Below are positions 1 to 64,000 of a DNA stretch of 64,000 nucleotides, piece by piece. The notes under the pieces were generated by a model. That model was not told the origin of the DNA and searched no databases. It saw nothing but the letters and a program-made list of their open reading frames with translations. Made by a program: the position numbers and the translations under genes. Source of the stretch: Thiomicrospira sp. XS5 (GTDB taxonomy: Bacteria > Pseudomonadota > Gammaproteobacteria > Thiomicrospirales > Thiomicrospiraceae). Within the stretch, counting starts at the first letter, position 1; each line of letters opens with the position of its first letter. The stretch lies in NCBI RefSeq assembly GCF_001507555.1, contig NZ_LQBO01000001.1:682001-746000 (forward strand). The letters are read 5' to 3'.

Positions 1-993
1 GAGCCCGAGCGATTTCGGCAAACGGGTGTCGTAGCCGAGAATCGGCGTGGTGATGATGTCGCGTTGGGTGAATAGGCCGATGGCGGCGACCACTTGACCG
101 GACGAATCCCGAAATGTATGAAAATCCACCAGGCCTGACTTGTGCAGATGGTAGAGAAAATCGGCACTGAACTGCGGATTGTGAATCGAATGCTTATCGA
201 TGAACAGTTGCGTAAAAATCCGTTCGATGTCGGTAAAATCGTCGTATTCCAGTTCCGAAGCCGGCGCATATTGCAGAATCGTCTTGCGCAGTAGGCGTTG
301 GTCGTTTTTGCAATTATTGCGTTTCCACCAGTCGGTGTTCTCATTGTCGAACAAATACACCTGTCGGGCCGGAATCAATAACCAGCCTTGGGCTGTCAGT
401 CGAGCCATCATGTCGCCGTCGGTGCGGGCGTTCAGCGAGCGCAGGCTTAAACTGTGGTCGGGGTAGCGTTGGGTCAGGTCGGCCACCAGATTCTGTAAGG
501 TGGCTTCCGGCCAATCCGGCACCAGATTGGTGGACACCAACCAGTTGTTCAGCGACACCGTTTGATTGATTTTGGCGTGTTTTAACGCCAGGCTGCCGAG
601 TCCGATGGCGCCCTTCAAGGCTGTTTCCAGAAACACATTGTTCAATAACCCCAATTCGTCCCGGGCATAGGAAATGTAAGCCGTGTAGGGCGAACAGACA
701 TAGCTGTTGTCGTATTCCGCCTGGTTGACGGTGACGGGCACCCAATCATCGTCAATCTTTTCCAGCGTCAAACGGGTGGTGACATTGCGAATCGCCTGAT
801 GCACACCGCCGGCCGCTTGCACCGACTCGAAGTAACGATGCGCCGGCGACATGGGTTGGTTAAGGTGCCTGGACTTGCTCAGTGCAGGGGGAGGAGAAAG
901 CTCGGCTAGGTTATTCGCCGTGCCTTGTTTTGTGATGAAATTTGGGGGGTATGTCAAGCGATAGGTCAAGGCATCCGTTCCTTGTTCAATCAT
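1..993 (-). CDS. GNAT-like acyltransferase domain protein, partial (3' end outside window)
   Basis: I translated this minus-strand frame by hand: 331 codons are open from the ATG at 991-993 to the window edge with no stop. The start codon overlaps the stop of the upstream BtaA-family gene (TAATG), which indicates translational coupling. No Shine-Dalgarno sequence is seen. Residues about 290-331 contain a run reading VVAAIGLF and then ITTPILGYDT, which resembles the core of GNAT-type acyl-CoA N-acyltransferases. That family call rests on general resemblance only. Coupling to a lipid headgroup enzyme suggests a role in lipid modification, but the substrate is unknown. The region near 129-138 carries a 9/10 match to the window's CCAGGCCTGG repeat. 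Confidence 0.6.
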   Translation of the reverse strand, partial: MIEQGTDALTYRLTYPPNFITKQGTANNLAELSPPPALSKSRHLNQPMSPAHRYFESVQAAGGVHQAIRNVTTRLTLEKIDDDWVPVTVNQAEYDNSYVCSPYTAYISYARDELGLLNNVFLETALKGAIGLGSLALKHAKINQTVSLNNWLVSTNLVPDWPEATLQNLVADLTQRYPDHSLSLRSLNARTDGDMMARLTAQGWLLIPARQVYLFDNENTDWWKRNNCKNDQRLLRKTILQYAPASELEYDDFTDIERIFTQLFIDKHSIHNPQFSADFLYHLHKSGLVDFHTFRDSSGQVVAAIGLFTQRDIITTPILGYDTRLPKSLGL

Positions 994-2243
994 TATTCGG
1001 TGTGATGGCTGTACACATGCACCCCGCCGTAAATGGCGGAACGGTCCTGACGCGTCCAGTCATGATTGGCCTGCGTGTCCGTCTGCCAATGGGCCAAAAC
1101 ACTTTCCGGCAACTTATCTTCCAGCGGCGAGGTTTCGCCAGCGGTGCGGAACACCACTTTGGCCCCCGGCATGGCGGTGCGATTCACTTCTTCCCAAAGT
1201 TCGGTCAACTGGGTTTCATTCATCCAATCCTGCGCGTCCAAAAACAAATAGGCGTTGAGGCTGTTGGCCGGCATGGCTTTCAAGCGTTCGGTCATGGATT
1301 GATGGTGCACCTGAATGCGGTCGATGTTCTGCTTTAAATCCTCGAAATAGGCCTGCTTGAGATAGCGTGGCACCGCTTGACGGTGTTTGATGTCGTATTC
1401 GCGGTTGAAGGCCTGCCAGGCGAAATAATTGTCTTCCAACGGGAAGTCGCAGGCCAGGCGGCGGGCGCGTTCTTTCAGCAGATCGTGCATGCCATGCTGC
1501 GCCTGTTTGGATTCCTTGTCCATTTCGTCGAACTGCGCTGGGGGAATGCCCAAGCTGTACATCACCACGGCACGGTTGCAGAGAAATTTCATCAAACGGG
1601 TGTCGAACACCGGCGCAACGTGTTCGTCGAACAAGTGTTGTTGCTCTTCCGGCGTGCGGGCCAGCATGACTTGACGGATGTCGTAACCGAGGCGTTTGCT
1701 GACCCAGTGAATCGACCCGATAAAGCGCCCCAGCAGCCCGTGGCGGTAAAATCCGTCGGTGAAGTATTCGATGCGACGCGGTCCCCAGAAGTTTTCACGG
1801 CCTTCCCAGTAGTCGATGGTCTTCTCGTCCAAGTGCGGCTTGATGTGGATTTCATAGGCATCCAGGTTTTTACTGCGGTCGGCACGGCCGAAAAAATCGA
1901 AAAAGGATTCGTGATCCGGCAAATGTTTTAAGGCCGCTTTTTTCAGTTTGATGAGCGCGATGTGGGCTTCGTTCAAGTCCACCACCGTAATCGAATTGGG
2001 TTCCACGGTCAGATAATTCAGCGCATTGCAGCCACCGGATGAGATGGTGAAGATGCGAGCATTTTGGTCCAGTTCCAGGGCGCGAATATCGACTTCCGGG
2101 TCTTCCCAGATTTGCGGATAGACCAAGCGGTCGAACCACTTGGTGAACAGGCGGTCGAGAAAGCCTTTTCGGGTGAATGGATGGGTGTTATTGACGGCCG
2201 AGTTCAATAGGTCTTTGGTGGCGGGTTGGGCGCTGCTGGTCAT
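993..2243 (-). CDS. btaA: BtaA-family (DUF3419) S-adenosylmethionine:diacylglycerol 3-amino-3-carboxypropyl transferase
   Basis: The 416-aa product fits the BtaA / DUF3419 family, whose studied members move the 3-amino-3-carboxypropyl group of S-adenosylmethionine onto diacylglycerol. This is the first step of phosphorus-free betaine lipid synthesis at the inner membrane. Visible family features are the N-terminal YPQIWEDPEVD block (about residues 42-52), a methyltransferase-like SAM motif with SSGGCN (about 68-73), and VVDLNEAH (about 87-94). Length is normal for the family. No clear Shine-Dalgarno precedes the start. A BtaB N-methyltransferase is not next to it. The coupled downstream gene is instead GNAT-like, so the final lipid cannot be read from this locus. 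The gene is divergent from the MBL gene. Confidence 0.8.
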   Translation of the reverse strand: MTSSAQPATKDLLNSAVNNTHPFTRKGFLDRLFTKWFDRLVYPQIWEDPEVDIRALELDQNARIFTISSGGCNALNYLTVEPNSITVVDLNEAHIALIKLKKAALKHLPDHESFFDFFGRADRSKNLDAYEIHIKPHLDEKTIDYWEGRENFWGPRRIEYFTDGFYRHGLLGRFIGSIHWVSKRLGYDIRQVMLARTPEEQQHLFDEHVAPVFDTRLMKFLCNRAVVMYSLGIPPAQFDEMDKESKQAQHGMHDLLKERARRLACDFPLEDNYFAWQAFNREYDIKHRQAVPRYLKQAYFEDLKQNIDRIQVHHQSMTERLKAMPANSLNAYLFLDAQDWMNETQLTELWEEVNRTAMPGAKVVFRTAGETSPLEDKLPESVLAHWQTDTQANHDWTRQDRSAIYGGVHVYSHHTE

Positions 2244-2518
2244 AATCGGTACACTGGCTCATGGTTGGAATATTTCGATTATGCTAGCCCGAAAACATGA
2301 CGGTTGAATGACTGTAATGTAAAACTTATTTGATGAAAATATGACCGTTTTTGACATTATGAAAAATGCCCAGGCCTGGTGGCATTTCAGGGTTTCGGAT
2401 GGTGGGAGAACTCCTATTTTATTGCATAGTGTGGCCGGAACGCTTTGTTAGAATGCAATCAAACGGATCACCAGAGTCCGTCCGAAACAAAACGAACTTA
2501 AGGAGTCGTTGGAATTTT
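2244..2518. other. Divergent intergenic region with one repeat palindrome
   Basis: These 275 bp separate the minus-strand btaA from the plus-strand MBL gene and should hold both promoters. I see no convincing -35/-10 pair. One CCAGGCCTGG copy lies at 2370-2379 inside an imperfect hairpin. An AAGGAG at about 2500 serves the MBL gene. Confidence 0.5.
2370..2379. repeat. CCAGGCCTGG palindrome, intergenic
   Basis: This is an exact copy of the 10-bp repeat. Flanks AAATGC and GGCATTT let it form a bulged hairpin, but no T-run follows, so it is not an obvious terminator. Confidence 0.85.
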
Positions 2519-3640
2519 ATGAAACGCAAACCTTCCCTCTGGTTGACGGCCGCCTTGTCGATGGGTGCCTCAGCCGCTTTTGCCGCCGGATCCGCCTCTC
2601 AAACGTCACAAGATCCCTATGTGGCCAGTTTTGAAACCTATGCCAAAGAAGTGCAGGCCTTGCAAGGCGATCATGCGGCCGATAACGCCATTCAAACGTA
2701 CGCCCAGGAAGTGGCCAAAGTTGAAAAACAGGCCGGTTACATCGGTGATGAACTGCCGATTCCCAAAGCCACCAAAGTGATGGACGGCGTGTATACGGTG
2801 GTGGGCAGCTTTATTTGGGGCACACCGACGAATTTCGGGTTGAACAATAACCTCAGCGCAATCATCTTCTCGGACGGCGTCTTTGTCTATAACGCCGGGC
2901 CGAACGAGGCCGTGGCTTACAGTTTTCATCAGCAAATCAAGCGGTTGACCGAAAAGCCGGTGAAATGGCTTTCGGTGGAAAATGACCAGGGTCATGCCTA
3001 TTTGGGTGCCAGTTATTGGTGGGATGTAGGCGTGAAAAACCTCTACTCGGAAAAAACCGCCAATGAACGGTGGCACCGCAAATTTGCCGCCAATAAAGAA
3101 CGCTATGCGGCCGGGCGCGGGCGTGCTATTACCGAACCGGCTTACGATGTCACCGACCATTTCACCACCTTTGACGGCCAGAAAACCGTGGATGTCGGTG
3201 GCGGTGAAACCGTGGAGCTGATTAATTTCGGCGGCGGGCATACGCCGAGCATGACAGGCATGTATGTGCCGTCGAAAAAACTGCTGTTCACCGGCGATTT
3301 AGGCTTCAATGAACGTTTGCCGGGATTGTTGCACGACAGTCATTACAAAGACTGGATGGAATCGTTCGATAAGATGGTGTCGATGGTGCCGGATGATGTG
3401 GTGGTGGTGCCCGGTCACGGCACACCGACCGATCTGGCGACGTTAAAACGTCAAACCTACGATTACTTTGCGTATCTGGAAGAACAGGTGCGTGCCATTG
3501 TCGACGCGGGCGGTTCTTTGGAAGAGGTCGATGCCATCGACCAATCACACTATCAGGAGCGTCCGGTCTTCGAACAGTTGGCCAAGCCCAATGCCCGTCA
3601 TATGTATGAAGAGATGATGTTGGAAAAATCGAAAAACTGA
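2519..3640 (+). CDS. Exported metallo-beta-lactamase-fold hydrolase with degenerate first metal motif
   Basis: The 373-aa protein starts at ATG 2519, about 13 nt after AAGGAG. The start is chosen because it opens directly into a signal peptide (KRK, hydrophobic core, AFAA cleavage region); an upstream in-frame start would add 51 unlikely residues. The MBL fold is recognisable, with GGGHT (His241), FTGDLGF (Asp260) and VPGHG (His300) as metal-ligand blocks. The canonical HxHxDH motif is missing: the corresponding stretch reads NDQGHAYLG with only His159 kept. The protein may bind a single metal or act differently from classical MBL hydrolases. Substrate is unknown. A strong palindrome terminator follows. 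Confidence 0.8.
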   Translation: MKRKPSLWLTAALSMGASAAFAAGSASQTSQDPYVASFETYAKEVQALQGDHAADNAIQTYAQEVAKVEKQAGYIGDELPIPKATKVMDGVYTVVGSFIWGTPTNFGLNNNLSAIIFSDGVFVYNAGPNEAVAYSFHQQIKRLTEKPVKWLSVENDQGHAYLGASYWWDVGVKNLYSEKTANERWHRKFAANKERYAAGRGRAITEPAYDVTDHFTTFDGQKTVDVGGGETVELINFGGGHTPSMTGMYVPSKKLLFTGDLGFNERLPGLLHDSHYKDWMESFDKMVSMVPDDVVVVPGHGTPTDLATLKRQTYDYFAYLEEQVRAIVDAGGSLEEVDAIDQSHYQERPVFEQLAKPNARHMYEEMMLEKSKN

Positions 3641-3667
3641 ATCGGTTTTCCGGTTTAAAAAACACTC

Positions 3668-3692
3668 AAAACCGCCAGGCCTGGCGGTTTTT
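3668..3692 (+). terminator. Rho-independent terminator built on CCAGGCCTGG
   Basis: A perfect 24-nt palindrome (AAAACCGCCAGG and its complement, centre 3679/3680) ends in five T residues. The exact 10-bp repeat is at 3675-3684. It is placed 28 nt after the MBL stop. Confidence 0.85.
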
Positions 3693-3800
3693 GCGTTTTC
3701 AGGGCGCAAAAATTGATGTCGGATAAGTTTTCCGCTTTCCGTGCTTTACCTATGGACGAAAATCCTTAGCATGACATCAAAACCGCTGAGGAGGCGAAAG

Positions 3801-3977
3801 ATGAAATCCGCAACACAGGCTCACCTGAAGCCTTATGGCCTGAAACGTTATTGGTTACTTTTCTTTGCGTGTTTGCTGGTGGCTCGTCCGGCCATTGCCG
3901 CCGAAGGCGTGGGTGACAGTGTGGCGACGAATTACGCCCAGCCGAACCAGCCCATCAGCCCTAACAAGATGGCGTAA
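3801..3977 (+). CDS. Small exported peptide, hypothetical, possibly a gene remnant
   Basis: The 58-aa frame starts at ATG 3801 behind a good Shine-Dalgarno (GAGGAGGCGAAAG). It has a basic N-terminus, a hydrophobic segment (LLFFACLLV) and an APAIAA-like signal peptidase site, leaving only about 25 mature residues rich in N, P and Q. Its 3' end overlaps the convergent yqaA gene by 46 bp. The good translation start with an almost absent mature domain suggests either a secreted micropeptide or the 5' stub of a gene truncated by deletion. I do not recognise a family. Confidence 0.4.
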   Translation: MKSATQAHLKPYGLKRYWLLFFACLLVARPAIAAEGVGDSVATNYAQPNQPISPNKMA

Positions 3978-4363
3978 CGCACGCCTTTTCCTGTCACCAC
4001 CAATACCGCAAACCAAACGAATTTAACCCGCATCACCCCGGCCACCAAGGTCAAGGCATCGCCAAAAATCGGCGCCCAAGCCAGCAACAGCGACCAGGTG
4101 CCATAGCGCTGAAACCAGTGCTGGGTTTTGGCTAAGGTCTCGGGTTTGACCGGAAACCAGCGGCGGTCTTGAAAGTGCAGCAGGTATCGCCCTAAACCGT
4201 AATTCACCATGGACCCTAAACTGTTACCGGCGGTGGCCCACACCCAAAGCATGAATGGGTCTTTTCCGGCGGCGGCCAAACTGACCAACAGCACTTCCGA
4301 CCCGGCCGGAAACAAGGTCGCGGCCAGAAACGATAAGGCAAAAAGTGATAAATAGGCGTCCAT
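3932..4363 (-). CDS. yqaA: YqaA-family (DedA-like) inner-membrane protein
   Basis: This is a 143-aa membrane protein of the YqaA / SNARE-associated (DedA-related) group. It shows hydrophobic segments at residues 1-30, 37-62 and 98-140, the family's small-residue motif FPAGSEVLL near the N-terminus, and an AWAPIFGDALTLVAG re-entrant-like motif near residues 95-110. DedA-type proteins are linked to lipid carrier transport and membrane homeostasis, but the role of YqaA itself is not settled. It starts 9 nt after the PQQ dehydrogenase stop, so the two are probably co-transcribed. No Shine-Dalgarno is obvious. Confidence 0.8.
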   Translation of the reverse strand: MDAYLSLFALSFLAATLFPAGSEVLLVSLAAAGKDPFMLWVWATAGNSLGSMVNYGLGRYLLHFQDRRWFPVKPETLAKTQHWFQRYGTWSLLLAWAPIFGDALTLVAGVMRVKFVWFAVLVVTGKGVRYAILLGLMGWFGWA

Positions 4364-4372
4364 CTGGGCGTG

Positions 4373-5500
4373 CTATTTTGGACTCAGGCGATAGATTTTG
4401 CCCGAATCCGTCGCCATGTACAGGTGGCCTTGTGCATCTTGTGCCAAGCTGCGGATGCGCTGGTTCAAGTCTTTCAATAAGCGGTGTTCCGCGATGGCTT
4501 TGCCTTCCGGTGACAGCACCACCTGGTTCAAATGCCGCAGCACCAAGGAACCGGCAAACAGGTTGCCGCGCCATTGCGGAAACGCATCGCCGTCGTACAG
4601 CAACAGGCTGCTCGGCGCGATGGACGGAATGTAGACTTTCACAGGCTCAATCATCCCGGCTTGATGCGGTTTGCCCACCGGTTCGCTGCTACCGTATTCC
4701 TTGCCGCGGGAGACAATCGGCCAACCGTAATTCTGGCCCTTCTGGATGAGGTTGATTTCGTCGCCGCCACGTGGACCGTGTTCGATTTCCCAAAGGCGTT
4801 GATGTTGGACGTCATAGGCCAGGCCTTGCGGGTTGCGGTGACCGTAACTCCAGATTTCCGGCAAGGTGCCGGCCTGGCCGACAAACGGGTTGTCCTTCGG
4901 GATGCCGCCATTGAGTGTCAGGCGCAGAATGGAGCCGGCGTGATTGTCTTGTTGTTGTGCTTTATGACGACGTCCGCGGTCGCCGACGCTGAAAAACACA
5001 TGGCCGCGGTGGTCAAAGGCGATGCGGCTGCCAAAGTGGATGTTGCGGTAAGATTCGGATTTGGTGACCATCAGGTCTTCCCAGTTCACCAGTTCGTCGC
5101 CTTGGATTTTGGCACGGGCCAAGGCGGTGATGGCGGTGGTCGGCAGCGGTTTGCTGTAAGTGAAATAGATCCAACCGGTTTGCTTGAAATCGGGCGACGG
5201 TTTGACGTCCAGCAAGCCGCCTTGGCCGGTGTCATACACAAACGGCACGCCTTTCAACCAGGTGATGTCACCGCTGCGGACATCCAATATGCCCGCCTTG
5301 CCCGCGCGTTGGGTGAAAATCAATCGATTGTCGTCCAAAAACGCCATGCCCCACGGAATGCCCAAGCCTTTGACCACTTCGGTGACGTCGAAATTGGCCG
5401 TTTTAGCTTGTCCCCAAGTAGGTTGTAACCATATCCAGGTTGCGAGCCAAAATGATATGATTGCTAAAGTTTTTTTTGAGAAACATTTTATTGACATCAT
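4373..5500 (-). CDS. Exported PQQ-dependent sugar (aldose) dehydrogenase, YliI/Asd-like
   Basis: The 375-aa product begins at an ATG 8 nt after AGGAG and carries a signal peptide (KKTLAIISFWLATWIW). The body is a soluble PQQ glucose/aldose dehydrogenase-type six-bladed propeller: GIPWGMAF, GQGGLLDV, a GHRNPQGLAYD block and EHGPRGGDEIN, the last being a hallmark of this family. It should oxidise aldose sugars in the periplasm. PQQ synthesis genes are not in the window. It forms a two-gene unit with yqaA downstream. Confidence 0.85.
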   Translation of the reverse strand: MMSIKCFSKKTLAIISFWLATWIWLQPTWGQAKTANFDVTEVVKGLGIPWGMAFLDDNRLIFTQRAGKAGILDVRSGDITWLKGVPFVYDTGQGGLLDVKPSPDFKQTGWIYFTYSKPLPTTAITALARAKIQGDELVNWEDLMVTKSESYRNIHFGSRIAFDHRGHVFFSVGDRGRRHKAQQQDNHAGSILRLTLNGGIPKDNPFVGQAGTLPEIWSYGHRNPQGLAYDVQHQRLWEIEHGPRGGDEINLIQKGQNYGWPIVSRGKEYGSSEPVGKPHQAGMIEPVKVYIPSIAPSSLLLYDGDAFPQWRGNLFAGSLVLRHLNQVVLSPEGKAIAEHRLLKDLNQRIRSLAQDAQGHLYMATDSGKIYRLSPK

Positions 5501-5565
5501 GGTAATTTCTCCTTTCCAACAATGTAATCGTTCATGTCTATCGAGTTGATGTTTGAATGTGTATT

Positions 5566-5934
5566 ATGACCAGGCTTGGTGGTTTTTTATTGTTTTGTTG
5601 TCTTTCGGTAGCGTCAAGGCATTTCCTTTCTGCCCAACCATTGTCGATGACCAATGCATTGCGACAATCTTCTTTTGGATGTAAAAACGCTTTGGGTACA
5701 TAGCCGTCAACGTCATGACCCAGACGGATCGTGCCACTGTTGATGGTGCGACGATAGAATTGAACGGCATGGGCTTTGTACCCGAGCGATAGCGCGGTTT
5801 GTTGGGGTTGTCGCATCCAATAGGGGCTCGGTGTCCATGGCATAACGGTCAGTTTCGTTAAGGGAGACAATGGCGCGAAAAATAGGCCAGATATGGTCAA
5901 AATCATCGTCGTTAGGGGAACGGATTTGGATCAT
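5566..5934 (-). pseudogene. Broken GNAT-family N-acetyltransferase gene
   Basis: The minus strand from ATG 5934 encodes a typical GNAT N-terminus (IQIRSPNDDDFDHIWPIF, then RAIVSLNETDRYAMDT). After this the frame is lost. One base over, the C-terminal half resumes as TALSLGYKAHAVQF, then a run matching the usual NxxAxRLWxxxGF region in degraded form, then VPKAFLHP, the end typical of this acetyltransferase group. The central acetyl-CoA-binding part of roughly 80-90 residues is missing. A deletion plus frameshift is therefore inferred, and no functional product is expected. A variant repeat CCAGGCTTGG lies at its 3' edge (5570-5579). Confidence 0.65.
5570..5579. repeat. Variant palindrome CCAGGCTTGG with T-run
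   Basis: One base differs from the CCAGGCCTGG repeat. The context GACCAGG/CTTGGTGG followed by TTTTTT resembles a terminator on the plus strand, but no plus-strand gene precedes it. Confidence 0.5.
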
Positions 5935-6120
5935 GTCGGTATATCCTTGGTGGAAATGGGTGTAGGTGAAACTTCAGTTTAGAGAAATGCCAATCAACTG
6001 ACAATTCTATAACGAATAGATTGAACAATTTTTGTGCATTGTTGTTTTCGCATTAGGCGAAAATGGAAAAAATTGGAATAAATGTTCTAATTTTAAAAGT
6101 GTCATAGGTAAAGGAGTTCA

Positions 6121-6639
6121 ATGATGTTTTCGATATTGAAAAGGTGGAAATGGCTGGTTGTATCGGTTCTGTGTTTGGTCGGATCAAGTGTCACTTTGGC
6201 TGAAAGCACTAAGCCGATTAATGATGCGGTGGCATTAAATGGTATTCAGGAAGCTAAGACGGTGTTTTTAATTGATTTTACCAGCCCTAAAAAAACGGCG
6301 TTATACTTGAAAACCATTCACGGCACTTACCGGAATTATGTAAAACAGGGGGTTAAGCCGAAGATGGTGCTGGTGTTTATCGGTGAAACGGTTCGTTATC
6401 TTTCGACCAAGCCGGATGAAACTTTGGTATTTGAATATGAATCGGAATTGTCTTCGATTGCCGAATCTGTGAAAAAATTTGGAGAACTCGGCGTAAGAAT
6501 GGAAGTTTGTGCGGTTGCTACCGGCTTTTTTAATATTAATAATGACACTGTTCTGCCGGGAATGGAAGTGATTGGTGATGGATTTATTTCGCTGACGGGC
6601 TGGCAGTATCAAGGTTACAAATTAGTTCCTATCTTCTAA
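6121..6639 (+). CDS. Exported DsrE-family protein
   Basis: The 172-aa protein is led by AAAGGAG and an ATGATG start and has a signal peptide ending near LAES (residue 28). The mature part resembles DsrE/DsrF-like alpha/beta proteins: it opens with AKTVFLIDF, continues with KPKMVLVFIGETVRYL, and includes one cysteine in GVRMEVCAVA, the position where this fold carries its sulfur-carrier cysteine. Periplasmic DsrE-like proteins are common in sulfur oxidisers. Transfer of sulfane sulfur is plausible but unproven here. The A+T-rich upstream region probably contains its own promoter. Confidence 0.75.
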   Translation: MMFSILKRWKWLVVSVLCLVGSSVTLAESTKPINDAVALNGIQEAKTVFLIDFTSPKKTALYLKTIHGTYRNYVKQGVKPKMVLVFIGETVRYLSTKPDETLVFEYESELSSIAESVKKFGELGVRMEVCAVATGFFNINNDTVLPGMEVIGDGFISLTGWQYQGYKLVPIF

Positions 6640-6653
6640 ATGATTCAGCGCGT

Positions 6654-6860
6654 CTAAACCCAGCGTCGGACACGTTTTTGATAACGATGGGCGGCGTTTT
6701 CCTGGATGATTTCCACTTCGCGGGCGCCTTTGGCGAGTGTTCGTGTCGTGCAGAGCGCTCGCAACCGCTGCCAGGTCGCTTCTGAAATTGGTGCATAGCT
6801 TTCCAGCCGGGCTTTTAAAGCCGACAGTTTGGGTTCGATGTCATTGTGATGAGGGGGCAC
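6654..6860 (-). pseudogene. Truncated Crp/Fnr-like regulator N-terminus (candidate)
   Basis: This is a 68-codon frame starting at GTG 6860 behind AAAGGA. Residues 10-45 (LSALKARLESY, PISEATWQRLRAL, then TRTLAKG) look like the helical lead-in of Crp/Fnr-family sensors. The cyclic-nucleotide-binding barrel and HTH that should follow are absent and the frame ends at TAG 6654. It is therefore either a remnant or a short unrelated protein. It faces the convergent DsrE gene and is divergent from ogt. Confidence 0.35.
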
Positions 6861-6989
6861 GCTGGGTCCTTTTCTCGTTGTCGCCAAAAGCCAGTTGAAT
6901 TTATTATACGAACCTCAAATGTAAAAGAATGTTTTTTCATTCGTGGTAGAGTTTATTTTGTAAAAGCCTCTTTATTTGGAGAGATGAAC

Positions 6990-7463
6990 ATGAACTATAT
7001 GATGTTTGATACTGCGGTGGGGCGGATGCGTTTGATTGGTGATTCGCACGGCATTCGAGAATTGCATTTGAAAGCGGACGAAACCCCGTTTGCACCGCCG
7101 GGAGATTGGCGCGAAAGCGATGAATGGCTAGCGGATGCGGTGCAGCAATTACAGGCTTATGCCGAAGGCAAACTGCAACGATTCGATGTTCGGCTCAATC
7201 CGCAGGGAACCGATTTTCAGAAGCGGGTTTGGCAGGCCCTGTCGGAGATTCCGTTCGGAGAAGTACGCTCTTATAAAGACATCGCCGTTGCCATTGGTAA
7301 CCCGAAAGCGGTTCGAGCCGTCGGTGGTGCCAACGGCAAAAACCCGATTCCTGTGATTGTGCCGTGTCACCGCGTCATCGGCGCCGATGGCTCCCTGACC
7401 GGTTTTGGCTCGGGGTTGCCGTTGAAAAAACGGTTATTGGCCGTGGAAGGATTGGCCTTTTAA
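6990..7463 (+). CDS. ogt: Methylated-DNA--[protein]-cysteine S-methyltransferase
   Basis: The 157-aa protein repairs O6-alkylguanine by suicide transfer of the alkyl group to its own cysteine. The active-site block IPVIVPCHRVIG is intact with Cys126, and the DNA-binding part shows FQKRVWQAL, IPFGEVRSYKDIA and RAVGGANGKNP. The start at 6990 is preferred over the in-frame ATG 6984 because GGAG lies 8 nt upstream of 6990 but only 2 nt from 6984. An extension back to 6846 lacks support and would overlap the divergent small frame. Confidence 0.9.
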   Translation: MNYMMFDTAVGRMRLIGDSHGIRELHLKADETPFAPPGDWRESDEWLADAVQQLQAYAEGKLQRFDVRLNPQGTDFQKRVWQALSEIPFGEVRSYKDIAVAIGNPKAVRAVGGANGKNPIPVIVPCHRVIGADGSLTGFGSGLPLKKRLLAVEGLAF

Positions 7464-7465
7464 GG

Positions 7466-8026
7466 TTAGGCTTCTTTCCACTTGATCGAGCAGCCCATGC
7501 TGGGAATTTGCTCGGCGGGACCTTGTCCGGTTTCGGCGACTTGAATCATCGCGTCTAACAGGTCGCGCTTAACGTCTTCCGGCGCGGTTTCTCTGCGCGA
7601 GGCATCCAGACGACCGCGGTACTGTAAGCCTAAGTTGGCGTTGTAGCCGAAAAAGTCCGGGGTGCAGACCGCGCCGTAGGCTTTGGCCACGGCTTGCGTT
7701 TCGTCCATGACATACGGGAACGGAAAATCGAATGTTTCGGCGATGCGTTTCATATTGTCGAAAGAATCCTCGGCGTATTCCGTCGGATCGTTCGACATAA
7801 TGGCGATGCTGTTGAGGCCGTAGTCGTCACGCAGAATGCGGGCGTCATTCGCCAAACGCGTCTGGATGGCTTTGACATAAGGGCAGTGGTTGCAGATGAA
7901 CATCACCAACAGGCCGTTCGGACCTTTGGCCTTTTCCAGTGTCCAGTTCTGACCGTCCACGCCGGGCAGGTTGAAATCAATTGCCGGTTGTCCGAAGTCG
8001 CACACCGGTGTGGTTAAACTGACCAT
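7466..8026 (-). CDS. Thioredoxin-fold / AhpC-TSA-like redox protein with CNHCPY motif
   Basis: This 186-aa cytosolic protein of the thioredoxin-like superfamily has residues about 42-52 reading MFICNHCPYVK, a CxxC redox pair typical of a conserved bacterial group annotated as thioredoxin family or peroxiredoxin-like. Further family blocks are SNDPTEYAEDSF, DETQAVAKAYGA and CTPDFFGY, the last with a third conserved Cys. No signal peptide is present. It converges on ogt with a 2-bp gap. The exact electron partner is unknown. Confidence 0.85.
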   Translation of the reverse strand: MVSLTTPVCDFGQPAIDFNLPGVDGQNWTLEKAKGPNGLLVMFICNHCPYVKAIQTRLANDARILRDDYGLNSIAIMSNDPTEYAEDSFDNMKRIAETFDFPFPYVMDETQAVAKAYGAVCTPDFFGYNANLGLQYRGRLDASRRETAPEDVKRDLLDAMIQVAETGQGPAEQIPSMGCSIKWKEA

Positions 8027-8120
8027 AATATTTCCTTATTTTTTGTCGGATGCAAGTTAAAATGGGGCCTGTGAACAATTATAGAAAATTAAATCTTAAA
8101 GAACCATTGGGAGAAAACAA

Positions 8121-8549
8121 TTGAAAAGTTTGATGGATTATATCGAAGCGGCCAAGCAAGTGATTCAAGAGGTGTCTCAGGAAGACGGTCGTGCGTTGGT
8201 TGAAAAAGGTGTGAAGGTTCTGGACGTACGCGAACCGGGCGAATACCTGGCGGGCGCGATTGACGGCGCAATCAATGTGCCGAGAGGCGTTTTGGAACCG
8301 GCGGCGGATATGGAATACGCTGGAGCCAACCCTGTATTGCGAGACCACCGTGACGATGCTTGGTTGGTGGTGTGTAAATCCGGCGGGCGCGCGGCGTTGG
8401 CCACTCAAACCTTATCCGAAATGGGCTTTAAAAACGTGACCAACTTGGTTGGTGGCATGGACGGCTGGCAAGCGGCCGGTTTCCCGATGGCGATTCCGTC
8501 GGACGAAAATATGACGGTGGTTTTGAAAGAGCCTTGCCGTATCGACTGA
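8121..8549 (+). CDS. Rhodanese-like sulfurtransferase (paralogue 1)
   Basis: This is a 142-aa single-domain rhodanese. The active loop CKSGGRA, with the catalytic Cys preceded by WLVV, and the conserved LDVREPGEY and INVPRGVLEP blocks are visible. Translation probably starts at TTG 8121, 7 nt after GGGAG; the first ATG (8133) is about 19 nt from that site. Sulfane-sulfur transfer to thiophilic acceptors is expected. The gene at 19891-20331 is a clear paralogue. A palindrome terminator follows 24 nt after the stop. Confidence 0.85.
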   Translation: MKSLMDYIEAAKQVIQEVSQEDGRALVEKGVKVLDVREPGEYLAGAIDGAINVPRGVLEPAADMEYAGANPVLRDHRDDAWLVVCKSGGRAALATQTLSEMGFKNVTNLVGGMDGWQAAGFPMAIPSDENMTVVLKEPCRID

Positions 8550-8572
8550 ATGACGCTTGAACGTCGATAGTG

Positions 8573-8600
8573 AAAACCCACCAGGCCTGGTGGGTTTTTT
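8573..8600 (+). terminator. Rho-independent terminator built on CCAGGCCTGG
   Basis: A perfect 26-nt palindrome (AAAACCCACCAGG and its complement) is followed by extra T residues. The exact repeat is at 8581-8590. Confidence 0.85.
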
Positions 8601-8755
8601 GTATCTGCCCTCCCGATTTTTTTCGGCCTGACGCAGAATCCTACCCCCGTGGTCAGGGTTTTAGGTAAACTACTTCCGGTACGGGAATTGCTAGTGATTT
8701 CTGCTTATCAATAGACGACTCAATAGAACATGTAATTCAGGAGGAATGCATTAGG

Positions 8756-9889
8756 ATGTTCTTCAATAATAAATATAAAACGCTTTATCAAAAGCAAGAA
8801 GAGGAACTGAAGCGCTTAAAGAATGAAAACCTGGCGCTGACGGAACAATTGGAACAGTTGCACACCTCATCGATTCAAGTCACCGACGCGCCCGCGTTTG
8901 ACCCCGAACAAGCCCGCCAGCTGGATTTATGCAATAAAGTCTTTTATTCGATGCGGTTTTTTGCCGATTCCCTGCAAGGGTTTCAGGGCGGTTTGCTGCA
9001 GCAAGGTCAAGTGTTGATGGACGGACGTGACAGCATTAAAGCGTCCACCCAATTGTCGGCGACGACGCGTGATCGGGTGGATAACATTCACTCCAAATCG
9101 ACAAATCTGGCTGAGCTGATGTATCAAGCAGCGTCGGCGTCGGAAGAACTTGGCAACCGTGCGGTGGAGATTGATGGCATCATTTCGATGATTACCGAGA
9201 TTTCCGAACAAACCAATCTGTTGGCGTTGAATGCGGCTATTGAAGCGGCGCGCGCTGGAGAAGCCGGGCGCGGGTTTGCGGTGGTGGCGGACGAGGTGCG
9301 AAACCTGTCGCAAAAAACCGCGACCGCCACGCGGGACATTTCACGCTTGGTGACGCTGATTCAGAAAGAAATTGGTCACTCTCGTGAGCAAATGAACGAT
9401 GCTCGGGAAGAAATGACCCAACTGAATACCTTCAGTGAACAGTCGACACAGGCTTTGTCCGAATTGATTGGCCGCAATGAAGACATGAGCGGGGTGATTG
9501 CTTCCAGTGCCTTGCGCAGCTTCACCAACAAGGTCAAGCTGGATCATTTGCTTTATAAAATGCGGGTGTATCAGTATTTGATGGGGTCATTGCCGGAAGA
9601 ATCTCTGCAATTGACCGAGCACACCGATTGTGCCTTGGGGCAATGGTATTACGAGGGTGAAGGGGTTCAGTGTTACTCGCAACTGGATGGCTACGCGGAT
9701 TTGGCGACACCGCATGAAGAGGTGCATCTGCAAGTTTGCTATGTGGTGGAAGCCTATCAAAATGGCGATTTCGAATTAATGGAATTGGCGTTGCAGAAAA
9801 TGGAAGCGGCCAGTACCTTGGTGCAGGAGTGTTTGGAGCGAATGGTGACGGACGCAGAAAGTCGCCCGGATATTTTGTGTTTGCACTAA
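8756..9889 (+). CDS. Soluble methyl-accepting chemotaxis protein with C-terminal CZB domain
   Basis: The 377-aa chemoreceptor lacks transmembrane segments and a periplasmic domain, so it should be cytosolic. Residues 1-40 are a coiled coil. The signalling hairpin tip is canonical (about 146-181: [19 protein letters not shown], then [15 protein letters not shown]). The C-terminal domain is a chemoreceptor zinc-binding (CZB) domain with His264, Cys292 in CALGQW and the HxxxH pair His320/His324. CZB domains sense zinc or hypochlorite-type oxidants in studied cases. The start follows AGGAGG. A bidirectional terminator lies downstream. Confidence 0.9.
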
Positions 9890-9917
9890 TCAGCGCGATG
9901 CAGTCGTTTAGACAAAT

Positions 9918-9945
9918 AAAAAAACCCGCCGAAGCGGGTTTTTTT
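9918..9945. terminator. Bidirectional rho-independent terminator
   Basis: The stem AAAAAAACCCGC / GCGGGTTTTTTT with loop CGAA lies between the convergent chemoreceptor and superoxide dismutase genes and can serve both strands. Confidence 0.9.
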
Positions 9946-9983
9946 ATGAGACCGTCAAAGGGCTAGCCGATGACGGATAGGCA

Positions 9984-10595
9984 TTAGCCTTTTGCGGCGG
10001 TGTACAACTCGGAAACTTTATCCCAGTTAACCACGTCCCACCAAGCTTTCATGTAAGCCGGGCGTAGGTTTTGGTAACGCAGGTAGTAAGCGTGTTCCCA
10101 AACGTCCAAACCTAGGATTGGCGTGCCTTTCACTTCAGCGACGTCCATCAATGGGTTGTCCTGGTTAGGCGTGGAAGAAATTTGCAGCTTACCGTCAGCG
10201 GAAACCGTTAGCCAAGCCCAACCGGAACCGAACTGGGTGGCACCGGCGGTGTTGAATTTTTCTTTCATGGCATCCAAACCACCGAAAGTGGCGTTGATGT
10301 CGTCGGCCAAAGCACCGCTTGGCGTGCCCATGCTGTCACCGGTCATCACTTCCCAGAAGAAAGAGTGGTTCCAGTGCCCGCCACCATTGTTACGAACCGC
10401 AGGGGAAATCGAACCGGCATTGGCGATCAGCTCGTCCAATGATTTGTCTTCATTTTCCGTGCCGGCAATGGCATTGTTCAAGTTGGTGATGTAAGTATTG
10501 TGGTGTTTGGTGTGGTGGATTTCCATGGTACGTGCGTCGATGGAAACTTCCAAAGCGTCGTAATCATAAGGTAGATCAGGAAGTGTGAAAGCCAT
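9984..10595 (-). CDS. Superoxide dismutase, Mn/Fe family
   Basis: This 203-aa enzyme disproportionates superoxide. Metal ligands lie in [22 protein letters not shown] and LDVWEHAYY. The second-sphere pattern (Gly before HWNH and Gln in PNQDNPL) is that of Mn-type or cambialistic enzymes rather than classical E. coli SodB, so I leave the symbol open. The start at 10595 is chosen because AAGGA lies about 10 nt upstream; a longer frame to 10745 has no support. No signal peptide is seen, indicating a cytosolic enzyme. Confidence 0.92.
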
Positions 10596-10799
10596 AGTTA
10601 TGCATTCCTTTAAATTTGATTGATTGAATCGAGTTGAAATTCGTATGTGATGTCGATTCATCCGTAAAGAAAGGGCGAATCGATATGTTGTTGTGTGGTC
10701 TATTTTAACGACAAAACCGGAATTATCAATACCCGACCGAAACAATCGGGTATTTAATGGGAGGCATTAGAAAATGCCAGGCAGGTGCTGAGTTCGTCT

Positions 10800-11093
10800 C
10801 TAAAAAATATTATCGAGATGTTCCGGCGGGGCGGGCATGTCCCCCATTTTTTCGATTTCGGAGGGTGGCATCTGCATAAAGTATCCTTTGCTTTCCAGGG
10901 AAGAGCGTACTTCTTCGACATCGACGCGGGCCATTTTGCGATCGGCGGTCAGTTCAAAATCGATCACATGGGTCGGTTCGCCAAACATGACCAGCAGTTC
11001 GTCTGGCAATTTTTCCAGTCCGTCTTCTTGTGGAACGAATAGGTAGAGTTCTTCTTTTTTGGGGCTTTTAAAAGCGGATACGGTTAATGACAT
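10800..11093 (-). CDS. ycgL: YcgL domain protein (DUF709)
   Basis: The 97-aa protein matches the YcgL family of small gammaproteobacterial proteins (KKEELYLFVP near the N-terminus, KGYFMQMPP near residue 75). Its function is unsettled. The start at 11093 has AAGGA 8 nt upstream; two upstream in-frame Met codons would overlap that site. It is a single gene between the superoxide dismutase and the divergent NDUFA9-like gene. Confidence 0.85.
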   Translation of the reverse strand: MSLTVSAFKSPKKEELYLFVPQEDGLEKLPDELLVMFGEPTHVIDFELTADRKMARVDVEEVRSSLESKGYFMQMPPSEIEKMGDMPAPPEHLDNIF

Positions 11094-11258
11094 CGACATG
11101 TCCTTCATTGAAAACAGGTGGCTGTAAAATCGCGATATTTTAACAAAATCTTCTTTTAAAGTGAGCTGGATTCTTGGTTAAATTCTTGACCTCAAGGGGG
11201 AATTTCTTTATTCTTACCGGCTGTTTTCACTTCCGATCAATTAAAAATGGGAAAGGTT

Positions 11259-12230
11259 ATGACGGGCAATAAAGTGGTTGTACTGGGCGGGACCGGTTTT
11301 GTCGGGCGTTCCGTTGTGAACGAATTATCAAAAAACGGCTATGAAATTTCCGTCGTGGTGCGCCGTCCGGAACGTTTCCGTGAGTTTTTGCTTTTTCCAA
11401 ACACGCGTTTGGTCCAATTGGGCAGTTTGCTGGAAACCGATGGCTTGAAAGCCATTCTAAAAGGGGCTGATATTGTGGTCAACTTGACCGCGGACATGAC
11501 GACCCAGACCGAAGCTGTGCCTGAAAAAGACCTGGTGCAGGTGAATCAACAAATTAAGAAAGCGGTCGAGTCGGCCGGTGTGAAACGCGTACTGTCGCTT
11601 TCCCAAATTGGCGCTGATGCGGGGAATGCGCGTCATGCTTGGTTATATACCTTGGGAGAAGCGGATGCGATTATGCACACCATCGCATCGGCGCAAGTGA
11701 CCATTTTGCGCGCCGGTTTGTTACTGGGCGACGGGGATGAAGTCACCAGTCGCTTCAAAGCGCAGCTGGAATGGTTGCCGGTGTTGCCGGTGGCCAATGC
11801 CGGACGTGCGGTGCAGCCGCTGTCGGTTAAGGATTTCGCTAAAGCGCTGGTGATGTGCATTGACGATAAGGCCGCGTTCGGTGCGAAAATCGAATTGGTC
11901 GGGGAAGAGCGTATGTCTCTGAAAGATCTGGCCGGCCTAGTGCGCGATATGATGATGAAAGACGATGCCATTGTCTTGCCGATGTGTTCGCTGAATGCTC
12001 GTTTTATGAGTGCGTTGGGGCCTTTGGCGCCGTTCCGTTCCGTGTCCAAGGTTCAGTTGAAATTGATGCAAGCTGATTTGACGTCCGACAGCGATTTTGA
12101 AAGTCGTTTTGGCTTTATGCCGACCAGTGTTGAGCATACGTTGGCGCCTTATATCGCGCCGAGCAATTTGCGCGAACGTTATCACTTCTATCGTCAGGAA
12201 GCCGGTCGGGACGCCGACGAACTGGTGTAA
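11259..12230 (+). CDS. NDUFA9-like atypical short-chain dehydrogenase (NAD(P)-binding)
   Basis: This 323-aa extended-type Rossmann protein has nucleotide-binding GGTGFVG at residues 12-18, followed by [17 protein letters not shown] and a region reading [10 protein letters not shown]. This pattern is typical of proteins annotated as complex I NDUFA9-subunit family or NAD(P)H-binding. The catalytic YxxxK of true SDRs is not obvious. The start at 11259 is preferred since GGGAAAGG sits just upstream, overlapping the earlier ATG 11247. A hairpin terminator lies after it. Confidence 0.8.
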
Positions 12231-12252
12231 TCCGCTTCTGAACCCTTTCACG

Positions 12253-12278
12253 AAAAGCCGTCATTTGACGGCTTTTTT
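12253..12278 (+). terminator. Rho-independent terminator
   Basis: AAAAGCCGTC and GACGGCTTTT form a stem followed by more T residues, 22 nt after the NDUFA9-like stop and just before cca. Confidence 0.8.
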
Positions 12279-12318
12279 GTTTTATGATGTGCGCATGAAT
12301 CGAAGTTATGAGGACGCT

Positions 12319-13572
12319 ATGAAAACCTATCTTGTCGGCGGTGCGGTACGCGACGCTATGCTCGGTATTCCGGTTTATGACCACGATTGGGTGGTGGTGG
12401 GGGCCACGCCTGCGGACATGTTGGCGCAGGGCTTCGATCAGGTCGGCAAGGATTTTCCGGTGTTTTTGCACCCCAAGACCAAAGAAGAATATGCACTGGC
12501 ACGTATGGAGCGCAAAGTCGGCCAGGGTTATCACGGTTTTGAGATGTCGTACGATCCGACGGTGACCCTGGATGAAGATTTAATTCGCCGTGATTTGACC
12601 ATTAATGCGATGGCACAGGATTCAGACGGGACGATTATCGACCCTTATGGCGGTCAGAAAGATTTAGAGGATAAGGTGTTGCGTCATGTGTCGGATGCCT
12701 TTGAAGAAGACCCGCTACGGGTGTTGCGTGTGGCGCGTTTTGCCGCCAAATTAGCGCCTTTTGGCTTCAAGCTGGCACCGGAAACCGCTGAATTGATGCA
12801 ACGTATGTCGTCGTCGGGTGAATTGTCGGCTTTGACGCCGGAACGGGTCTGGCAAGAAGTGGTCAAAGCCTTGAATACCGATACGCCGAGCGTGTTTTTC
12901 AACACCTTAGACAGCGTCGATGCGGCAGCGGTTTTGTTCCCGGAATTAAACGCCTTGCACGGCGTCACCCAGCCGGAAAAATATCACCCGGAAGGCGATG
13001 TGTGGATTCATACCTTGATGGTGCTGGATGCCTCGGCTCAACTGTCGGATGATGTGTCCGTGCGCCTCGGGGCCTTGCTGCACGATTTGGGCAAAGGTGT
13101 GACGCCTCCGGAGCTTTGGCCGAAACATCACGGTCATGAGCAGGCCGGCGTGCCGTTGGTAAAAGCTTTTTGCGAACGCTATCGTGTGCCGAAAAAACAA
13201 CAGCAGTTTACGGAAAAAGTGACCGAATTCCATGGTTTGATTCATAAAGGGCTGGACAGTGATGGCCGCCCGGCGTTGAAACCGAAAACCTACTTGAAAG
13301 CCTTGACCGCTTGCGGTGCACTGAAAGATTTGGCGACCTTTGAGAAGCTCTTGATCGCTTGCGAAGCGGATGCCAAAGGGCGATTAGGATTTGAGCAGAC
13401 ACCGTATCCGCAGAAAGCGTTCTGGTTGGCGTTGGCGCAGGCCGCTGACCAAGTCGATAATCAAGCCATCCTCGCCACCGGCGTACAAGGCGCCGACATC
13501 GGTCGTGCGATTGAAGCGGAAAGGCACCGCTTAATTCGGGATTTTATTTCCGCGCAAGATGCGGTAAGCTGA
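12319..13572 (+). CDS. cca: CCA-adding tRNA nucleotidyltransferase (multifunctional, HD domain)
   Basis: The 417-aa enzyme builds and repairs the 3' CCA of tRNAs without template. The N-terminal class II nucleotidyltransferase motifs are intact: [20 protein letters not shown] and [10 protein letters not shown]. The [15 protein letters not shown] base-selection helix follows. A C-terminal HD phosphohydrolase domain is present (HDLGKG near residue 255), as in E. coli Cca (about 412 aa). The start at 12319 has AGGA upstream; the frame continues open to 12097, but that extension overlaps the previous gene and terminator. Confidence 0.93.
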
Positions 13573-13634
13573 TTTCTGTCTGAATTGATAATCATTTTTA
13601 TTGTTCGTTTTTACTGTTTAGGTTGAATTGTTTC

Positions 13635-13661
13635 AAAATCACCAGGCCTGGTGGTTTTTCG
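13635..13661 (+). terminator. Rho-independent terminator built on CCAGGCCTGG
   Basis: AAAATCACCAGG pairs with CCTGGTGGTTTT (one G-T wobble) and ends in T residues. The exact repeat is at 13642-13651. It lies 62 nt after cca. Confidence 0.8.
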
Positions 13662-13676
13662 GTATGAGGTGACTTC

Positions 13677-14579
13677 TTGAGTGCATTGAGACTCACGCGT
13701 TACGCGACCTATGTGTCGGTATTCGTGGCGTTGGTATTACTGGTAACAAAAGCCTTTGCCTGGTGGGAAACCGGCTCGGTTGGAGTTTTAGCGTCCATGC
13801 TGGATTCGGCCGTGGATGTGGTGGCCTCGATGATGATTTTATTCGCGGTACACGTCGCGCAAATGCCGGCCGACAATGAACATCGCCTGGGGCACGGTAA
13901 GGCGGAACCCTTGGCGTCGCTGGCGCAAAGTGTGTTCATTGCCGGGTCGGCCTTGTATTTGGTATTGCATGCCTTGGACCGGTTGTTTTTCCCGGAAGCG
14001 GTGCGCGAGGCCGATTTGGGCGTTTGGGTGATGGTGTTTTCCATGGCGCTGACCTTGGCGCTGGTGATGTTTCAGCGTTATGTGATTCGTAAAACCCATT
14101 CCACGGCCATTGAATCCGATTCATTGCATTATCTGTCCGATTTGGGGGCGAACTTCGCGGTTATGATCGGGCTGTTGTTGTCCGCCTGGTTTTGGGTGGA
14201 TGCGGCGCTGGGGTTGATTATCGGGGCTTGGATCGGTTGGCAGGCGGTGAAATTGGCGATGGCGTCGGGCAATCAACTGTTGGATCGCGAGTTGCCGGAC
14301 AGCATGCGTGATGAAATTCGCGAGATTGTGTTAAAGCATCCGCAGGTGCGGGGGTTCAATGATTTGCGGACCTTCCGTTCCGGGCCGACGGTGTTTATTC
14401 AGTTGGATTTGGAGTTGGACGACCATCTTTCATTGTGGATGGGGCATCAGATCGCCGAAGAGGTGACGGAAAGCCTGCGTCAAAATTTCGAGAACGCCGA
14501 TGTCATGATTCACCAGGAACCGGTCAGCTTCCGAAACAAGCCGGGGCATCATCAGTGGGAAGTGGAGTCGAAATCGTAA
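13677..14579 (+). CDS. fieF: Cation diffusion facilitator, FieF/YiiP-like
   Basis: This is a 300-aa CDF divalent-metal/H+ antiporter of the inner membrane. Six hydrophobic segments fill residues 8-200. The intramembrane metal site is visible as DSAVD in TM2 and HYLSD in TM5, the arrangement of FieF. HRLGHGKAEPLA is the family's TM2-3 loop, and the C-terminal part is the cytosolic ferredoxin-like domain. The start is TTG 13677 behind GAGGTGA; no ATG fits. Zinc or iron export is expected. Confidence 0.9.
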   Translation: MSALRLTRYATYVSVFVALVLLVTKAFAWWETGSVGVLASMLDSAVDVVASMMILFAVHVAQMPADNEHRLGHGKAEPLASLAQSVFIAGSALYLVLHALDRLFFPEAVREADLGVWVMVFSMALTLALVMFQRYVIRKTHSTAIESDSLHYLSDLGANFAVMIGLLLSAWFWVDAALGLIIGAWIGWQAVKLAMASGNQLLDRELPDSMRDEIREIVLKHPQVRGFNDLRTFRSGPTVFIQLDLELDDHLSLWMGHQIAEEVTESLRQNFENADVMIHQEPVSFRNKPGHHQWEVESKS

Positions 14580-14596
14580 AAAGCGGTTTGAAAGTG

Positions 14597-14622
14597 AAAA
14601 CCGACCAGGCCTGGCCGGTTTT
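14597..14622. terminator. Terminator hairpin built on CCAGGCCTGG
   Basis: AAAACCGACCAGG pairs with CCTGGCCGGTTTT with one mismatch. The exact repeat is at 14605-14614. It stands between the convergent fieF and DUF3365 genes and can act on both strands. Confidence 0.75.
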
Positions 14623-14633
14623 AGGATTGGCTG

Positions 14634-15191
14634 TTACAGCGCTTTGGTGAAGCTGAAGGCACCGCGGATTTGCCCTTTGGAATAGCCCACGGCTTGATCG
14701 TCCGGGTAGTATTCGCTGATGGCTTTTTTGACGGCCGGTTGTACGTCCGTGCCGTGGCAGTTCAAACAGACCGCCGCCGTCGGGATGGCTTTCATGTAAC
14801 GGTATTGTTTTTCACCGTTCATAATAATGACTTGTGAAAATTCCATTTCTTTAATCGGCTTACCTTCCGCCAGTTGGGCATCAAAACGTTCCAGAACGGT
14901 TTTTTCCCAAGCGTCCGGTTTGGCGTTCACGGCACGTGGCTTTAAGCTGACACGGTTGATTTTCCAACCGCTTTTCTGAGTTAGGTCATGTGCGATTTGT
15001 GGCGCTTTGGTGTGGCAGACGTCAATCGAGTTCACCGGGCCGCCTTCTTTCATGCTTTTCATCAAGGCCGGTTTCAACTGGCTCATGTAATCTTTGACCA
15101 GGCCGCGCGCTTCGGCTTCGCTAGGCTGGTTGGCTTGAGCGGTCAAAGCCACTCCCGTGAGCAATGCAATGCTGAGTACTGACTTTTTCAT
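14634..15191 (-). CDS. Exported monohaem DUF3365 / Tll0287-like protein
   Basis: The 185-aa protein has a signal peptide (KKSVLSIALLTGVALTAQA) and one c-type haem motif CLNCH near residue 143. The N-terminal half includes IDVCHTKAPQIA, a conserved block of the Tll0287-like / DUF3365 family, suggested to be a redox sensor domain. AGGAGA lies upstream of the ATG. It stands alone rather than fused to a signalling domain, so a periplasmic haem protein is expected. Its partner is unknown. Confidence 0.85.
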   Translation of the reverse strand: MKKSVLSIALLTGVALTAQANQPSEAEARGLVKDYMSQLKPALMKSMKEGGPVNSIDVCHTKAPQIAHDLTQKSGWKINRVSLKPRAVNAKPDAWEKTVLERFDAQLAEGKPIKEMEFSQVIIMNGEKQYRYMKAIPTAAVCLNCHGTDVQPAVKKAISEYYPDDQAVGYSKGQIRGAFSFTKAL

Positions 15192-15363
15192 ACCTATCTC
15201 TCCTATAAAAAATAAGGTTATTGAAAATAATAATCTCTTAATAAATTCTATTTATATATAGAGTGGGTGCAAGCCCTGGCGTCGCGATTTTTTGAATGAC
15301 TAGCGATTAGTATTTTTTATTGAGACGATGTCGCATGGGTTACGTATTTCAAAATGGATACAT

Positions 15364-15369
15364 TATAAT
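15364..15369 (+). promoter_or_regulatory. Possible -10 box for the RND efflux operon
   Basis: A perfect TATAAT lies 76 nt before the adaptor gene start. No good -35 is found at 17 nt, so the site is tentative. The remaining 254 bp between this operon and the divergent haem gene show nothing else clear. Confidence 0.3.
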
Positions 15370-15445
15370 CTGGACTCTTGTTTGCTTAGGAAATCCGGCA
15401 AGCCCTGTGTGGTGGGCGTGAATGTCGAGGATGAAAGAGGACCCT

Positions 15446-16690
15446 ATGGCGGTATTACAAAAAATGAAAACAATGCGAAAAGGGTTGGTGCCGTTATTGA
15501 TTGTGCTGGGCTCAATCGCCTTATTTGCGATTTTGAAAATGACCAAGCCGGCCCAGCCGCCGGTGCAGGTGCAGCAGAAAGTCTGGCCGGTGACGGCCAT
15601 GACGGTCCAATCGGAAACCCTGGCACCGGTGATTTCGCTATTCGGCACGGTCGAGTCCAATGCACTGGTCACGGCGGCGGCACCGGTGGCTGGTGTGGTT
15701 GCCAGCTTGCCGGTGAAAGAGGGGCAGGCGTTTCAAAAAGGCGATCCTTTGGTGGCGTTGGCGCAAGCCGATATTGAATTGCCGTATCAAATTGCCAAGG
15801 CGGATGTGGCGGATACCGAAGCCGAATTACGCATTCAGGGTTTGCTGTATGAAGCGAATCGCAAGCGGTTGGATAAGGAAAAGCGCGTTTTGAAAATCAA
15901 ACAAGATGATGTGAAGCGCAACGGGCAACTGATTAAAAAAGATTTGGTGTCCAAATCGACATTGGATACTTCCAAAGAGGCGATGGTGCGACAGGAATAT
16001 ACGGTCGTGGGCGCGCAATTGGCGGTGGAAGAAAATAAAGCCAAAGTGGCTCAGTTGGAAGCGCGCTTGGAAAAAGCCAAGGCGAATCTGGAACAAGCCG
16101 AAATCAACCGTGAGCGCGGTAACGTTATTGCGCCTTACGATGGCCGGATAGCGAAAGTCTCGGTGGCGGAAGGCGACCGAGTCGCCGCCAATGCCGCAAT
16201 GGTCTCTTTCTACGGTTTGGATTCACTGGAATTGCGGGCCAAAATTCCAGGGTTTGAATTGAATAAAGTCTACGATGCCATCGAAGAGGGCGTTACGCTG
16301 GAAGCGGAGCTGAAACTGAACGGCCATGCTTATACATTGCCGTTGAAACGTCTGGCCGGGGAAGCAACGCCGAGCGGGCTGGATGCGTTCTTCGAGGTGC
16401 CGGCCACCGCTAAAACCGCCAGGCCTGGTGATTTGTGGCAGGTAAACCTGTACGGTCAGCCGGTGCCGAATGTGATGGCGGTGCCTTATTCTGCGTTGTA
16501 CGGTGCCGACCGTGTCTACATAGTCGTTGACGGGCAGTTGAAAAGCGTGACCATTCAAAACGTCGGCGAAGTCATGGTGGATGGTCAGGTTTGGGCGATG
16601 ATTCGAGGCGATTTCCCGGACAGTGCTCAGATAGCGATCACCCATTTGCCGAATGCCATCAATGGCCTGAAAGTATCGGTGGTGGAATAG
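15446..16690 (+). CDS. RND efflux periplasmic adaptor subunit (HlyD/MFP family)
   Basis: This 414-aa adaptor has one N-terminal membrane anchor (LVPLLIVLGSIALFAIL, about residues 13-29), a lipoyl half-motif VAGVVASLPVKEGQ, a long coiled-coil hairpin (about 115-215) and a second lipoyl half VIAPYDGRIAKVSV, followed by the beta-barrel. It links the RND pump encoded next to an outer-membrane channel, which is not encoded here. The start at 15446 has AGAGGA upstream. An exact CCAGGCCTGG copy at 16419-16428 encodes part of TARPGD in the C-terminal domain. Confidence 0.9.
   Translation: MAVLQKMKTMRKGLVPLLIVLGSIALFAILKMTKPAQPPVQVQQKVWPVTAMTVQSETLAPVISLFGTVESNALVTAAAPVAGVVASLPVKEGQAFQKGDPLVALAQADIELPYQIAKADVADTEAELRIQGLLYEANRKRLDKEKRVLKIKQDDVKRNGQLIKKDLVSKSTLDTSKEAMVRQEYTVVGAQLAVEENKAKVAQLEARLEKAKANLEQAEINRERGNVIAPYDGRIAKVSVAEGDRVAANAAMVSFYGLDSLELRAKIPGFELNKVYDAIEEGVTLEAELKLNGHAYTLPLKRLAGEATPSGLDAFFEVPATAKTARPGDLWQVNLYGQPVPNVMAVPYSALYGADRVYIVVDGQLKSVTIQNVGEVMVDGQVWAMIRGDFPDSAQIAITHLPNAINGLKVSVVE
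16419..16428. repeat. CCAGGCCTGG palindrome inside adaptor gene
   Basis: An exact copy lies in frame as GCC AGG CCT GGT, preceded by AAAACCG as in the intergenic copies but without the matching T-rich arm. Confidence 0.9.
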
Positions 16691-19600
16691 ATGTCTCACA
16701 TTGTTCGTCCGGACCAGCACCCGCAGGATTATGCGGGGTATCATCCCGAAAAAACGTCGTTTAAGTCACATGGTTTCATCGGGCTTTTCGCCCGCCACAA
16801 AGTGGCCCCCAATCTGATGATGATGGTCATGATTCTGTTGGGCTTGGTGGCACTGATGAAGCTCAATGTACAATTTTTCCCGAATTTTGAACTCGATTAC
16901 GCCACGGTGAAAGTGGTGTGGCCGGGCGCGAATTCTGAAGATGTGGAAACCTCCATCACCGATCCGATTGAACGTGTCATTCGCAATATCGATAATCTGG
17001 ATGAAATGACGTCCACCTCGGCGCTGGGGATTTCGTCGATTACGCTGAAGTTCAAGGAAGGCACCAATATGATCGAGGCGGTCGATCAGGTGAAGCAGAA
17101 GATCGATGAATTGCGTAATCTGCCGCAGGACTCCGAAACCCCGATGATCAGCCGGGTGATTCGTTATGAGATGGTGGCGCGTTTGCTGTTGATCAGCGAT
17201 AACGGCGATTTGAAAGAGTTGCGTCACTTGGCGCGACAGTTTGAACGCCAATTGCTGGACGAAGGCATTGATAAAGTCGATTATGCCGGGATGCCGGAAG
17301 AAGAAATGGCGGTGGAAGTGCCGCAACAGGCATTGGAAAATTACGGTCTGACGTTGCAGGATGTGTCGAATCAGTTGGCGGGCATGAGTCGTGATTTTCC
17401 GGCCGGTTCGGTGGGCGACGATGACAGTGTGCGCGATCTGCGGGCCATTAAACAAGGGCGCAGCGAAGTGGACTTTGACCGGTTGCCGTTGGTGGTGTCG
17501 GACACGCAAAACGTGCTGTTGGGCGACATTGCCAATATCGAACGTCGGCCGAAAAAGAACGCGCCCATTATTATGGTGGACGGGCATCCGGCGATTGAAA
17601 TGAAACTGCAGCGCGCCGAATCCGGCGATACTTTGAAGTCCTCGAAAATCATGCAGGACTGGTTGGCAAAAACCGAACCGACCTTGCCAAGCGGCGTACA
17701 GATGAAAGTGTATGACGAAATGTGGTCGCTGGTGAACGAGCGGATTATGCTGTTACTGAACAACGGGGTTGGCGGTTTAATTCTGGTGGTTTTGATCCTG
17801 TATTTGTTTATGAACGGCCGAGTGGCCTTTTGGGTGGCGGTCGGGATTCCGATTTCCTTTATGGCGACGCTGATGATTATGTATCTGCTGGGCGGCAGCA
17901 TCAATATGGTCAGCTTGTTCGCGTTGATTATGGCGCTGGGGATCATTGTCGATGACGCCATCGTGGTGGGCGAGGACGCCTTAGCGCATTACGAAATGGG
18001 CGAACCGGCACTGGAAGCCGCCGAAGGCGGCGCGCATCGCATGTTGGCACCGGTGACGGCCTCCTCCATCACCACGGCGGCGGCCTTTGTGCCCTTGATG
18101 TTGATTGGCGCGGAAATCGGAAACATTCTGTTTGCGATTCCGCTGGTGATCGTAGCGGTTATTTTTGCATCGTTGCTGGAAAGTTTTGCCGTGCTGCCGG
18201 GGCATTTGCGTCATGCATTCAAAAACATTAAACCGCCGGAAGAAGGATCGATTCGTTATCGGCTGGACAACGCCATCGATCATTTCCGGGAAGTGCAGTT
18301 CCGTCGTTTGACGCGGTGGGTGTTGTCGCACCGCGCGATTACCTTGGCGTCGACGCTGGCGTTGATGATTTTTGCCATTGGCTTGCTGGCCGGTGGGCGA
18401 ATTGCGTTTGTGTTCTTCCCCTCGCCGGAATCGACACGCCTGTTCGCGGATGTACGTTTCGTCGCCGGGACGCCACAGGCCGTCACGACGAAATATGTGG
18501 ATGACTTGTATCAGGCGTTGCTGGAAACGGAGAAAACTTTGGAGCCGGGCATTGTCAAAACGGCCGTGGTGCATCATAACGAAACCAATAATGGGGAAAC
18601 CGGGGCCAACTTCGGGGGCATTAATATCGAGTTGTTGGAACCGGATCAGCGTGAAACCCGTAATGCCGAGTTCATCAAAGTGTGGCAGGAGAAGGCCGGA
18701 AAGGTCCCAGGCCTGGACGTATTATCCATTGAAGCACCGCGCAACGGGCCGCCGGGCAGCGACATCGACATTCGTTTGTGGGGCGCGGAACCGGGCGTGT
18801 TGAAGCAGGCGTCGCTGGATTTGCAACAGGTGTTGTCGCAAATTCCCGGCGTGTCGGGGGTGAAAGACGATTTGCCGTATGGCCGGGATCAACTGGTGTA
18901 TGAGTTGACGCCGCAAGGTCAGGCGCTGGGCTTTACCTATGCCTCGCTTGGGCAGCAACTGGCGGATGCGTTTTCCGGGCGCTTGGCGCAAATTTTCACC
19001 GATGGCGAAGATGAAGTGGAAGTGCGGGTGCAGTATCCGCGTGATGAACAGGCCAAACTGGCCTCGCTCGGCAGTATGCAGGTGATGACGCCAGACGGGC
19101 AGAGTGTGCCGTTGAGTTCGGTGGCGAAATGGCGAAACCAACAGGGGTTTGATGCCGTGCGTCACGTGGACGGTCGTTTGACCATTACCGTCAAGGCGGA
19201 AGTGGATAAAAGCGTGAATAACGCCAATCGCATTCTGGCGCAGCTCCAGGATACGACCTTGAAAACGTTGGTGGGGCAATATGGGCTGAGTTACTCCTTG
19301 GAAGGTCAAAGTGCGAACCAGTCGGAAACCATCGGCGATATGAAAATCGGGCTGCTGATTGGCTTGGCGACCATTTATATTGTGTTGGCCTGGGTGTTCG
19401 CGTCTTATGGTTGGCCGTTGGTGGTGATGATGGCGATTCCGTTCGGATTGATCGGGGCCATTATGGGGCATTGGGTGCTGGGCATCGACATGACGATTTT
19501 GTCGTTGTTCGGTTTCTTTGGCTTGTCCGGTATCGTGGTCAACGATTCCATTATTCTGGTGAGTTTCTACAAACGGCTTCGTGAAGAGGGGATGGCGATT

Positions 19601-19864
19601 AATCAGGCGTTGGAAGAAGCGGTGGTGCAACGGGTGCGTGCGGTGTTCCTAACCTCTTTGACCACCATTGCCGGTTTGACGCCGTTGCTGTTTGAAACCT
19701 CCCTGCAAGCGCAATTCTTGATTCCGATGGCGGCGTCCATTGCTTTTGGGTTGATGTTTTCGACCTTATTGATTCTGTTGGTGATTCCGGCAACCTTGTC
19801 GTTGTATGAAAATTTCCACGATTGGTGGCAGACCAGAAAGCAGGCCGCTGCGGAAGCGGCCTAG
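16691..19864 (+). CDS. RND-family efflux permease
   Basis: The 1057-aa inner-membrane pump of the AcrB/MMPL-like RND superfamily starts directly after the adaptor stop, so the two are one operon. Features are TM1 near residue 36, two large periplasmic loops, and the TM4 proton-relay pair in IIVDDAIVVGED (Asp421/Asp422). A second membrane half begins about residue 885 with LIGLATIYIVLAWVFASYG. Likely substrates are drugs, metals or lipophiles; nothing here decides. It carries the exact repeat at 18707-18716. A third gene (outer-membrane factor) is missing. Confidence 0.9.
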   Translation: MSHIVRPDQHPQDYAGYHPEKTSFKSHGFIGLFARHKVAPNLMMMVMILLGLVALMKLNVQFFPNFELDYATVKVVWPGANSEDVETSITDPIERVIRNIDNLDEMTSTSALGISSITLKFKEGTNMIEAVDQVKQKIDELRNLPQDSETPMISRVIRYEMVARLLLISDNGDLKELRHLARQFERQLLDEGIDKVDYAGMPEEEMAVEVPQQALENYGLTLQDVSNQLAGMSRDFPAGSVGDDDSVRDLRAIKQGRSEVDFDRLPLVVSDTQNVLLGDIANIERRPKKNAPIIMVDGHPAIEMKLQRAESGDTLKSSKIMQDWLAKTEPTLPSGVQMKVYDEMWSLVNERIMLLLNNGVGGLILVVLILYLFMNGRVAFWVAVGIPISFMATLMIMYLLGGSINMVSLFALIMALGIIVDDAIVVGEDALAHYEMGEPALEAAEGGAHRMLAPVTASSITTAAAFVPLMLIGAEIGNILFAIPLVIVAVIFASLLESFAVLPGHLRHAFKNIKPPEEGSIRYRLDNAIDHFREVQFRRLTRWVLSHRAITLASTLALMIFAIGLLAGGRIAFVFFPSPESTRLFADVRFVAGTPQAVTTKYVDDLYQALLETEKTLEPGIVKTAVVHHNETNNGETGANFGGINIELLEPDQRETRNAEFIKVWQEKAGKVPGLDVLSIEAPRNGPPGSDIDIRLWGAEPGVLKQASLDLQQVLSQIPGVSGVKDDLPYGRDQLVYELTPQGQALGFTYASLGQQLADAFSGRLAQIFTDGEDEVEVRVQYPRDEQAKLASLGSMQVMTPDGQSVPLSSVAKWRNQQGFDAVRHVDGRLTITVKAEVDKSVNNANRILAQLQDTTLKTLVGQYGLSYSLEGQSANQSETIGDMKIGLLIGLATIYIVLAWVFASYGWPLVVMMAIPFGLIGAIMGHWVLGIDMTILSLFGFFGLSGIVVNDSIILVSFYKRLREEGMAINQALEEAVVQRVRAVFLTSLTTIAGLTPLLFETSLQAQFLIPMAASIAFGLMFSTLLILLVIPATLSLYENFHDWWQTRKQAAAEAA
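18707..18716. repeat. CCAGGCCTGG palindrome inside RND permease gene
   Basis: An exact copy in the coding region, read as GTC CCA GGC CTG GAC. The flanks have no terminator arms. Confidence 0.9.
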
Positions 19865-19890
19865 ACAAGCGTTTTGCTATGGTTAGGTGA

Positions 19891-20331
19891 TTATTCGCTC
19901 TGGAACCCCGGGTTCCAGGGGTGGTCGCAACGAATCAAGCCGTCTTCGATCGGTGGGGTTTCAATCGGTCCACCGAAGGTTTTCCAGGCATTGAACCCGC
20001 CGGCGAGATTAATCACATTCGTGTAGCCCATCTGTTTCATGGTGTAAGCCGCCAATGCGCCGCGTCCACCGGCCTGGCAGAAAATGATCCAGGGCTGGTT
20101 CAAGTCCGACAGTTCCGATTCGTGCCCTTCAAAGCACATGTCGCATTTGGGTTCCAGAATGCCTCTGGGAATGTGAAGTGACATGGGGATGGTGCCGTCG
20201 AGGTATTCCGCGGCTTCGCGGACATCGAGCGTTTTGTAGCCTTGCGCCTGGTAGTCTTCCACCTGGTCGCAGGTGATTTCATCAATATTGGCCTTGGCCG
20301 TTTTTACGAGGTCTTTCAGTCTGAGTGGCAT
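19891..20331 (-). CDS. Rhodanese-like sulfurtransferase (paralogue 2)
   Basis: This 146-aa rhodanese is paralogous to the gene at 8121-8549: LDVREAAEYLDG, HIPRGILEPKCD and the active loop CQAGGRG line up with it. Extra cysteines occur in CDMCFEG and near the C-terminus. AAGGAG precedes the ATG. It is cytosolic by sequence. It converges on the RND permease gene with a 26-bp gap. Confidence 0.85.
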   Translation of the reverse strand: MPLRLKDLVKTAKANIDEITCDQVEDYQAQGYKTLDVREAAEYLDGTIPMSLHIPRGILEPKCDMCFEGHESELSDLNQPWIIFCQAGGRGALAAYTMKQMGYTNVINLAGGFNAWKTFGGPIETPPIEDGLIRCDHPWNPGFQSE

Positions 20332-20703
20332 AGCGAACTCCTTGTTTGAAAAGAGAAAACGTCAAGCCATTCCGATTCTAGCATAGATTTTGAGGGATTT
20401 ATTTCATCCCGTCGTTGCCTTTCATAAAACCTTCAAATAATGCGTGAAAATGAAAAGCATCATATATCCCAGGCGGCCTGAGCGGCTGTTTCAATTTGAT
20501 TTTGCACGAAGAAATGGTGAAAAAATTCAATTTTTCTCAGTGCTTATTTCATGACTGAAAGACAAGAAAACTTGATGATTTTGTCATTTTAAGAGAAAAT
20601 GTTCGTCCAATTTTGCACTTGTCACTTTCTAAATGGGTCAAAAAGGCCAAAAATTTAAAGTGAATAAGGACACCGAATTTTTATAACTTGAGGGAAGTTG
20701 CCA
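20332..20703. other. 372-bp intergenic region upstream of tkt
   Basis: This A+T-rich region between the divergent rhodanese and tkt must contain the promoter of the carbon-metabolism block. I see two TTCAATTT repeats (about 20490 and 20526) and GAGG before tkt, but no convincing -35/-10 pair and no clear CbbR-type motif. No coding frame is supported. Confidence 0.5.
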
Positions 20704-22692
20704 ATGTCAACTCGTAGAGAACTAGCCAATGCGATCCGTGTGTTGAGCATGGATGCCGTCCAAAAAGCCAAGTCTGGTCACCCAGGCGCGCCGATGGGGA
20801 TGGCTGATATCGCCGAAGTCTTGTGGAATGACCACATGAAGTACAACCCGACCAATGCAAACTGGGCCGATCGTGATCGTTTCGTTTTGTCGAATGGTCA
20901 CGGTTCCATGCTGATTTATTCATTGTTGCATTTGACTGGGTTTGACCTAGGAATGGAAGACATTAAGCAGTTCCGTCAATTGCATGCGAAAACAGCGGGT
21001 CACCCGGAGTACGGTTATGCTGACGGTATCGAAACCACAACCGGTCCTCTAGGACAAGGTTTGACCAACGCTGTGGGGATGGCGATTGCCGAACGCACTT
21101 TGGCGGCGCAATTCAACAAACAAAACCACGACATCGTGAACCACTACACGTATGTGTTCATGGGTGACGGTTGTTTGATGGAGGGTCTGTCTCATGAAGC
21201 GGCGGCCATGGCCGGTACTTTGGGGCTTGGTAAACTGGTCGCTTTCTGGGATGACAACGATATTTCCATCGACGGTCACATCTCCGACTGGATGGAGCGT
21301 GACGTTGCCGGACGTTTTGAGTCTTATGACTGGCACGTAATTCGTGACGTTGACGGTCACGATGCCGATGCGATCGATAAAGCGATCCGTGAAGCCAAGT
21401 CGATCAACGACAAGCCTACCTTGATCTGTACGCGCACCACCATCGGTTTCGGTTCACCAAACCTATGTGGTACTCACGATTGTCACGGTGCGCCACTGGG
21501 TGACGAAGAAATTAAATTGACGCGTGAAAACCTAGGTTGGGAACACGAGCCGTTTGTGATTCCGGAAAACGTCTACGAAGGCTGGGACCACAAAGAGCAA
21601 GGTGCGAAAGACGAAGCGGAATGGAATGCTAAGTTTGACGCTTACCGTGCTGAGTTCCCAGAGTTGGCGGCGGAATTTGAACGTCGTATGGCGGGTGAAT
21701 TGCCGGCGAACTTTGAAATGGAAATGGATAAGTTCATCGCAAAAACACAAGACGAAATGCCAAACATCGCTTCGCGTAAAGCGTCTCAAAACGCCATCGA
21801 AGCCATGGGGCCAATCTTGCCGGAAATGTTCGGCGGTTCCGCTGACTTGACCGGGTCTAACTTGACCAACTGGTCCGGTACGGTGAAAGTAAATCACGCG
21901 AATCCAAACGGTAACTACCTGTCTTGGGGTGTGCGTGAATTCGGTATGGCACACATGATGAACGGGATGGTTCTGCACGGCGGCTTCAAAGTTTACGGCG
22001 GTACTTTCTTCATGTTCATGGAATTCATGCGTAATGCCTTGCGTATGTCCGCCTTGATGAAAATCGGTACGATTTATGTCTTTACGCACGATTCCATCGG
22101 TTTGGGTGAAGATGGTCCGACGCACCAACCGGTCGAGCAAATGGCGACCATGCGTGTGATTCCAAACTTCCAAACTTGGCGTGCGTGTGACGCGATTGAG
22201 TCGGCCGTCGCTTGGAAGTTGGCGGTTATGCGTGGTGACGCACCGACGGCATTGGTTTTCTCTCGCCAAGGTTTGACGCCAATGGAGCGTACGGCTGAGC
22301 AAGTGAAAAACATCGAAAAAGGTGGTTACGTACTGAAAGATTGTGACGGTACGCCAGACATCATCTTCATCGCGACTGGTTCTGAAGTTGGTTTGGCGGT
22401 TGAGTCTGCTGAAGCAATGGACGCAAAAGTGCGCGTGGTTTCCATGCCGTCTACCGATGCCTTTGACGAGCAGGATCAAGCCTACCGTGATTCCGTGTTG
22501 ATTCCAGGCGTTAAGCGTGTTGCGATCGAAGCCGGTGTGGCCGAGTCTTGGTACAAGTATGTTGGCCTAGACGGTGATTGCGTTTGCATGAAGTCCTTCG
22601 GTGAGTCTGCACCAGCGGGTGAGCTGTTCAAAGAGTTCGGCTTCACCGTTGAGAACGTGGTCGCGACGGCTAATAAGGTTCTTGGTAAATAA
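20704..22692 (+). CDS. tkt: Transketolase
   Basis: The 662-aa thiamine-diphosphate enzyme moves two-carbon units between sugar phosphates in the Calvin and pentose phosphate cycles. The N-terminal [33 protein letters not shown] and the ThDP-binding GDGCLMEG...DDN motif (about residues 155-187) are intact. The pyrimidine domain has [16 protein letters not shown]. The start at 20704 has GAGG upstream; a TTG two codons earlier is less likely. gap follows 70 nt later, and the linker holds one repeat palindrome. Confidence 0.95.
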
Positions 22693-22708
22693 CCCATTTC
22701 ATTTTTTA

Positions 22709-22718
22709 CCAGGCCTGG
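22709..22718. repeat. CCAGGCCTGG palindrome between tkt and gap
   Basis: This exact copy is followed by CCGGTTTACCGG, so a compound hairpin is possible. It could attenuate transcription from tkt into gap. No long T-run follows. Confidence 0.85.
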
Positions 22719-22756
22719 CCGGTTTACCGGTTGGGTCTGGCGTATTTTAGGAGTAA

Positions 22757-23764
<1,008 letters not shown>

Positions 23765-23781
23765 GCGTTATTCGTGACTGT

Positions 23782-23811
23782 AAAAACCGGGTTGTTATGA
23801 CCCGGTTTTTA
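23782..23811 (+). terminator. Rho-independent terminator after gap
   Basis: AAAAACCGGGT and ACCCGGTTTTT form an 11-bp stem with a 7-nt loop, 17 nt after the gap stop. Confidence 0.9.
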
Positions 23812-23861
23812 ATTCATTTTTCTTGTCGGTATTGATGCAGTACGGAAAAGAAAAATGAATT
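23811..23861. repeat. Perfect 14-bp inverted repeat upstream of pgk
   Basis: AATTCATTTTTCTT (23811-23824) and its exact complement (23848-23861) are separated by 23 nt. A TTGACA at 23863-23868 directly follows but has no convincing -10. It could be an operator or an mRNA hairpin. It is not an obvious terminator. Confidence 0.6.
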
Positions 23862-23927
23862 TTTGACAATCGAATGCGCTTTTCCCTTGTGAAAAGTGTT
23901 TTTAAACTTTAAGAAAGAGGACTGAAT

Positions 23928-25109
23928 ATGTCTGTAATTAAAATGTCTGACTTGGACTTGGCTGGAAAGCGAGTATTGATTCGTGAAGATTTAAACGTTC
24001 CGGTTAAGGGTGGAAAAGTGACGTCTGATGCGCGTATCCGTGCATCTTTGCCAACCATTAAAATGGCGGCAGAAGCCGGTGCAAAAGTCATGTTGATGTC
24101 TCACTTGGGGCGTCCGACTGAAGGTGAGTATGCAGAAGAGTTCTCTTTGGCCCCAGTGGCGGCGGATTTGTCTGCAAAGCTCGGTAAAGAAGTCCGTTTG
24201 GTTAAAGATTATTTGGACGGCGGTGTCGACATCGCAGAAGGCGAAGTGGTTTTGCTGGAAAACGTACGTTTCAATGTCGGTGAAAAGAAAAACGACGAAG
24301 CGCTGTCTCAAAAATACGCCGCTTTGTGTGACGTTTACGTCATGGATGCTTTCGGTACGGCTCACCGTGCGCAAGCTTCTACTCACGGTGCAGGCGCTTT
24401 CGCTGGTACCGCATGTGCCGGTCCTTTGTTGGCCGCTGAATTGGACGCTCTTGGTAAAGCGTTGAACAACCCAGCGCGTCCGATGGTCGCGATCGTGGGT
24501 GGTTCCAAAGTTTCCACTAAGTTGACCGTGCTTGAGTCCCTTTCTGAAAAAGTGGATCAATTGGTTGTGGGTGGTGGTATCGCCAATACCTTCATCGAAG
24601 CCGCTGGCTACAATGTTGGTAAGTCTTTGTCTGAAAGCGACCTGGTCCCGACCTGTAAAAAATTGAACGAAATCATGGAAGCGCGTGGTGCGGCCATTCC
24701 ATTGGCGTCTGACGTGGTTTGTGGTAAAGAATTCTCCGAATCGGCGGCGGCCGAAACTAAGGCCGTTGCAGATGTCGCGGATGATGATATGATTTTCGAT
24801 ATCGGTCCGGATTCGGCGGCTGAGTTGGCAACCATCATCAAAAACGCCGGTACGGTTGTTTGGAATGGTCCAGTTGGTGTCTTTGAGTTCGATCAGTTCG
24901 GTGAAGGTACCAAAGCGATTTCCATGGCGATTGCCGAATCGTCTGCGTTCTCCATCGCAGGTGGCGGGGATACCTTGGCGGCGATCGACAAGTACGATAT
25001 CGCAGATAAAGTCTCTTATATCTCAACCGGCGGCGGTGCTTTCCTAGAGTTCTTGGAAGGTAAGAAACTACCGGCTGTTGAAATGTTGGAAAAAGCGGCA
25101 CAAAAATAA
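23928..25109 (+). CDS. pgk: Phosphoglycerate kinase
   Basis: This 393-aa kinase works in glycolysis and in the reverse direction in the Calvin cycle. The N-terminal substrate site shows [10 protein letters not shown] and SHLGRPTEG, and the mid-protein has [12 protein letters not shown]. The nucleotide domain contains [10 protein letters not shown] and the C-terminal GGGDTLAAI. Length is typical. AAGAGG precedes the ATG. It is separated from gap by a terminator and a 14-bp inverted repeat, so it probably has its own promoter. Confidence 0.96.
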
Positions 25110-25123
25110 GCCGTAACCCCTTT

Positions 25124-25150
25124 AGGCCAAGCAATGTGGCTTGGCCTTTT
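25124..25150 (+). terminator. Rho-independent terminator after pgk
   Basis: AGGCCAAGC and GCTTGGCCT form a 9-bp stem with a 6-nt loop followed by TTT. Confidence 0.8.
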
Positions 25151-25325
25151 AATGTTTTATATTTTTAATGTAACCACTCATTGATGCTTCGTAATTGAAA
25201 GGTGAGAGGATGCCTCGGTAAATGAATTTTGACCCGGCGATGGGTCCCCGATCAGGGAAGTTTATTTCGCGAGTCATCTTGCTTTCTGTCGAGCTGAAAT
25301 GAGACGTTTGAGGATGATAAAGTTT

Positions 25326-26768
25326 ATGGCATCAAGTTTAAGAAGAACAAAAATTGTTGCGACCTTAGGGCCAGCTACAGATCGTGAAGGCGAACTGGAG
25401 CGTATGATTCAGTCGGGTGTGGACGTTGTGCGCATCAATATGTCGCATGGCAACGCCGACGACCACATTCAGCGCGCCAAAAAAGTCCGTGAATTGTCGG
25501 CCAAAATGGACCGTGAAGTCGGTGTTTTGGTGGACCTGCAAGGGCCGAAGATTCGTATTGCGCGTTTCTCTGAAGGCAGTATTTATTTGGAACCGGGTGA
25601 CAAGTTTGCATTGGATAACGATGTCGACCCGATGGCCGGTAACCAGAAAGAAGTGGGGCTGACATACAAAAGCCTGCCATACGACGTCAAAGCCGGTGAC
25701 CGTTTGTTGCTGGACGACGGCCGTGTCGTGCTGGACGTGGAGAGCGTTGAAGGCGAGCGTGTGAATTGCGTTGTTGTGGTGGGCGGAAAGCTGTCGAACA
25801 ACAAAGGCATTAATCTGTTGGGCGGTGGTTTATCCGCATCGGCCCTGACCGAAAAAGATAAAGAAGACATTTTGACGGCCGCGGAAATCCAATGTGATTA
25901 TCTGGCACTGTCCTTCCCGAGAAGTGCGGAAGATGTTGAGTACTGTCGTTCTTTGGCGGAAAAAGCCGGTTTGGTGTGCAGCATTGTCTCGAAAGTCGAG
26001 CGTGCCGAAGCTGTTAATGACGACTTTACTTTGGACAGCATTATTCTGGCTTCCGACGTCATTATGATCGCTCGTGGCGACTTGGGTGTGGAAGTCGGTG
26101 ATGCACAGTTGCCGGCCTTGCAGAAGAAAATGATCAAGCGCGCCCGTCAGTTGAACCGTATCACCATTACCGCGACGCAGATGATGGAAACCATGATCGA
26201 AAATGCGATCCCGACGCGTGCGGAAGTCTTCGACGTCGCAAACGCGGTCATGGACGGGACCGATGCGGTGATGCTGTCTGGCGAAACCGCAACAGGGCAT
26301 TCACCAAGCTTGGTCATCCAAACGATGTCTGATATCGCGCATGAAGCGGAAAAATCGCGCAGTACGCGTGAATCGACGCACCGTATTGATGAGTCCTTTA
26401 CCGCGATTGATGAAACCGTTGCGATGGCGGCGATGTATGCAGCGAACCATTTCAGTGTGAAGTGTATTGCGGCTTTAACCGAGTCCGGTAATACGCCGTT
26501 GTTGATGTCACGTATCAGTTCCGGGATTCCGATCATTGCTCTGACACCGCATTTGGAAACACGTCGTAAAGTGACGCTTTACCGCGGCGTTTATCCGACC
26601 AGTGTCGATTACAGCAACTTGACGGATGATGAAGTGCAAAACGAAATTCTGGATGAGTTGAAGCAAAAAGGTGTCGCTAAAACAGGCGATTTGATTATCG
26701 TGACCCGTGGTCAATCACGTGGTTTGATGGGCGGCACCAATCAAATGGAAATTGTGAAGATTCCATAA
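25326..26768 (+). CDS. pyk: Pyruvate kinase
   Basis: The 480-aa enzyme converts phosphoenolpyruvate and ADP to pyruvate and ATP. Visible blocks are TKIVATLGPA at the N-terminus, INMSHG, the B-domain (about 70-170), the IARGDLGVE active-site block, ITATQMMETMI and DGTDAVMLSGETA. Residues after 350 form the C-terminal regulatory domain. The start at 25326 is preferred: GAGG lies 12 nt before it, whereas the earlier ATGs at 25299 and 25314 lack usable spacing. The sequence is a complete type II-like enzyme. Confidence 0.93.
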   Translation: MASSLRRTKIVATLGPATDREGELERMIQSGVDVVRINMSHGNADDHIQRAKKVRELSAKMDREVGVLVDLQGPKIRIARFSEGSIYLEPGDKFALDNDVDPMAGNQKEVGLTYKSLPYDVKAGDRLLLDDGRVVLDVESVEGERVNCVVVVGGKLSNNKGINLLGGGLSASALTEKDKEDILTAAEIQCDYLALSFPRSAEDVEYCRSLAEKAGLVCSIVSKVERAEAVNDDFTLDSIILASDVIMIARGDLGVEVGDAQLPALQKKMIKRARQLNRITITATQMMETMIENAIPTRAEVFDVANAVMDGTDAVMLSGETATGHSPSLVIQTMSDIAHEAEKSRSTRESTHRIDESFTAIDETVAMAAMYAANHFSVKCIAALTESGNTPLLMSRISSGIPIIALTPHLETRRKVTLYRGVYPTSVDYSNLTDDEVQNEILDELKQKGVAKTGDLIIVTRGQSRGLMGGTNQMEIVKIP

Positions 26769-26797
26769 GATAAGACGATAGAAAACCTTAAAAAACC

Positions 26798-26817
26798 AAA
26801 GCTTTATTAAGCTTTTT
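26798..26817 (+). terminator. Weak hairpin after pyk
   Basis: AAAGCTT and AAGCTTT form a 7-bp stem with loop TATT followed by TT. It is weak and may be only partly effective. Confidence 0.4.
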
Positions 26818-26881
26818 AATGAAAAGAAAGCTTGTTAGAATACAACGATTAATTTTTTAAACTAATAGAGGAGTCTCGCAC

Positions 26882-27946
26882 ATGGCGATGATTACACTTC
26901 GTGAACTAATGGACTACGCGGCAGAAAACAACTTCGGTATGCCTGCGTTTAACGTAAACAACATGGAACAAGTGCGTGCAATCATGCGTGCTGCGGACAA
27001 GTGCAACTCACCTGTTATCCTGCAGGGGTCTGCAGGTGCACGTAAGTATGCCGGTGAGCCAATGTTGCGTCACCTGATCGAAGGTGCGGTTGAAATGTTC
27101 CCTCACATTCCAGTTGTTATGCACCAGGACCACGGTTCTGATGAAGGTGTTTGTCTACGCGCGATTCAATCTGGCTTCACGTCCGTTATGATGGACGGTT
27201 CTTTGATGTCTGACATGAAAACGCCAGCGTCTTACGAGTACAACCGTGACATCACGGCCGCCGTTGTTAAAATGGCGCACGCCGGTGGTGTAACTGTTGA
27301 GGGTGAGCTAGGGTGCCTAGGTTCTCTAGAAACCGGGATGATGGGTGAAGAAGACGGTCACGGTTCCGATGAGAAGCTTGACGCAGACGCTTTGTTGACC
27401 GATCCGGAAGAAGCGGCACAGTTCGTTAAAGAAACCAACGTTGACTGTCTAGCGGTTGCTGTTGGTACGTCTCACGGTGCTTACAAGTTCACGTCCAAGC
27501 CTTCTGATGACGTGCTACGTATCGACCGTATCAAAGAAATCCACGAGCGCATTCCTGACACGCATATCGTTATGCACGGTTCTTCTTCTGTACCGGAAGA
27601 GTGGTTGGAAATCATCAACAACTTCGGTGGTGACATGGGCCAAACTTATGGTGTCCCAGTGGATGCAATCGTTGAAGGGATCAAATACGGCGTTCGTAAA
27701 GTAAACATCGATACGGATTTGCGTATGGCTTCTACCGGTGCGGTACGTCGTCACCTAGAAGAAAACAAATCAAACTTCGACCCTCGTAAGTTCTTGAAAG
27801 CGGCTGAAGATGCCATGATGGGTATCTGTGAAGCGCGTTTCGAAGCGTTCGGTTGTGCCGGTCACGCGGATAAGATCAAGTCTCTTGGTCTGGAAGAAAT
27901 GCAAGCTCGCTATGCAAACGGTTCTTTGGATCAGCGCGTTAAGTAA
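26882..27946 (+). CDS. fba: Fructose-bisphosphate aldolase class II, Calvin-cycle subtype
   Basis: This 354-aa zinc aldolase condenses triose phosphates to fructose (and sedoheptulose) bisphosphate. It has the subtype's HQDHGSD zinc block, [16 protein letters not shown], the characteristic insert around [15 protein letters not shown], and [12 protein letters not shown]. These features mark the class IIB form common in autotrophic proteobacteria. GAGGAG precedes the ATG. Heavy use of preferred codons indicates high expression. A strong terminator follows. Confidence 0.95.
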
Positions 27947-27969
27947 TCAACGCCCTGGATTCAAATCCG

Positions 27970-28001
27970 AAAAAAAGCCCGGCCTTGGTCGGGCTTTTTT
28001 T
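27970..28001 (+). terminator. Rho-independent terminator after fba
   Basis: AAAAAAGCCCG and CGGGCTTTTTT form an 11-bp stem with an 8-nt loop and a T-run. Confidence 0.92.
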
Positions 28002-28032
28002 ATGTCGGTTAAAAAGTGAAAGGAGGTCAACT

Positions 28033-28263
28033 ATGTGTATTGGAATTGGGTTGGCATTGGCGTTTTTGCTGTGGTTTTACAGTGATGCGCTGTTATCGGA
28101 ATACGGTTTGACGGAACAGGTTGGCGCGACGTCGATTGTCGTGGCCGATCATTGGGAAATCGTTTGGACGCTGTGGCCGTTGGCACTGCTGTTTATGGTA
28201 CTTGGCGGGGTAATGGTGTTGCTGTTCTTGAAGGTTCGAAGAAGGTTGGTAGAAGAGCGCTAA
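28033..28263 (+). CDS. Small membrane protein, hypothetical
   Basis: This 76-aa frame has a perfect AGGAGG 6 nt before the ATG. Two hydrophobic stretches (residues about 2-17 and 46-66) flank a short acidic loop, and the C-terminus is basic (KVRRRLVEER). This is the layout of a two-span inner-membrane protein. I do not recognise a family. The stop overlaps the stop of convergent bioD by 3 nt. It lies just after the fba terminator, so it likely depends on readthrough or a nearby promoter. Confidence 0.6.
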   Translation: MCIGIGLALAFLLWFYSDALLSEYGLTEQVGATSIVVADHWEIVWTLWPLALLFMVLGGVMVLLFLKVRRRLVEER

Positions 28264-28952
28264 AGTTGGCCCTGATAACCATGGTATGGCGTGTGGATGC
28301 ATGGGTAAGGAACCAGCGATTGCAGATCGGTGAAGTTTTCCGGGTCGGCGTTGTCCGATAAGTCGTTGAGCACGATTAAGGCAATCGGCTGCTTGGCCGC
28401 CTCCAAGGCACGAACCGTGAGTAACGCGTGGTTTAAACAGCCCAGTTTGTTGCCCACCACGAGCACCACCGGCAAGGCTAGGCGTTGAATTAAATCCAGA
28501 TTATGGCCGTCAGGCGCGAGTGGTGAATAAAGCCCGCCGGCGCCTTCCACCAAACGAAAACGGCCCTGCGGTGCCTGGCAAGCTTCGGCCAGCTCATTTA
28601 GCCCAATATCAGCGCCCGCTTGCGCAATGGCGCGGGCCGGTGAAACCGGCGGTTCAAAGCGGTAAGGGCAAACCGTTTCCAGGTCGTCGGGCGTCTGGCT
28701 GGCGCGGTGCACCGAGTCGGCATCTTCCGACAGTAGGCGACCGTCCGGTTGCGGAAGGCAGCCGGACGCAATGGGCTTTCTGGGCGAAATGACCAGGCCT
28801 GGTCGTTTTTGTAATAGGTATTCGGCGATGCGGCAGGTGGTGTAAGACTTACCGATTTCTGTGTCGGTGCCCGTGATGAAGAAACCGTTCGGCGTGGCCG
28901 AGTCGGTTGCATTCAAAAAGGCATCGACAGTGGGAAGCAGGTCGTCAAACAT
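28260..28952 (-). CDS. bioD: Dethiobiotin synthetase
   Basis: The 230-aa ATP-dependent carboxylase closes the ureido ring of dethiobiotin in biotin synthesis. The N-terminal P-loop GTDTEIGKSY (about residues 28-37), KPIASG and the VEGAGGLYSPL block match BioD. The partner bioA is 13 kb away, so the biotin genes are scattered here. An exact CCAGGCCTGG at 28793-28802 lies within the codons for KRPGLV, with near-complementary A/T arms. The next minus-strand gene upstream is purC. Confidence 0.9.
   Translation of the reverse strand: MFDDLLPTVDAFLNATDSATPNGFFITGTDTEIGKSYTTCRIAEYLLQKRPGLVISPRKPIASGCLPQPDGRLLSEDADSVHRASQTPDDLETVCPYRFEPPVSPARAIAQAGADIGLNELAEACQAPQGRFRLVEGAGGLYSPLAPDGHNLDLIQRLALPVVLVVGNKLGCLNHALLTVRALEAAKQPIALIVLNDLSDNADPENFTDLQSLVPYPCIHTPYHGYQGQL
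28793..28802. repeat. CCAGGCCTGG palindrome inside bioD
   Basis: An exact copy. The context AAATGACCAGG / CCTGGTCGTTTTT makes a terminator-like hairpin on the plus strand, although it is coding on the minus strand. Confidence 0.9.
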
Positions 28953-28968
28953 AAATGGGCCTTTGCGA

Positions 28969-29856
28969 TCAGGCGTTTTCCATCAAGCGGGCCTGAGCTT
29001 CCTGGTATTTTTCCAGGGTCATATCGACGACTTCTTGTGGCAGTTCCGGCCCCGGTGCGGTTTTATTCCAATCCAGGGATTCCAGGTAATCGCGAATGTA
29101 TTGCTTATCGAAACTGTCCGGGTTTTTGCCGACTTGATAGGTTTTGGCCGGCCAGAAACGTGAGCTGTCCGGCGTCAGGGCTTCGTCGATCAAATGAATG
29201 ACGCCGTTTTCGTCTTCTCCGAATTCGAATTTGGTGTCGGCAATGATGATGCCGCGCTCTAAAGCGAACTCCGCCGCCATTTGATACAGCGCCAAACTGT
29301 ACTGTTTAACTTGGCGGGCTTTGTCTTCTCCGATCAGTTTCACCACTTCGTCGTAAGAGATGTTTTCATCGTGGTTGCCGATGTCCGCTTTGGTGGACGG
29401 TGTGAACAGCGGCTCCGGCAATTGTTCGGCTTTCTTTAGACCGGCCGGTAGTTCAATGCCGCAAACCGTTTGAGTTTTCTTGTATTCCTTCCACCCGGAA
29501 CCGACAAGGTAACCGCGAACAATGGCTTCGACCGGTAGGGGTTTAAGCTTGCGCACCACCATGCCACGGCCGTCTAGTTGCTTCAATTCCTCCGGCGTGA
29601 GAATGTCGCCCAGTTGAACGTCCTTGGCCATTTGGTTCGGCAGAATGTGGGCGGCCTTATTCATCCAGAATTGAGCGGTTTCGGTCAGGATACGGCCTTT
29701 TCCTGGAATCGGCGTCGGCAACACCACGTCGAACGCGGAAATGCGATCGGTGGTGACAATTAACAAATGACGGTCGTCCACATCATAAAGGTCGCGAACC
29801 TTCCCTTTGTTGATTAAGGGCAGGCTGGTCAGGTTTGACTCGTAAAGTGGTTGCAT
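28969..29856 (-). CDS. purC: SAICAR synthase (phosphoribosylaminoimidazole-succinocarboxamide synthase)
   Basis: The 295-aa enzyme joins aspartate to CAIR in purine synthesis. GKVRDLYD, LIVTTDRISAFDVVLP, a region reading VVRKLKPLPVEAIVRGYL and DTKFEFG are diagnostic. Length matches the longer PurC form. The start at 29856 is preferred over 29862 because GGAAG is 6 nt from the former and only 1 nt from the latter. It lies between psiE and bioD on the same strand. Confidence 0.93.
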   Translation of the reverse strand: MQPLYESNLTSLPLINKGKVRDLYDVDDRHLLIVTTDRISAFDVVLPTPIPGKGRILTETAQFWMNKAAHILPNQMAKDVQLGDILTPEELKQLDGRGMVVRKLKPLPVEAIVRGYLVGSGWKEYKKTQTVCGIELPAGLKKAEQLPEPLFTPSTKADIGNHDENISYDEVVKLIGEDKARQVKQYSLALYQMAAEFALERGIIIADTKFEFGEDENGVIHLIDEALTPDSSRFWPAKTYQVGKNPDSFDKQYIRDYLESLDWNKTAPGPELPQEVVDMTLEKYQEAQARLMENA

Positions 29857-29871
29857 AAGCATTCTTCCAGT

Positions 29872-30294
29872 TTATTTTTTCAAATTCTCTTCCAACTGCT
29901 GTCGGTCGGTGTACGGCAGTTTCAAATGACCGTAGCGGATGATGATGACAGCCAAGGCGATCATTAACATGGTCGCGGCCACGGCAATCATTTGCCACTC
30001 GGTGAGGTTTTTCATGTCCAGAATCAGGTAACGTGCCAAGGCGATAATGGCAATGTACATCGGAAACCGAATCGGCAGTTTGCCGGAATCCAGATAAATG
30101 GCCACCATGGCCAGTACTTCCAGGTAAAGGAACAGCAATAGCAGATCGCCCAGGGTGACTTTCATGTTCTGCACCATGACGATGACTTCTTGGATGCCAG
30201 CGATGATGGTGGCCAGCGCAATGATAATCAGCCCGATGACTTCGGTGATGCGAATGCTGCGTTTTAGTGGTTTTAAAGCCGGGAAGTGATCCAT
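29872..30294 (-). CDS. psiE: PsiE-family membrane protein (phosphate-starvation-inducible)
   Basis: This 140-aa protein has four hydrophobic segments (about residues 18-38, 50-67, 78-94 and 103-121) and the family blocks DLLLLFLYLEVLAM and PMYIAIIALARYLIL. PsiE is phosphate-starvation induced in E. coli and its function is unknown. GAGGAG precedes the ATG. No Pho box was recognised, but an 8-bp inverted repeat lies 34 nt upstream (30328-30349). It ends 15 nt before purC, so the two may be co-transcribed. Confidence 0.85.
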   Translation of the reverse strand: MDHFPALKPLKRSIRITEVIGLIIIALATIIAGIQEVIVMVQNMKVTLGDLLLLFLYLEVLAMVAIYLDSGKLPIRFPMYIAIIALARYLILDMKNLTEWQMIAVAATMLMIALAVIIIRYGHLKLPYTDRQQLEENLKK

Positions 30295-30327
30295 GACATC
30301 TCCTCGTGACGCATGTGGTTGTGTCGT

Positions 30328-30349
30328 GGTTATCCGTTAAGGGATAACC
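30328..30349. promoter_or_regulatory. Inverted repeat upstream of psiE
   Basis: GGTTATCC and GGATAACC are separated by 6 nt between the divergent psiE and rpe. It could be an operator. No regulator is known for this sequence. Confidence 0.35.
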
Positions 30350-30462
30350 GTTGTCTTTTGTGGGTGATTTTATCCCAAATCAACGGAATTATCAGAGAGT
30401 TTTGCTTTGCTGTATTTCAAGCCACAAGTCGTTTGACATTTTGCGTAAAATCAAACGATTGG

Positions 30463-30472
30463 CCAGGCCTGG
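30463..30472. repeat. CCAGGCCTGG palindrome upstream of rpe
   Basis: An exact copy 83 nt before the rpe start, without terminator arms. A TTGACA lies just upstream (30433-30438) and a TAAAAT downstream (30511-30516), too far apart to pair with each other. Confidence 0.85.
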
Positions 30473-30554
30473 TAAGATAATGTTTTCTTTTTTAAAATCG
30501 GCGAGTCTGGTAAAATGCCCGCAATTTCAATTTCATTCTCAAAAGGATTACGAC

Positions 30555-31259
30555 ATGGCTAAGAAAGAAAACTGGATTGCGCCATCGATTTTGTCGGCTG
30601 ATTTTGCCCAGCTTGGAACGGACGTTAAAGACGTTATTGCCTCCGGTGCGGATGTGGTGCACTTCGATGTAATGGATAACCATTATGTGCCAAACCTGAC
30701 CATTGGGCCGTTGGTGTGCGAGTCTTTGAAAAAATTCATGGACAACGAAGGCGTGAAAGCGCCGATCGATGTGCACTTGATGGTGAAGCCGGTGGATCGC
30801 ATTATTCCGGATTTCGCCAGCGCCGGTGCGGATTACATTACCTTCCACCCGGAAGCGTCCGAGCACATCGACCGCTCTTTGCAGTTGATCAAAGGGGAAG
30901 GCTGTAAAGCCGGTTTGGTTTTTAACCCAGCCACGTCTTTGAGCTACTTGGAGCACGTCATGGACAAAATCGATATGATTTTGATCATGTCGGTGAACCC
31001 TGGCTTCGGCGGGCAAGCGTTTATTCCAGAAGCCTTGGAAAAATTGAAAGCGGCGCGCAAACTGATCGACGAGTCCGGTCGTGATATCCGTTTGGAAATT
31101 GACGGTGGTGTGAAAGTGGAAAACATCGCAGAAGTCGCGGCGGCCGGTTGTGATACCTTCGTATCCGGTTCCGGCATTTTCGGCAAAGCCAACGCTGGCG
31201 ATGCCAACCGTTATGACACGGTCATCCAACAGATGCGTGATGAATTGGCTAAAGCGTAA
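30555..31259 (+). CDS. rpe: Ribulose-phosphate 3-epimerase
   Basis: The 234-aa TIM barrel interconverts ribulose and xylulose 5-phosphate in the Calvin and pentose phosphate pathways. It has [46 protein letters not shown] and EIDGGV, holding the metal and catalytic residues. AAAGGA lies 7 nt before the ATG at 30555; the frame extends to 30351 but that part is not protein-like. gph follows after a terminator and a mobile-element-like insert. Confidence 0.95.
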
Positions 31260-31294
31260 TTTATTAGCCCAACATCACGGATAGCGCGGTACGG

Positions 31295-31319
31295 AACGCC
31301 AGCCCTGTCTGGCGTTTTG
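31295..31319 (+). terminator. Rho-independent terminator after rpe
   Basis: AACGCCAG and CTGGCGTT form an 8-bp stem with loop CCCTGT followed by T residues. Confidence 0.8.
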
Positions 31320-31375
31320 TCGTTTTAAGCGCCCCTTATTTTTTCGGGATGCGTGAAACCGTGCTTTAAATTAAC

Positions 31376-31554
31376 AGAGAGCTTTGCATGAGTGGGGCGC
31401 GATAGAAAAATGAGATAAAATTTTTCTGAATTAGGCGGAAAACGCAGCGAATAGCGAGCTATTTGCCAGTTTTTCAACGACATTCAGGGAAATTTTAGCC
31501 ATTTTTATCCGTGCATCCATCTCGTGTTTATGCCCTTTGGGTGCAAAGCTCTCT
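31376..31554. mobile_element. MITE-like element with 13-bp terminal inverted repeats
   Basis: The ends are AGAGAGCTTTGCA and its perfect complement. The element is flanked on both sides by AAC (31373-31375 and 31555-31557), which fits a 3-bp target duplication. The left half and the reverse complement of the right half stay alignable through the interior (for example GATA, then TAAAATTT, CTGAA, GAAAA, AATAGC in the same order), so the element folds into one long imperfect hairpin. No transposase is encoded. The layout resembles a deletion derivative of an IS5-type element. It lies 30 nt before the gph start. Confidence 0.65.
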
Positions 31555-31584
31555 AACAATAATTCGAATTATTTGGAAACCTTA

Positions 31585-32268
31585 ATGAGCCAACAAAAAA
31601 TTAAACCGGGCTTCATCCTGATCGATTTGGATGGGACTTTGATTGACAGTGTGCCGGATCTGGCCTACTGCGTAGATGAAATGATGAAACAACTGGACAT
31701 GCCTGTTCGCGGTGAAGACGCGGTGCGTGACTGGGTTGGAAATGGCGTGCAGCGTTTGACCGAACGCGCGCTGATTAATTCGGTGGACGGCATGCCGGAA
31801 CCGGAACTGATGGAAAAAGCCTATCCGATTTTCCTGGATTTGTATAAAGACAACACGTCCAAGCGCAGCTGTGTGTATGAAGGCGTTGTGGAAGGCATCG
31901 AGTGGATGAAAGCACAAGGTTATCGTGTGGCCTGTGTGACTAACAAAGCTGAAGCTTTTACGATTCCGCTATTGAAAGACAAAGGACTTTACGATTACTT
32001 TGAAGTCGTGGTGTCGGGCGATACCTGTGAAGAGAAAAAACCGCATCCGATGCCGTTGCTGCACGCCGCGGAGCAATTGGGTGTGGCGCCGGAAAACGCC
32101 TTGATGATCGGTGATTCCAAGTCCGACGTGAAAGCGGCGCGTGCCGCTGGTTTTCACATTTTCTGCATGACTTACGGTTATAATCATGGGGAAGATATTC
32201 GAAACTACGAGCCGGATGCGGTCATGGATTCTTTTATGGAATTGCCGAACTATCTGGAAGCCAAATAA
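31585..32268 (+). CDS. gph: Phosphoglycolate phosphatase (HAD family)
   Basis: This 227-aa HAD hydrolase has motif I LIDLDGTLIDSVPD, motif II VTNK, Lys in KPHP, and motif IV MIGDSKSDVKAA. Placement after rpe and close to Calvin-type genes supports 2-phosphoglycolate removal after RubisCO oxygenation. The start at 31585 gives the family-standard N-terminus; an extension to 31537 would begin inside the MITE-like element. The trp genes follow on the same strand. Confidence 0.9.
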   Translation: MSQQKIKPGFILIDLDGTLIDSVPDLAYCVDEMMKQLDMPVRGEDAVRDWVGNGVQRLTERALINSVDGMPEPELMEKAYPIFLDLYKDNTSKRSCVYEGVVEGIEWMKAQGYRVACVTNKAEAFTIPLLKDKGLYDYFEVVVSGDTCEEKKPHPMPLLHAAEQLGVAPENALMIGDSKSDVKAARAAGFHIFCMTYGYNHGEDIRNYEPDAVMDSFMELPNYLEAK

Positions 32269-32293
32269 TCTGAACCGACACGCGTTTGAAACG

Positions 32294-32458
32294 ATGAAGC
32301 ACCGACTGCTTGAACTGTATCGCTACCTGAAAGCCTTTTTTCTGGTGTTGACCAAGCCGTTCTGGTGCTCGTTTTCCGGACTGTATCGAACCTATTTATT
32401 TAAAAAGCTCGAAAGAGCCGAACGTTCAAATCAAAAAGAGTCAGCTATCAATGAGTGA
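32294..32458 (+). CDS. Small basic protein between gph and trpE, hypothetical
   Basis: The 54-aa frame starts at ATG 32294 and overlaps the trpE start by 8 nt. It has an aromatic, hydrophobic central part ([14 protein letters not shown]) and a charged C-terminus. The Shine-Dalgarno is weak. It could be a small membrane-associated protein, or its translation could couple gph to trpE. It shows no Trp-rich leader-peptide character (only one Trp), so a trp attenuator role is unlikely. Confidence 0.4.
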
Positions 32459-33956
32459 TGCCCACTTCCGCAACTTATCTCAGCAGGGCTATAAAACCGC
32501 CCCGGTGATGCGGACGATCTTATCCGATTACGACACTCCGTTGAGTGTCTATCATAAGGTTGCCGCCCAGCCCCAAACCTACCTTCTGGAATCGGTGCAG
32601 GGCGGAGATAAGTGGGGTCGCTACTCGATTATCGGGCTGCCGTGCCGCAAGCGATTAGAAGTCAGTGGTCATCAAATCACCCTGTTCGATGGCGATGATG
32701 CGGTTGAGCAGCAGGTATCCGATGATCCGCTGGCGTGGATTGAAGCCTATCAAGCCCGTTATCAGGTGTTCCCGCAGGCCGGTTTGCCGGCGTTCACCGG
32801 TGGGCTGGTCGGGTATTTCGGCTACGATACGGTGCGTTATGTCGAAGAGCGTTTGCGTGACAGCGAACCGGCGCAGGATGACATTCAGGCACCGGATATT
32901 CAATTGTTGGTGTCCGAAGAAATCGTGGTGTTTGATAACCTCAGCGGTCAGGTGCATGTCATTGTGCATGCCGATTTGTCGCAGGACAATGCCTACTCCC
33001 AAGCGGAAGCCCGCATCGAAGAAATCGTCACCATGATCAACCAGCCGATGCCGGTGCCGAACGACGTGCCGCGCGATTTCATTCCGGAAGAAGCCGATTT
33101 CCAATCCAGCTTCGGCGAAGGGCCTTTCAAAGACGCCGTGGCGAAAATTAAAGAGTACATTTTGTCCGGCGACGCCATGCAGATTGTCATTTCACAGCAG
33201 ATGTCGATTGATTACGGCGCCGCGCCGATTGATTTGTACCGCGCCTTGCGTTATCTGAATCCGTCGCCGTATATGTTCTTTTTGGATTTCGGTGATCTGC
33301 AAGTGGTCGGTTCGTCGCCGGAAATTCTGGTGCGTTTGGAAGACAACACCGTCACGGTGCGGCCGATTGCCGGTACGCGCCGTCGTGGTTTAACGCCCGA
33401 AAAAGACAAAGAATTGGAAATCGATTTGCTGTCCGACCCGAAAGAGGTGGCCGAGCATTTGATGTTGATTGATTTGGGTCGTAACGATGTCGGACGGATT
33501 TCCGATATCGGTTCGGTGGAATTGACCGAAAAAATGGTGGTGGAACGCTATTCGCACGTCATGCACATCGTCTCTAACGTAAATGGCCGTGCCAAAGCGG
33601 GCATGACACCCATTGACGTGTTGCGTGCCACCTTCCCGGCGGGCACTGTGTCCGGCGCGCCGAAAATTCGCGCCATGGAAATCATCGATGAGTTGGAACC
33701 GGTCAAGCGCGGCATTTATGCCGGTGCGGTCGGTTACCTGGGCTGGCACGGCAATATGGACACCGCCATTGCGATTCGTACGGCGGTGATTAAAGATCAA
33801 CGTCTGTTCGTGCAGGCCGGTGCCGGTATCGTCGCCGATTCGGTGCCGCAATCCGAATGGGACGAAACCATGAATAAAGGCCGCGCCATCTTTAAGGCGG
33901 TGGAATTCGTTTCCAAAGGGCTGAAAACCGACAATCCCGATGTCGGACATCGATAG
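32451..33956 (+). CDS. trpE: Anthranilate synthase component I
   Basis: The 501-aa subunit makes anthranilate from chorismate. The N-terminal tryptophan-binding region includes LLESV (about residue 45), and the catalytic domain has [44 protein letters not shown] and [10 protein letters not shown]. Length and order match TrpE rather than PabB. trpG and trpD follow, so the synthase subunits are encoded together. Confidence 0.95.
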
Positions 33957-33976
33957 TGTCGAAGGCAGAATAAATT

Positions 33977-34573
33977 ATGTTGTTGATGATTGATAATTAC
34001 GATTCGTTTACCTATAACCTGGTGCAATACTTCGGTGAACTCGGCCAGCATGTCGATGTGCATCGCAACGACCAGATCAATTTGGAAACGATCGAGACAT
34101 TGCACCCGGATTATCTGGTGATTTCTCCAGGCCCGTGTACACCGAACGAAGCCGGTATTTCGGTGGAAGCCATTAAACACTTCGCCGGTAAGGTGCCGAT
34201 TTTAGGCGTTTGCCTTGGGCACCAAAGTATCGGTCAGGCCTTTGGCGGGAACATCGTTCGCGCTAAGGAAGTGATGCACGGCAAGACCTCGCCGGTGTAC
34301 CACCACAATATCGGCGTGTTCAATGGCTTACCGAATCCGGTGGAAACCACGCGTTACCATTCGCTGGTGATTGATCAAGCCACCTTGCCGGACTGTCTGG
34401 AAATCACGGCCTGGACCCAGGACGAACAAGGCCAGATGGATGAAATCATGGGCGTACGCCACAAGACCTTGCCGATTGAAGGGGTGCAGTTTCATCCGGA
34501 ATCGATTTTGACGGAGCAGGGTCATGCGATGTTGAAGAATTTTCTCGAACAAAAGGATCAGAAATCGGCCTGA
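33977..34573 (+). CDS. trpG: Anthranilate synthase component II (glutamine amidotransferase)
   Basis: This 198-aa class I amidotransferase supplies ammonia to TrpE. It has [27 protein letters not shown], the nucleophile block [11 protein letters not shown] (Cys79) and FHPES near the C-terminus. In many proteobacteria this subunit is shared with PabB for folate synthesis. It lies 20 nt after trpE and 25 nt before trpD. Confidence 0.95.
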
Positions 34574-34598
34574 GAACCAGGGCGATGAGGGGTGAGTT

Positions 34599-35621
34599 AT
34601 GCAGTTGAAAGAGGCGTTAGAACGTTTATTGGATCGTCAGGACCTGTCTTCCGAGCAAATGGTTTCCGTGATGCGGCATATCATGTCCGGCGAAGCCAGC
34701 CCCGCTCAAATCGGTGCCTTTTTGATGGCGCTGAGAATGAAGGGCGAATCCATTGACGAAATCGCCGCGGCCGCACAAGTGATGCGCGAACTGGCGACGC
34801 CGGTGCATGTCTCCGATAAAACCCATCTTGTGGATACCTGTGGCACGGGCGGTGACGGCGCCAATACCTTCAATATCTCCACCGCTTCCGCCTTTGTGGT
34901 GGCCGCCGCCGGCGGTAAAGTCGCCAAACACGGTAACCGTTCCATTTCCAGTAAGTCCGGCAGTGCAGACGTGTTGGAAGCCGCCGAAGCGAACCTGAAT
35001 TTGAATGCCGAACAAGTCGCTGAATGCGTCGAATCCGTCGGTGTTGGCTTTATGTTCGCGCCGCTGCACCACAGTGCCATGAAGCACATGGTCAATGTCC
35101 GTAAGGAAATCGGGGTGCGCACGGTGTTCAATCTACTAGGGCCGTTGACCAATCCGGCCGAAGCACCGGCCCAAGTGCTGGGCGTGTACGACAAAGCGTT
35201 GTTGAGACCCTTTGCCGAAGTGTTGCAAAAATTGGGCGCGCAGCACGTAATGGTGGTGCACGCCGATGACGGTTTGGATGAAATCAGCATCGCCAGCCTG
35301 ACCCAGGTGGCCGAATTGAAAAACGGTGAAATCACCGAATGGACCATTGACCCTTACGATTATGATATGGATCATCCGGATTTGGCCGACTTGGCGGTGG
35401 ATTCCGCGCAAGACAGTTTGAACATCATTCATGCGGTGTTCGCCAACGATCACAGTGCGGCGGAAGATATTGTGTGTCTGAACGCCGGCGCAGCCATTTA
35501 CGTGGCCGGAATGGCGCCGTCCTACCAGGAAGGCGTGGAGCGCGCGAAACTGGTAATTGCCGAAGGCAAAGCCCGTCAGAAACTGAACGAATTCATTCAA
35601 AAAACCCAAAGCTTCTTATAA
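34599..35621 (+). CDS. trpD: Anthranilate phosphoribosyltransferase
   Basis: The 340-aa enzyme transfers the phosphoribosyl group from PRPP to anthranilate. It has [17 protein letters not shown] (PRPP site), [32 protein letters not shown] and [10 protein letters not shown]. It is third in the trp block. A repeat palindrome hairpin lies between it and trpC and may set their relative expression. Confidence 0.95.
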
Positions 35622-35634
35622 GCGCCTTTAAACG

Positions 35635-35660
35635 AAAACGCCCAGGCCTGGCCGGTTTTA
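35635..35660 (+). terminator. Palindrome hairpin between trpD and trpC
   Basis: AAAACGCCCAGG faces CCTGGCCGGTTTT (imperfect outer stem). The exact repeat is at 35642-35651. It lies inside a gene series, so partial termination is more likely than full. Confidence 0.6.
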
Positions 35661-35747
35661 TGATGACCGTTCGCGGCCGATGTGCGGTTCGGGTCGCATT
35701 GAAGCCGTCAGAGAAACCGATAAAAAGAATACAGTAAGATAGAACCT

Positions 35748-36551
35748 ATGAGCCAGACACCGGACATCCTGAAAAAAATCATTTTACGCAAGCTTGAAGA
35801 AATCCAAGCCGGTTGCGACCGCATTCCGCTTCGGGAAATGAAGCAAAAAGCCTTGATGATGACCACCTCGCCGACACGGGGTTTTGCCGATGCGATGCAA
35901 GCCAAGTTGGACGCCGGTCAGTCGGCGGTGATTGCCGAAATCAAAAAAGCCTCGCCGAGCAAAGGCGTATTGCGCGACCCCTTCAATCCGGTGGAGATTG
36001 CCCAGAGTTATGCGGAGCACGGTGCGGCCTGTTTGTCGGTGTTGACCGATCAGGATTTTTTCCAGGGCTCGAATGCGTATTTGCAGCAAGTGCATGAAGC
36101 GGTGGACTTGCCGATTATCCGTAAAGATTTCATCGTTGACGATTATCAGGTGTACGAAGCACGGGTCATTGGCGCCGACTGTATCTTGCTGATTGCCGCC
36201 GCCATCGGCGATGCCCAGATGTATGAATTGACCGAAACCGCGCTGCAACTTGGGTTGGACGTTCTGGTGGAAGTGCACAATGAAGCGGAGATGGAACGGG
36301 CGTTGCGTTTGCCGCTGCCGATGATCGGCATCAATAATCGCGACCTGCACACCTTTGATGTGTCGCTGGACACCACCATCCGCATGTTGGAGATGATTCC
36401 GGATGATCGCATCGTGATTACCGAAAGCGGAATCTTGGGGCCGGACGATGTGCAAACCATGCGCGACCATCAGGTCAACAGTTTCCTGGTGGGTGAGGCC
36501 TTTATGCGCGCCGAAAACCCGGGTGAAAAATTGGCCGAATTGTTCCGTTAA
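35748..36551 (+). CDS. trpC: Indole-3-glycerol phosphate synthase
   Basis: This 267-aa TIM barrel performs ring closure in tryptophan synthesis. It has [39 protein letters not shown], the [10 protein letters not shown] block, [10 protein letters not shown] and ITESGI. It is a monofunctional TrpC with no fused TrpF domain. trpF, trpA and trpB are not in the window. It is 126 nt after trpD. Confidence 0.95.
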
Positions 36552-36855
36552 TCCCCTTTCAGGCGGTGCCGTCCGGGACCGCCAAATACGTCATGAAAAA
36601 TTTATGAATTTTCCGATAAAAAGCTTGCAACTTTTTGAAAAAGCGGAATAATACGCTCTTCCTTTTTCACACAGAAACCTTCAGTTCGCTACGCGAATTT
36701 TTAGGCAACAGAAAGAAAAATGGTTATTGCCTCACGTGCGTGTTGCACGTGGCTGGGATTTACTGAACTCAGCCTTTGTTCAGTAAATTATATTTAATCA
36801 TTCATCCGGGCCGCATGCCTCCTTTGGCCGGGTGTTTTAATAAGGTACTCCTTAC
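36552..36855 (+). promoter_or_regulatory. Structured leader / regulatory region upstream of speD
   Basis: This 304-bp gap holds consecutive hairpins. CACGTGC/GCACGTG lies at 36733-36751 with loop GTGTT. ATTTACTGAAC/GTTCAGTAAAT lies at 36758-36788 (11 bp perfect). A bulged CCGG-CC/GGCCGG stem spans about 36806-36831. The CCTCCTT in that last loop is complementary to the AAGG before the speD start, so it could occlude the ribosome site. No riboswitch class was recognised, and no clear promoter was found. Confidence 0.5.
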
Positions 36856-37350
36856 ATGCCTCATTCAGAAAACGTACTGGTCACAAGTAACGACCATTTT
36901 GAAGTGATTGAAAAAACTGCGGTCATCAATGACTCCTGGCCGACACATGACCAGGCCATCGAAGATCAGACGCTGGATCATTTTATTTGCCGTGACGGCA
37001 AGACCTTTGCCGGCACACATGTGATTGCCGATTTTTGGGGGGCATCGCGCCTCGACGATTTGGAATTGATGGAAAAAGCCCTGCGTGAAGGGGTTGAAAA
37101 AGCCAAAGCGACTTTGCTGCATATTCATTTGCATCACTTTACACCGAACGGCGGCATTTCCGGTGTGGCGGTGTTGGCCGAATCGCACATCAGTGTACAC
37201 AGCTGGCCGGAGCGTAACTATGCGGCTTTTGACGTCTTTATGTGTGGCGATTCCGAGCCGGAAAAAGCCATCGATGTTTTGAAAGCGGCCTTTACGCCGG
37301 AAAGAGTCGGGCTGGAAAATATTCTCAGGGGGGAAGTGACCGATGCCTAA
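36856..37350 (+). CDS. speD: S-adenosylmethionine decarboxylase proenzyme (prokaryotic short form)
   Basis: The 164-aa proenzyme cleaves itself to create a pyruvoyl group and makes decarboxylated SAM for spermidine. The cleavage block [13 protein letters not shown] places the pyruvoyl serine at Ser110. [13 protein letters not shown] and FDVFMCG complete the active site. It carries about 45 extra N-terminal residues relative to the shortest forms. It overlaps speE by 8 nt, which indicates coupling. An unusually structured leader precedes it. Confidence 0.93.
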
Positions 37351-38200
37351 AAGCGCTCAGACCTATTTGGAAACCCTTTATCCGAGTTGGGGACAGCAGT
37401 TCGTGATGGATGAAGTGTTGTTTGAAGTCGATACCGGTCACCAGCATTTGGTGATTTTCAACAATGCGCAGTGGGGCACCGTGATGGCGTTGGACGGCGT
37501 GATTCAAACCACCGAGAAGGATGAGTTTATTTACCATGAAATGATGACGCACGTGCCGATGTTGGCGCACGGTGCCGCCCAAAAAGTGCTGATCATCGGC
37601 GGCGGTGACGGCGGCATCTTGCGTGAAGTGTTGAAACACGACACGGTCGAGTCGGTCACCCAGGTGGAAATCGATCAACAGGTCATTGATATGTGTGTGC
37701 AATATTTGCCGAACCATTCGGCCGGCGCTTTTTCGAACCCGAAAGCGAATATCGTGATTGCCGACGGCGTGGATTTCGTGACCGAGTGCACTGAAAAATT
37801 CGATGTCATCATTTCCGATTCCACCGACCCGATTGGGCCGGGTGAAGTGTTGTTCACCTCGCGTTTTTACCAGGGCATCCAGAACTGCCTGAACGACGGT
37901 GGGGTGTTTGTGGCGCAGAACGGCGTGAGCTTTATGCAAACCGATGAAGTGACCACCACTTACAAACGCTTGTCGCCGCTGTTTGCCGAAGCGACGTTTT
38001 ATTCGGCGGCGGTGCCGACCTATGTGGGCGGCATAATGACCTTCGCTTGGGCGACGGATCGTACCGATTTGAACACGCAAAGCGTGGCCGTTTTGCAGCA
38101 GCGTTACGACGCCGCCAATTTGAATACCCGTTTTTACACACCGGCGTTACACGCCGGAGCTTTTGCCCTGCCGAAATACGTGCAGGACGCCATGGTTTAA
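37343..38200 (+). CDS. speE: Spermidine synthase
   Basis: This 285-aa aminopropyltransferase uses decarboxylated SAM and putrescine. The N-terminal beta domain has [19 protein letters not shown]. The Rossmann part has [28 protein letters not shown] and the catalytic region [22 protein letters not shown] lies just upstream within speD. It forms a polyamine operon with speD and the following decarboxylase. Confidence 0.95.
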
Positions 38201-38226
38201 CGTTGGTTAAACCGATTTTATGACTC

Positions 38227-38238
38227 GGCCCGCGGGCC
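38227..38238. repeat. Perfect 12-bp palindrome GGCCCGCGGGCC
   Basis: It lies in the 58-nt gap between speE and the decarboxylase gene, just before its TAGGAG. It has no loop-sized centre and no T-run, so it is more a protein-binding palindrome or chance than a terminator. Confidence 0.5.
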
Positions 38239-38258
38239 ATTAGGAGATAAAACAGATC

Positions 38259-39458
38259 TTGAACACAGACGCACTTGTCCAACATTTTGCGGAACAAACG
38301 CACCCGGATGAACTCGAACAATTCGACCGCTCGACGCTGAGCCAGTTGTTGAAGGAACACGAGACGCCATTTTTGGTGCTGGACTTGCAGGAAGTCGAAT
38401 ACCAGTATCACGCTTTGCAAAACGCTTTGCCGGGCGTGTCGCTTTTTTACGCCATTAAATCCCTGGCGCATCCGGCGGTGATTCGCCGTTTAAAAAAACT
38501 CGGCGGCCAGTTCGACCTGGCCACGGCGGGCGAAGTGGATTTGGTAAAAGGTCTGGGTGTGGCGGGCGAACAATGCATTCACACCCATCCGATTAAAAAG
38601 GATAGTGAAATCCGTCACGCGCTGGAATTCGGCTGCCGACGGTTTGTGGTGGATAACCCGGCCGAAGTGATCAAGTTTGTGCCTTATAAAGACGACGTGG
38701 AATTGATGATTCGTGTCAGTTTTCGCAGTCAGGATGCGACGGTGGATTTGTCCCGCAAGTTCGGCTGTGCCTTGGAAGAATTGCCAGGCCTGGTGGATTT
38801 GGCGATGAGCCATGGCCTGACCGTGTCCGGCTTGTCTTTCCATGTGGGGTCGCAATCGTTGTCGCCGTTTGCACAAGTCAATGCGATTCAGGCGTCGTTG
38901 GCGGCGATGAAGGAAATGGCGCATGTGGCCTGGAAGTGGTTGGACATCGGCGGCAGTTTTCCGGTGTCTTATCAAGGGCCGGTGATGCCGATCGACGATT
39001 TCTGTGCGCCGATTCGCGAGGCTTTGTTGGACGTGCCGGAGGGGATTGAAGTCTTCGCCGAGCCGGGGCGGTTTATTTCCGCACCCTCGATGATCGAAGT
39101 CCTGCGCATTGTCGGTAAAGCCAAGCGCGGTGCGCGGACTTGGTATTATCTGGATGACGGTGTTTACGGCGCTTTTAGTGGGCAGATGTACGATCATGCA
39201 CAATATCCGATTACCCCGTTAAAACCGTTTGACCCGACCGGCGATTTCTTCCCGAGCGTGTTGGCAGGACCGACGTGTGACAGTGTGGACGTCATCGACG
39301 AAGACATTGAATTGCCGGATTTGGCGGTGGGCGATGTGCTGGTGGCGAAACAAATGGGCGCTTACACCATTGCGTCCGCCTCGGAATTTAACTATTATCC
39401 TAAACCCAAAGTGGTGGTGGTCGAAGATTTGATCGAACACCCGGAAGACGAATCGTAA
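38259..39458 (+). CDS. Ornithine (or diamino acid) decarboxylase, PLP fold-type III
   Basis: The 399-aa enzyme is alanine-racemase-fold. Residue Lys67 in LFYAIKS is the PLP lysine, SFHVGSQS and EPGRFI bind the cofactor, and GPTCDSVDVI supplies the cross-subunit Cys340 typical of ornithine decarboxylases. Placement after speD-speE supports putrescine supply, with ornithine the likely substrate; lysine activity is possible. The start is TTG 38259 with TAGGAG 12 nt upstream. The repeat at 38784-38793 encodes part of LPGLVD. Confidence 0.85.
   Translation: MNTDALVQHFAEQTHPDELEQFDRSTLSQLLKEHETPFLVLDLQEVEYQYHALQNALPGVSLFYAIKSLAHPAVIRRLKKLGGQFDLATAGEVDLVKGLGVAGEQCIHTHPIKKDSEIRHALEFGCRRFVVDNPAEVIKFVPYKDDVELMIRVSFRSQDATVDLSRKFGCALEELPGLVDLAMSHGLTVSGLSFHVGSQSLSPFAQVNAIQASLAAMKEMAHVAWKWLDIGGSFPVSYQGPVMPIDDFCAPIREALLDVPEGIEVFAEPGRFISAPSMIEVLRIVGKAKRGARTWYYLDDGVYGAFSGQMYDHAQYPITPLKPFDPTGDFFPSVLAGPTCDSVDVIDEDIELPDLAVGDVLVAKQMGAYTIASASEFNYYPKPKVVVVEDLIEHPEDES
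38784..38793. repeat. CCAGGCCTGG palindrome inside decarboxylase gene
   Basis: An exact copy read as TTG CCA GGC CTG GTG. The flanks carry no terminator arms. Confidence 0.9.
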
Positions 39459-39475
39459 ATATTTCAGGAGGATGT

Positions 39476-39892
39476 ATGGCCACAGTAGTGAAATGGCAGG
39501 GCGGCATGGCCTTTGAAGGCACAACCGAAAGCGGGCACGATGTCTTGATGGACGCGGCACCGGAAGTCGGTGGTGACAACAAAGGCGCTCGTCCGATGGA
39601 AATGGTACTGCTGGGGCTGGGCGGTTGTACCAGCATCGATGTGATGATGATGTTGCAGAAAAGCCAGCAGGACGTCACCGATTGCGAAGTGGCAATAGAG
39701 TCCGAACGCTCCGATTCGATTCCCAAGGTGTTCACCAAGATTCATGTCCACTTTAAGGTGAGCGGGCATGGTTTGAACCCGAAAAAGGTCGAACGGGCCG
39801 TGAACCTATCGGCGGAAAAATACTGCTCGGTGTCGAAAATGCTGGAGCATTCCGTTGAGATGAGCCACGACTTCGAAATCATCGAAGTGTAA
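39476..39892 (+). CDS. OsmC/Ohr-family peroxidase-like protein
   Basis: This 138-aa OsmC-fold protein keeps the two redox cysteines at GLGGCTSIDV (about residue 44) and KYCSVSKML (about residue 118). OsmC proteins reduce organic hydroperoxides with these cysteines. AGGAGG precedes the ATG, 17 nt after the decarboxylase stop, so it may be last in the polyamine transcription unit. A palindrome terminator follows. Confidence 0.88.
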   Translation: MATVVKWQGGMAFEGTTESGHDVLMDAAPEVGGDNKGARPMEMVLLGLGGCTSIDVMMMLQKSQQDVTDCEVAIESERSDSIPKVFTKIHVHFKVSGHGLNPKKVERAVNLSAEKYCSVSKMLEHSVEMSHDFEIIEV

Positions 39893-39922
39893 CCGGCGAA
39901 CGTTTCTTTAAACCTTATCGTT

Positions 39923-39948
39923 AAAACGCCCAGGCCTGGGCGTTTTTT
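39923..39948. terminator. Rho-independent terminator built on CCAGGCCTGG
   Basis: A perfect 24-nt palindrome (AAAACGCCCAGG and complement) is followed by T residues. The exact repeat is at 39930-39939. It lies between convergent genes and is usable on both strands. Confidence 0.85.
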
Positions 39949-39969
39949 CGTTTCAGAGCACTGGCAACA

Positions 39970-41025
39970 TCAATCCAGTTCCGCCACTTTTTTCAAGACG
40001 GTCAAGAACGCCTGGCAGGCTTCGATTGAAGCGGTTTCGTCCATGGTGTGATAACCGGTGGTCGGAATCTGTAAGGTGGTGCCGTGCACTAGGCCATCGG
40101 CATTGGCGGTGATGCGGCCCAATTCCGTGCGTCCGATACCTTGTTTCGGTTGGCCGTTCAACTTGGCCTGTTGATTGAGTTGCTCGATGTATTCGTCCTT
40201 GAAGCTGTAGGGAATGTCCAGTTCGTAGCAGAGTTGCGCCAGTTGTTGAGTGGCCTCTGCATTGAACTCGGCGTTTTCGTCTCGGTTTCGTAGCACCACC
40301 AGCTGTTTGTCCGCTTCGGTTCGATTTTTGTATGGGCTGGTGTCGAGCACATAAAGCTGGTTGGTGGGGTTGCCAAAACGGCGGAACCACTCCAGTAGAT
40401 AACGCCAGCTCCCACCGGACTCTTCTTCCGCGGTGAAAAACGCCGTGCCTTGGTATCCCAGACTGAATAGATGCACCAGCATGGCGGCGGTGAGCACATT
40501 ATCGAGTTGGCCGGACAGCAGGCCTTGTTGAATTTTCAATTTGTCCTGAAAGCCGACCGGCGTGCCGGCAACCAAATGTTCCAAGCCATTTACTTCAAAA
40601 ATCAGGTTGTTGCGGTATTCACAGATATAAGCGTTATCGATGGTGCCGGAACCGCGGTAGGCGCCCGACCAGGGTTCATACGCCAGTACCGGCGTGTTTT
40701 CGAAACGGTTCATCAGCGTCATTTTCAGCTCGTCACTGACATCATTGCCGTGCAAAGTGGTCATGCGTCCGGCGATAAAAGCGGCGAATTGGAATTCGTT
40801 GGGTCCGGTGCAGATCAACCCGTGGCGATCGATGTGGCTGGATAAAAAGGTGCTGTCAGGCCGCTCACCCTGAGCGACCAATAGACCTTCATACCAAGTG
40901 ACCCGTGCGCCGCGCTCTTCCAGTTCGCGTTGCAGGACGCGGAAAAAAGAATGTTCGGCGCCGACCACACTGGGTTGACGAATCAGGGATTTGAGTAGGT
41001 CGATAAACTCGTTGAAGCTGTCCAT
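39970..41025 (-). CDS. M42-like (M20/M28 clan) metallopeptidase
   Basis: The 351-aa product has the co-catalytic zinc ligand pattern of clan MH peptidases: SSHIDRHG, DNVLTAA, TAEEESGG, VLDTSPY and GYHTMDE. This fits M42-type glutamyl aminopeptidase/deblocking enzymes. The start at 41025 is chosen because the family begins close to the NEFIDLLKSLI helix; an in-frame TTG at 41064 is possible, and neither has a clear ribosome site. It is cytosolic. It is transcribed towards the OsmC gene. Confidence 0.75.
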   Translation of the reverse strand: MDSFNEFIDLLKSLIRQPSVVGAEHSFFRVLQRELEERGARVTWYEGLLVAQGERPDSTFLSSHIDRHGLICTGPNEFQFAAFIAGRMTTLHGNDVSDELKMTLMNRFENTPVLAYEPWSGAYRGSGTIDNAYICEYRNNLIFEVNGLEHLVAGTPVGFQDKLKIQQGLLSGQLDNVLTAAMLVHLFSLGYQGTAFFTAEEESGGSWRYLLEWFRRFGNPTNQLYVLDTSPYKNRTEADKQLVVLRNRDENAEFNAEATQQLAQLCYELDIPYSFKDEYIEQLNQQAKLNGQPKQGIGRTELGRITANADGLVHGTTLQIPTTGYHTMDETASIEACQAFLTVLKKVAELD

Positions 41026-41150
41026 GGGCGGGGTCTCAAATGGAAAATCAGAGGGTTTTTCCAACCATTTTAAGGGAAGTTTTACCCGAACGTCATCGTT
41101 TTTGAACGCTTTTTAAACGGGTTCAGCCGCCGTTGAGTTTGAGTCAGCGT

Positions 41151-42458
41151 TTAGGCGTTTTGGATGGCGGATTGTACGGCGGTTTTGACCGCCTGAGTCA
41201 GCCCGTTTGTCAGTTGGTTCAGCTGCGTTTGCGGGATGTTATACGCCGGCATGGTGTAAATCAGTTTGCCGAAAGGGCGTACCCAAATACCGTTTTCAAT
41301 GCCGGCGGCCTGGATGTGTGGGCCTAAGTCGCCGCGTTCCAGTTCAATGACGCCGATGGCGCCGAGCACACGGGTGTCGGCGATGCCGTCTTGCGTTTTC
41401 AGCGGCAACAAGGTGTCATTGAAGTGGTCTTCAATGCGCTGGATGTTGTCTTGCCAAGGCGAATCCAGCAGGACATCGATGTTGGCGATGGCGGCGCGGC
41501 AGGCCAGCGGGTTGCCCATAAAGGTCGGACCATGTGCGAGAATGCCCGGTTGGCCTTGGCTTATGGTGTCGCTGATGTCCGTGGTCGCGAGCGTGGCGGC
41601 GAGTGTGATGTGCCCGCCGGTGAGGGTTTTGCCGAGCGCCATGATGTCCGGACGGATGTCGGCCCATTCGCAGGCGAAAAGCTTACCGGTGCGGCCGAAG
41701 CCGGTGGCGATTTCGTCGGCAATGAGTAGGACGTTGAATTCGTCGCACAGGTCGCGCAGTTGGCGCAGGAAGTCCGGACGGTAAAAACGCATGCCGCCGG
41801 CGCCTTGCACAATCGGTTCGATGGTGACGGCGGCGATGTCGTCATGGTGTTGCTCCAGAAGCTGGCGAACGGCGGCAATGTCGCTGTCGTCGGAATTGAT
41901 TTCGAAGCCCATTTGCGGGGCGGGGGCGAAGAAATGTTGCGGCAATACTTGTGAAAACAAACTGTGCATGCCGTTGACCGGGTCGCAGGTGGCCATGGTG
42001 GCGAAGGTGTCGCCGTGGTAGCCGTGTTCGAAACTGAGCAGTTTGTTTTTATTTGGTTGCTCACGGCTGATCCAATATTGCATGGCCATTTTGATGGCGA
42101 CTTCCATGGCGACGGAACCGGAATCAACCAGAAAGACTTTTTCCAATCCTTCCGGCGTCAGTTTGACCAGGCGTTTGGCGAGCTCGATGGCGGGTTCGTG
42201 GGTGAAGCCGCCGAACATGATGTGCGGCATGGTGTCGATTTGCTCGTGCATGGCTTGCTGGATTTTCGGGTGGTTGTAACCGTGCATGGCGGCCCACCAG
42301 GAGCTCATGCCGTCGACCAGTTCGGTGCCGTCCGCCAAGGTGATGATTGACCCCTGGGTTTTGGCGACGCCGATGGCGGGAATGTCGGCGGGCATTTTGG
42401 CGTAAGGATGCCAGATGTGGTTTTGGTCGAAATCCAGAAGTGTTGGCCAGTCCGTCAT
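41151..42458 (-). CDS. bioA: Adenosylmethionine-8-amino-7-oxononanoate aminotransferase
   Basis: The 435-aa PLP aminotransferase converts KAPA to DAPA in biotin synthesis. It has HIWHPYAKM, DGMSSWWAAMHGYNHP (substrate region typical of BioA), FEHGYHGDT, LIADEIATGFGRTG and the PLP lysine in ALGKTLTGG. The long open frame to 42749 is cut back to ATG 42458, where homology begins. A perfect TATAAT on the minus strand lies about 50 nt upstream. bioD is at 28.3-29.0 kb and bioB, bioF and bioC are not seen. Confidence 0.93.
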   Translation of the reverse strand: MTDWPTLLDFDQNHIWHPYAKMPADIPAIGVAKTQGSIITLADGTELVDGMSSWWAAMHGYNHPKIQQAMHEQIDTMPHIMFGGFTHEPAIELAKRLVKLTPEGLEKVFLVDSGSVAMEVAIKMAMQYWISREQPNKNKLLSFEHGYHGDTFATMATCDPVNGMHSLFSQVLPQHFFAPAPQMGFEINSDDSDIAAVRQLLEQHHDDIAAVTIEPIVQGAGGMRFYRPDFLRQLRDLCDEFNVLLIADEIATGFGRTGKLFACEWADIRPDIMALGKTLTGGHITLAATLATTDISDTISQGQPGILAHGPTFMGNPLACRAAIANIDVLLDSPWQDNIQRIEDHFNDTLLPLKTQDGIADTRVLGAIGVIELERGDLGPHIQAAGIENGIWVRPFGKLIYTMPAYNIPQTQLNQLTNGLTQAVKTAVQSAIQNA

Positions 42459-42506
42459 AAGTGCCCCGTTCGGTTGTGGGTGAAAATTGCAATCGGTCAG
42501 ACGGGC

Positions 42507-42512
42507 ATTATA
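42507..42512 (-). promoter_or_regulatory. Possible -10 box for bioA
   Basis: TATAAT on the minus strand, 49 nt before the bioA start. No strong -35 and no BirA-type operator were recognised. Confidence 0.35.
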
Positions 42513-42589
42513 CAAATCCCGCCGTTGGAAATCGAACTCTGCACGAATATCGAAATTGACCAGTCCTGGCAGCCTGCTAGCCCAAAACC

Positions 42590-43369
42590 TTAATCGTCCA
42601 GGCCTGGCGAGTTTTGCCAATTCAAGGCGTTGAGTGCGGTTTGAAAAGAGGTTTCCGGTTCGGCCGTCAAGTGCAGGTGTTCGCCGGTGACCGGATGCGT
42701 GAAGATGAGGTCGGTGGCGGCGAGGTAGAGTCGGTGCTGTCCCAGCCAATCGTGAAAGAAATGGTTGTGGTGTCGGTCGCCGTATTGCACGTCACCGATG
42801 ATTGGGTGGTTGATGTGGTTGAGGTGACGGCGAAGTTGATGCTTGCGGCCGGTCTGCGGTATGAGTTTTAGTAGTGAGTAGCGTTGGTGGTCGTAACGGC
42901 CCATCCGGTGTGTGACTTCCGCGATGGCGAGGCGCTGAAACCGGGTGACGGCTTCTTGAGGCGGTTTGTCCTGGCGAGCGTGCTTGTCGGCGATTTTATC
43001 GAGCTTATGTTTCAGAGCATGATCGATTTCGCCGCTTTCAGGCGCCCAGCCGCGGCAAATGGCTTGGTAATGCTTTTCAATGTGATGGGCTTCGAATTGT
43101 TCGCCCATGCGCTGGGCGGTGTCGCGGTCCAAAGCGAACAGTAACAGGCCGGAGGTGGCTTTGTCCAAACGATGTAGGGTATGGACCGGTTGGCCGATGG
43201 CGTCTCGCGTCATTTGCAGGGCGAAACGGGTTTCGTGTTTATCGATGGGCGAGCGGTGCACCAATAGCCCGGCCGGTTTATGGATGGCGACCAGGTGGTC
43301 GTCCTGATAGAGGATTTTGAATTGGTCGAGCTGACAGTCGGTATGCATAATAATCAGTGGCGGTGCCAT
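42590..43369 (-). CDS. truC: tRNA pseudouridine(65) synthase TruC
   Basis: This 259-aa RluA-family pseudouridine synthase has ILYQDDHLVAIHKPAG, the catalytic HRLDKATSG, LDKIADKHARQDKPPQ (a TruC-specific stretch), TGRKHQLRRHL and HPIIGDVQYGD. The target is U65 of tRNAs in E. coli. Either ATG 43369 or ATG 43348 could start it; neither has a clear ribosome site. The last few codons contain an exact CCAGGCCTGG (42598-42607). Confidence 0.9.
   Translation of the reverse strand: MAPPLIIMHTDCQLDQFKILYQDDHLVAIHKPAGLLVHRSPIDKHETRFALQMTRDAIGQPVHTLHRLDKATSGLLLFALDRDTAQRMGEQFEAHHIEKHYQAICRGWAPESGEIDHALKHKLDKIADKHARQDKPPQEAVTRFQRLAIAEVTHRMGRYDHQRYSLLKLIPQTGRKHQLRRHLNHINHPIIGDVQYGDRHHNHFFHDWLGQHRLYLAATDLIFTHPVTGEHLHLTAEPETSFQTALNALNWQNSPGLDD
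42598..42607. repeat. CCAGGCCTGG palindrome at the 3' end of truC
   Basis: An exact copy within the last codons of truC, flanked by AAAACC... and ...GAGTTTT, so it can form an imperfect terminator-like hairpin spanning the stop codon. Confidence 0.9.
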
Positions 43370-43464
43370 CCAGTTTCGGTTTCACAGTGGTTGCATATTG
43401 TAAACAAAACCCTGTGCTGAAATAAGAGGTGATGTATTTGGTACATATGAATAAGGAGCAAAAC

Positions 43465-43968
43465 ATGATGGTATTCAAACGTTTGAGTGGTTGGGTTGCG
43501 TTGGGGTTGTTTGCCGGGATGGCGCCGGTTCAAGCGGCGGATGTGGTGACGACCAAGAACATCGGTTTGGAGTTGGCGAACCAGATTGCCATGGCGAGCG
43601 TGGAGGCTTGCCGTAAAGACGGTTATCAGGTCAGCGCCGTGGTGGTGGACCGCAACGGCAATTTACGTTCCGCCATGCGCGATGATTTGGCGGCGCGATT
43701 TACATTGCAAATCGCTCAGGAAAAAGCGAATATGGTGGTGATGTCCGGGTTGAAATCCGGCGAGTTTCGAAAACTGCGAGCGGATATTCGCCCGGAGCTG
43801 AATCATATTGATGGTTTGATTGTCATGGAAGGTGGTGTGCCGATTACGGCGGCCGGTGCGCGAATCGGGGCGATTGGCGTCAGCGGCGCGCCGGGCGGCG
43901 ACAAGGATGAGGTCTGCGCCATGAAGGCACTGGAATCGGTTCAGGATCGGTTGGATTTCGCGGAGTAA
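43465..43968 (+). CDS. Exported GlcG/HbpS-family (DUF336) protein
   Basis: The 167-aa protein starts at ATG 43465, 6 nt after AAGGAG; an earlier ATG at 43447 overlaps that site. A signal peptide ends at VQAAD. The mature part is a GlcG/HbpS-like domain (LANQIAMASVEACRKDGYQVSAVVVDRNGN...GVPITAAGARIGAIGVSGAPGG, written here only in part), a family with haem-binding or cobalamin-adenosyltransferase-like members. It is probably periplasmic. It is paired with the next small exported gene 15 nt downstream. Confidence 0.8.
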   Translation: MMVFKRLSGWVALGLFAGMAPVQAADVVTTKNIGLELANQIAMASVEACRKDGYQVSAVVVDRNGNLRSAMRDDLAARFTLQIAQEKANMVVMSGLKSGEFRKLRADIRPELNHIDGLIVMEGGVPITAAGARIGAIGVSGAPGGDKDEVCAMKALESVQDRLDFAE

Positions 43969-43983
43969 AACACAGGAGTCATT

Positions 43984-44436
43984 ATGCGAAAGCTGGCTTG
44001 TTTAATGGGAGGTTTGGTGATGGCGTTGTCCATGTCGGCGAAGGCTGAGTTGATTGAGGTGCAAAGCGAAAATAATTTTCAACAGACGGTGACAAAGCTG
44101 AAAAGCGCCATCGAAGTGGAAGGGATGACGGTTTTCGCCACCGTCGATCATGCGGCGGGTGCGCAAAAGGTCGACTTGTTTTTGGCGCCGAATACGATGG
44201 TGATGTTTGGTAACCCGAAAGTCGGCACCAAGCTGATGCAATGCGATTCGCAAGTCGGTATTGAATTGCCGTTGAAAATGCTGATCACCCAAGACTTGGA
44301 TCATAAGGTTTGGCTGACCTATGAAAATCCGCAAGCTTTGGCGAAGCGCTTTGATCTATCGAAATGCCAGCCGGTTTTAAATAAGGTGGCGGATGTCTTG
44401 CAGTCTCTGGCGTCGGTGGCTGGCAAGGCTGAATAA
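43984..44436 (+). CDS. Exported DUF302-family protein
   Basis: This is a 150-aa protein with a signal peptide (KLACLMGGLVMALSMSAKA). The DUF302 domain shows LKSAIEVEGMTVFATVDH, LAPNTMVMFGNPKVGT, LPLKMLI and VWLTYENPQ. Two cysteines (Cys near 84 and 123) might pair in the periplasm. Function is unknown; members are common in sulfur and metal-exposed bacteria. CAGGAG precedes the ATG. It is probably co-transcribed with the GlcG-like gene. Confidence 0.85.
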   Translation: MRKLACLMGGLVMALSMSAKAELIEVQSENNFQQTVTKLKSAIEVEGMTVFATVDHAAGAQKVDLFLAPNTMVMFGNPKVGTKLMQCDSQVGIELPLKMLITQDLDHKVWLTYENPQALAKRFDLSKCQPVLNKVADVLQSLASVAGKAE

Positions 44437-44615
44437 GTCTTTAACAACAATCACTTGAAATGGTGGTGCGGATGGTTTTAAATGATTCTTCACTTTTAAG
44501 GTGTTTTGGTGATGGAGAATCTCAGTTGAAAGGTCTCTGTTTGCCGTTGGGAAAGGTCGATGAAATCGGCTAAAAATCGTCTTCCAGATAAAATTTAAAA
44601 ATTCCGGTTTTTTTC

Positions 44616-44643
44616 TTGACACCCAGTATTTTTCCTTTAAAAT
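44616..44643 (+). promoter_or_regulatory. Sigma70 promoter of the tRNA-tuf operon
   Basis: TTGACA and TAAAAT with a 16-nt spacer lie 20 nt before tRNA-Tyr. GC-rich CGCCC follows the -10, resembling a stringent discriminator. Confidence 0.85.
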
Positions 44644-44662
44644 ACGCCCATCAATTTGATTG

Positions 44663-44747
44663 GGAGGGTTTCCCGAGCGGCCAAAGGGGGCAGACTGTAA
44701 ATCTGCTGGCTATGCCTTCAGTAGTTCGAATCTACTACCCTCCACCA
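44663..44747 (+). tRNA. tRNA-Tyr (GTA)
   Basis: An 85-nt cloverleaf with a long variable arm. The acceptor GGAGGGT pairs with ACCCTCC, the anticodon GTA is at 44697-44699, TTCGAAT forms the T loop, and CCA is encoded. Confidence 0.95.
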
Positions 44748-44771
44748 TTTTCAATTGAGTTTTTACATTAT

Positions 44772-44846
44772 GCGGGTATCGTATATCGGCTATTACCTCG
44801 GCCTTCCAAGCCGATGAGGGGGGTTCGATTCCCCCTACCCGCTCCA
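44772..44846 (+). tRNA. tRNA-Gly (TCC)
   Basis: The acceptor GCGGGTA pairs with TACCCGC, the anticodon TCC is at 44805-44807, GTTCGATT forms the T loop, and CCA is encoded. Confidence 0.95.
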
Positions 44847-44911
44847 ATTCAAGGCTCTCTTTGTTGGTCTGCACCTAAGGTGGATTAATGGCGAGGGCCT
44901 TTTTAATATTT

Positions 44912-44987
44912 GCTCTCATAGCTCAGTAGGTAGAGCGCATCCATGGTAAGGATGAGGTCACCAGTTCGATCCTGGTTGAGAGCTCCA
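44912..44987 (+). tRNA. tRNA-Thr (GGT)
   Basis: The acceptor GCTCTCA pairs with TGAGAGC, the anticodon GGT is at 44945-44947, and CCA is encoded. The order Tyr-Gly-Thr-tuf matches the E. coli tyrU-glyT-thrT-tufB operon. Confidence 0.95.
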
Positions 44988-45052
44988 TTTTTCATTTAAT
45001 ATAGGCGGGCGTGCCTTTTGAGGTTTGTCGCTGTTTTAACGGAGTTTGCATC

Positions 45053-46243
45053 ATGGCAAAGGAAAAGTTTGAACGTAGTAAGCCGCACGTAAACGTTGGT
45101 ACGATTGGTCACGTTGACCATGGTAAGACAACTCTTACGGCGGCGCTAACAATTGTACAAGGTAAGAAGTTCGGTGGTGAAGCGAAAGACTACGCTAACA
45201 TCGACAACGCACCGGAAGAGCGTGAACGTGGTATTACCATCTCAACAGCACACGTTGAGTATGAGTCAGAAACGCGTCACTACGCACACGTAGACTGCCC
45301 AGGTCACGCCGACTATGTTAAAAACATGATCACAGGTGCCGCTCAAATGGACGGCGCGATCCTAGTTTGTTCCGCAGCCGATGGCCCAATGCCACAAACG
45401 CGTGAGCACATTCTGCTATCTCGTCAGGTAGGTGTACCCTACATCGTTGTATACCTAAACAAAGCCGACATGGTTGACGACGAAGAACTGCTAGAGTTGG
45501 TTGAAATGGAAGTGCGTGAACTTCTAGACACCTACGACTTCCCAGGTGATGACACACCAGTCATCATGGGGTCTGCGCTTAAAGCCATCGAAGGCGACAC
45601 TTCTGAAATCGGTGAACCATCTATCGGCCGTTTGGTTGATGCATTGGACGAATACATCCCGACACCAGAGCGTGAAACAGACAAGCCATTCTTGATGCCA
45701 GTAGAAGACATCTTCTCCATCCAAGGTCGTGGTACGGTTGCAACCGGTCGTGTTGAAACAGGTGTTGTAAAAGTGGGTGAAGAAATCGAAATCGTCGGTA
45801 TTCGCCCAACAACGACTACAACGGTTACCGGTGTAGAAATGTTCCGTAAGCTTCTGGATCAAGGTGAAGCGGGTGACAACGTTGGTATCCTGTTGCGTGG
45901 TACTAAGCGTGAAGACATCGAACGTGGTCAAGTACTGGCACATAAAGGCACAGTAACACCACACACCAAGTTCGAAGCCGAAGTGTATGTACTGTCCAAA
46001 GATGAAGGTGGTCGTCACACACCATTCTTCCAAGGTTACCGTCCACAGTTCTACTTCCGTACAACGGACGTAACAGGTGCATGTGAATTGCCAGCTGGAA
46101 CTGAAATGGTTATGCCTGGTGATAACGTACAAATGACTGTTGAGTTGATTGCGCCAATCGCAATGAACGAAGGTCTACGTTTCGCGATTCGTGAAGGTGG
46201 ACGTACAGTTGGTGCAGGTGTTGTAGCTAAAATTATTGAATAA
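45053..46243 (+). CDS. tufB: Elongation factor Tu (copy 1, tRNA-linked)
   Basis: This 396-aa GTPase delivers aminoacyl-tRNA to the ribosome. It has [26 protein letters not shown] and the domain II-III body. Comparison with the copy at 61361-62551 shows no differing base in the coding region or in the following TAATAAA, while flanks differ, so recent gene conversion is likely. GGAG lies upstream of the ATG at 45053. Placement after three tRNAs matches tufB. Confidence 0.97.
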
Positions 46244-46266
46244 TAAATAGCGACTACTTGCTAAAC

Positions 46267-46298
46267 AAAAAAAGGGGATGTATAATCCCCTTTTTTTT
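46267..46298 (+). terminator. Rho-independent terminator after tufB
   Basis: AAAAAAAGGGGAT and ATCCCCTTTTTTT form a 13-bp stem with a 5-nt loop, which separates the tRNA-tuf unit from tRNA-Trp-secE. Confidence 0.93.
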
Positions 46299-46329
46299 CG
46301 AAAGCCGAAATTAGTTTGTTTTCGGTTAC

Positions 46330-46406
46330 AGGGGTATAGCTCCAATTGGTAGAGCACCGGATTCCAAATCCGGGTGTTGGGGGTTCGAGTCCCTCTACCC
46401 CTGCCA
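46330..46406 (+). tRNA. tRNA-Trp (CCA)
   Basis: The acceptor AGGGGTA pairs with TACCCCT, the discriminator is G, CCA is encoded, and the anticodon CCA is at 46364-46366. It lies just before secE, as in E. coli-like gene order. Confidence 0.95.
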
Positions 46407-46466
46407 TATTTTATAGCGGCTTGTCGGTTGGACAGGTCGTTTTTATTTCAGAATATAGTTAATTAT

Positions 46467-46850
46467 ATGAGTCAAAAAGCAGAAAATCACTCAAGTGCCA
46501 AAGCCATGGAGACGATGAAAGTAGTCGTTTCGCTTGCGTTGCTTTTGTTGAGTTTAGCCGGTTATTACATTTATTCGGATGTCCATGCTGTAGTAAGAGT
46601 GCTTGGGTTGATTGGTGGTCTTGTTGTCGCCGGTTTGGTTTTTTATCAGTCTGAGAAAGGCAAAGCTTGGTTTAGTTATCTTTCTCATGCGCAGAAAGAA
46701 GTGAAGCAAGTGATTTGGCCAACGCGTCAGGAAACGGTTCAGATGACCCTGATTGTTTTTGTCGTGGTGATCCTGATGAGTATTTTCTTGTGGTTGGTGG
46801 ATATGTTCTTTTTGTGGGCTGTTCAAATCTTAACAGGACAAGGTGGTTAG
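46467..46850 (+). CDS. secE: Preprotein translocase subunit SecE
   Basis: The 127-aa three-span form, as in E. coli. Hydrophobic segments lie about residues 19-37, 44-61 and 92-118. The conserved cytoplasmic hinge [13 protein letters not shown] before the last span is the essential SecE signature. It clamps SecY in the translocon. The start at 46467 gives the normal N-terminus; the longer frame would begin inside tRNA-Trp. nusG follows after 1 nt. Confidence 0.95.
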
Positions 46851-46851
46851 T

Positions 46852-47385
46852 ATGGCTCAAAGATGGTATGTCGTTCATGCGTATTCTGGGTATGAAAACA
46901 AGGTCAAGAAAAGCTTGGCGGAATACGTGGAGCGTGCTGGCTTAGAAGATAGTTTTGGTCAAATCTTGGTGCCTTCTGAAGAAGTTGTTGAGATTCGCGA
47001 AGGTAAGAAACGCACGTCTGAGCGTAAGTTTTTCCCAGGTTATGTTCTGGTTCAAATGGAAATGAATGAGGATACCTGGCACTTGGTTAAAAGTGTGCCT
47101 CAGGTAATGGGTTTTATTGGCGGGACTTCGGATCGTCCTGCGCCGATTACGCAAAAAGAAGTGGATCGTATTCTTCAGAAAGTAGAAGACGGTGTGGATA
47201 AGCCGAAGCCAAAAGTTATTTACGAGCCGGGTGAAATGGTTCGTGTCATCGATGGTCCATTTAATGACTTTGAAGCGGTTGTTGAAGAAGTGGACTACGA
47301 TAAGAATAAGTTGCAGGTGTCTGTGCTTATTTTTGGGCGTTCTACGCCCGTTGAGCTTGAGTTTACTCAGGTCGAAAAGAATTAA
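46852..47385 (+). CDS. nusG: Transcription termination/antitermination factor NusG
   Basis: This 177-aa protein has an NGN domain ([32 protein letters not shown]) and a C-terminal KOW domain ([25 protein letters not shown]). It links RNA polymerase to Rho or to the ribosome. The start codon lies 1 nt after the secE stop, giving the usual secE-nusG unit. Confidence 0.96.
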
Positions 47386-47388
47386 TGT

Positions 47389-47415
47389 CCGGCGCTATTA
47401 AGCGCTGGAGTTTTT
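47389..47415 (+). terminator. Hairpin in the nusG-rplK gap
   Basis: CCGGCGCT pairs with AGCGCTGG (one G-T) with loop ATTA, followed by AGTTTTT. It may attenuate readthrough or act in the L11-L1 leader, where L1 binds its own mRNA in E. coli. Confidence 0.5.
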
Positions 47416-47459
47416 AACCCTGGGAAGTCGAAAGACGTTATACCCACAAGGAGAAAGAC

Positions 47460-47888
47460 ATGGCTAAGAAGATTGAAGCCTATATCAAGTTGCAGGTTCC
47501 TGCGGGAAATGCAAACCCTAGTCCACCGGTTGGTCCTGCTCTGGGTCAGCACGGTGTGAACATCATGGAGTTCTGTAAAGCATTTAATGCACAGACTCAA
47601 TCCCTTGAAAAGAACTTGCCTGTTCCGGTTGTTATTACGGTTTATAACGATCGTAGCTTTACGTTCATTACTAAAACACCCCCAGCGTCTATCCTGTTGA
47701 AGAAAGCGGCCGGTATTGCTAAAGGGTCTGGTGTTCCAAATATGGATAAAGTTGGAACGGTAACGCGTGCGCAGTTGGAAGAAATTGCAAACGCCAAAAT
47801 GGCCGATTTGAATGCGAACGACTTGGATGCTGCAGTGAAAATCATTGCGGGTTCTGCTCGTAGCATGGGCTTGAATGTAGAGGGGTAA
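47460..47888 (+). CDS. rplK: 50S ribosomal protein L11
   Basis: The 142-aa L11 builds the GTPase-associated stalk base. It has [21 protein letters not shown] (shown in part), the proline-rich linker and the C-terminal RNA-binding domain ending in [19 protein letters not shown] precedes the start. It is 6 nt ahead of rplA. Confidence 0.97.
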
Positions 47889-47894
47889 TCGAAG

Positions 47895-48584
47895 ATGGCA
47901 AAGTTGACGAAAAAACAAAAGCTTTATGCTGAAAAACTTGATGCCCTAAAAGCTTATGATGCTTTGGAAGGTTTCTCATTGGTCTCCGAGTTGGCGACAG
48001 CGAAATTCGTAGAGTCGGTTGATGTTTCCATTAAGTTGGGTATCGATCCGCGTAAGTCCGACCAGGTTGTACGTGGTGCGACGGTCATGCCGAACGGAAC
48101 GGGTAAAGATGTGCGTGTTGCGGTCTTTACAGGTGAAGGGAATGCTGAAGCGGCGAAAGAAGCCGGTGCAGATTTCGTTGGTATGGACGAGTTGGCGGCT
48201 GAAATCAAAGGCGGCATGATGGACTTTGACGTGGTTATCGCGTCTCCAGATGCGATGCGCGTCGTTGGTATGTTGGGTCAGGTTTTGGGGCCAAGAGGCT
48301 TGATGCCAAACCCGAAAACCGGAACCGTTACGCCGGACGTTGTGGGTGCAATCAAAAACGCTAAATCCGGTCAGGTTCGTTTCCGTGCGGATAAAGCCGG
48401 TATCGTGCATGCGTCCATCGGTAAAGTGGATTTTGCGCCTGAAAAATTGAAAGAAAATTTGAATGCGTTGATTGAAGATTTGAACAAGGCTAAACCAGCC
48501 GCTGCGAAAGGGACTTACATGAAAAAAGTCAGTGTTTCCAGCACAATGGGGCCAGGCTTGTTGATTGATCAATCAACTTTGTAA
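47895..48584 (+). CDS. rplA: 50S ribosomal protein L1
   Basis: This 229-aa L1-stalk protein controls E-site tRNA release and, in E. coli, represses its own L11-L1 m[36 protein letters not shown] and SSTMGPGL are diagnostic. It is followed by the L10 leader. Confidence 0.97.
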
Positions 48585-48739
48585 GAATTTCTGCATTTTG
48601 CAGAAGTGCGAATTGGGGCTCCTTAAGTTAAGTGAGTGCCCATCGCAGACCGTAGGCGAATGTGAAGCACATTCTTAATAGATTTAAGCCTACGTAGATG
48701 GAGGAGTTTGGTTTTTGACCAAACTGTTTTGGAGGTTAT
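48585..48739 (+). ncRNA. L10 leader (ribosomal protein L10-L7/L12 binding site)
   Basis: The 155-nt untranslated region contains the typical paired arms CGTAGGC (48651-48657) and GCCTACG (48688-48694), with an inner GAATGTG/CACATTC hairpin and purine-rich bulge AATAGATTTAA, as in the L10 autoregulatory leader. An AGTTTGGT/ACCAAACT hairpin (48705-48725) then lies before GGAGG. An upstream TTCTGC/GCAGAA hairpin (about 48589-48605) could attenuate. Confidence 0.85.
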
Positions 48740-49237
48740 ATGGCACTCAAAATCGAAGATAAAAAAGCCGTTGTTGAAGAAGTTTCCGCGATTGCTGCGG
48801 AAGCGGGTTCATTGGTTGCGGCTGAATATCGCGGATTGACTGTTGAGCAATTAACCGAACTTCGTTCTAAAGCGCGTGAAGCCAATGTATCAATTCGTGT
48901 TGTGAAAAATACATTGATTCGCCGTGCTGTCGCGGGAACAAAATTTGAAGACATGGCCGAGACTTTTTCCGGTCCGTTGATCTTTGCTTTCTCTGGAGAA
49001 GAGTTAGGCAATGCAGCGCGTGTTTTCAAAGATTTTGCGAAAACGAATGAAGCTTTGGTTGTGAAGTCATTGTCCATTGGTGATGGCGTTCTAGATGCTG
49101 GTCAGTTGTCTGCTATTGCGGCGCTACCGACTTACGACGAAGCCTTGAGCAAGTTGTTGTATGTCATGAAAGAGCCTGTGGCTAAATTGGCACGCGGTCT
49201 TGTTGCTGTTAAAGAGCAAAAAGAAGAAGCGGCCTAA
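48740..49237 (+). CDS. rplJ: 50S ribosomal protein L10
   Basis: The 165-aa stalk protein anchors L7/L12 dimers. It has AAEYRGLTVEQLTELR and VVKNTLIRRA near the N-terminus and a C-terminal helix for L7/L12. GGAGG precedes the start. With L7/L12 it should bind the preceding leader and limit translation. Confidence 0.97.
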   Translation: MALKIEDKKAVVEEVSAIAAEAGSLVAAEYRGLTVEQLTELRSKAREANVSIRVVKNTLIRRAVAGTKFEDMAETFSGPLIFAFSGEELGNAARVFKDFAKTNEALVVKSLSIGDGVLDAGQLSAIAALPTYDEALSKLLYVMKEPVAKLARGLVAVKEQKEEAA

Positions 49238-49274
49238 TCGCTTGATTCGAAATTATTAATTTAAGGAAATAAAG

Positions 49275-49646
49275 ATGGCAATTACAAAAGAAGATATTTT
49301 AGAAGCTGTTGCTAACATGTCCGTAATGGAAGTTGTTGAACTTGTTGAAGCAATGGAAGAAAAATTTGGCGTATCTGCAGCGGCCGTTGCAGTAGCTGGT
49401 CCAGCTGGTGAAGCTGGTGGTGCGGCAGAAGAGAAAACAGAGTTTGATGTTATTCTTACTGGCGCTGGCGACAATAAAGTGGCTGCGATCAAAGCCGTTC
49501 GTGGTGCGACAGGTCTTGGGCTTAAAGAAGCTAAAGAAGCTGTTGAAAGTGCTCCGTTCACGCTTAAAGAAGGTGTTTCTAAAGAAGAAGCAGAAGCACT
49601 TGCTAACGATCTTAAAGAAGCTGGAATTGAAGTCGAAGTTAAGTAA
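49275..49646 (+). CDS. rplL: 50S ribosomal protein L7/L12
   Basis: The 123-aa acidic stalk protein has an N-terminal dimer domain, an Ala/Gly-rich hinge ([15 protein letters not shown]) and the C-terminal factor-binding domain EKTEFDVIL...[21 protein letters not shown] precedes the start. Confidence 0.97.
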
Positions 49647-49679
49647 GACTTTCGATTCCGCTCTTGTAGCATAAAAAAT

Positions 49680-49704
49680 GGCTGGCGCTTTGCGTCGGCC
49701 TTTT
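49680..49704 (+). terminator. Attenuator hairpin between rplL and rpoB
   Basis: GGCTGGCG pairs with CGTCGGCC (two G-T pairs) and is followed by TTTT. E. coli has a partial terminator at the same place that lowers rpoBC transcription relative to rplJL. Confidence 0.7.
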
Positions 49705-49831
49705 GTTGTTTATGGTAGTGTGTAAAAGTGTAATCAATAGGAAGGCTGTTTTAGCCCGCTGTTATTACAGTTTTATGCATTTTTTGGGAAGACCTTTCTT
49801 CCTTTAATTTAGTCGAATGTTGGGGTAATTG

Positions 49832-52800
49832 ATGGCCTATTCTTTAACTGAAAAGAAACGTATTCGTAAGGATTTTGCGAGACGACCTTCTATTCTGGAA
49901 GTTCCATATCTTCTTTCTTTGCAGAAAGAATCTTTTAAAGAGTTTTTGCAAGTTGATAAAAAACCACTGGAACGTGATCCAGTTGGTTTGCATGCGGCAT
50001 TTTCTTCCGTTTTTCCGATTCATGGCGTTGCGGGTACAGCGGATTTAGAATATGTCAGTTATACGATGGGTCAGCCTGAGTTTGACGTAAAAGAATGTAA
50101 GCAGCGTGGCGTGACCTATTCTTCACCACTGCGCGTTAAAATGCGTTTGGTGTTGTTTGATAAGGATGCGCCGGCTGGTAAACGTCCTGTTAAGGATGTT
50201 AAAGAACAAGAAGTGTATTTGGGTGATGTTCCGTTAATGACGGAAAACGGTACCTTTGTTATTAACGGTACTGAGCGTGTTATTGTGACTCAGTTGCACC
50301 GTTCACCAGGTGTTATTTTCGACAGCGATCGCGGTAAGTCACACTCTTCCGGTAAAGTGCTGTTTAACGCTCGTATTATTCCATACCGTGGTTCTTGGTT
50401 GGATTTTGAGTTTGACCACAACGATTGTGTGTTCGTACGTATCGACCGTCGTCGTAAGCTGCCGGTTTCCGTGATCTTCCGAGCCATGGGCTTCTCCACG
50501 GAAGAAGTGTTGGATACCTTCTTTGATCACTCGGAAATCAGCTGCAAGTCTGGAAACTTTTCCATGAAGCTGGTACCGGAACAACTGAAAGGTCAGTCCG
50601 CCGCATTTGATATTACCGACGGTAAAGAAGTGTTCGTAAAAGCTGGCAAGAAAATCACGGCTCGTACCGTTAAGCAGCTACAGGAAGCGAAAATCAAATC
50701 CATTATCGTGCCAGATGAATTTTTGGTCGGTAAGGTCTTGTCTTCCGGCATTATGAATGAAGAAACCGGTGAGTTGGTGGCGCGTGCGAATGAAGTCATG
50801 ACAGCAGACCTGGTTGAAACCATCAAAGGCATCAAAGGGTTGTCCTTTAAAGTTCTGTTTATTGATGACTTGGAAAATGGTGCTTATATTTCCGATACGC
50901 TGAATCTGGATACCACAACGTCTCAGTTAGAAGCGCAAATTGAAATTTATCGGATGATGCGTCCTGGTGAGCCGCCAACGAAAGAATCTTCTGAAGCGTT
51001 GTTTAACAGCCTATTCTTTGATGATTCCCGTTATGACTTGTCTTCCGTTGGGCGTATGAAGCTAAACCGTCGTTTGGGTCGCAAAGACAACGACGGAAGC
51101 TTGGTTCTTGAAAACGAAGACATCGTTGATGTGGTTAAAGAGTTGCTGAATATTCGTAATGGCTTGAGCACCATTGATGATATCGACACCCTAGGTAATC
51201 GTCGTATTCGTGCCGTCGGTGAAATGGCTGAAAATGCTTTCCGTGTTGGTTTGGTCCGTGTTGAACGTGCGGTAAAAGAGCGCTTGAACCAAGCGGAAAC
51301 CGATGGATTGTTGCCACAAGACTTGATTAATGCTAAGCCGGTTTCGGCTGCGATTAAGGAGTTCTTCGGTTCCAGTCAGCTTTCTCAGTTTATGGACCAA
51401 GTGAACCCGCTATCCGAAGTGACCCACAAGCGTCGTGTTTCGGCATTGGGGCCAGGTGGTTTAACACGTGAACGCGCCGGGTTTGAAGTCCGTGACGTTC
51501 ACCCAACGCACTATGGACGTGTGTGTCCAATTGAAACGCCGGAAGGGCCAAACATCGGTCTGATTAATACTTTGGCGATTTATGCAAAAACCAATAAGTA
51601 CGGTTTCCTAGAAACACCTTACCGTAAAGTTGTGGATGGCCAAGTTACTGATGAAGTCGAATACGTTTCCGCAATTGATGAAGCGCAATATGTCATCGCT
51701 CAGGCCAGTGCGGCAACGGATGAGAAAAACCATCTAACGGATGAGTTAGTCACGGCGAGACATAAAAATGAAACCATTTTGGCGTCTTCTAAAGACATTG
51801 ATTATATGGATGTTTCACCGAAGCAAATCGTTTCCGTGGCAGCTTCTTTGATTCCATTCTTGGAGCACGATGATGCCAACCGTGCCTTGATGGGGTCTAA
51901 CATGCAGCGTCAGGCGGTACCGACTTTGCGTGCCGATAAGCCTTTGGTCGGAACGGGGATTGAAAAAACCGTCGCCATTGACTCCGGTGTGACCGTGATT
52001 GCTAACCGTGGCGGTGAAGTGGTTTCCGCTGATGCCGCTCGTATTGTCGTGCGGGCAAATCAGGATGAAATTGCTGTCGGTGAGACGGGTGTGGATATTT
52101 ATAACTTGATTAAATATCAGCGTTCGAACCAAAACACTTGTATTAACCAAAAGCCAATCGTGAAGGCGGGTGATGCCGTCTCACGTGGTGATGTCTTAGC
52201 CGACGGGCCTTCTACCGACTTGGGTGAGTTGGCCATCGGTCAAAATATGCGCATCGCGTTTATGCCGTGGAATGGTTACAACTTTGAGGATTCCATTTTG
52301 GTTTCCGAGCGCGTGGTTCAAGAAGATCGTTATACATCCATTCACATTGAAGAATTGACGTGTCTAGCGCGTGATACCAAGCTTGGGCCGGAAGAAGTCA
52401 CATCCGATATCCCGAATGTCGGTGAAGCCGCGCTGTCTCGTTTGGACGAGTCTGGCATTGTGTATGTCGGTGCGGAAGTGAAGCAAGGTGATATTCTGGT
52501 CGGTAAGGTGACGCCAAAAGGCGAAACCCAATTGACGCCGGAAGAAAAACTTCTGCGTGCCATTTTCGGTGAGAAAGCTTCGGACGTTAAAGACACTTCT
52601 TTGCGCGTTGGTAAAGGCGTTGAAGGAACGGTTATTGATGTTCAAGTCTTTACGCGTGAAGGCGTTAAGAAAGATGCACGTGCCATGGCAATTCAAGAAG
52701 ATGAGTTGCAGCGCGTTCGTAAGGATATCGACGAACAATATAAGATTTTGGAAGTGGATACCCTGAGCCGTATTGAGCAGATGCTGGTTGGCAAAAAACT

Positions 52801-53890
52801 GGTTGATGGTAAAGCCGTCACAGCCGATATGCTGGCAGACCTGCCAAGTGAAAAATGGTTTGGTTTGAACTTGAAAGACGAAGAGTTGGTCAATCATTTG
52901 GAAGCGCTGGAAAAACAATTGGCGTCGAAGAAAGAAGAATTGAACAAAGCGTTTGAAGAGAAGAAGAAAAAGCTAACACAAGGCGATGATTTGCAGCCAG
53001 GTGTTTCGAAGATGGTTAAGGTGTATGTGGCCGTTAAGCGTCGCATTCAGCCGGGCGATAAAATGGCCGGTCGTCACGGGAACAAGGGTGTTATCTCTCG
53101 AATCTGTCCTGTGGAAGACATGCCATATGATGAAACCGGTCGTCCGGTGGACATTTGCTTGAACCCATTGGGGGTTCCATCGCGTATGAACGTGGGGCAG
53201 ATCCTGGAAACCCACCTTGGTTTAGCCGCGGCAGGCCTGGGTGATAAGATCAATGCCATGCTGGAACAGCAAGCCGATATTAAGGAATTGAAAGGGTTCT
53301 TGCACCAGGTTTATAACGAGACTCAAGGCCAAAGCGTTGATTTTGATAGCCTAAGTGATGCGGAAATTATTGAGCTGGCCGGTAACCTGCGTAAAGGTGT
53401 TCCAATGGCTTCGCCAGTATTTGACGGGGCTTCGGAAGATCAGATTAAATCGCTTCTGCGCTTGGCGGATTTACCTGAATCTGGACAGATGACACTGTTT
53501 GATGGTGTGACGGGTCAAGAATTTGATCGTCCAGTGACAGTTGGTTACATGTACTACTTGAAGTTGAACCACTTGGTTGACGATAAAATGCACGCACGTT
53601 CGACCGGTCCTTACAGTCTGGTTACTCAGCAACCATTGGGCGGTAAAGCTCAGTTTGGTGGTCAGCGCTTCGGTGAAATGGAAGTCTGGGCATTGGAAGC
53701 TTATGGCGCCGCCTTTACGTTGCAAGAGATGTTGACCGTGAAGTCGGATGACTTGAACGGGCGTACCAAAATGTATAAAAACATTGTCGATGGTAACGAG
53801 TATATGGAACCTGGTATTCCAGAGTCGTTTAGCGTATTGCGCAAAGAAATTCGCGCTTTGGGTATTGATATTGAGTTGGAGCAAGAATAA
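49832..53890 (+). CDS. rpoB: RNA polymerase beta subunit
   Basis: This 1352-aa subunit is complete: it has the rifampicin region [24 protein letters not shown] (cited in part: [22 protein letters not shown]), [12 protein letters not shown]-type block reading [14 protein letters not shown], and the C-terminal [19 protein letters not shown]. The rifampicin-site residues look wild-type (Asp516, His526 and Ser531 equivalents present). The start at 49832 is chosen over TTG 49829. Its stop overlaps the rpoC start (TAATG). Confidence 0.97.
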
Positions 53891-56800
53891 TGAAAGATTT
53901 GTTAGGATTCCTGAAAAAACAAAATGTATCGAATGAGTTCGATACGATTAAAGTTACACTTGCTTCACCGGAAAAGATTCGTTCTTGGTCTTATGGCGAA
54001 GTCAAAAAACCGGAAACGATTAACTACCGTACGTTCAAGCCGGAAAGAGACGGGCTTTTCTGTGCCAAAATTTTCGGGCCAATTCGTGATTACGAATGCT
54101 TGTGTGGTAAATATAAGCGCCTGAAGCATCGCGGTGTTATTTGTGAAAAATGTGGTGTTGAAGTCACGCAGTCTAAGGTGCGCCGTGAGCGTATGGGGCA
54201 CATTGACCTAGCCACGTCTGTTGCTCATATCTGGTTCTTGAAGTCTTTGCCATCCCGCATCGGTTTGATGTTGGACATGACATTGAAAGAAATTGAAGCG
54301 GTTCTATACTTTGAGGCGTTCATGGTTGTGGATCCTGGCTTGACGCCATTGGAACCATGGCAGTTGTTGAGCGAAGAAGAATATCTGGATGCCATGGATG
54401 AGTATGGCGATGAGTTCGAAGCGCAAATGGGTGCGGAAGCGATTAAGAAAATGCTTCAGTCCATCGATTTGGATGCCGAAGCGACTCGCCTGCGTGAAGA
54501 AATGGATGCGACCAGCTCTGAAACCAAGCAGAAAAAGATTTCGAAACGTTTGAAATTGATCGATTCATTCATTCAATCTGGTAACAAGCCAGAATGGATG
54601 ATTCTGGACGTGCTGCCTGTGTTGCCACCAGAGTTAAGACCGTTGGTGCCTTTGGACGGTGGACGTTTTGCGACTTCCGATTTGAACGATTTATATCGTC
54701 GTGTCATTAACCGTAACAATCGTTTGAAGCGTTTGCTGGACTTGATGGCACCGGACATTATCGTTCGTAACGAGAAGCGTATGCTTCAAGAGTCGGTTGA
54801 TTCGATGTTGGATAATGGTCGTCGCGGTCGTGCGGTAACCGGTACGAATAAACGCCAGTTGAAGTCCTTGGCTGACATGATCAAAGGGAAGCAAGGTCGT
54901 TTCCGTCAAAACTTGCTTGGTAAGCGTGTGGATTACTCGGGCCGTTCCGTTATCGTGGTCGGGCCGTCACTACGTTTGCACCAGTGTGGTCTGCCGAAAA
55001 AAATGGCGTTGGAATTGTTTAAGCCATTTATTTTCAGCAAATTGCAAAAACGTGGGTTGGCAACCACCATCAAAGCGGCTAAGAAAATGGTCGAGCAAGG
55101 TTTGCCGGAAGTATGGGATGTCTTGGATGAAGTGATTCGTGAACACCCGGTTCTTTTGAACCGTGCTCCGACATTGCACCGATTGGGGATTCAGGCGTTT
55201 GAACCGGTCCTAATCGAAGGTAAAGCGATCAACTTGCACCCATTGGTATGTTCGGCCTTTAACGCCGACTTCGATGGTGACCAAATGGCTGTACACGTAC
55301 CGCTATCGTTGGAAGCGCAGTTGGAAGCGCGTACATTGATGATGTCCACAAACAACCTTTTGTCACCGGCAAATGGTGACCCGATCATCGTACCGTCTCA
55401 GGACGTTGTTTTGGGGCTTTATTACATCACGCGTGAAAGTGTGAATGCGATCGGTGAAGGTAAGGCGTTTTCAAACTGGATGGAAGTGCAGCGCGCCATG
55501 GAAGCAGGTGCGGTTCATGTCCACACGAAGATCAAGTTGAAAGTTGAAGAGACGGTAATTGATGATGTAGGTGTTGAGTCCGTCAAAAAAGGTTTGGTCG
55601 ACACGACAGCGGGTCGAGCATTATTGTTGAGTATCCTGCCTAAGGGCCTAAGTTTTGATTTGCTGAACTTGAACTTGACTAAGAAGAACATCTCTAAGGC
55701 ATTGAATACATGCTACCGTTTGTTAGGGCCAAAAGAGACGGTTATCTTTGCGGATCAGTTGATGTACGCTGGTTTCAAGTGGTCGACGTTGGCTGGCTTG
55801 TCTTTCTGTTCCGACGATATGTTGATTCCGGATGATAAAGCGCCAATCATTGAACGCGCTGATGAACAAGTTGCAGAGATTCAAAAGCAATTTGCGCAAG
55901 GCCTGGTTACAGAAGGTGAGCGTTATAACAAAGTTGTTGATATTTGGTCGCACACCAATGAGTTGGTCACCAAGTCGATGATGGACGAGTTGCAATTTGA
56001 AACGGTCAAGGATTCGGAAGGTAAGGACGTTCAGCAAACCTCCTTTAACTCGGTCTATATGATGGCCGATTCCGGGGCGCGTGGTTCCGTTGCGCAGATG
56101 CGTCAGTTGGGTGGTATGCGTGGTTTGATGGCGAAGCCGGATGGCTCAATCATTGAAACGCCTATCACGGCCAACTTCCGTGAAGGTTTGAACGTTTTGC
56201 AGTACTTTATCTCGACCCACGGTGCGCGTAAAGGTTTGGCAGATACGGCTTTGAAAACAGCTAACTCCGGTTATCTGACACGTCGATTGGTCGATGTTGC
56301 GCAAGACGTTGTGGTAACTGAAGCCGATTGTGGTACAGATGCTGGCATCACGATGGCACCGCATGTTGAAGGTGGCGAAGTCGTTGAAGAGTTGAAAGAA
56401 CGTATTCTAGGGCGCGTTGTCGCTGAAGATGTACTGGCTCTGGATGGCGAAGTGATTGTGTCCAACGGAACATTGTTGGATGAGCGTTTGGTGAAATTGA
56501 TTGATGAATCCGGTGTGGATTCTGTCAAAGTGCGTTCGCCAATTACGTGTGAAACCAAATTTGGTATCTGTCAAAAATGTTATGGACGTGATCTGGCCAG
56601 AGGCCATATGGTGAACTTGGGTGAAGCTGTCGGTGTTATGGCGGCACAATCCATCGGTGAACCGGGGACTCAGCTGACCATGCGTACTTTCCACATTGGT
56701 GGTACGGCGTCTGCTTCAACGGCACAAAGCCAAGTTGAAGTGAAGCACGAAGGTAAGGTCAAGTTTGACAACCTGAAAACCATTCAAAACTCAGAGAACC

Positions 56801-58104
56801 AAGTGGTTGTAACGTCACGTTCCGGTGAAATCTCCATTTTGGACTCGATGGGGCGTGAAAAAGAGCGCTACAAAATTCCTTACGGTTCTGTCTTGAATGT
56901 TCAGGATGGTACGGACGCAACTTCCGGTAAGGTGTTGGCAACTTGGGATGCGCATACGCACCCAGTTATTACTGAAGCGGAAGGTGAAATTCAGTTTGGT
57001 AACTTTGAAGGCGCGGTTGAAGAGCATACCGACGAATTGACCGGCTTAACGACGCATGTTGTTAAAAGTGCAAAAGAACGGTCTTCTGCGACGAAAGAAG
57101 CCAGACCGTATATTCAGTTGGTGGATGCCGCGGGTGAAGTGGTTCCGTTCCCAGGTACTCAAACCCCGGCGATTTACTATTTGCCAGAAAACTCAATCGT
57201 TGTGGTGAACCAGGCTGACAAAGTTGGTGCAGGTGATATCTTGGCGAGAATTCCACAAGAGTCCTCCAAAACAAAAGATATTACCGGTGGTCTACCTCGA
57301 GTGGCAGACTTGTTCGAAGCGCGTATTCCAAAAGAGCCCGCTATTATGGCGGAAGTTTCCGGCGTAGTTGGCTTTGGTAAAGAAACCAAAGGTAAACAGC
57401 GTTTGGTCATTACGCAAGACAGTGGTGAGCAACACGAAACGCTGATTCCGAAGTGGCGTAGCGTTGACGTGTTCGAAGGCGAGCGCGTTGAGAAAGGGGA
57501 TGTTATTGTAGACGGTAACCCGAATCCGCATGATATCCTTCGCTTACTGGGCGTTGAAGAATTGACGAAATACATCGTTGATGAAGTACAAGATGTTTAT
57601 CGTCTGCAAGGCGTTCGCATCAATGATAAGCACATTGAAACAGTCGTTCGCCAGATGTTGCGTAAAGTTGAAATCAAGGCATCCGGCGATACGGGCTTGA
57701 TCAAAGGAGAACAGGCTGAATTTGCAAGAGTGCTTGAGTTGAATGAAGGTGCCATGACGGAAGGTAATGTTGAGGCAAGTTTCCAGAGAGTGCTTTTGGG
57801 TATTACTAAAGCGTCTTTGGCAACTGAGTCCTTTATCTCAGCAGCTTCCTTCCAAGAAACCACTCGCGTTCTGACCGAGGCCGCTGTCAGCGGTAAAGAG
57901 GATAAGCTGGTTGGTTTGAAAGAGAATGTAATTGTGGGGCGTCTGATTCCTGCCGGTACCGGTTTTGCATATCATCAAGCCAGAAGAGAAGCGAACGAAA
58001 AAACCCAGAGAGAGCTAACTGCTTTCATGGATGCGCAGGATGATGAAACGGTTCAACCAGAGATGGTGGAAGAAGATTCGTCTGTGATCGAAACGTCAGA
58101 ATAA
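53890..58104 (+). CDS. rpoC: RNA polymerase beta' subunit
   Basis: The 1404-aa catalytic subunit has the N-terminal zinc site [20 protein letters not shown], the active-site [12 protein letters not shown] that holds Mg2+, the trigger-loop region and a second zinc cluster (CGTDAGI, then [17 protein letters not shown]). Length matches the gammaproteobacterial form with its lineage insert. Its start is coupled to the rpoB stop by a 1-nt overlap. Confidence 0.97.
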
Positions 58105-58140
58105 GTTTGAAATTCATTGAATAATTTCATTAACTTATAC

Positions 58141-58169
58141 TTGACAATGTAACGTGGGATCTCTAAAAT
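58141..58169 (+). promoter_or_regulatory. Sigma70 promoter of the str operon
   Basis: TTGACA and TAAAAT with a 17-nt spacer lie 89 nt before rpsL. GTGGGAT/ATCCCAC flanks the -10 region as an inverted repeat that overlaps the promoter. Confidence 0.88.
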
Positions 58170-58257
58170 CCCACAACCTTATTCGTGGCGTTTTAGTGCT
58201 GCGATGATTTTTGATAATTTAAGATGTTTTAAAAGTCTTAATATGGAGTGAGAAGTA

Positions 58258-58632
58258 ATGGCTACTATTAACCAGTTGGTGCGTAAGCCGCGTAAGGATA
58301 AACCGAAAAAATCAAACGTTCGTGCGTTAGAGGCGTGTCCTCAGCGTCGTGGTGTTTGTACGCGTGTTTATACAACAACCCCTAAAAAGCCTAACTCTGC
58401 CCTACGTAAAGTTGCACGTGTGCGCTTGACTAACGGATATGAAGTTTCAAGTTATATCGGTGGTGAAGGTCACAATCTGCAAGAACACTCCGTGATCCTA
58501 ATTCGCGGTGGTCGTGTAAAAGACTTACCTGGTGTGCGTTATCATACCGTTCGTGGTTCTTTGGACTGCGCAGGTGTTGATGGTCGTAAACAAGGTCGTT
58601 CTAAGTACGGTGCGAAGCGTCCTAAGGGTTAA
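58258..58632 (+). CDS. rpsL: 30S ribosomal protein S12
   Basis: The 124-aa decoding-centre protein has [17 protein letters not shown], whose Lys (position 43) is the usual streptomycin-sensitive residue, and [10 protein letters not shown] near residue 90. It is the first gene of the str operon, followed by rpsG after 56 nt. Confidence 0.97.
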
Positions 58633-58688
58633 TCCTTAAACATACGTTTTGCAATTGTTTAGTGTAAATTTATACCGGAAGAGTAAGA

Positions 58689-59162
58689 ATGGCAAGAAGA
58701 AGAGAAATACCTAAAAGACAAGTGTTACCGGATCCTAAGTTCGGTGATACCACCTTAACCAAATTTGTAAACATGATCATGGTCAGCGGGAAGAAAGCCG
58801 TTGCCGAAAAGATTGTTTATGACGCACTGGATATTGTGGTTGAAAGAAAGAAAGGCGGAGAGCATGCTGGGCTGTTGAGAGAGGCATTGGAAAATGTTGG
58901 ACCAATGGTTGAAGTAAAATCTCGCCGTGTTGGTGGTGCTACCTACCAGGTTCCAGTTGAAGTAAGACCGGAACGTAAAACAGCTTTGGCAATGAGATGG
59001 GTTGTTGAAGCGGCCAGAAAGCGCAGTGAAAAAGGCATGATGTTGCGTCTGGCGGGTGAGTTATCTGACGCTTTGGAAAATCGCGGTTCAGCGATTAAGA
59101 AGAAGGAAGATACCCACCGAATGGCGGAAGCGAACAAAGCTTTCTCGCACTTCCGTTGGTAA
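58689..59162 (+). CDS. rpsG: 30S ribosomal protein S7
   Basis: This 157-aa primary 16S-binding protein has [36 protein letters not shown] and the C-terminal [15 protein letters not shown]. In E. coli it represses the str mRNA. It is followed by fusA. Confidence 0.97.
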
Positions 59163-59170
59163 TCTAAATT

Positions 59171-59192
59171 GGGCCCGTAAGTGGGCCTTTAT
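59171..59192 (+). terminator. Short hairpin between rpsG and fusA
   Basis: GGCCC and GGGCC with loop GTAAGT are followed by TTTATTATTT. The 5-bp stem is short, so at most partial attenuation is expected. It may also be the S7 control region. Confidence 0.4.
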
Positions 59193-59222
59193 TATTTATA
59201 TTCAAACAAAAGGTTTATTAAA

Positions 59223-61328
59223 GTGGCACGTAAAACCCCCTTAGACAGATATCGTAACATTGGTATCATGGCGCATATTGATGCTGGTAAAACAACAACG
59301 ACAGAACGTATTTTGTTTTACACAGGCGTTTCTCATAAGATTGGTGAAGTCCATGACGGTGGTGCAGCCATGGACTGGATGGAACAAGAGCAGGAAAGAG
59401 GGATTACAATCACTTCCGCTGCCACGACCACTTTCTGGAGTGGTATGGCTCAACAATACCCTGAACACCGCGTTAATATCATCGATACTCCGGGTCACGT
59501 TGACTTCACGATTGAAGTAGAACGTTCTTTGCGAGTGTTGGATGGCGCGGTCACGTGTTTCTGTTCAGTCGGTGGGGTTGAGCCTCAGTCTGAAACAGTT
59601 TGGCGTCAAGCGGATAAGTATGGCGTGCCACGTATGGGCTTTGTCAACAAGATGGACCGTTCTGGGGCAAACTTCTTTAACGTAGTGGAACAGGTTAAGA
59701 CGCGTTTGGGTGCCATGCCGGTTCCAATGCAGCTGCCAATTGGCGCGGAAGATGAGTTCAAGGGTGTGATCGATCTTGTTAAGATGAAAGCGATTTACTG
59801 GAAAGAAGAAAACATGGGTATGGAATTTACCTATGAAGATATTCCAGCAGAATTGCAGGATCAAGCCGAAGAATATCGCGAAGCGATGATTGAAGCGGCG
59901 GCTGAATCGTCTGAAGAGTTGATGGATAAGTACTTGGAAGAAGGTGAGCTTTCCGAAGACGAAATTAAAGCCGGTATTCGCCAGCGTTGTATTGACGTCG
60001 AAATTGTTCCGATGTTCTGTGGTACGGCCTTTAAAAACAAAGGTGTTCAAGCGCTTTTGGATGCGGTTATTGATTACATGCCATCTCCGAACGACGTGCC
60101 TGCGATTGAAGGTGAGTTGGAGAATGGAGAAAAGGCGACTCGTAAATCATCTGATGATGAGCCGTTTGCTGCCCTGGCCTTTAAGATTATGACGGACCCT
60201 TATGTTGGGACCTTGACATTCTTCCGTGTTTATTCAGGTGTATTGGAAGCGGGGAGTCCGGTTTATAACACCGTAAAAGATAAGCGTGAGCGTGTTGGTC
60301 GTATTTTGCAAATGCATGCGAACTCCCGTGAAGAGATTAAAGAAGTTCGTGCGGGTGACATCGCGTGTGCTGTAGGTCTGAAGGATACGACGACAGGTGA
60401 TACGTTGTGTGATGCCAGCGCGAAGATTATTCTAGAGCGTATGGAGTTCCCTGAGCCGGTTATCTCGATTGCGGTTGAACCGAAAACGAAAGCGGACCAA
60501 GAAAAAATGGGTATCGCTCTGCAGAAGCTTGCAGCAGAAGATCCATCTTTCCGTGTTCATACAGATGAGGAAACGGGACAAACTATTATGTCCGGTATGG
60601 GTGAGTTGCACCTAGATATCCTCGTTGACCGTATGAAGCGCGAATTTAATGTTGAAGCTAATATCGGTGCGCCGCAGGTTTCGTATCGTGAAACGATTAA
60701 AACAGCCGTCGAAGCCGAAGGTAAGTTTGTTCGCCAGTCAGGTGGTCGTGGTCAATATGGTCATGTTGTTCTGAAGATCGAACCGCAAGCTGAAGCTGGA
60801 GCTGGTTTTGAGTTTGTGAATGAGATTGTCGGTGGTGTGGTTCCAAGAGAATACATTCCAGCGGTTGAAAAGGGTTGTCAAGAACAGCTTGAAAACGGTG
60901 TTATTGCCGGATATCCGATGGTGGATGTTAAAGTGACCTTGTTTGACGGTTCTTATCACGATGTTGACTCGAACGAAACGGCTTTCCGAGTGGCTGCCAG
61001 TATGGGTATTAAGAACGGTGTCGTGACGGCCAACCCAGTTATTCTTGAGCCAATGATGGCTGTTGAAGTTACTACTCCTGAAGAGTATATGGGGGATGTA
61101 ATGGGTGACTTGAACCGACGTCGTGGTTTGGTTCAAAGCATGGAAGATATTCCAACCGGTAAGAAGCTGAAAGCAGAAGTACCGTTGGCCGAAATGTTTG
61201 GTTATGCCACTCAATTGCGCTCGTTGACTCAAGGTCGTGCTTCATACAGCATGGTGTTCGATAAGTACTCGGATGCACCAGCCAATATTCAAGAAGAGAT
61301 TATTGCTAAGGCCAAGAAAGGCGAATAA
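59223..61328 (+). CDS. fusA: Elongation factor G
   Basis: The 701-aa translocase GTPase has [38 protein letters not shown] and the complete domains II-V. The start is GTG 59223, 9 nt after AAGG, giving the normal [16 protein letters not shown]-terminus; a 14-residue extension is not supported. tufA follows after 32 nt. Confidence 0.97.
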
Positions 61329-61360
61329 TTTAACTTATTTAAAAAAATAGGACTTTAAAA

Positions 61361-62551
61361 ATGGCAAAGGAAAAGTTTGAACGTAGTAAGCCGCACGTAA
61401 ACGTTGGTACGATTGGTCACGTTGACCATGGTAAGACAACTCTTACGGCGGCGCTAACAATTGTACAAGGTAAGAAGTTCGGTGGTGAAGCGAAAGACTA
61501 CGCTAACATCGACAACGCACCGGAAGAGCGTGAACGTGGTATTACCATCTCAACAGCACACGTTGAGTATGAGTCAGAAACGCGTCACTACGCACACGTA
61601 GACTGCCCAGGTCACGCCGACTATGTTAAAAACATGATCACAGGTGCCGCTCAAATGGACGGCGCGATCCTAGTTTGTTCCGCAGCCGATGGCCCAATGC
61701 CACAAACGCGTGAGCACATTCTGCTATCTCGTCAGGTAGGTGTACCCTACATCGTTGTATACCTAAACAAAGCCGACATGGTTGACGACGAAGAACTGCT
61801 AGAGTTGGTTGAAATGGAAGTGCGTGAACTTCTAGACACCTACGACTTCCCAGGTGATGACACACCAGTCATCATGGGGTCTGCGCTTAAAGCCATCGAA
61901 GGCGACACTTCTGAAATCGGTGAACCATCTATCGGCCGTTTGGTTGATGCATTGGACGAATACATCCCGACACCAGAGCGTGAAACAGACAAGCCATTCT
62001 TGATGCCAGTAGAAGACATCTTCTCCATCCAAGGTCGTGGTACGGTTGCAACCGGTCGTGTTGAAACAGGTGTTGTAAAAGTGGGTGAAGAAATCGAAAT
62101 CGTCGGTATTCGCCCAACAACGACTACAACGGTTACCGGTGTAGAAATGTTCCGTAAGCTTCTGGATCAAGGTGAAGCGGGTGACAACGTTGGTATCCTG
62201 TTGCGTGGTACTAAGCGTGAAGACATCGAACGTGGTCAAGTACTGGCACATAAAGGCACAGTAACACCACACACCAAGTTCGAAGCCGAAGTGTATGTAC
62301 TGTCCAAAGATGAAGGTGGTCGTCACACACCATTCTTCCAAGGTTACCGTCCACAGTTCTACTTCCGTACAACGGACGTAACAGGTGCATGTGAATTGCC
62401 AGCTGGAACTGAAATGGTTATGCCTGGTGATAACGTACAAATGACTGTTGAGTTGATTGCGCCAATCGCAATGAACGAAGGTCTACGTTTCGCGATTCGT
62501 GAAGGTGGACGTACAGTTGGTGCAGGTGTTGTAGCTAAAATTATTGAATAA
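61361..62551 (+). CDS. tufA: Elongation factor Tu (copy 2, str operon)
   Basis: This 396-aa copy lies after fusA, the tufA position. Its coding sequence shows no base difference from 45053-46243 on reading, including the TAATAAA after the stop. The upstream leaders differ (AGGAC here, GGAG for copy 1). Two such copies about 16 kb apart in the same orientation could also recombine and delete the block between them. Confidence 0.97.
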
Positions 62552-62564
62552 TAAAATTTAACTC

Positions 62565-62584
62565 AAGCAATTGAATAATTGCTT
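62565..62584 (+). terminator. Weak hairpin after tufA
   Basis: AAGCAATT and AATTGCTT form an 8-bp stem with loop GAAT but no T-run. It directly overlaps the -35 of the next promoter. Confidence 0.45.
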
Positions 62585-62611
62585 GATATTAAATTGGATT
62601 ATTGTTACAAT
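62583..62611 (+). promoter_or_regulatory. Sigma70 promoter of the S10 operon
   Basis: TTGATA and TACAAT with a 17-nt spacer, followed by CCGC. It lies 76 nt before rpsJ. Confidence 0.85.
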
Positions 62612-62625
62612 CCGCATCCTTAGTG

Positions 62626-62666
62626 AGCAGTGGTCTGTTAATCACACCACTGCTTTTCTTTTTTTG
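62626..62666 (+). promoter_or_regulatory. Terminator-like leader hairpin of the S10 operon
   Basis: AGCAGTGGT and ACCACTGCT (9 bp perfect, 11-nt loop) are followed by TTTCTTTTTTT, just after the predicted transcription start. This fits an attenuator, as for the L4-controlled E. coli S10 leader, though much shorter than that leader. Confidence 0.7.
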
Positions 62667-62686
62667 TAATATGAGAAAAAGATGTT

Positions 62687-62998
62687 ATGGCGACTCAAAA
62701 TATTCGAATTCGCTTGAAGGCATTTGATCATCGTTTAATCGATCAGTCTGCTCGTGAGATCACAGAGACGGCTAAAAGAACCGGTGCTCAAGTTAAGGGG
62801 CCTATCCCTATGCCTACTCGAAAAGAGCGTTTTACAGTACTGATTTCTCCGCATGTTAATAAAGATGCTAGAGATCAATATGAAATTCGTACGCACAAAC
62901 GTTTGCTAGATATTGTTGACCCAACGGATAAAACCGTTGATGCGTTGATGAAATTGGATTTGGCAGCGGGTGTTGACGTACAGCTGGAGCTGAGATAA
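62687..62998 (+). CDS. rpsJ: 30S ribosomal protein S10 (NusE)
   Basis: This 103-aa protein has [16 protein letters not shown] and [15 protein letters not shown]...THKRLLDI. It also binds NusB in antitermination. It is first in the S10 operon, with rplC after 69 nt. Confidence 0.97.
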
Positions 62999-63067
62999 TA
63001 AATTATCTTAGTTGGCATTAACCATCAATCGTAATGGTTAGTGAGTAAATAATAATGAGGTAACGAT

Positions 63068-63706
63068 ATGGGTATTGGTGTTGTAGGTACCAAAATTGGT
63101 ATGACTCGTATTTTTAACGAGGATGGTGTATCGACTCCAGTGACGGTTGTTGAGGTAACTCCAAACCGTGTTACACAGATTAAAAACGATTTGTCGGATG
63201 GTTATGATGCTGTTCAGGTAACGTTTGGCTCCAAGCACGCCGGTCGTGTGACTAAGCCAGCAGCAGGGCATTTCGCAAAAGCCGGTGTTGAAGCTGGCTT
63301 GGGTCTGTGGGAGTTTAGATTGGAAGATGTTTCAGAAGTTGAGGGCTTGGAACCTGGTTCTGAAATTACAGTAGAGAAATTTTCAGAAGTCACTTTGGTG
63401 GACGTTACCGGTACAACTAAAGGTAAAGGTTTCCAAGGTGGTGTGAAGCGTCATAATTTCAAAATGCAAGACGCAACTCACGGTAACTCTATTTCTCACC
63501 GTGCTCCTGGTTCGATCGGTCAAAACCAGACTCCTGGGCGAGTCTTTAAAGGTAAAAAGATGGCTGGTCACATGGGTAGCGTCAAGCAAACCACTCAAAA
63601 CCTTGAGTTGGTTAAGGTTGATGTTGAAAATTCATTGCTAATGATTAAAGGTGCTTTGCCTGGAGCGAAAGGCAGCACTGTAATTGTTCGCAAGGCAATT
63701 AAGTAA
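63068..63706 (+). CDS. rplC: 50S ribosomal protein L3
   Basis: The 212-aa L3 starts [16 protein letters not shown] and contains [17 protein letters not shown] and the loop around [16 protein letters not shown] that reaches the peptidyl transferase centre; its Gln in SIGQNQTPG is the residue usually methylated by PrmB. TGAGG precedes the start. Confidence 0.97.
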
Positions 63707-63716
63707 GGTGGGCACG

Positions 63717-64000
63717 ATGGATTTGAAATTAATAGAGCTAGCCAGCGGGAAAGAAGCAGGAGCAGTTAATGTTTCTGATGATGTTTTCGGTGTTGAATTT
63801 AATGAATCTCTTGTTCACCAGGTAGTTAATGCTTATATGGCAGGCGCACGTTCTGGTACGAAAGGCCAGAAAAATCGTTCTGCTGTAAGCGGTGGCGGTG
63901 CAAAGCCATGGGCTCAAAAAGGCTCTGGTCGCGCTCGTGCAGGTACGACCCGTAGCCCGGTTTGGGTTGGTGGTGGTCGTGCCTTCCCTGGTCACAATCG
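63717..64000 (+). CDS. rplD: 50S ribosomal protein L4, partial (3' end outside window)
   Basis: The first 94 codons of L4 are present from ATG 63717, which is 10 nt after the rplC stop. Visible L4 features are [23 protein letters not shown] and [13 protein letters not shown], the long internal loop that enters the exit tunnel (cited in part). L4 would be the repressor acting on the S10 leader upstream. Confidence 0.95.

Follow-up and report, generated by a model that had tools for sequence, protein, structure and literature searches.

A candidate cis-regulatory RNA with conserved and covarying helices in the speD leader of Thiomicrospira sp. XS5 and related genera

Three successive hairpins precede the spermidine genes of Thiomicrospira sp. 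XS5, which raises the question of whether this leader is a regulatory RNA and, if so, how it acts and what it senses. The window analysed here is a stretch of 64,000 nt (NZ_LQBO01000001.1, positions 682,001-746,000, forward strand); all coordinates below are counted within it, and all features named lie on its + strand. An earlier note had placed the hairpins at 36733-36751, 36758-36788 and 36806-36831, upstream of speD, speE and a decarboxylase gene, had recognised no known RNA class and had proposed a translational switch. The three hairpins were present at these places. Protein models confirmed the first two genes: speD (36856-37350), encoding S-adenosylmethionine decarboxylase, matched TIGR03330 with 130.4 bits (cut-off 75.65) and PF02675, and speE (37343-38200), encoding spermidine synthase, matched TIGR00417 and NF002010, each above its cut-off. 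The two genes overlap by 8 nt (37343-37350). For the third gene (38259-39458) the general assignment held, as its product has the PLP decarboxylase fold of ornithine/diaminopimelate enzymes (PF02784 and PF00278), but no substrate-specific model was above cut-off, the scores being under the curated value in all five matching NCBIfam models.

The 4227 covariance models of Rfam 15 were used to look for known RNA families. At gathering score the window contained three tRNAs, all away from the leader. The leader itself, searched at E ≤ 10, gave two sub-threshold matches, both on the − strand, and ten relatives searched at E ≤ 1 gave two sub-threshold matches, both outside the motif. A known Rfam family was rejected on these grounds, in agreement with the earlier note. 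No description of this RNA was found among the titles and abstract openings of the open-licence literature searched, in a term search that also covered the main text of PMC11109978, PMC8632094 and PMC7266159. Judged from sequence comparison, the speD leader appears to hold a cis-regulatory RNA that has not been catalogued before; it measures about 145 nt, has helices P1 to P4 and ends at the speD start codon. That a structured cis-regulatory RNA lies upstream of speD we regard as almost certain.

The whole motif, speD start codon included, was located at 36712-36858 by R1, a covariance model built on 24 leaders (126.7 bits, E 1.7e-26, the window sequence itself being among those that built the model). 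Three features of the leader go beyond the earlier note: a closing helix, P1; an optional upstream hairpin, P0; and a complementarity between the P3 loop and the Shine-Dalgarno (SD) sequence. P1 is predicted to form between AAUGGUUA (36719-36726) and UAAUCAUU (36795-36802). Between its strands lie the hairpins P2 (36730-36756; CCUCACGU...ACGUGGCUGG, with the core CACGTGC/GCACGTG at 36733-36751) and P3 (36757-36789), and P4 (36803-36834; CAUCCGG...CCGGGUG) follows. The P3 loop carries GCCUU (36772-36776), complementary to AAGGU (36842-36846), the speD ribosome-binding site, and these two stretches are the 5' and 3' halves of a proposed pseudoknot. P0 (CCU...AGG, 36678-36705) was drawn by eye. 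A 5' part long enough to hold it occurs in 21 of 30 leaders and is short (26-29 nt) in the other nine; when the 5' part was folded by itself, P0 could be seen plainly in 9 of the 21 printed folds, and its flanks are conserved in most. Pairing of AAGGC in P0 with GCCUU in the P3 loop was considered as an anti-switch and was dropped because P0 is missing in 9/30 leaders.

The earlier note had named a covariation search in relatives as the check on the stems. A plain MAFFT alignment (A1) was made of 24 leaders, leaving out L003, L009 and L010 (identical or near copies) and L021, L024 and L028 (inserts). RNAalifold predicted P1, P2, P3 and P4 on A1. Of the 35 pairs, 14 showed a change of both partners in one sequence or more; 96.8% of cells were paired, against 29-45% when the strands were slid. 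The second alignment (A2) contained 30 sequences, 29 of them distinct, and since it was fitted to the structure its counts lean towards that structure. In A2, 96.3% of cells were paired (26-45% when slid) and 15 of 40 pairs were changed on both sides, the 40 including the five pairs proposed for the pseudoknot. By helix, both partners had changed in 3 of 8 pairs in P2, 8 of 11 in P3 and 4 of 8 in P4, and the paired cells in A2 amounted to 99.6%, 94.2% and 94.0%, respectively; five of the eight P2 pairs never vary. By parsimony on the speD-gene tree, with 24 of the 30 leaders, 34 double compensatory changes were counted. When 3' columns were permuted among variable pairs 2000 times, 2.8 ± 2.5 such changes were obtained, with a maximum of 15. 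The stems are therefore both conserved and covarying in the relatives. On the same tree 48 one-sided changes kept pairing and 22 broke it, and the pair-breaking changes were not significantly low (22 against 32.3 ± 7.4, P ~0.10).

P1 behaves differently. Its eight pairs are invariant in the 29 distinct rows, so that it draws no support from covariation, and we predict this helix from its conservation. Minimum free energy folds of single sequences contained P1 in 23, P2 in 24, P3 in 26 and P4 in 20 of 27 leaders, the set omitting L003 (a copy) and L024 and L028 (motif more than 200 nt from speD). The 181-nt leader of the window folded at −53 kcal/mol, with z = −2.46 against dinucleotide shuffles, 2 of 200 of which were equally good; the computed energy of this one leader is suggestive of a modest signal beyond chance. 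More than chance folding is indicated because the comparative covariation is strong, the shuffling signal being just suggestive. In the 24 aligned leaders 58 columns are invariant, three of them being the start codon.

Conservation of this degree bears on the least probable of the alternatives, a structural mRNA stabiliser or thermosensor with no metabolite sensing; strong stems near the 5' end and the tolerance of loops and linkers for inserts (L021, L024 and L028) would suit it, but junction and loop sequences so close to invariant would exceed the needs of a stabilising stem, and we give it very little weight.

In searches with R1 the motif was found in 30 of the family's 62 genomes, namely in every speD-bearing genome of the genera g1 (8), g5 (21) and g7 (1) and in no other. 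SpeD is present in 46 of the 62. The leader RNA lay upstream of speD in all 30 of these speD-bearing genomes, which belong to three genera, including Hydrogenovibrio and Thiomicrorhabdus. R1 matched none of the 16 remaining speD-bearing genomes, which belong to genera g2 (4), g4 (3) and g6 (9), and none of the 16 family genomes without speD. As these same leaders went into the model, their R1 scores do not count as independent evidence; the placement of the matches and their absence elsewhere do. In the 30 motif genomes convincing matches sat at speD only, at one place per genome. Extra weak matches in G005 (30.7 bits, E 0.003 for a single genome) and G025 (27.5 bits, E 0.017) were attributed to chance, and two R1 rows in G026 represent a single place split by an insert.

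Searches beyond the family used samples of class and phylum genomes, which may overlap, and strict filters in scoring, by which weak relatives may have been lost. Across 369 class genomes R1 matched G000 and G042, with a weak match in G067 (24.4 bits, E 0.065). The model R2 matched two of the 369 class genomes (G000 and G042) and one of 398 phylum genomes (G000). A contig scan with an exact pattern yielded 96 records, of which R2 scored 11 strongly (81-101 bits); these were titled Thiomicrorhabdus, Hydrogenovibrio, or metagenome-assembled genomes labelled Thiotrichales or Piscirickettsiaceae. One further record was weak (L061, 19.8 bits, E 0.44) and 84 gave no R2 match. With filters off, R2 gave nothing above 13.1 bits at the 16 speD loci of the motif-free genera.

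The order speD, speE and a close decarboxylase homologue was found in all 30 motif genomes. The 13 speD-bearing genomes of g2 and g6 have speD and speE, yet their decarboxylase homologues are only distant (~25-30% identity) and they have neither the motif nor a close homologue. In three g4 genomes speD, speE and the decarboxylase are all there and the motif is absent, which indicates that the operon does not require the leader RNA. The upstream neighbour varies; trpC was found there in 12 of the 30 motif genomes, within the stretch fetched. Since trpC is upstream in just 12 of 30 and speD always downstream, the RNA is associated with speD rather than with its upstream neighbour. Comparison among the relatives establishes the predicted helices P2, P3 and P4 with their covariation, and shows that loop and SD are complementary throughout and that the RNA is tied to this operon. 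The element has what is expected of a riboswitch candidate: it is a leader RNA, conserved and covarying, ahead of a metabolic operon. Close homologues of the decarboxylase (at least 65% identity) occurred in all 30 motif genomes and in the three g4 genomes, with a fragment in G034.

How might such a leader act on speD? The RCCUU of the P3 loop and the AAGGU of the SD are both present in 30/30 leaders, and five pairs can form between them; a sixth is possible in some leaders only. AAGGT starts 12-16 nt upstream of the speD start codon in all 30. In two leaders (L026 and L031) the loop G is changed to A, with which the pair to U is retained. In A2 the pseudoknot helix had 93.1% of cells paired and no pair changed on both sides; the unpaired cells came from a one-base misplacement in L153, L160 and L161, which have an extra loop nucleotide, and from the insert leader L172. 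Because loop and SD are nearly invariant, covariation cannot prove this pairing, but the complementarity suggests a pseudoknot. In L028, with its long insert before the SD, such a pseudoknot would have to be long-range. As a control, the window's 42 mechanically called open reading frames of 200 aa or more were inspected for AAGG in their upstream sequences; it was found at two, in neither case followed by T. AAGGU thus does not look like a habit of this genome, as far as a small, uncurated control can indicate.

Of the translational switch proposed in the earlier note, the structured leader stands, and initiation remains the likely target. The pairings proposed for it do not. CCTCCTT does exist in the last loop (36818-36824), yet of 27 leaders only seven have CCUU in the P4 loop and two have CCTCC. 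The self-hairpin of AAGGUACUCCUU (AAGG...CCTT) could be drawn in just 4 of 24 aligned leaders (L002, L004, L012 and L033), and in L034 CCTT is too near AAGG to leave a loop. Both were rejected as general mechanisms because they are not conserved.

The earlier note would also have been contradicted by transcription starting downstream of the stems. One promoter-like site was found in 36540-36900, against 0.7 expected by chance, and this putative promoter (TTGCAA, 16 nt, AATAAT; 36625-36652, a pattern match) lies upstream of them. A TTG[CA]...AATAAT-like site, defined by a loose pattern, precedes the motif in 30/30 leaders. In all 30 leaders a conserved CCUUUUU tract (36661-36667) lies no more than 22 nt from the −10 box, and this tract could pair with the A-rich strand 5' of P1 or with the SD. 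A simple consensus scan of the + strand of 36540-36900 gave no terminator-like site, with which a translational mechanism fits better. We consider that the RNA probably acts through translational control.

In the mechanism that we favour, though with appreciable doubt, the leader is a pseudoknotted translational off-switch with a three-way junction as its sensor, and a metabolite from the spermidine branch would stabilise the OFF form. P1, P2 and P3 would meet in the junction, where the conserved nucleotides would be the sensing core, and P4 would abut P1. Binding of the ligand would lock the RCCUU of the P3 loop onto the AAGGU of the SD, and the pseudoknot so formed would stop initiation at speD. 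Since speD and speE overlap by 8 nt, shut-off of speD may lower speE by coupling, and perhaps the decarboxylase too. As the end product of the branch, spermidine is the first guess for the ligand, followed by decarboxylated SAM, SAM or methylthioadenosine. A ligand of this branch would be likelier than a signal of SAM in general because convincing copies of the RNA are confined to this operon. We lean towards direct sensing of a metabolite by the RNA; that the ligand is a polyamine or decarboxylated SAM is a more tentative suggestion, and the odds are somewhat against it. The formation of the pseudoknot, the direction of the switch, direct binding and the identity of the ligand are all predictions of this kind.

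The main alternative is repression of speD translation by a protein bound to the leader, such as SpeD itself or some RNA-binding regulator, with no small-molecule aptamer involved. Confinement of the convincing matches to one operon fits protein autoregulation equally well, and the conserved single-stranded parts could serve as protein contacts. However, a conserved three-way junction together with a loop facing the SD would rather resemble an aptamer with its expression platform, and we regard the protein as an unlikely explanation. Control by an upstream open reading frame is less probable still. The invariant AUGGUUA in P1 would be the start of a short peptide, and translating this peptide would open or close the leader; this AUG is present in 30/30 leaders and its frame ends before the speD start in 29 of them. 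However, the peptides range from 6 to 55 aa and diverge after the first residues, and the frame shifts because the linker between P1 and P2 has one nucleotide fewer in five of the 24 aligned leaders. By eye, the AUG is preceded by A-rich sequence and by no canonical SD, and it belongs to P1. Attenuation by a specific peptide was rejected, as the peptides, which start 124-584 nt upstream in the 30 leaders, are not conserved; initiation at the P1 AUG may have an effect independent of the peptide.

A metabolite-sensing off-switch, the reading we prefer, has parallels among known RNAs. In preQ1-II, which controls queuosine genes, a hairpin loop pairs with the SD and a hairpin is embedded between both pseudoknot strands. 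SAM-III, or the SMK box, found at metK of lactic acid bacteria, is a translational off-switch with a three-way junction and a sequestered SD. The speD leader RNA may work like preQ1-II, and would share with SAM-III the junction and the SD sequestration as a way of working only; it differs from preQ1-II in the downstream gene, speD, and it matches neither in Rfam, the comparison with both being by Rfam scans alone.

In the literature searched, one validated class of bacterial spermidine riboswitch was found. It is a variant of SAM-I that keeps the four-stem aptamer and acts by premature transcription termination (Salvail et al. 2023, PMC10853860); 13 examples of it are reported, from Gram-positive genera and from metagenomic DNA. 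It is likewise a leader RNA of polyamine genes and an off-switch, as is proposed here. The speD leader RNA, however, has a three-way junction and P4, has no terminator in the scan above and occurs in gammaproteobacteria. SAM-I (RF00162) had no match in the window (gathering score), in the leader (E ≤ 10), in ten relatives (E ≤ 1) or in the genome of the strain (E ≤ 0.001), a genome search in which the control matched in 3 of 14 genomes. The speD leader RNA is not the spermidine riboswitch, from which it is set apart by the RF00162 model and by the published description. The odc1 motif is also a proteobacterial leader of a polyamine gene, for which a pseudoknot and sequestration of the ribosome-binding site have been proposed. 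It is one extended hairpin in alphaproteobacteria, with a conserved upstream reading frame of 11 aa and UUG starts (PMC8632094). The speD leader RNA has instead several helices, an AUG start and no conserved peptide next to the main start.

Polyamines bind RNA unspecifically. An independent, covarying candidate at speD is therefore a well-posed test of selective recognition of a polyamine or decarboxylated SAM. Although we would put it below an even chance, the RNA could possibly be a gammaproteobacterial riboswitch that controls translation by a pseudoknot between loop and SD, and belong either to a second polyamine class, unrelated in structure to the known one and sensing spermidine or putrescine, or to the first class that senses decarboxylated SAM. 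The authors of the spermidine riboswitch study anticipate that more polyamine classes exist, and they question an earlier claim made for a yeast mRNA (PMC10853860). If true, the mechanism would show how the spermidine level is adjusted in these sulfur-oxidising bacteria.

Inserts occurred in the P2 loop of L024, in P4 or the linker to the SD of L028 and between P3 and P1 of L021, the core being kept in each. Those of L024 and L028 have short stretches in common by eye (GAGCATAG...CTATGTGATT). The inserts were considered as repeats and rejected: that of L024 matched only itself in G026, and none was found in G028 (E ≤ 0.001) or G000. Three g4 leaders (L029, L030 and L032), which lack the motif, contain a hairpin (CCUCUGG...) with a U-rich run after it, about 85-130 nt upstream of speD. 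The run is UUUUUGUUUU in L030 and L032 and weaker in L029, and by eye the arrangement looks like an intrinsic terminator or attenuator.
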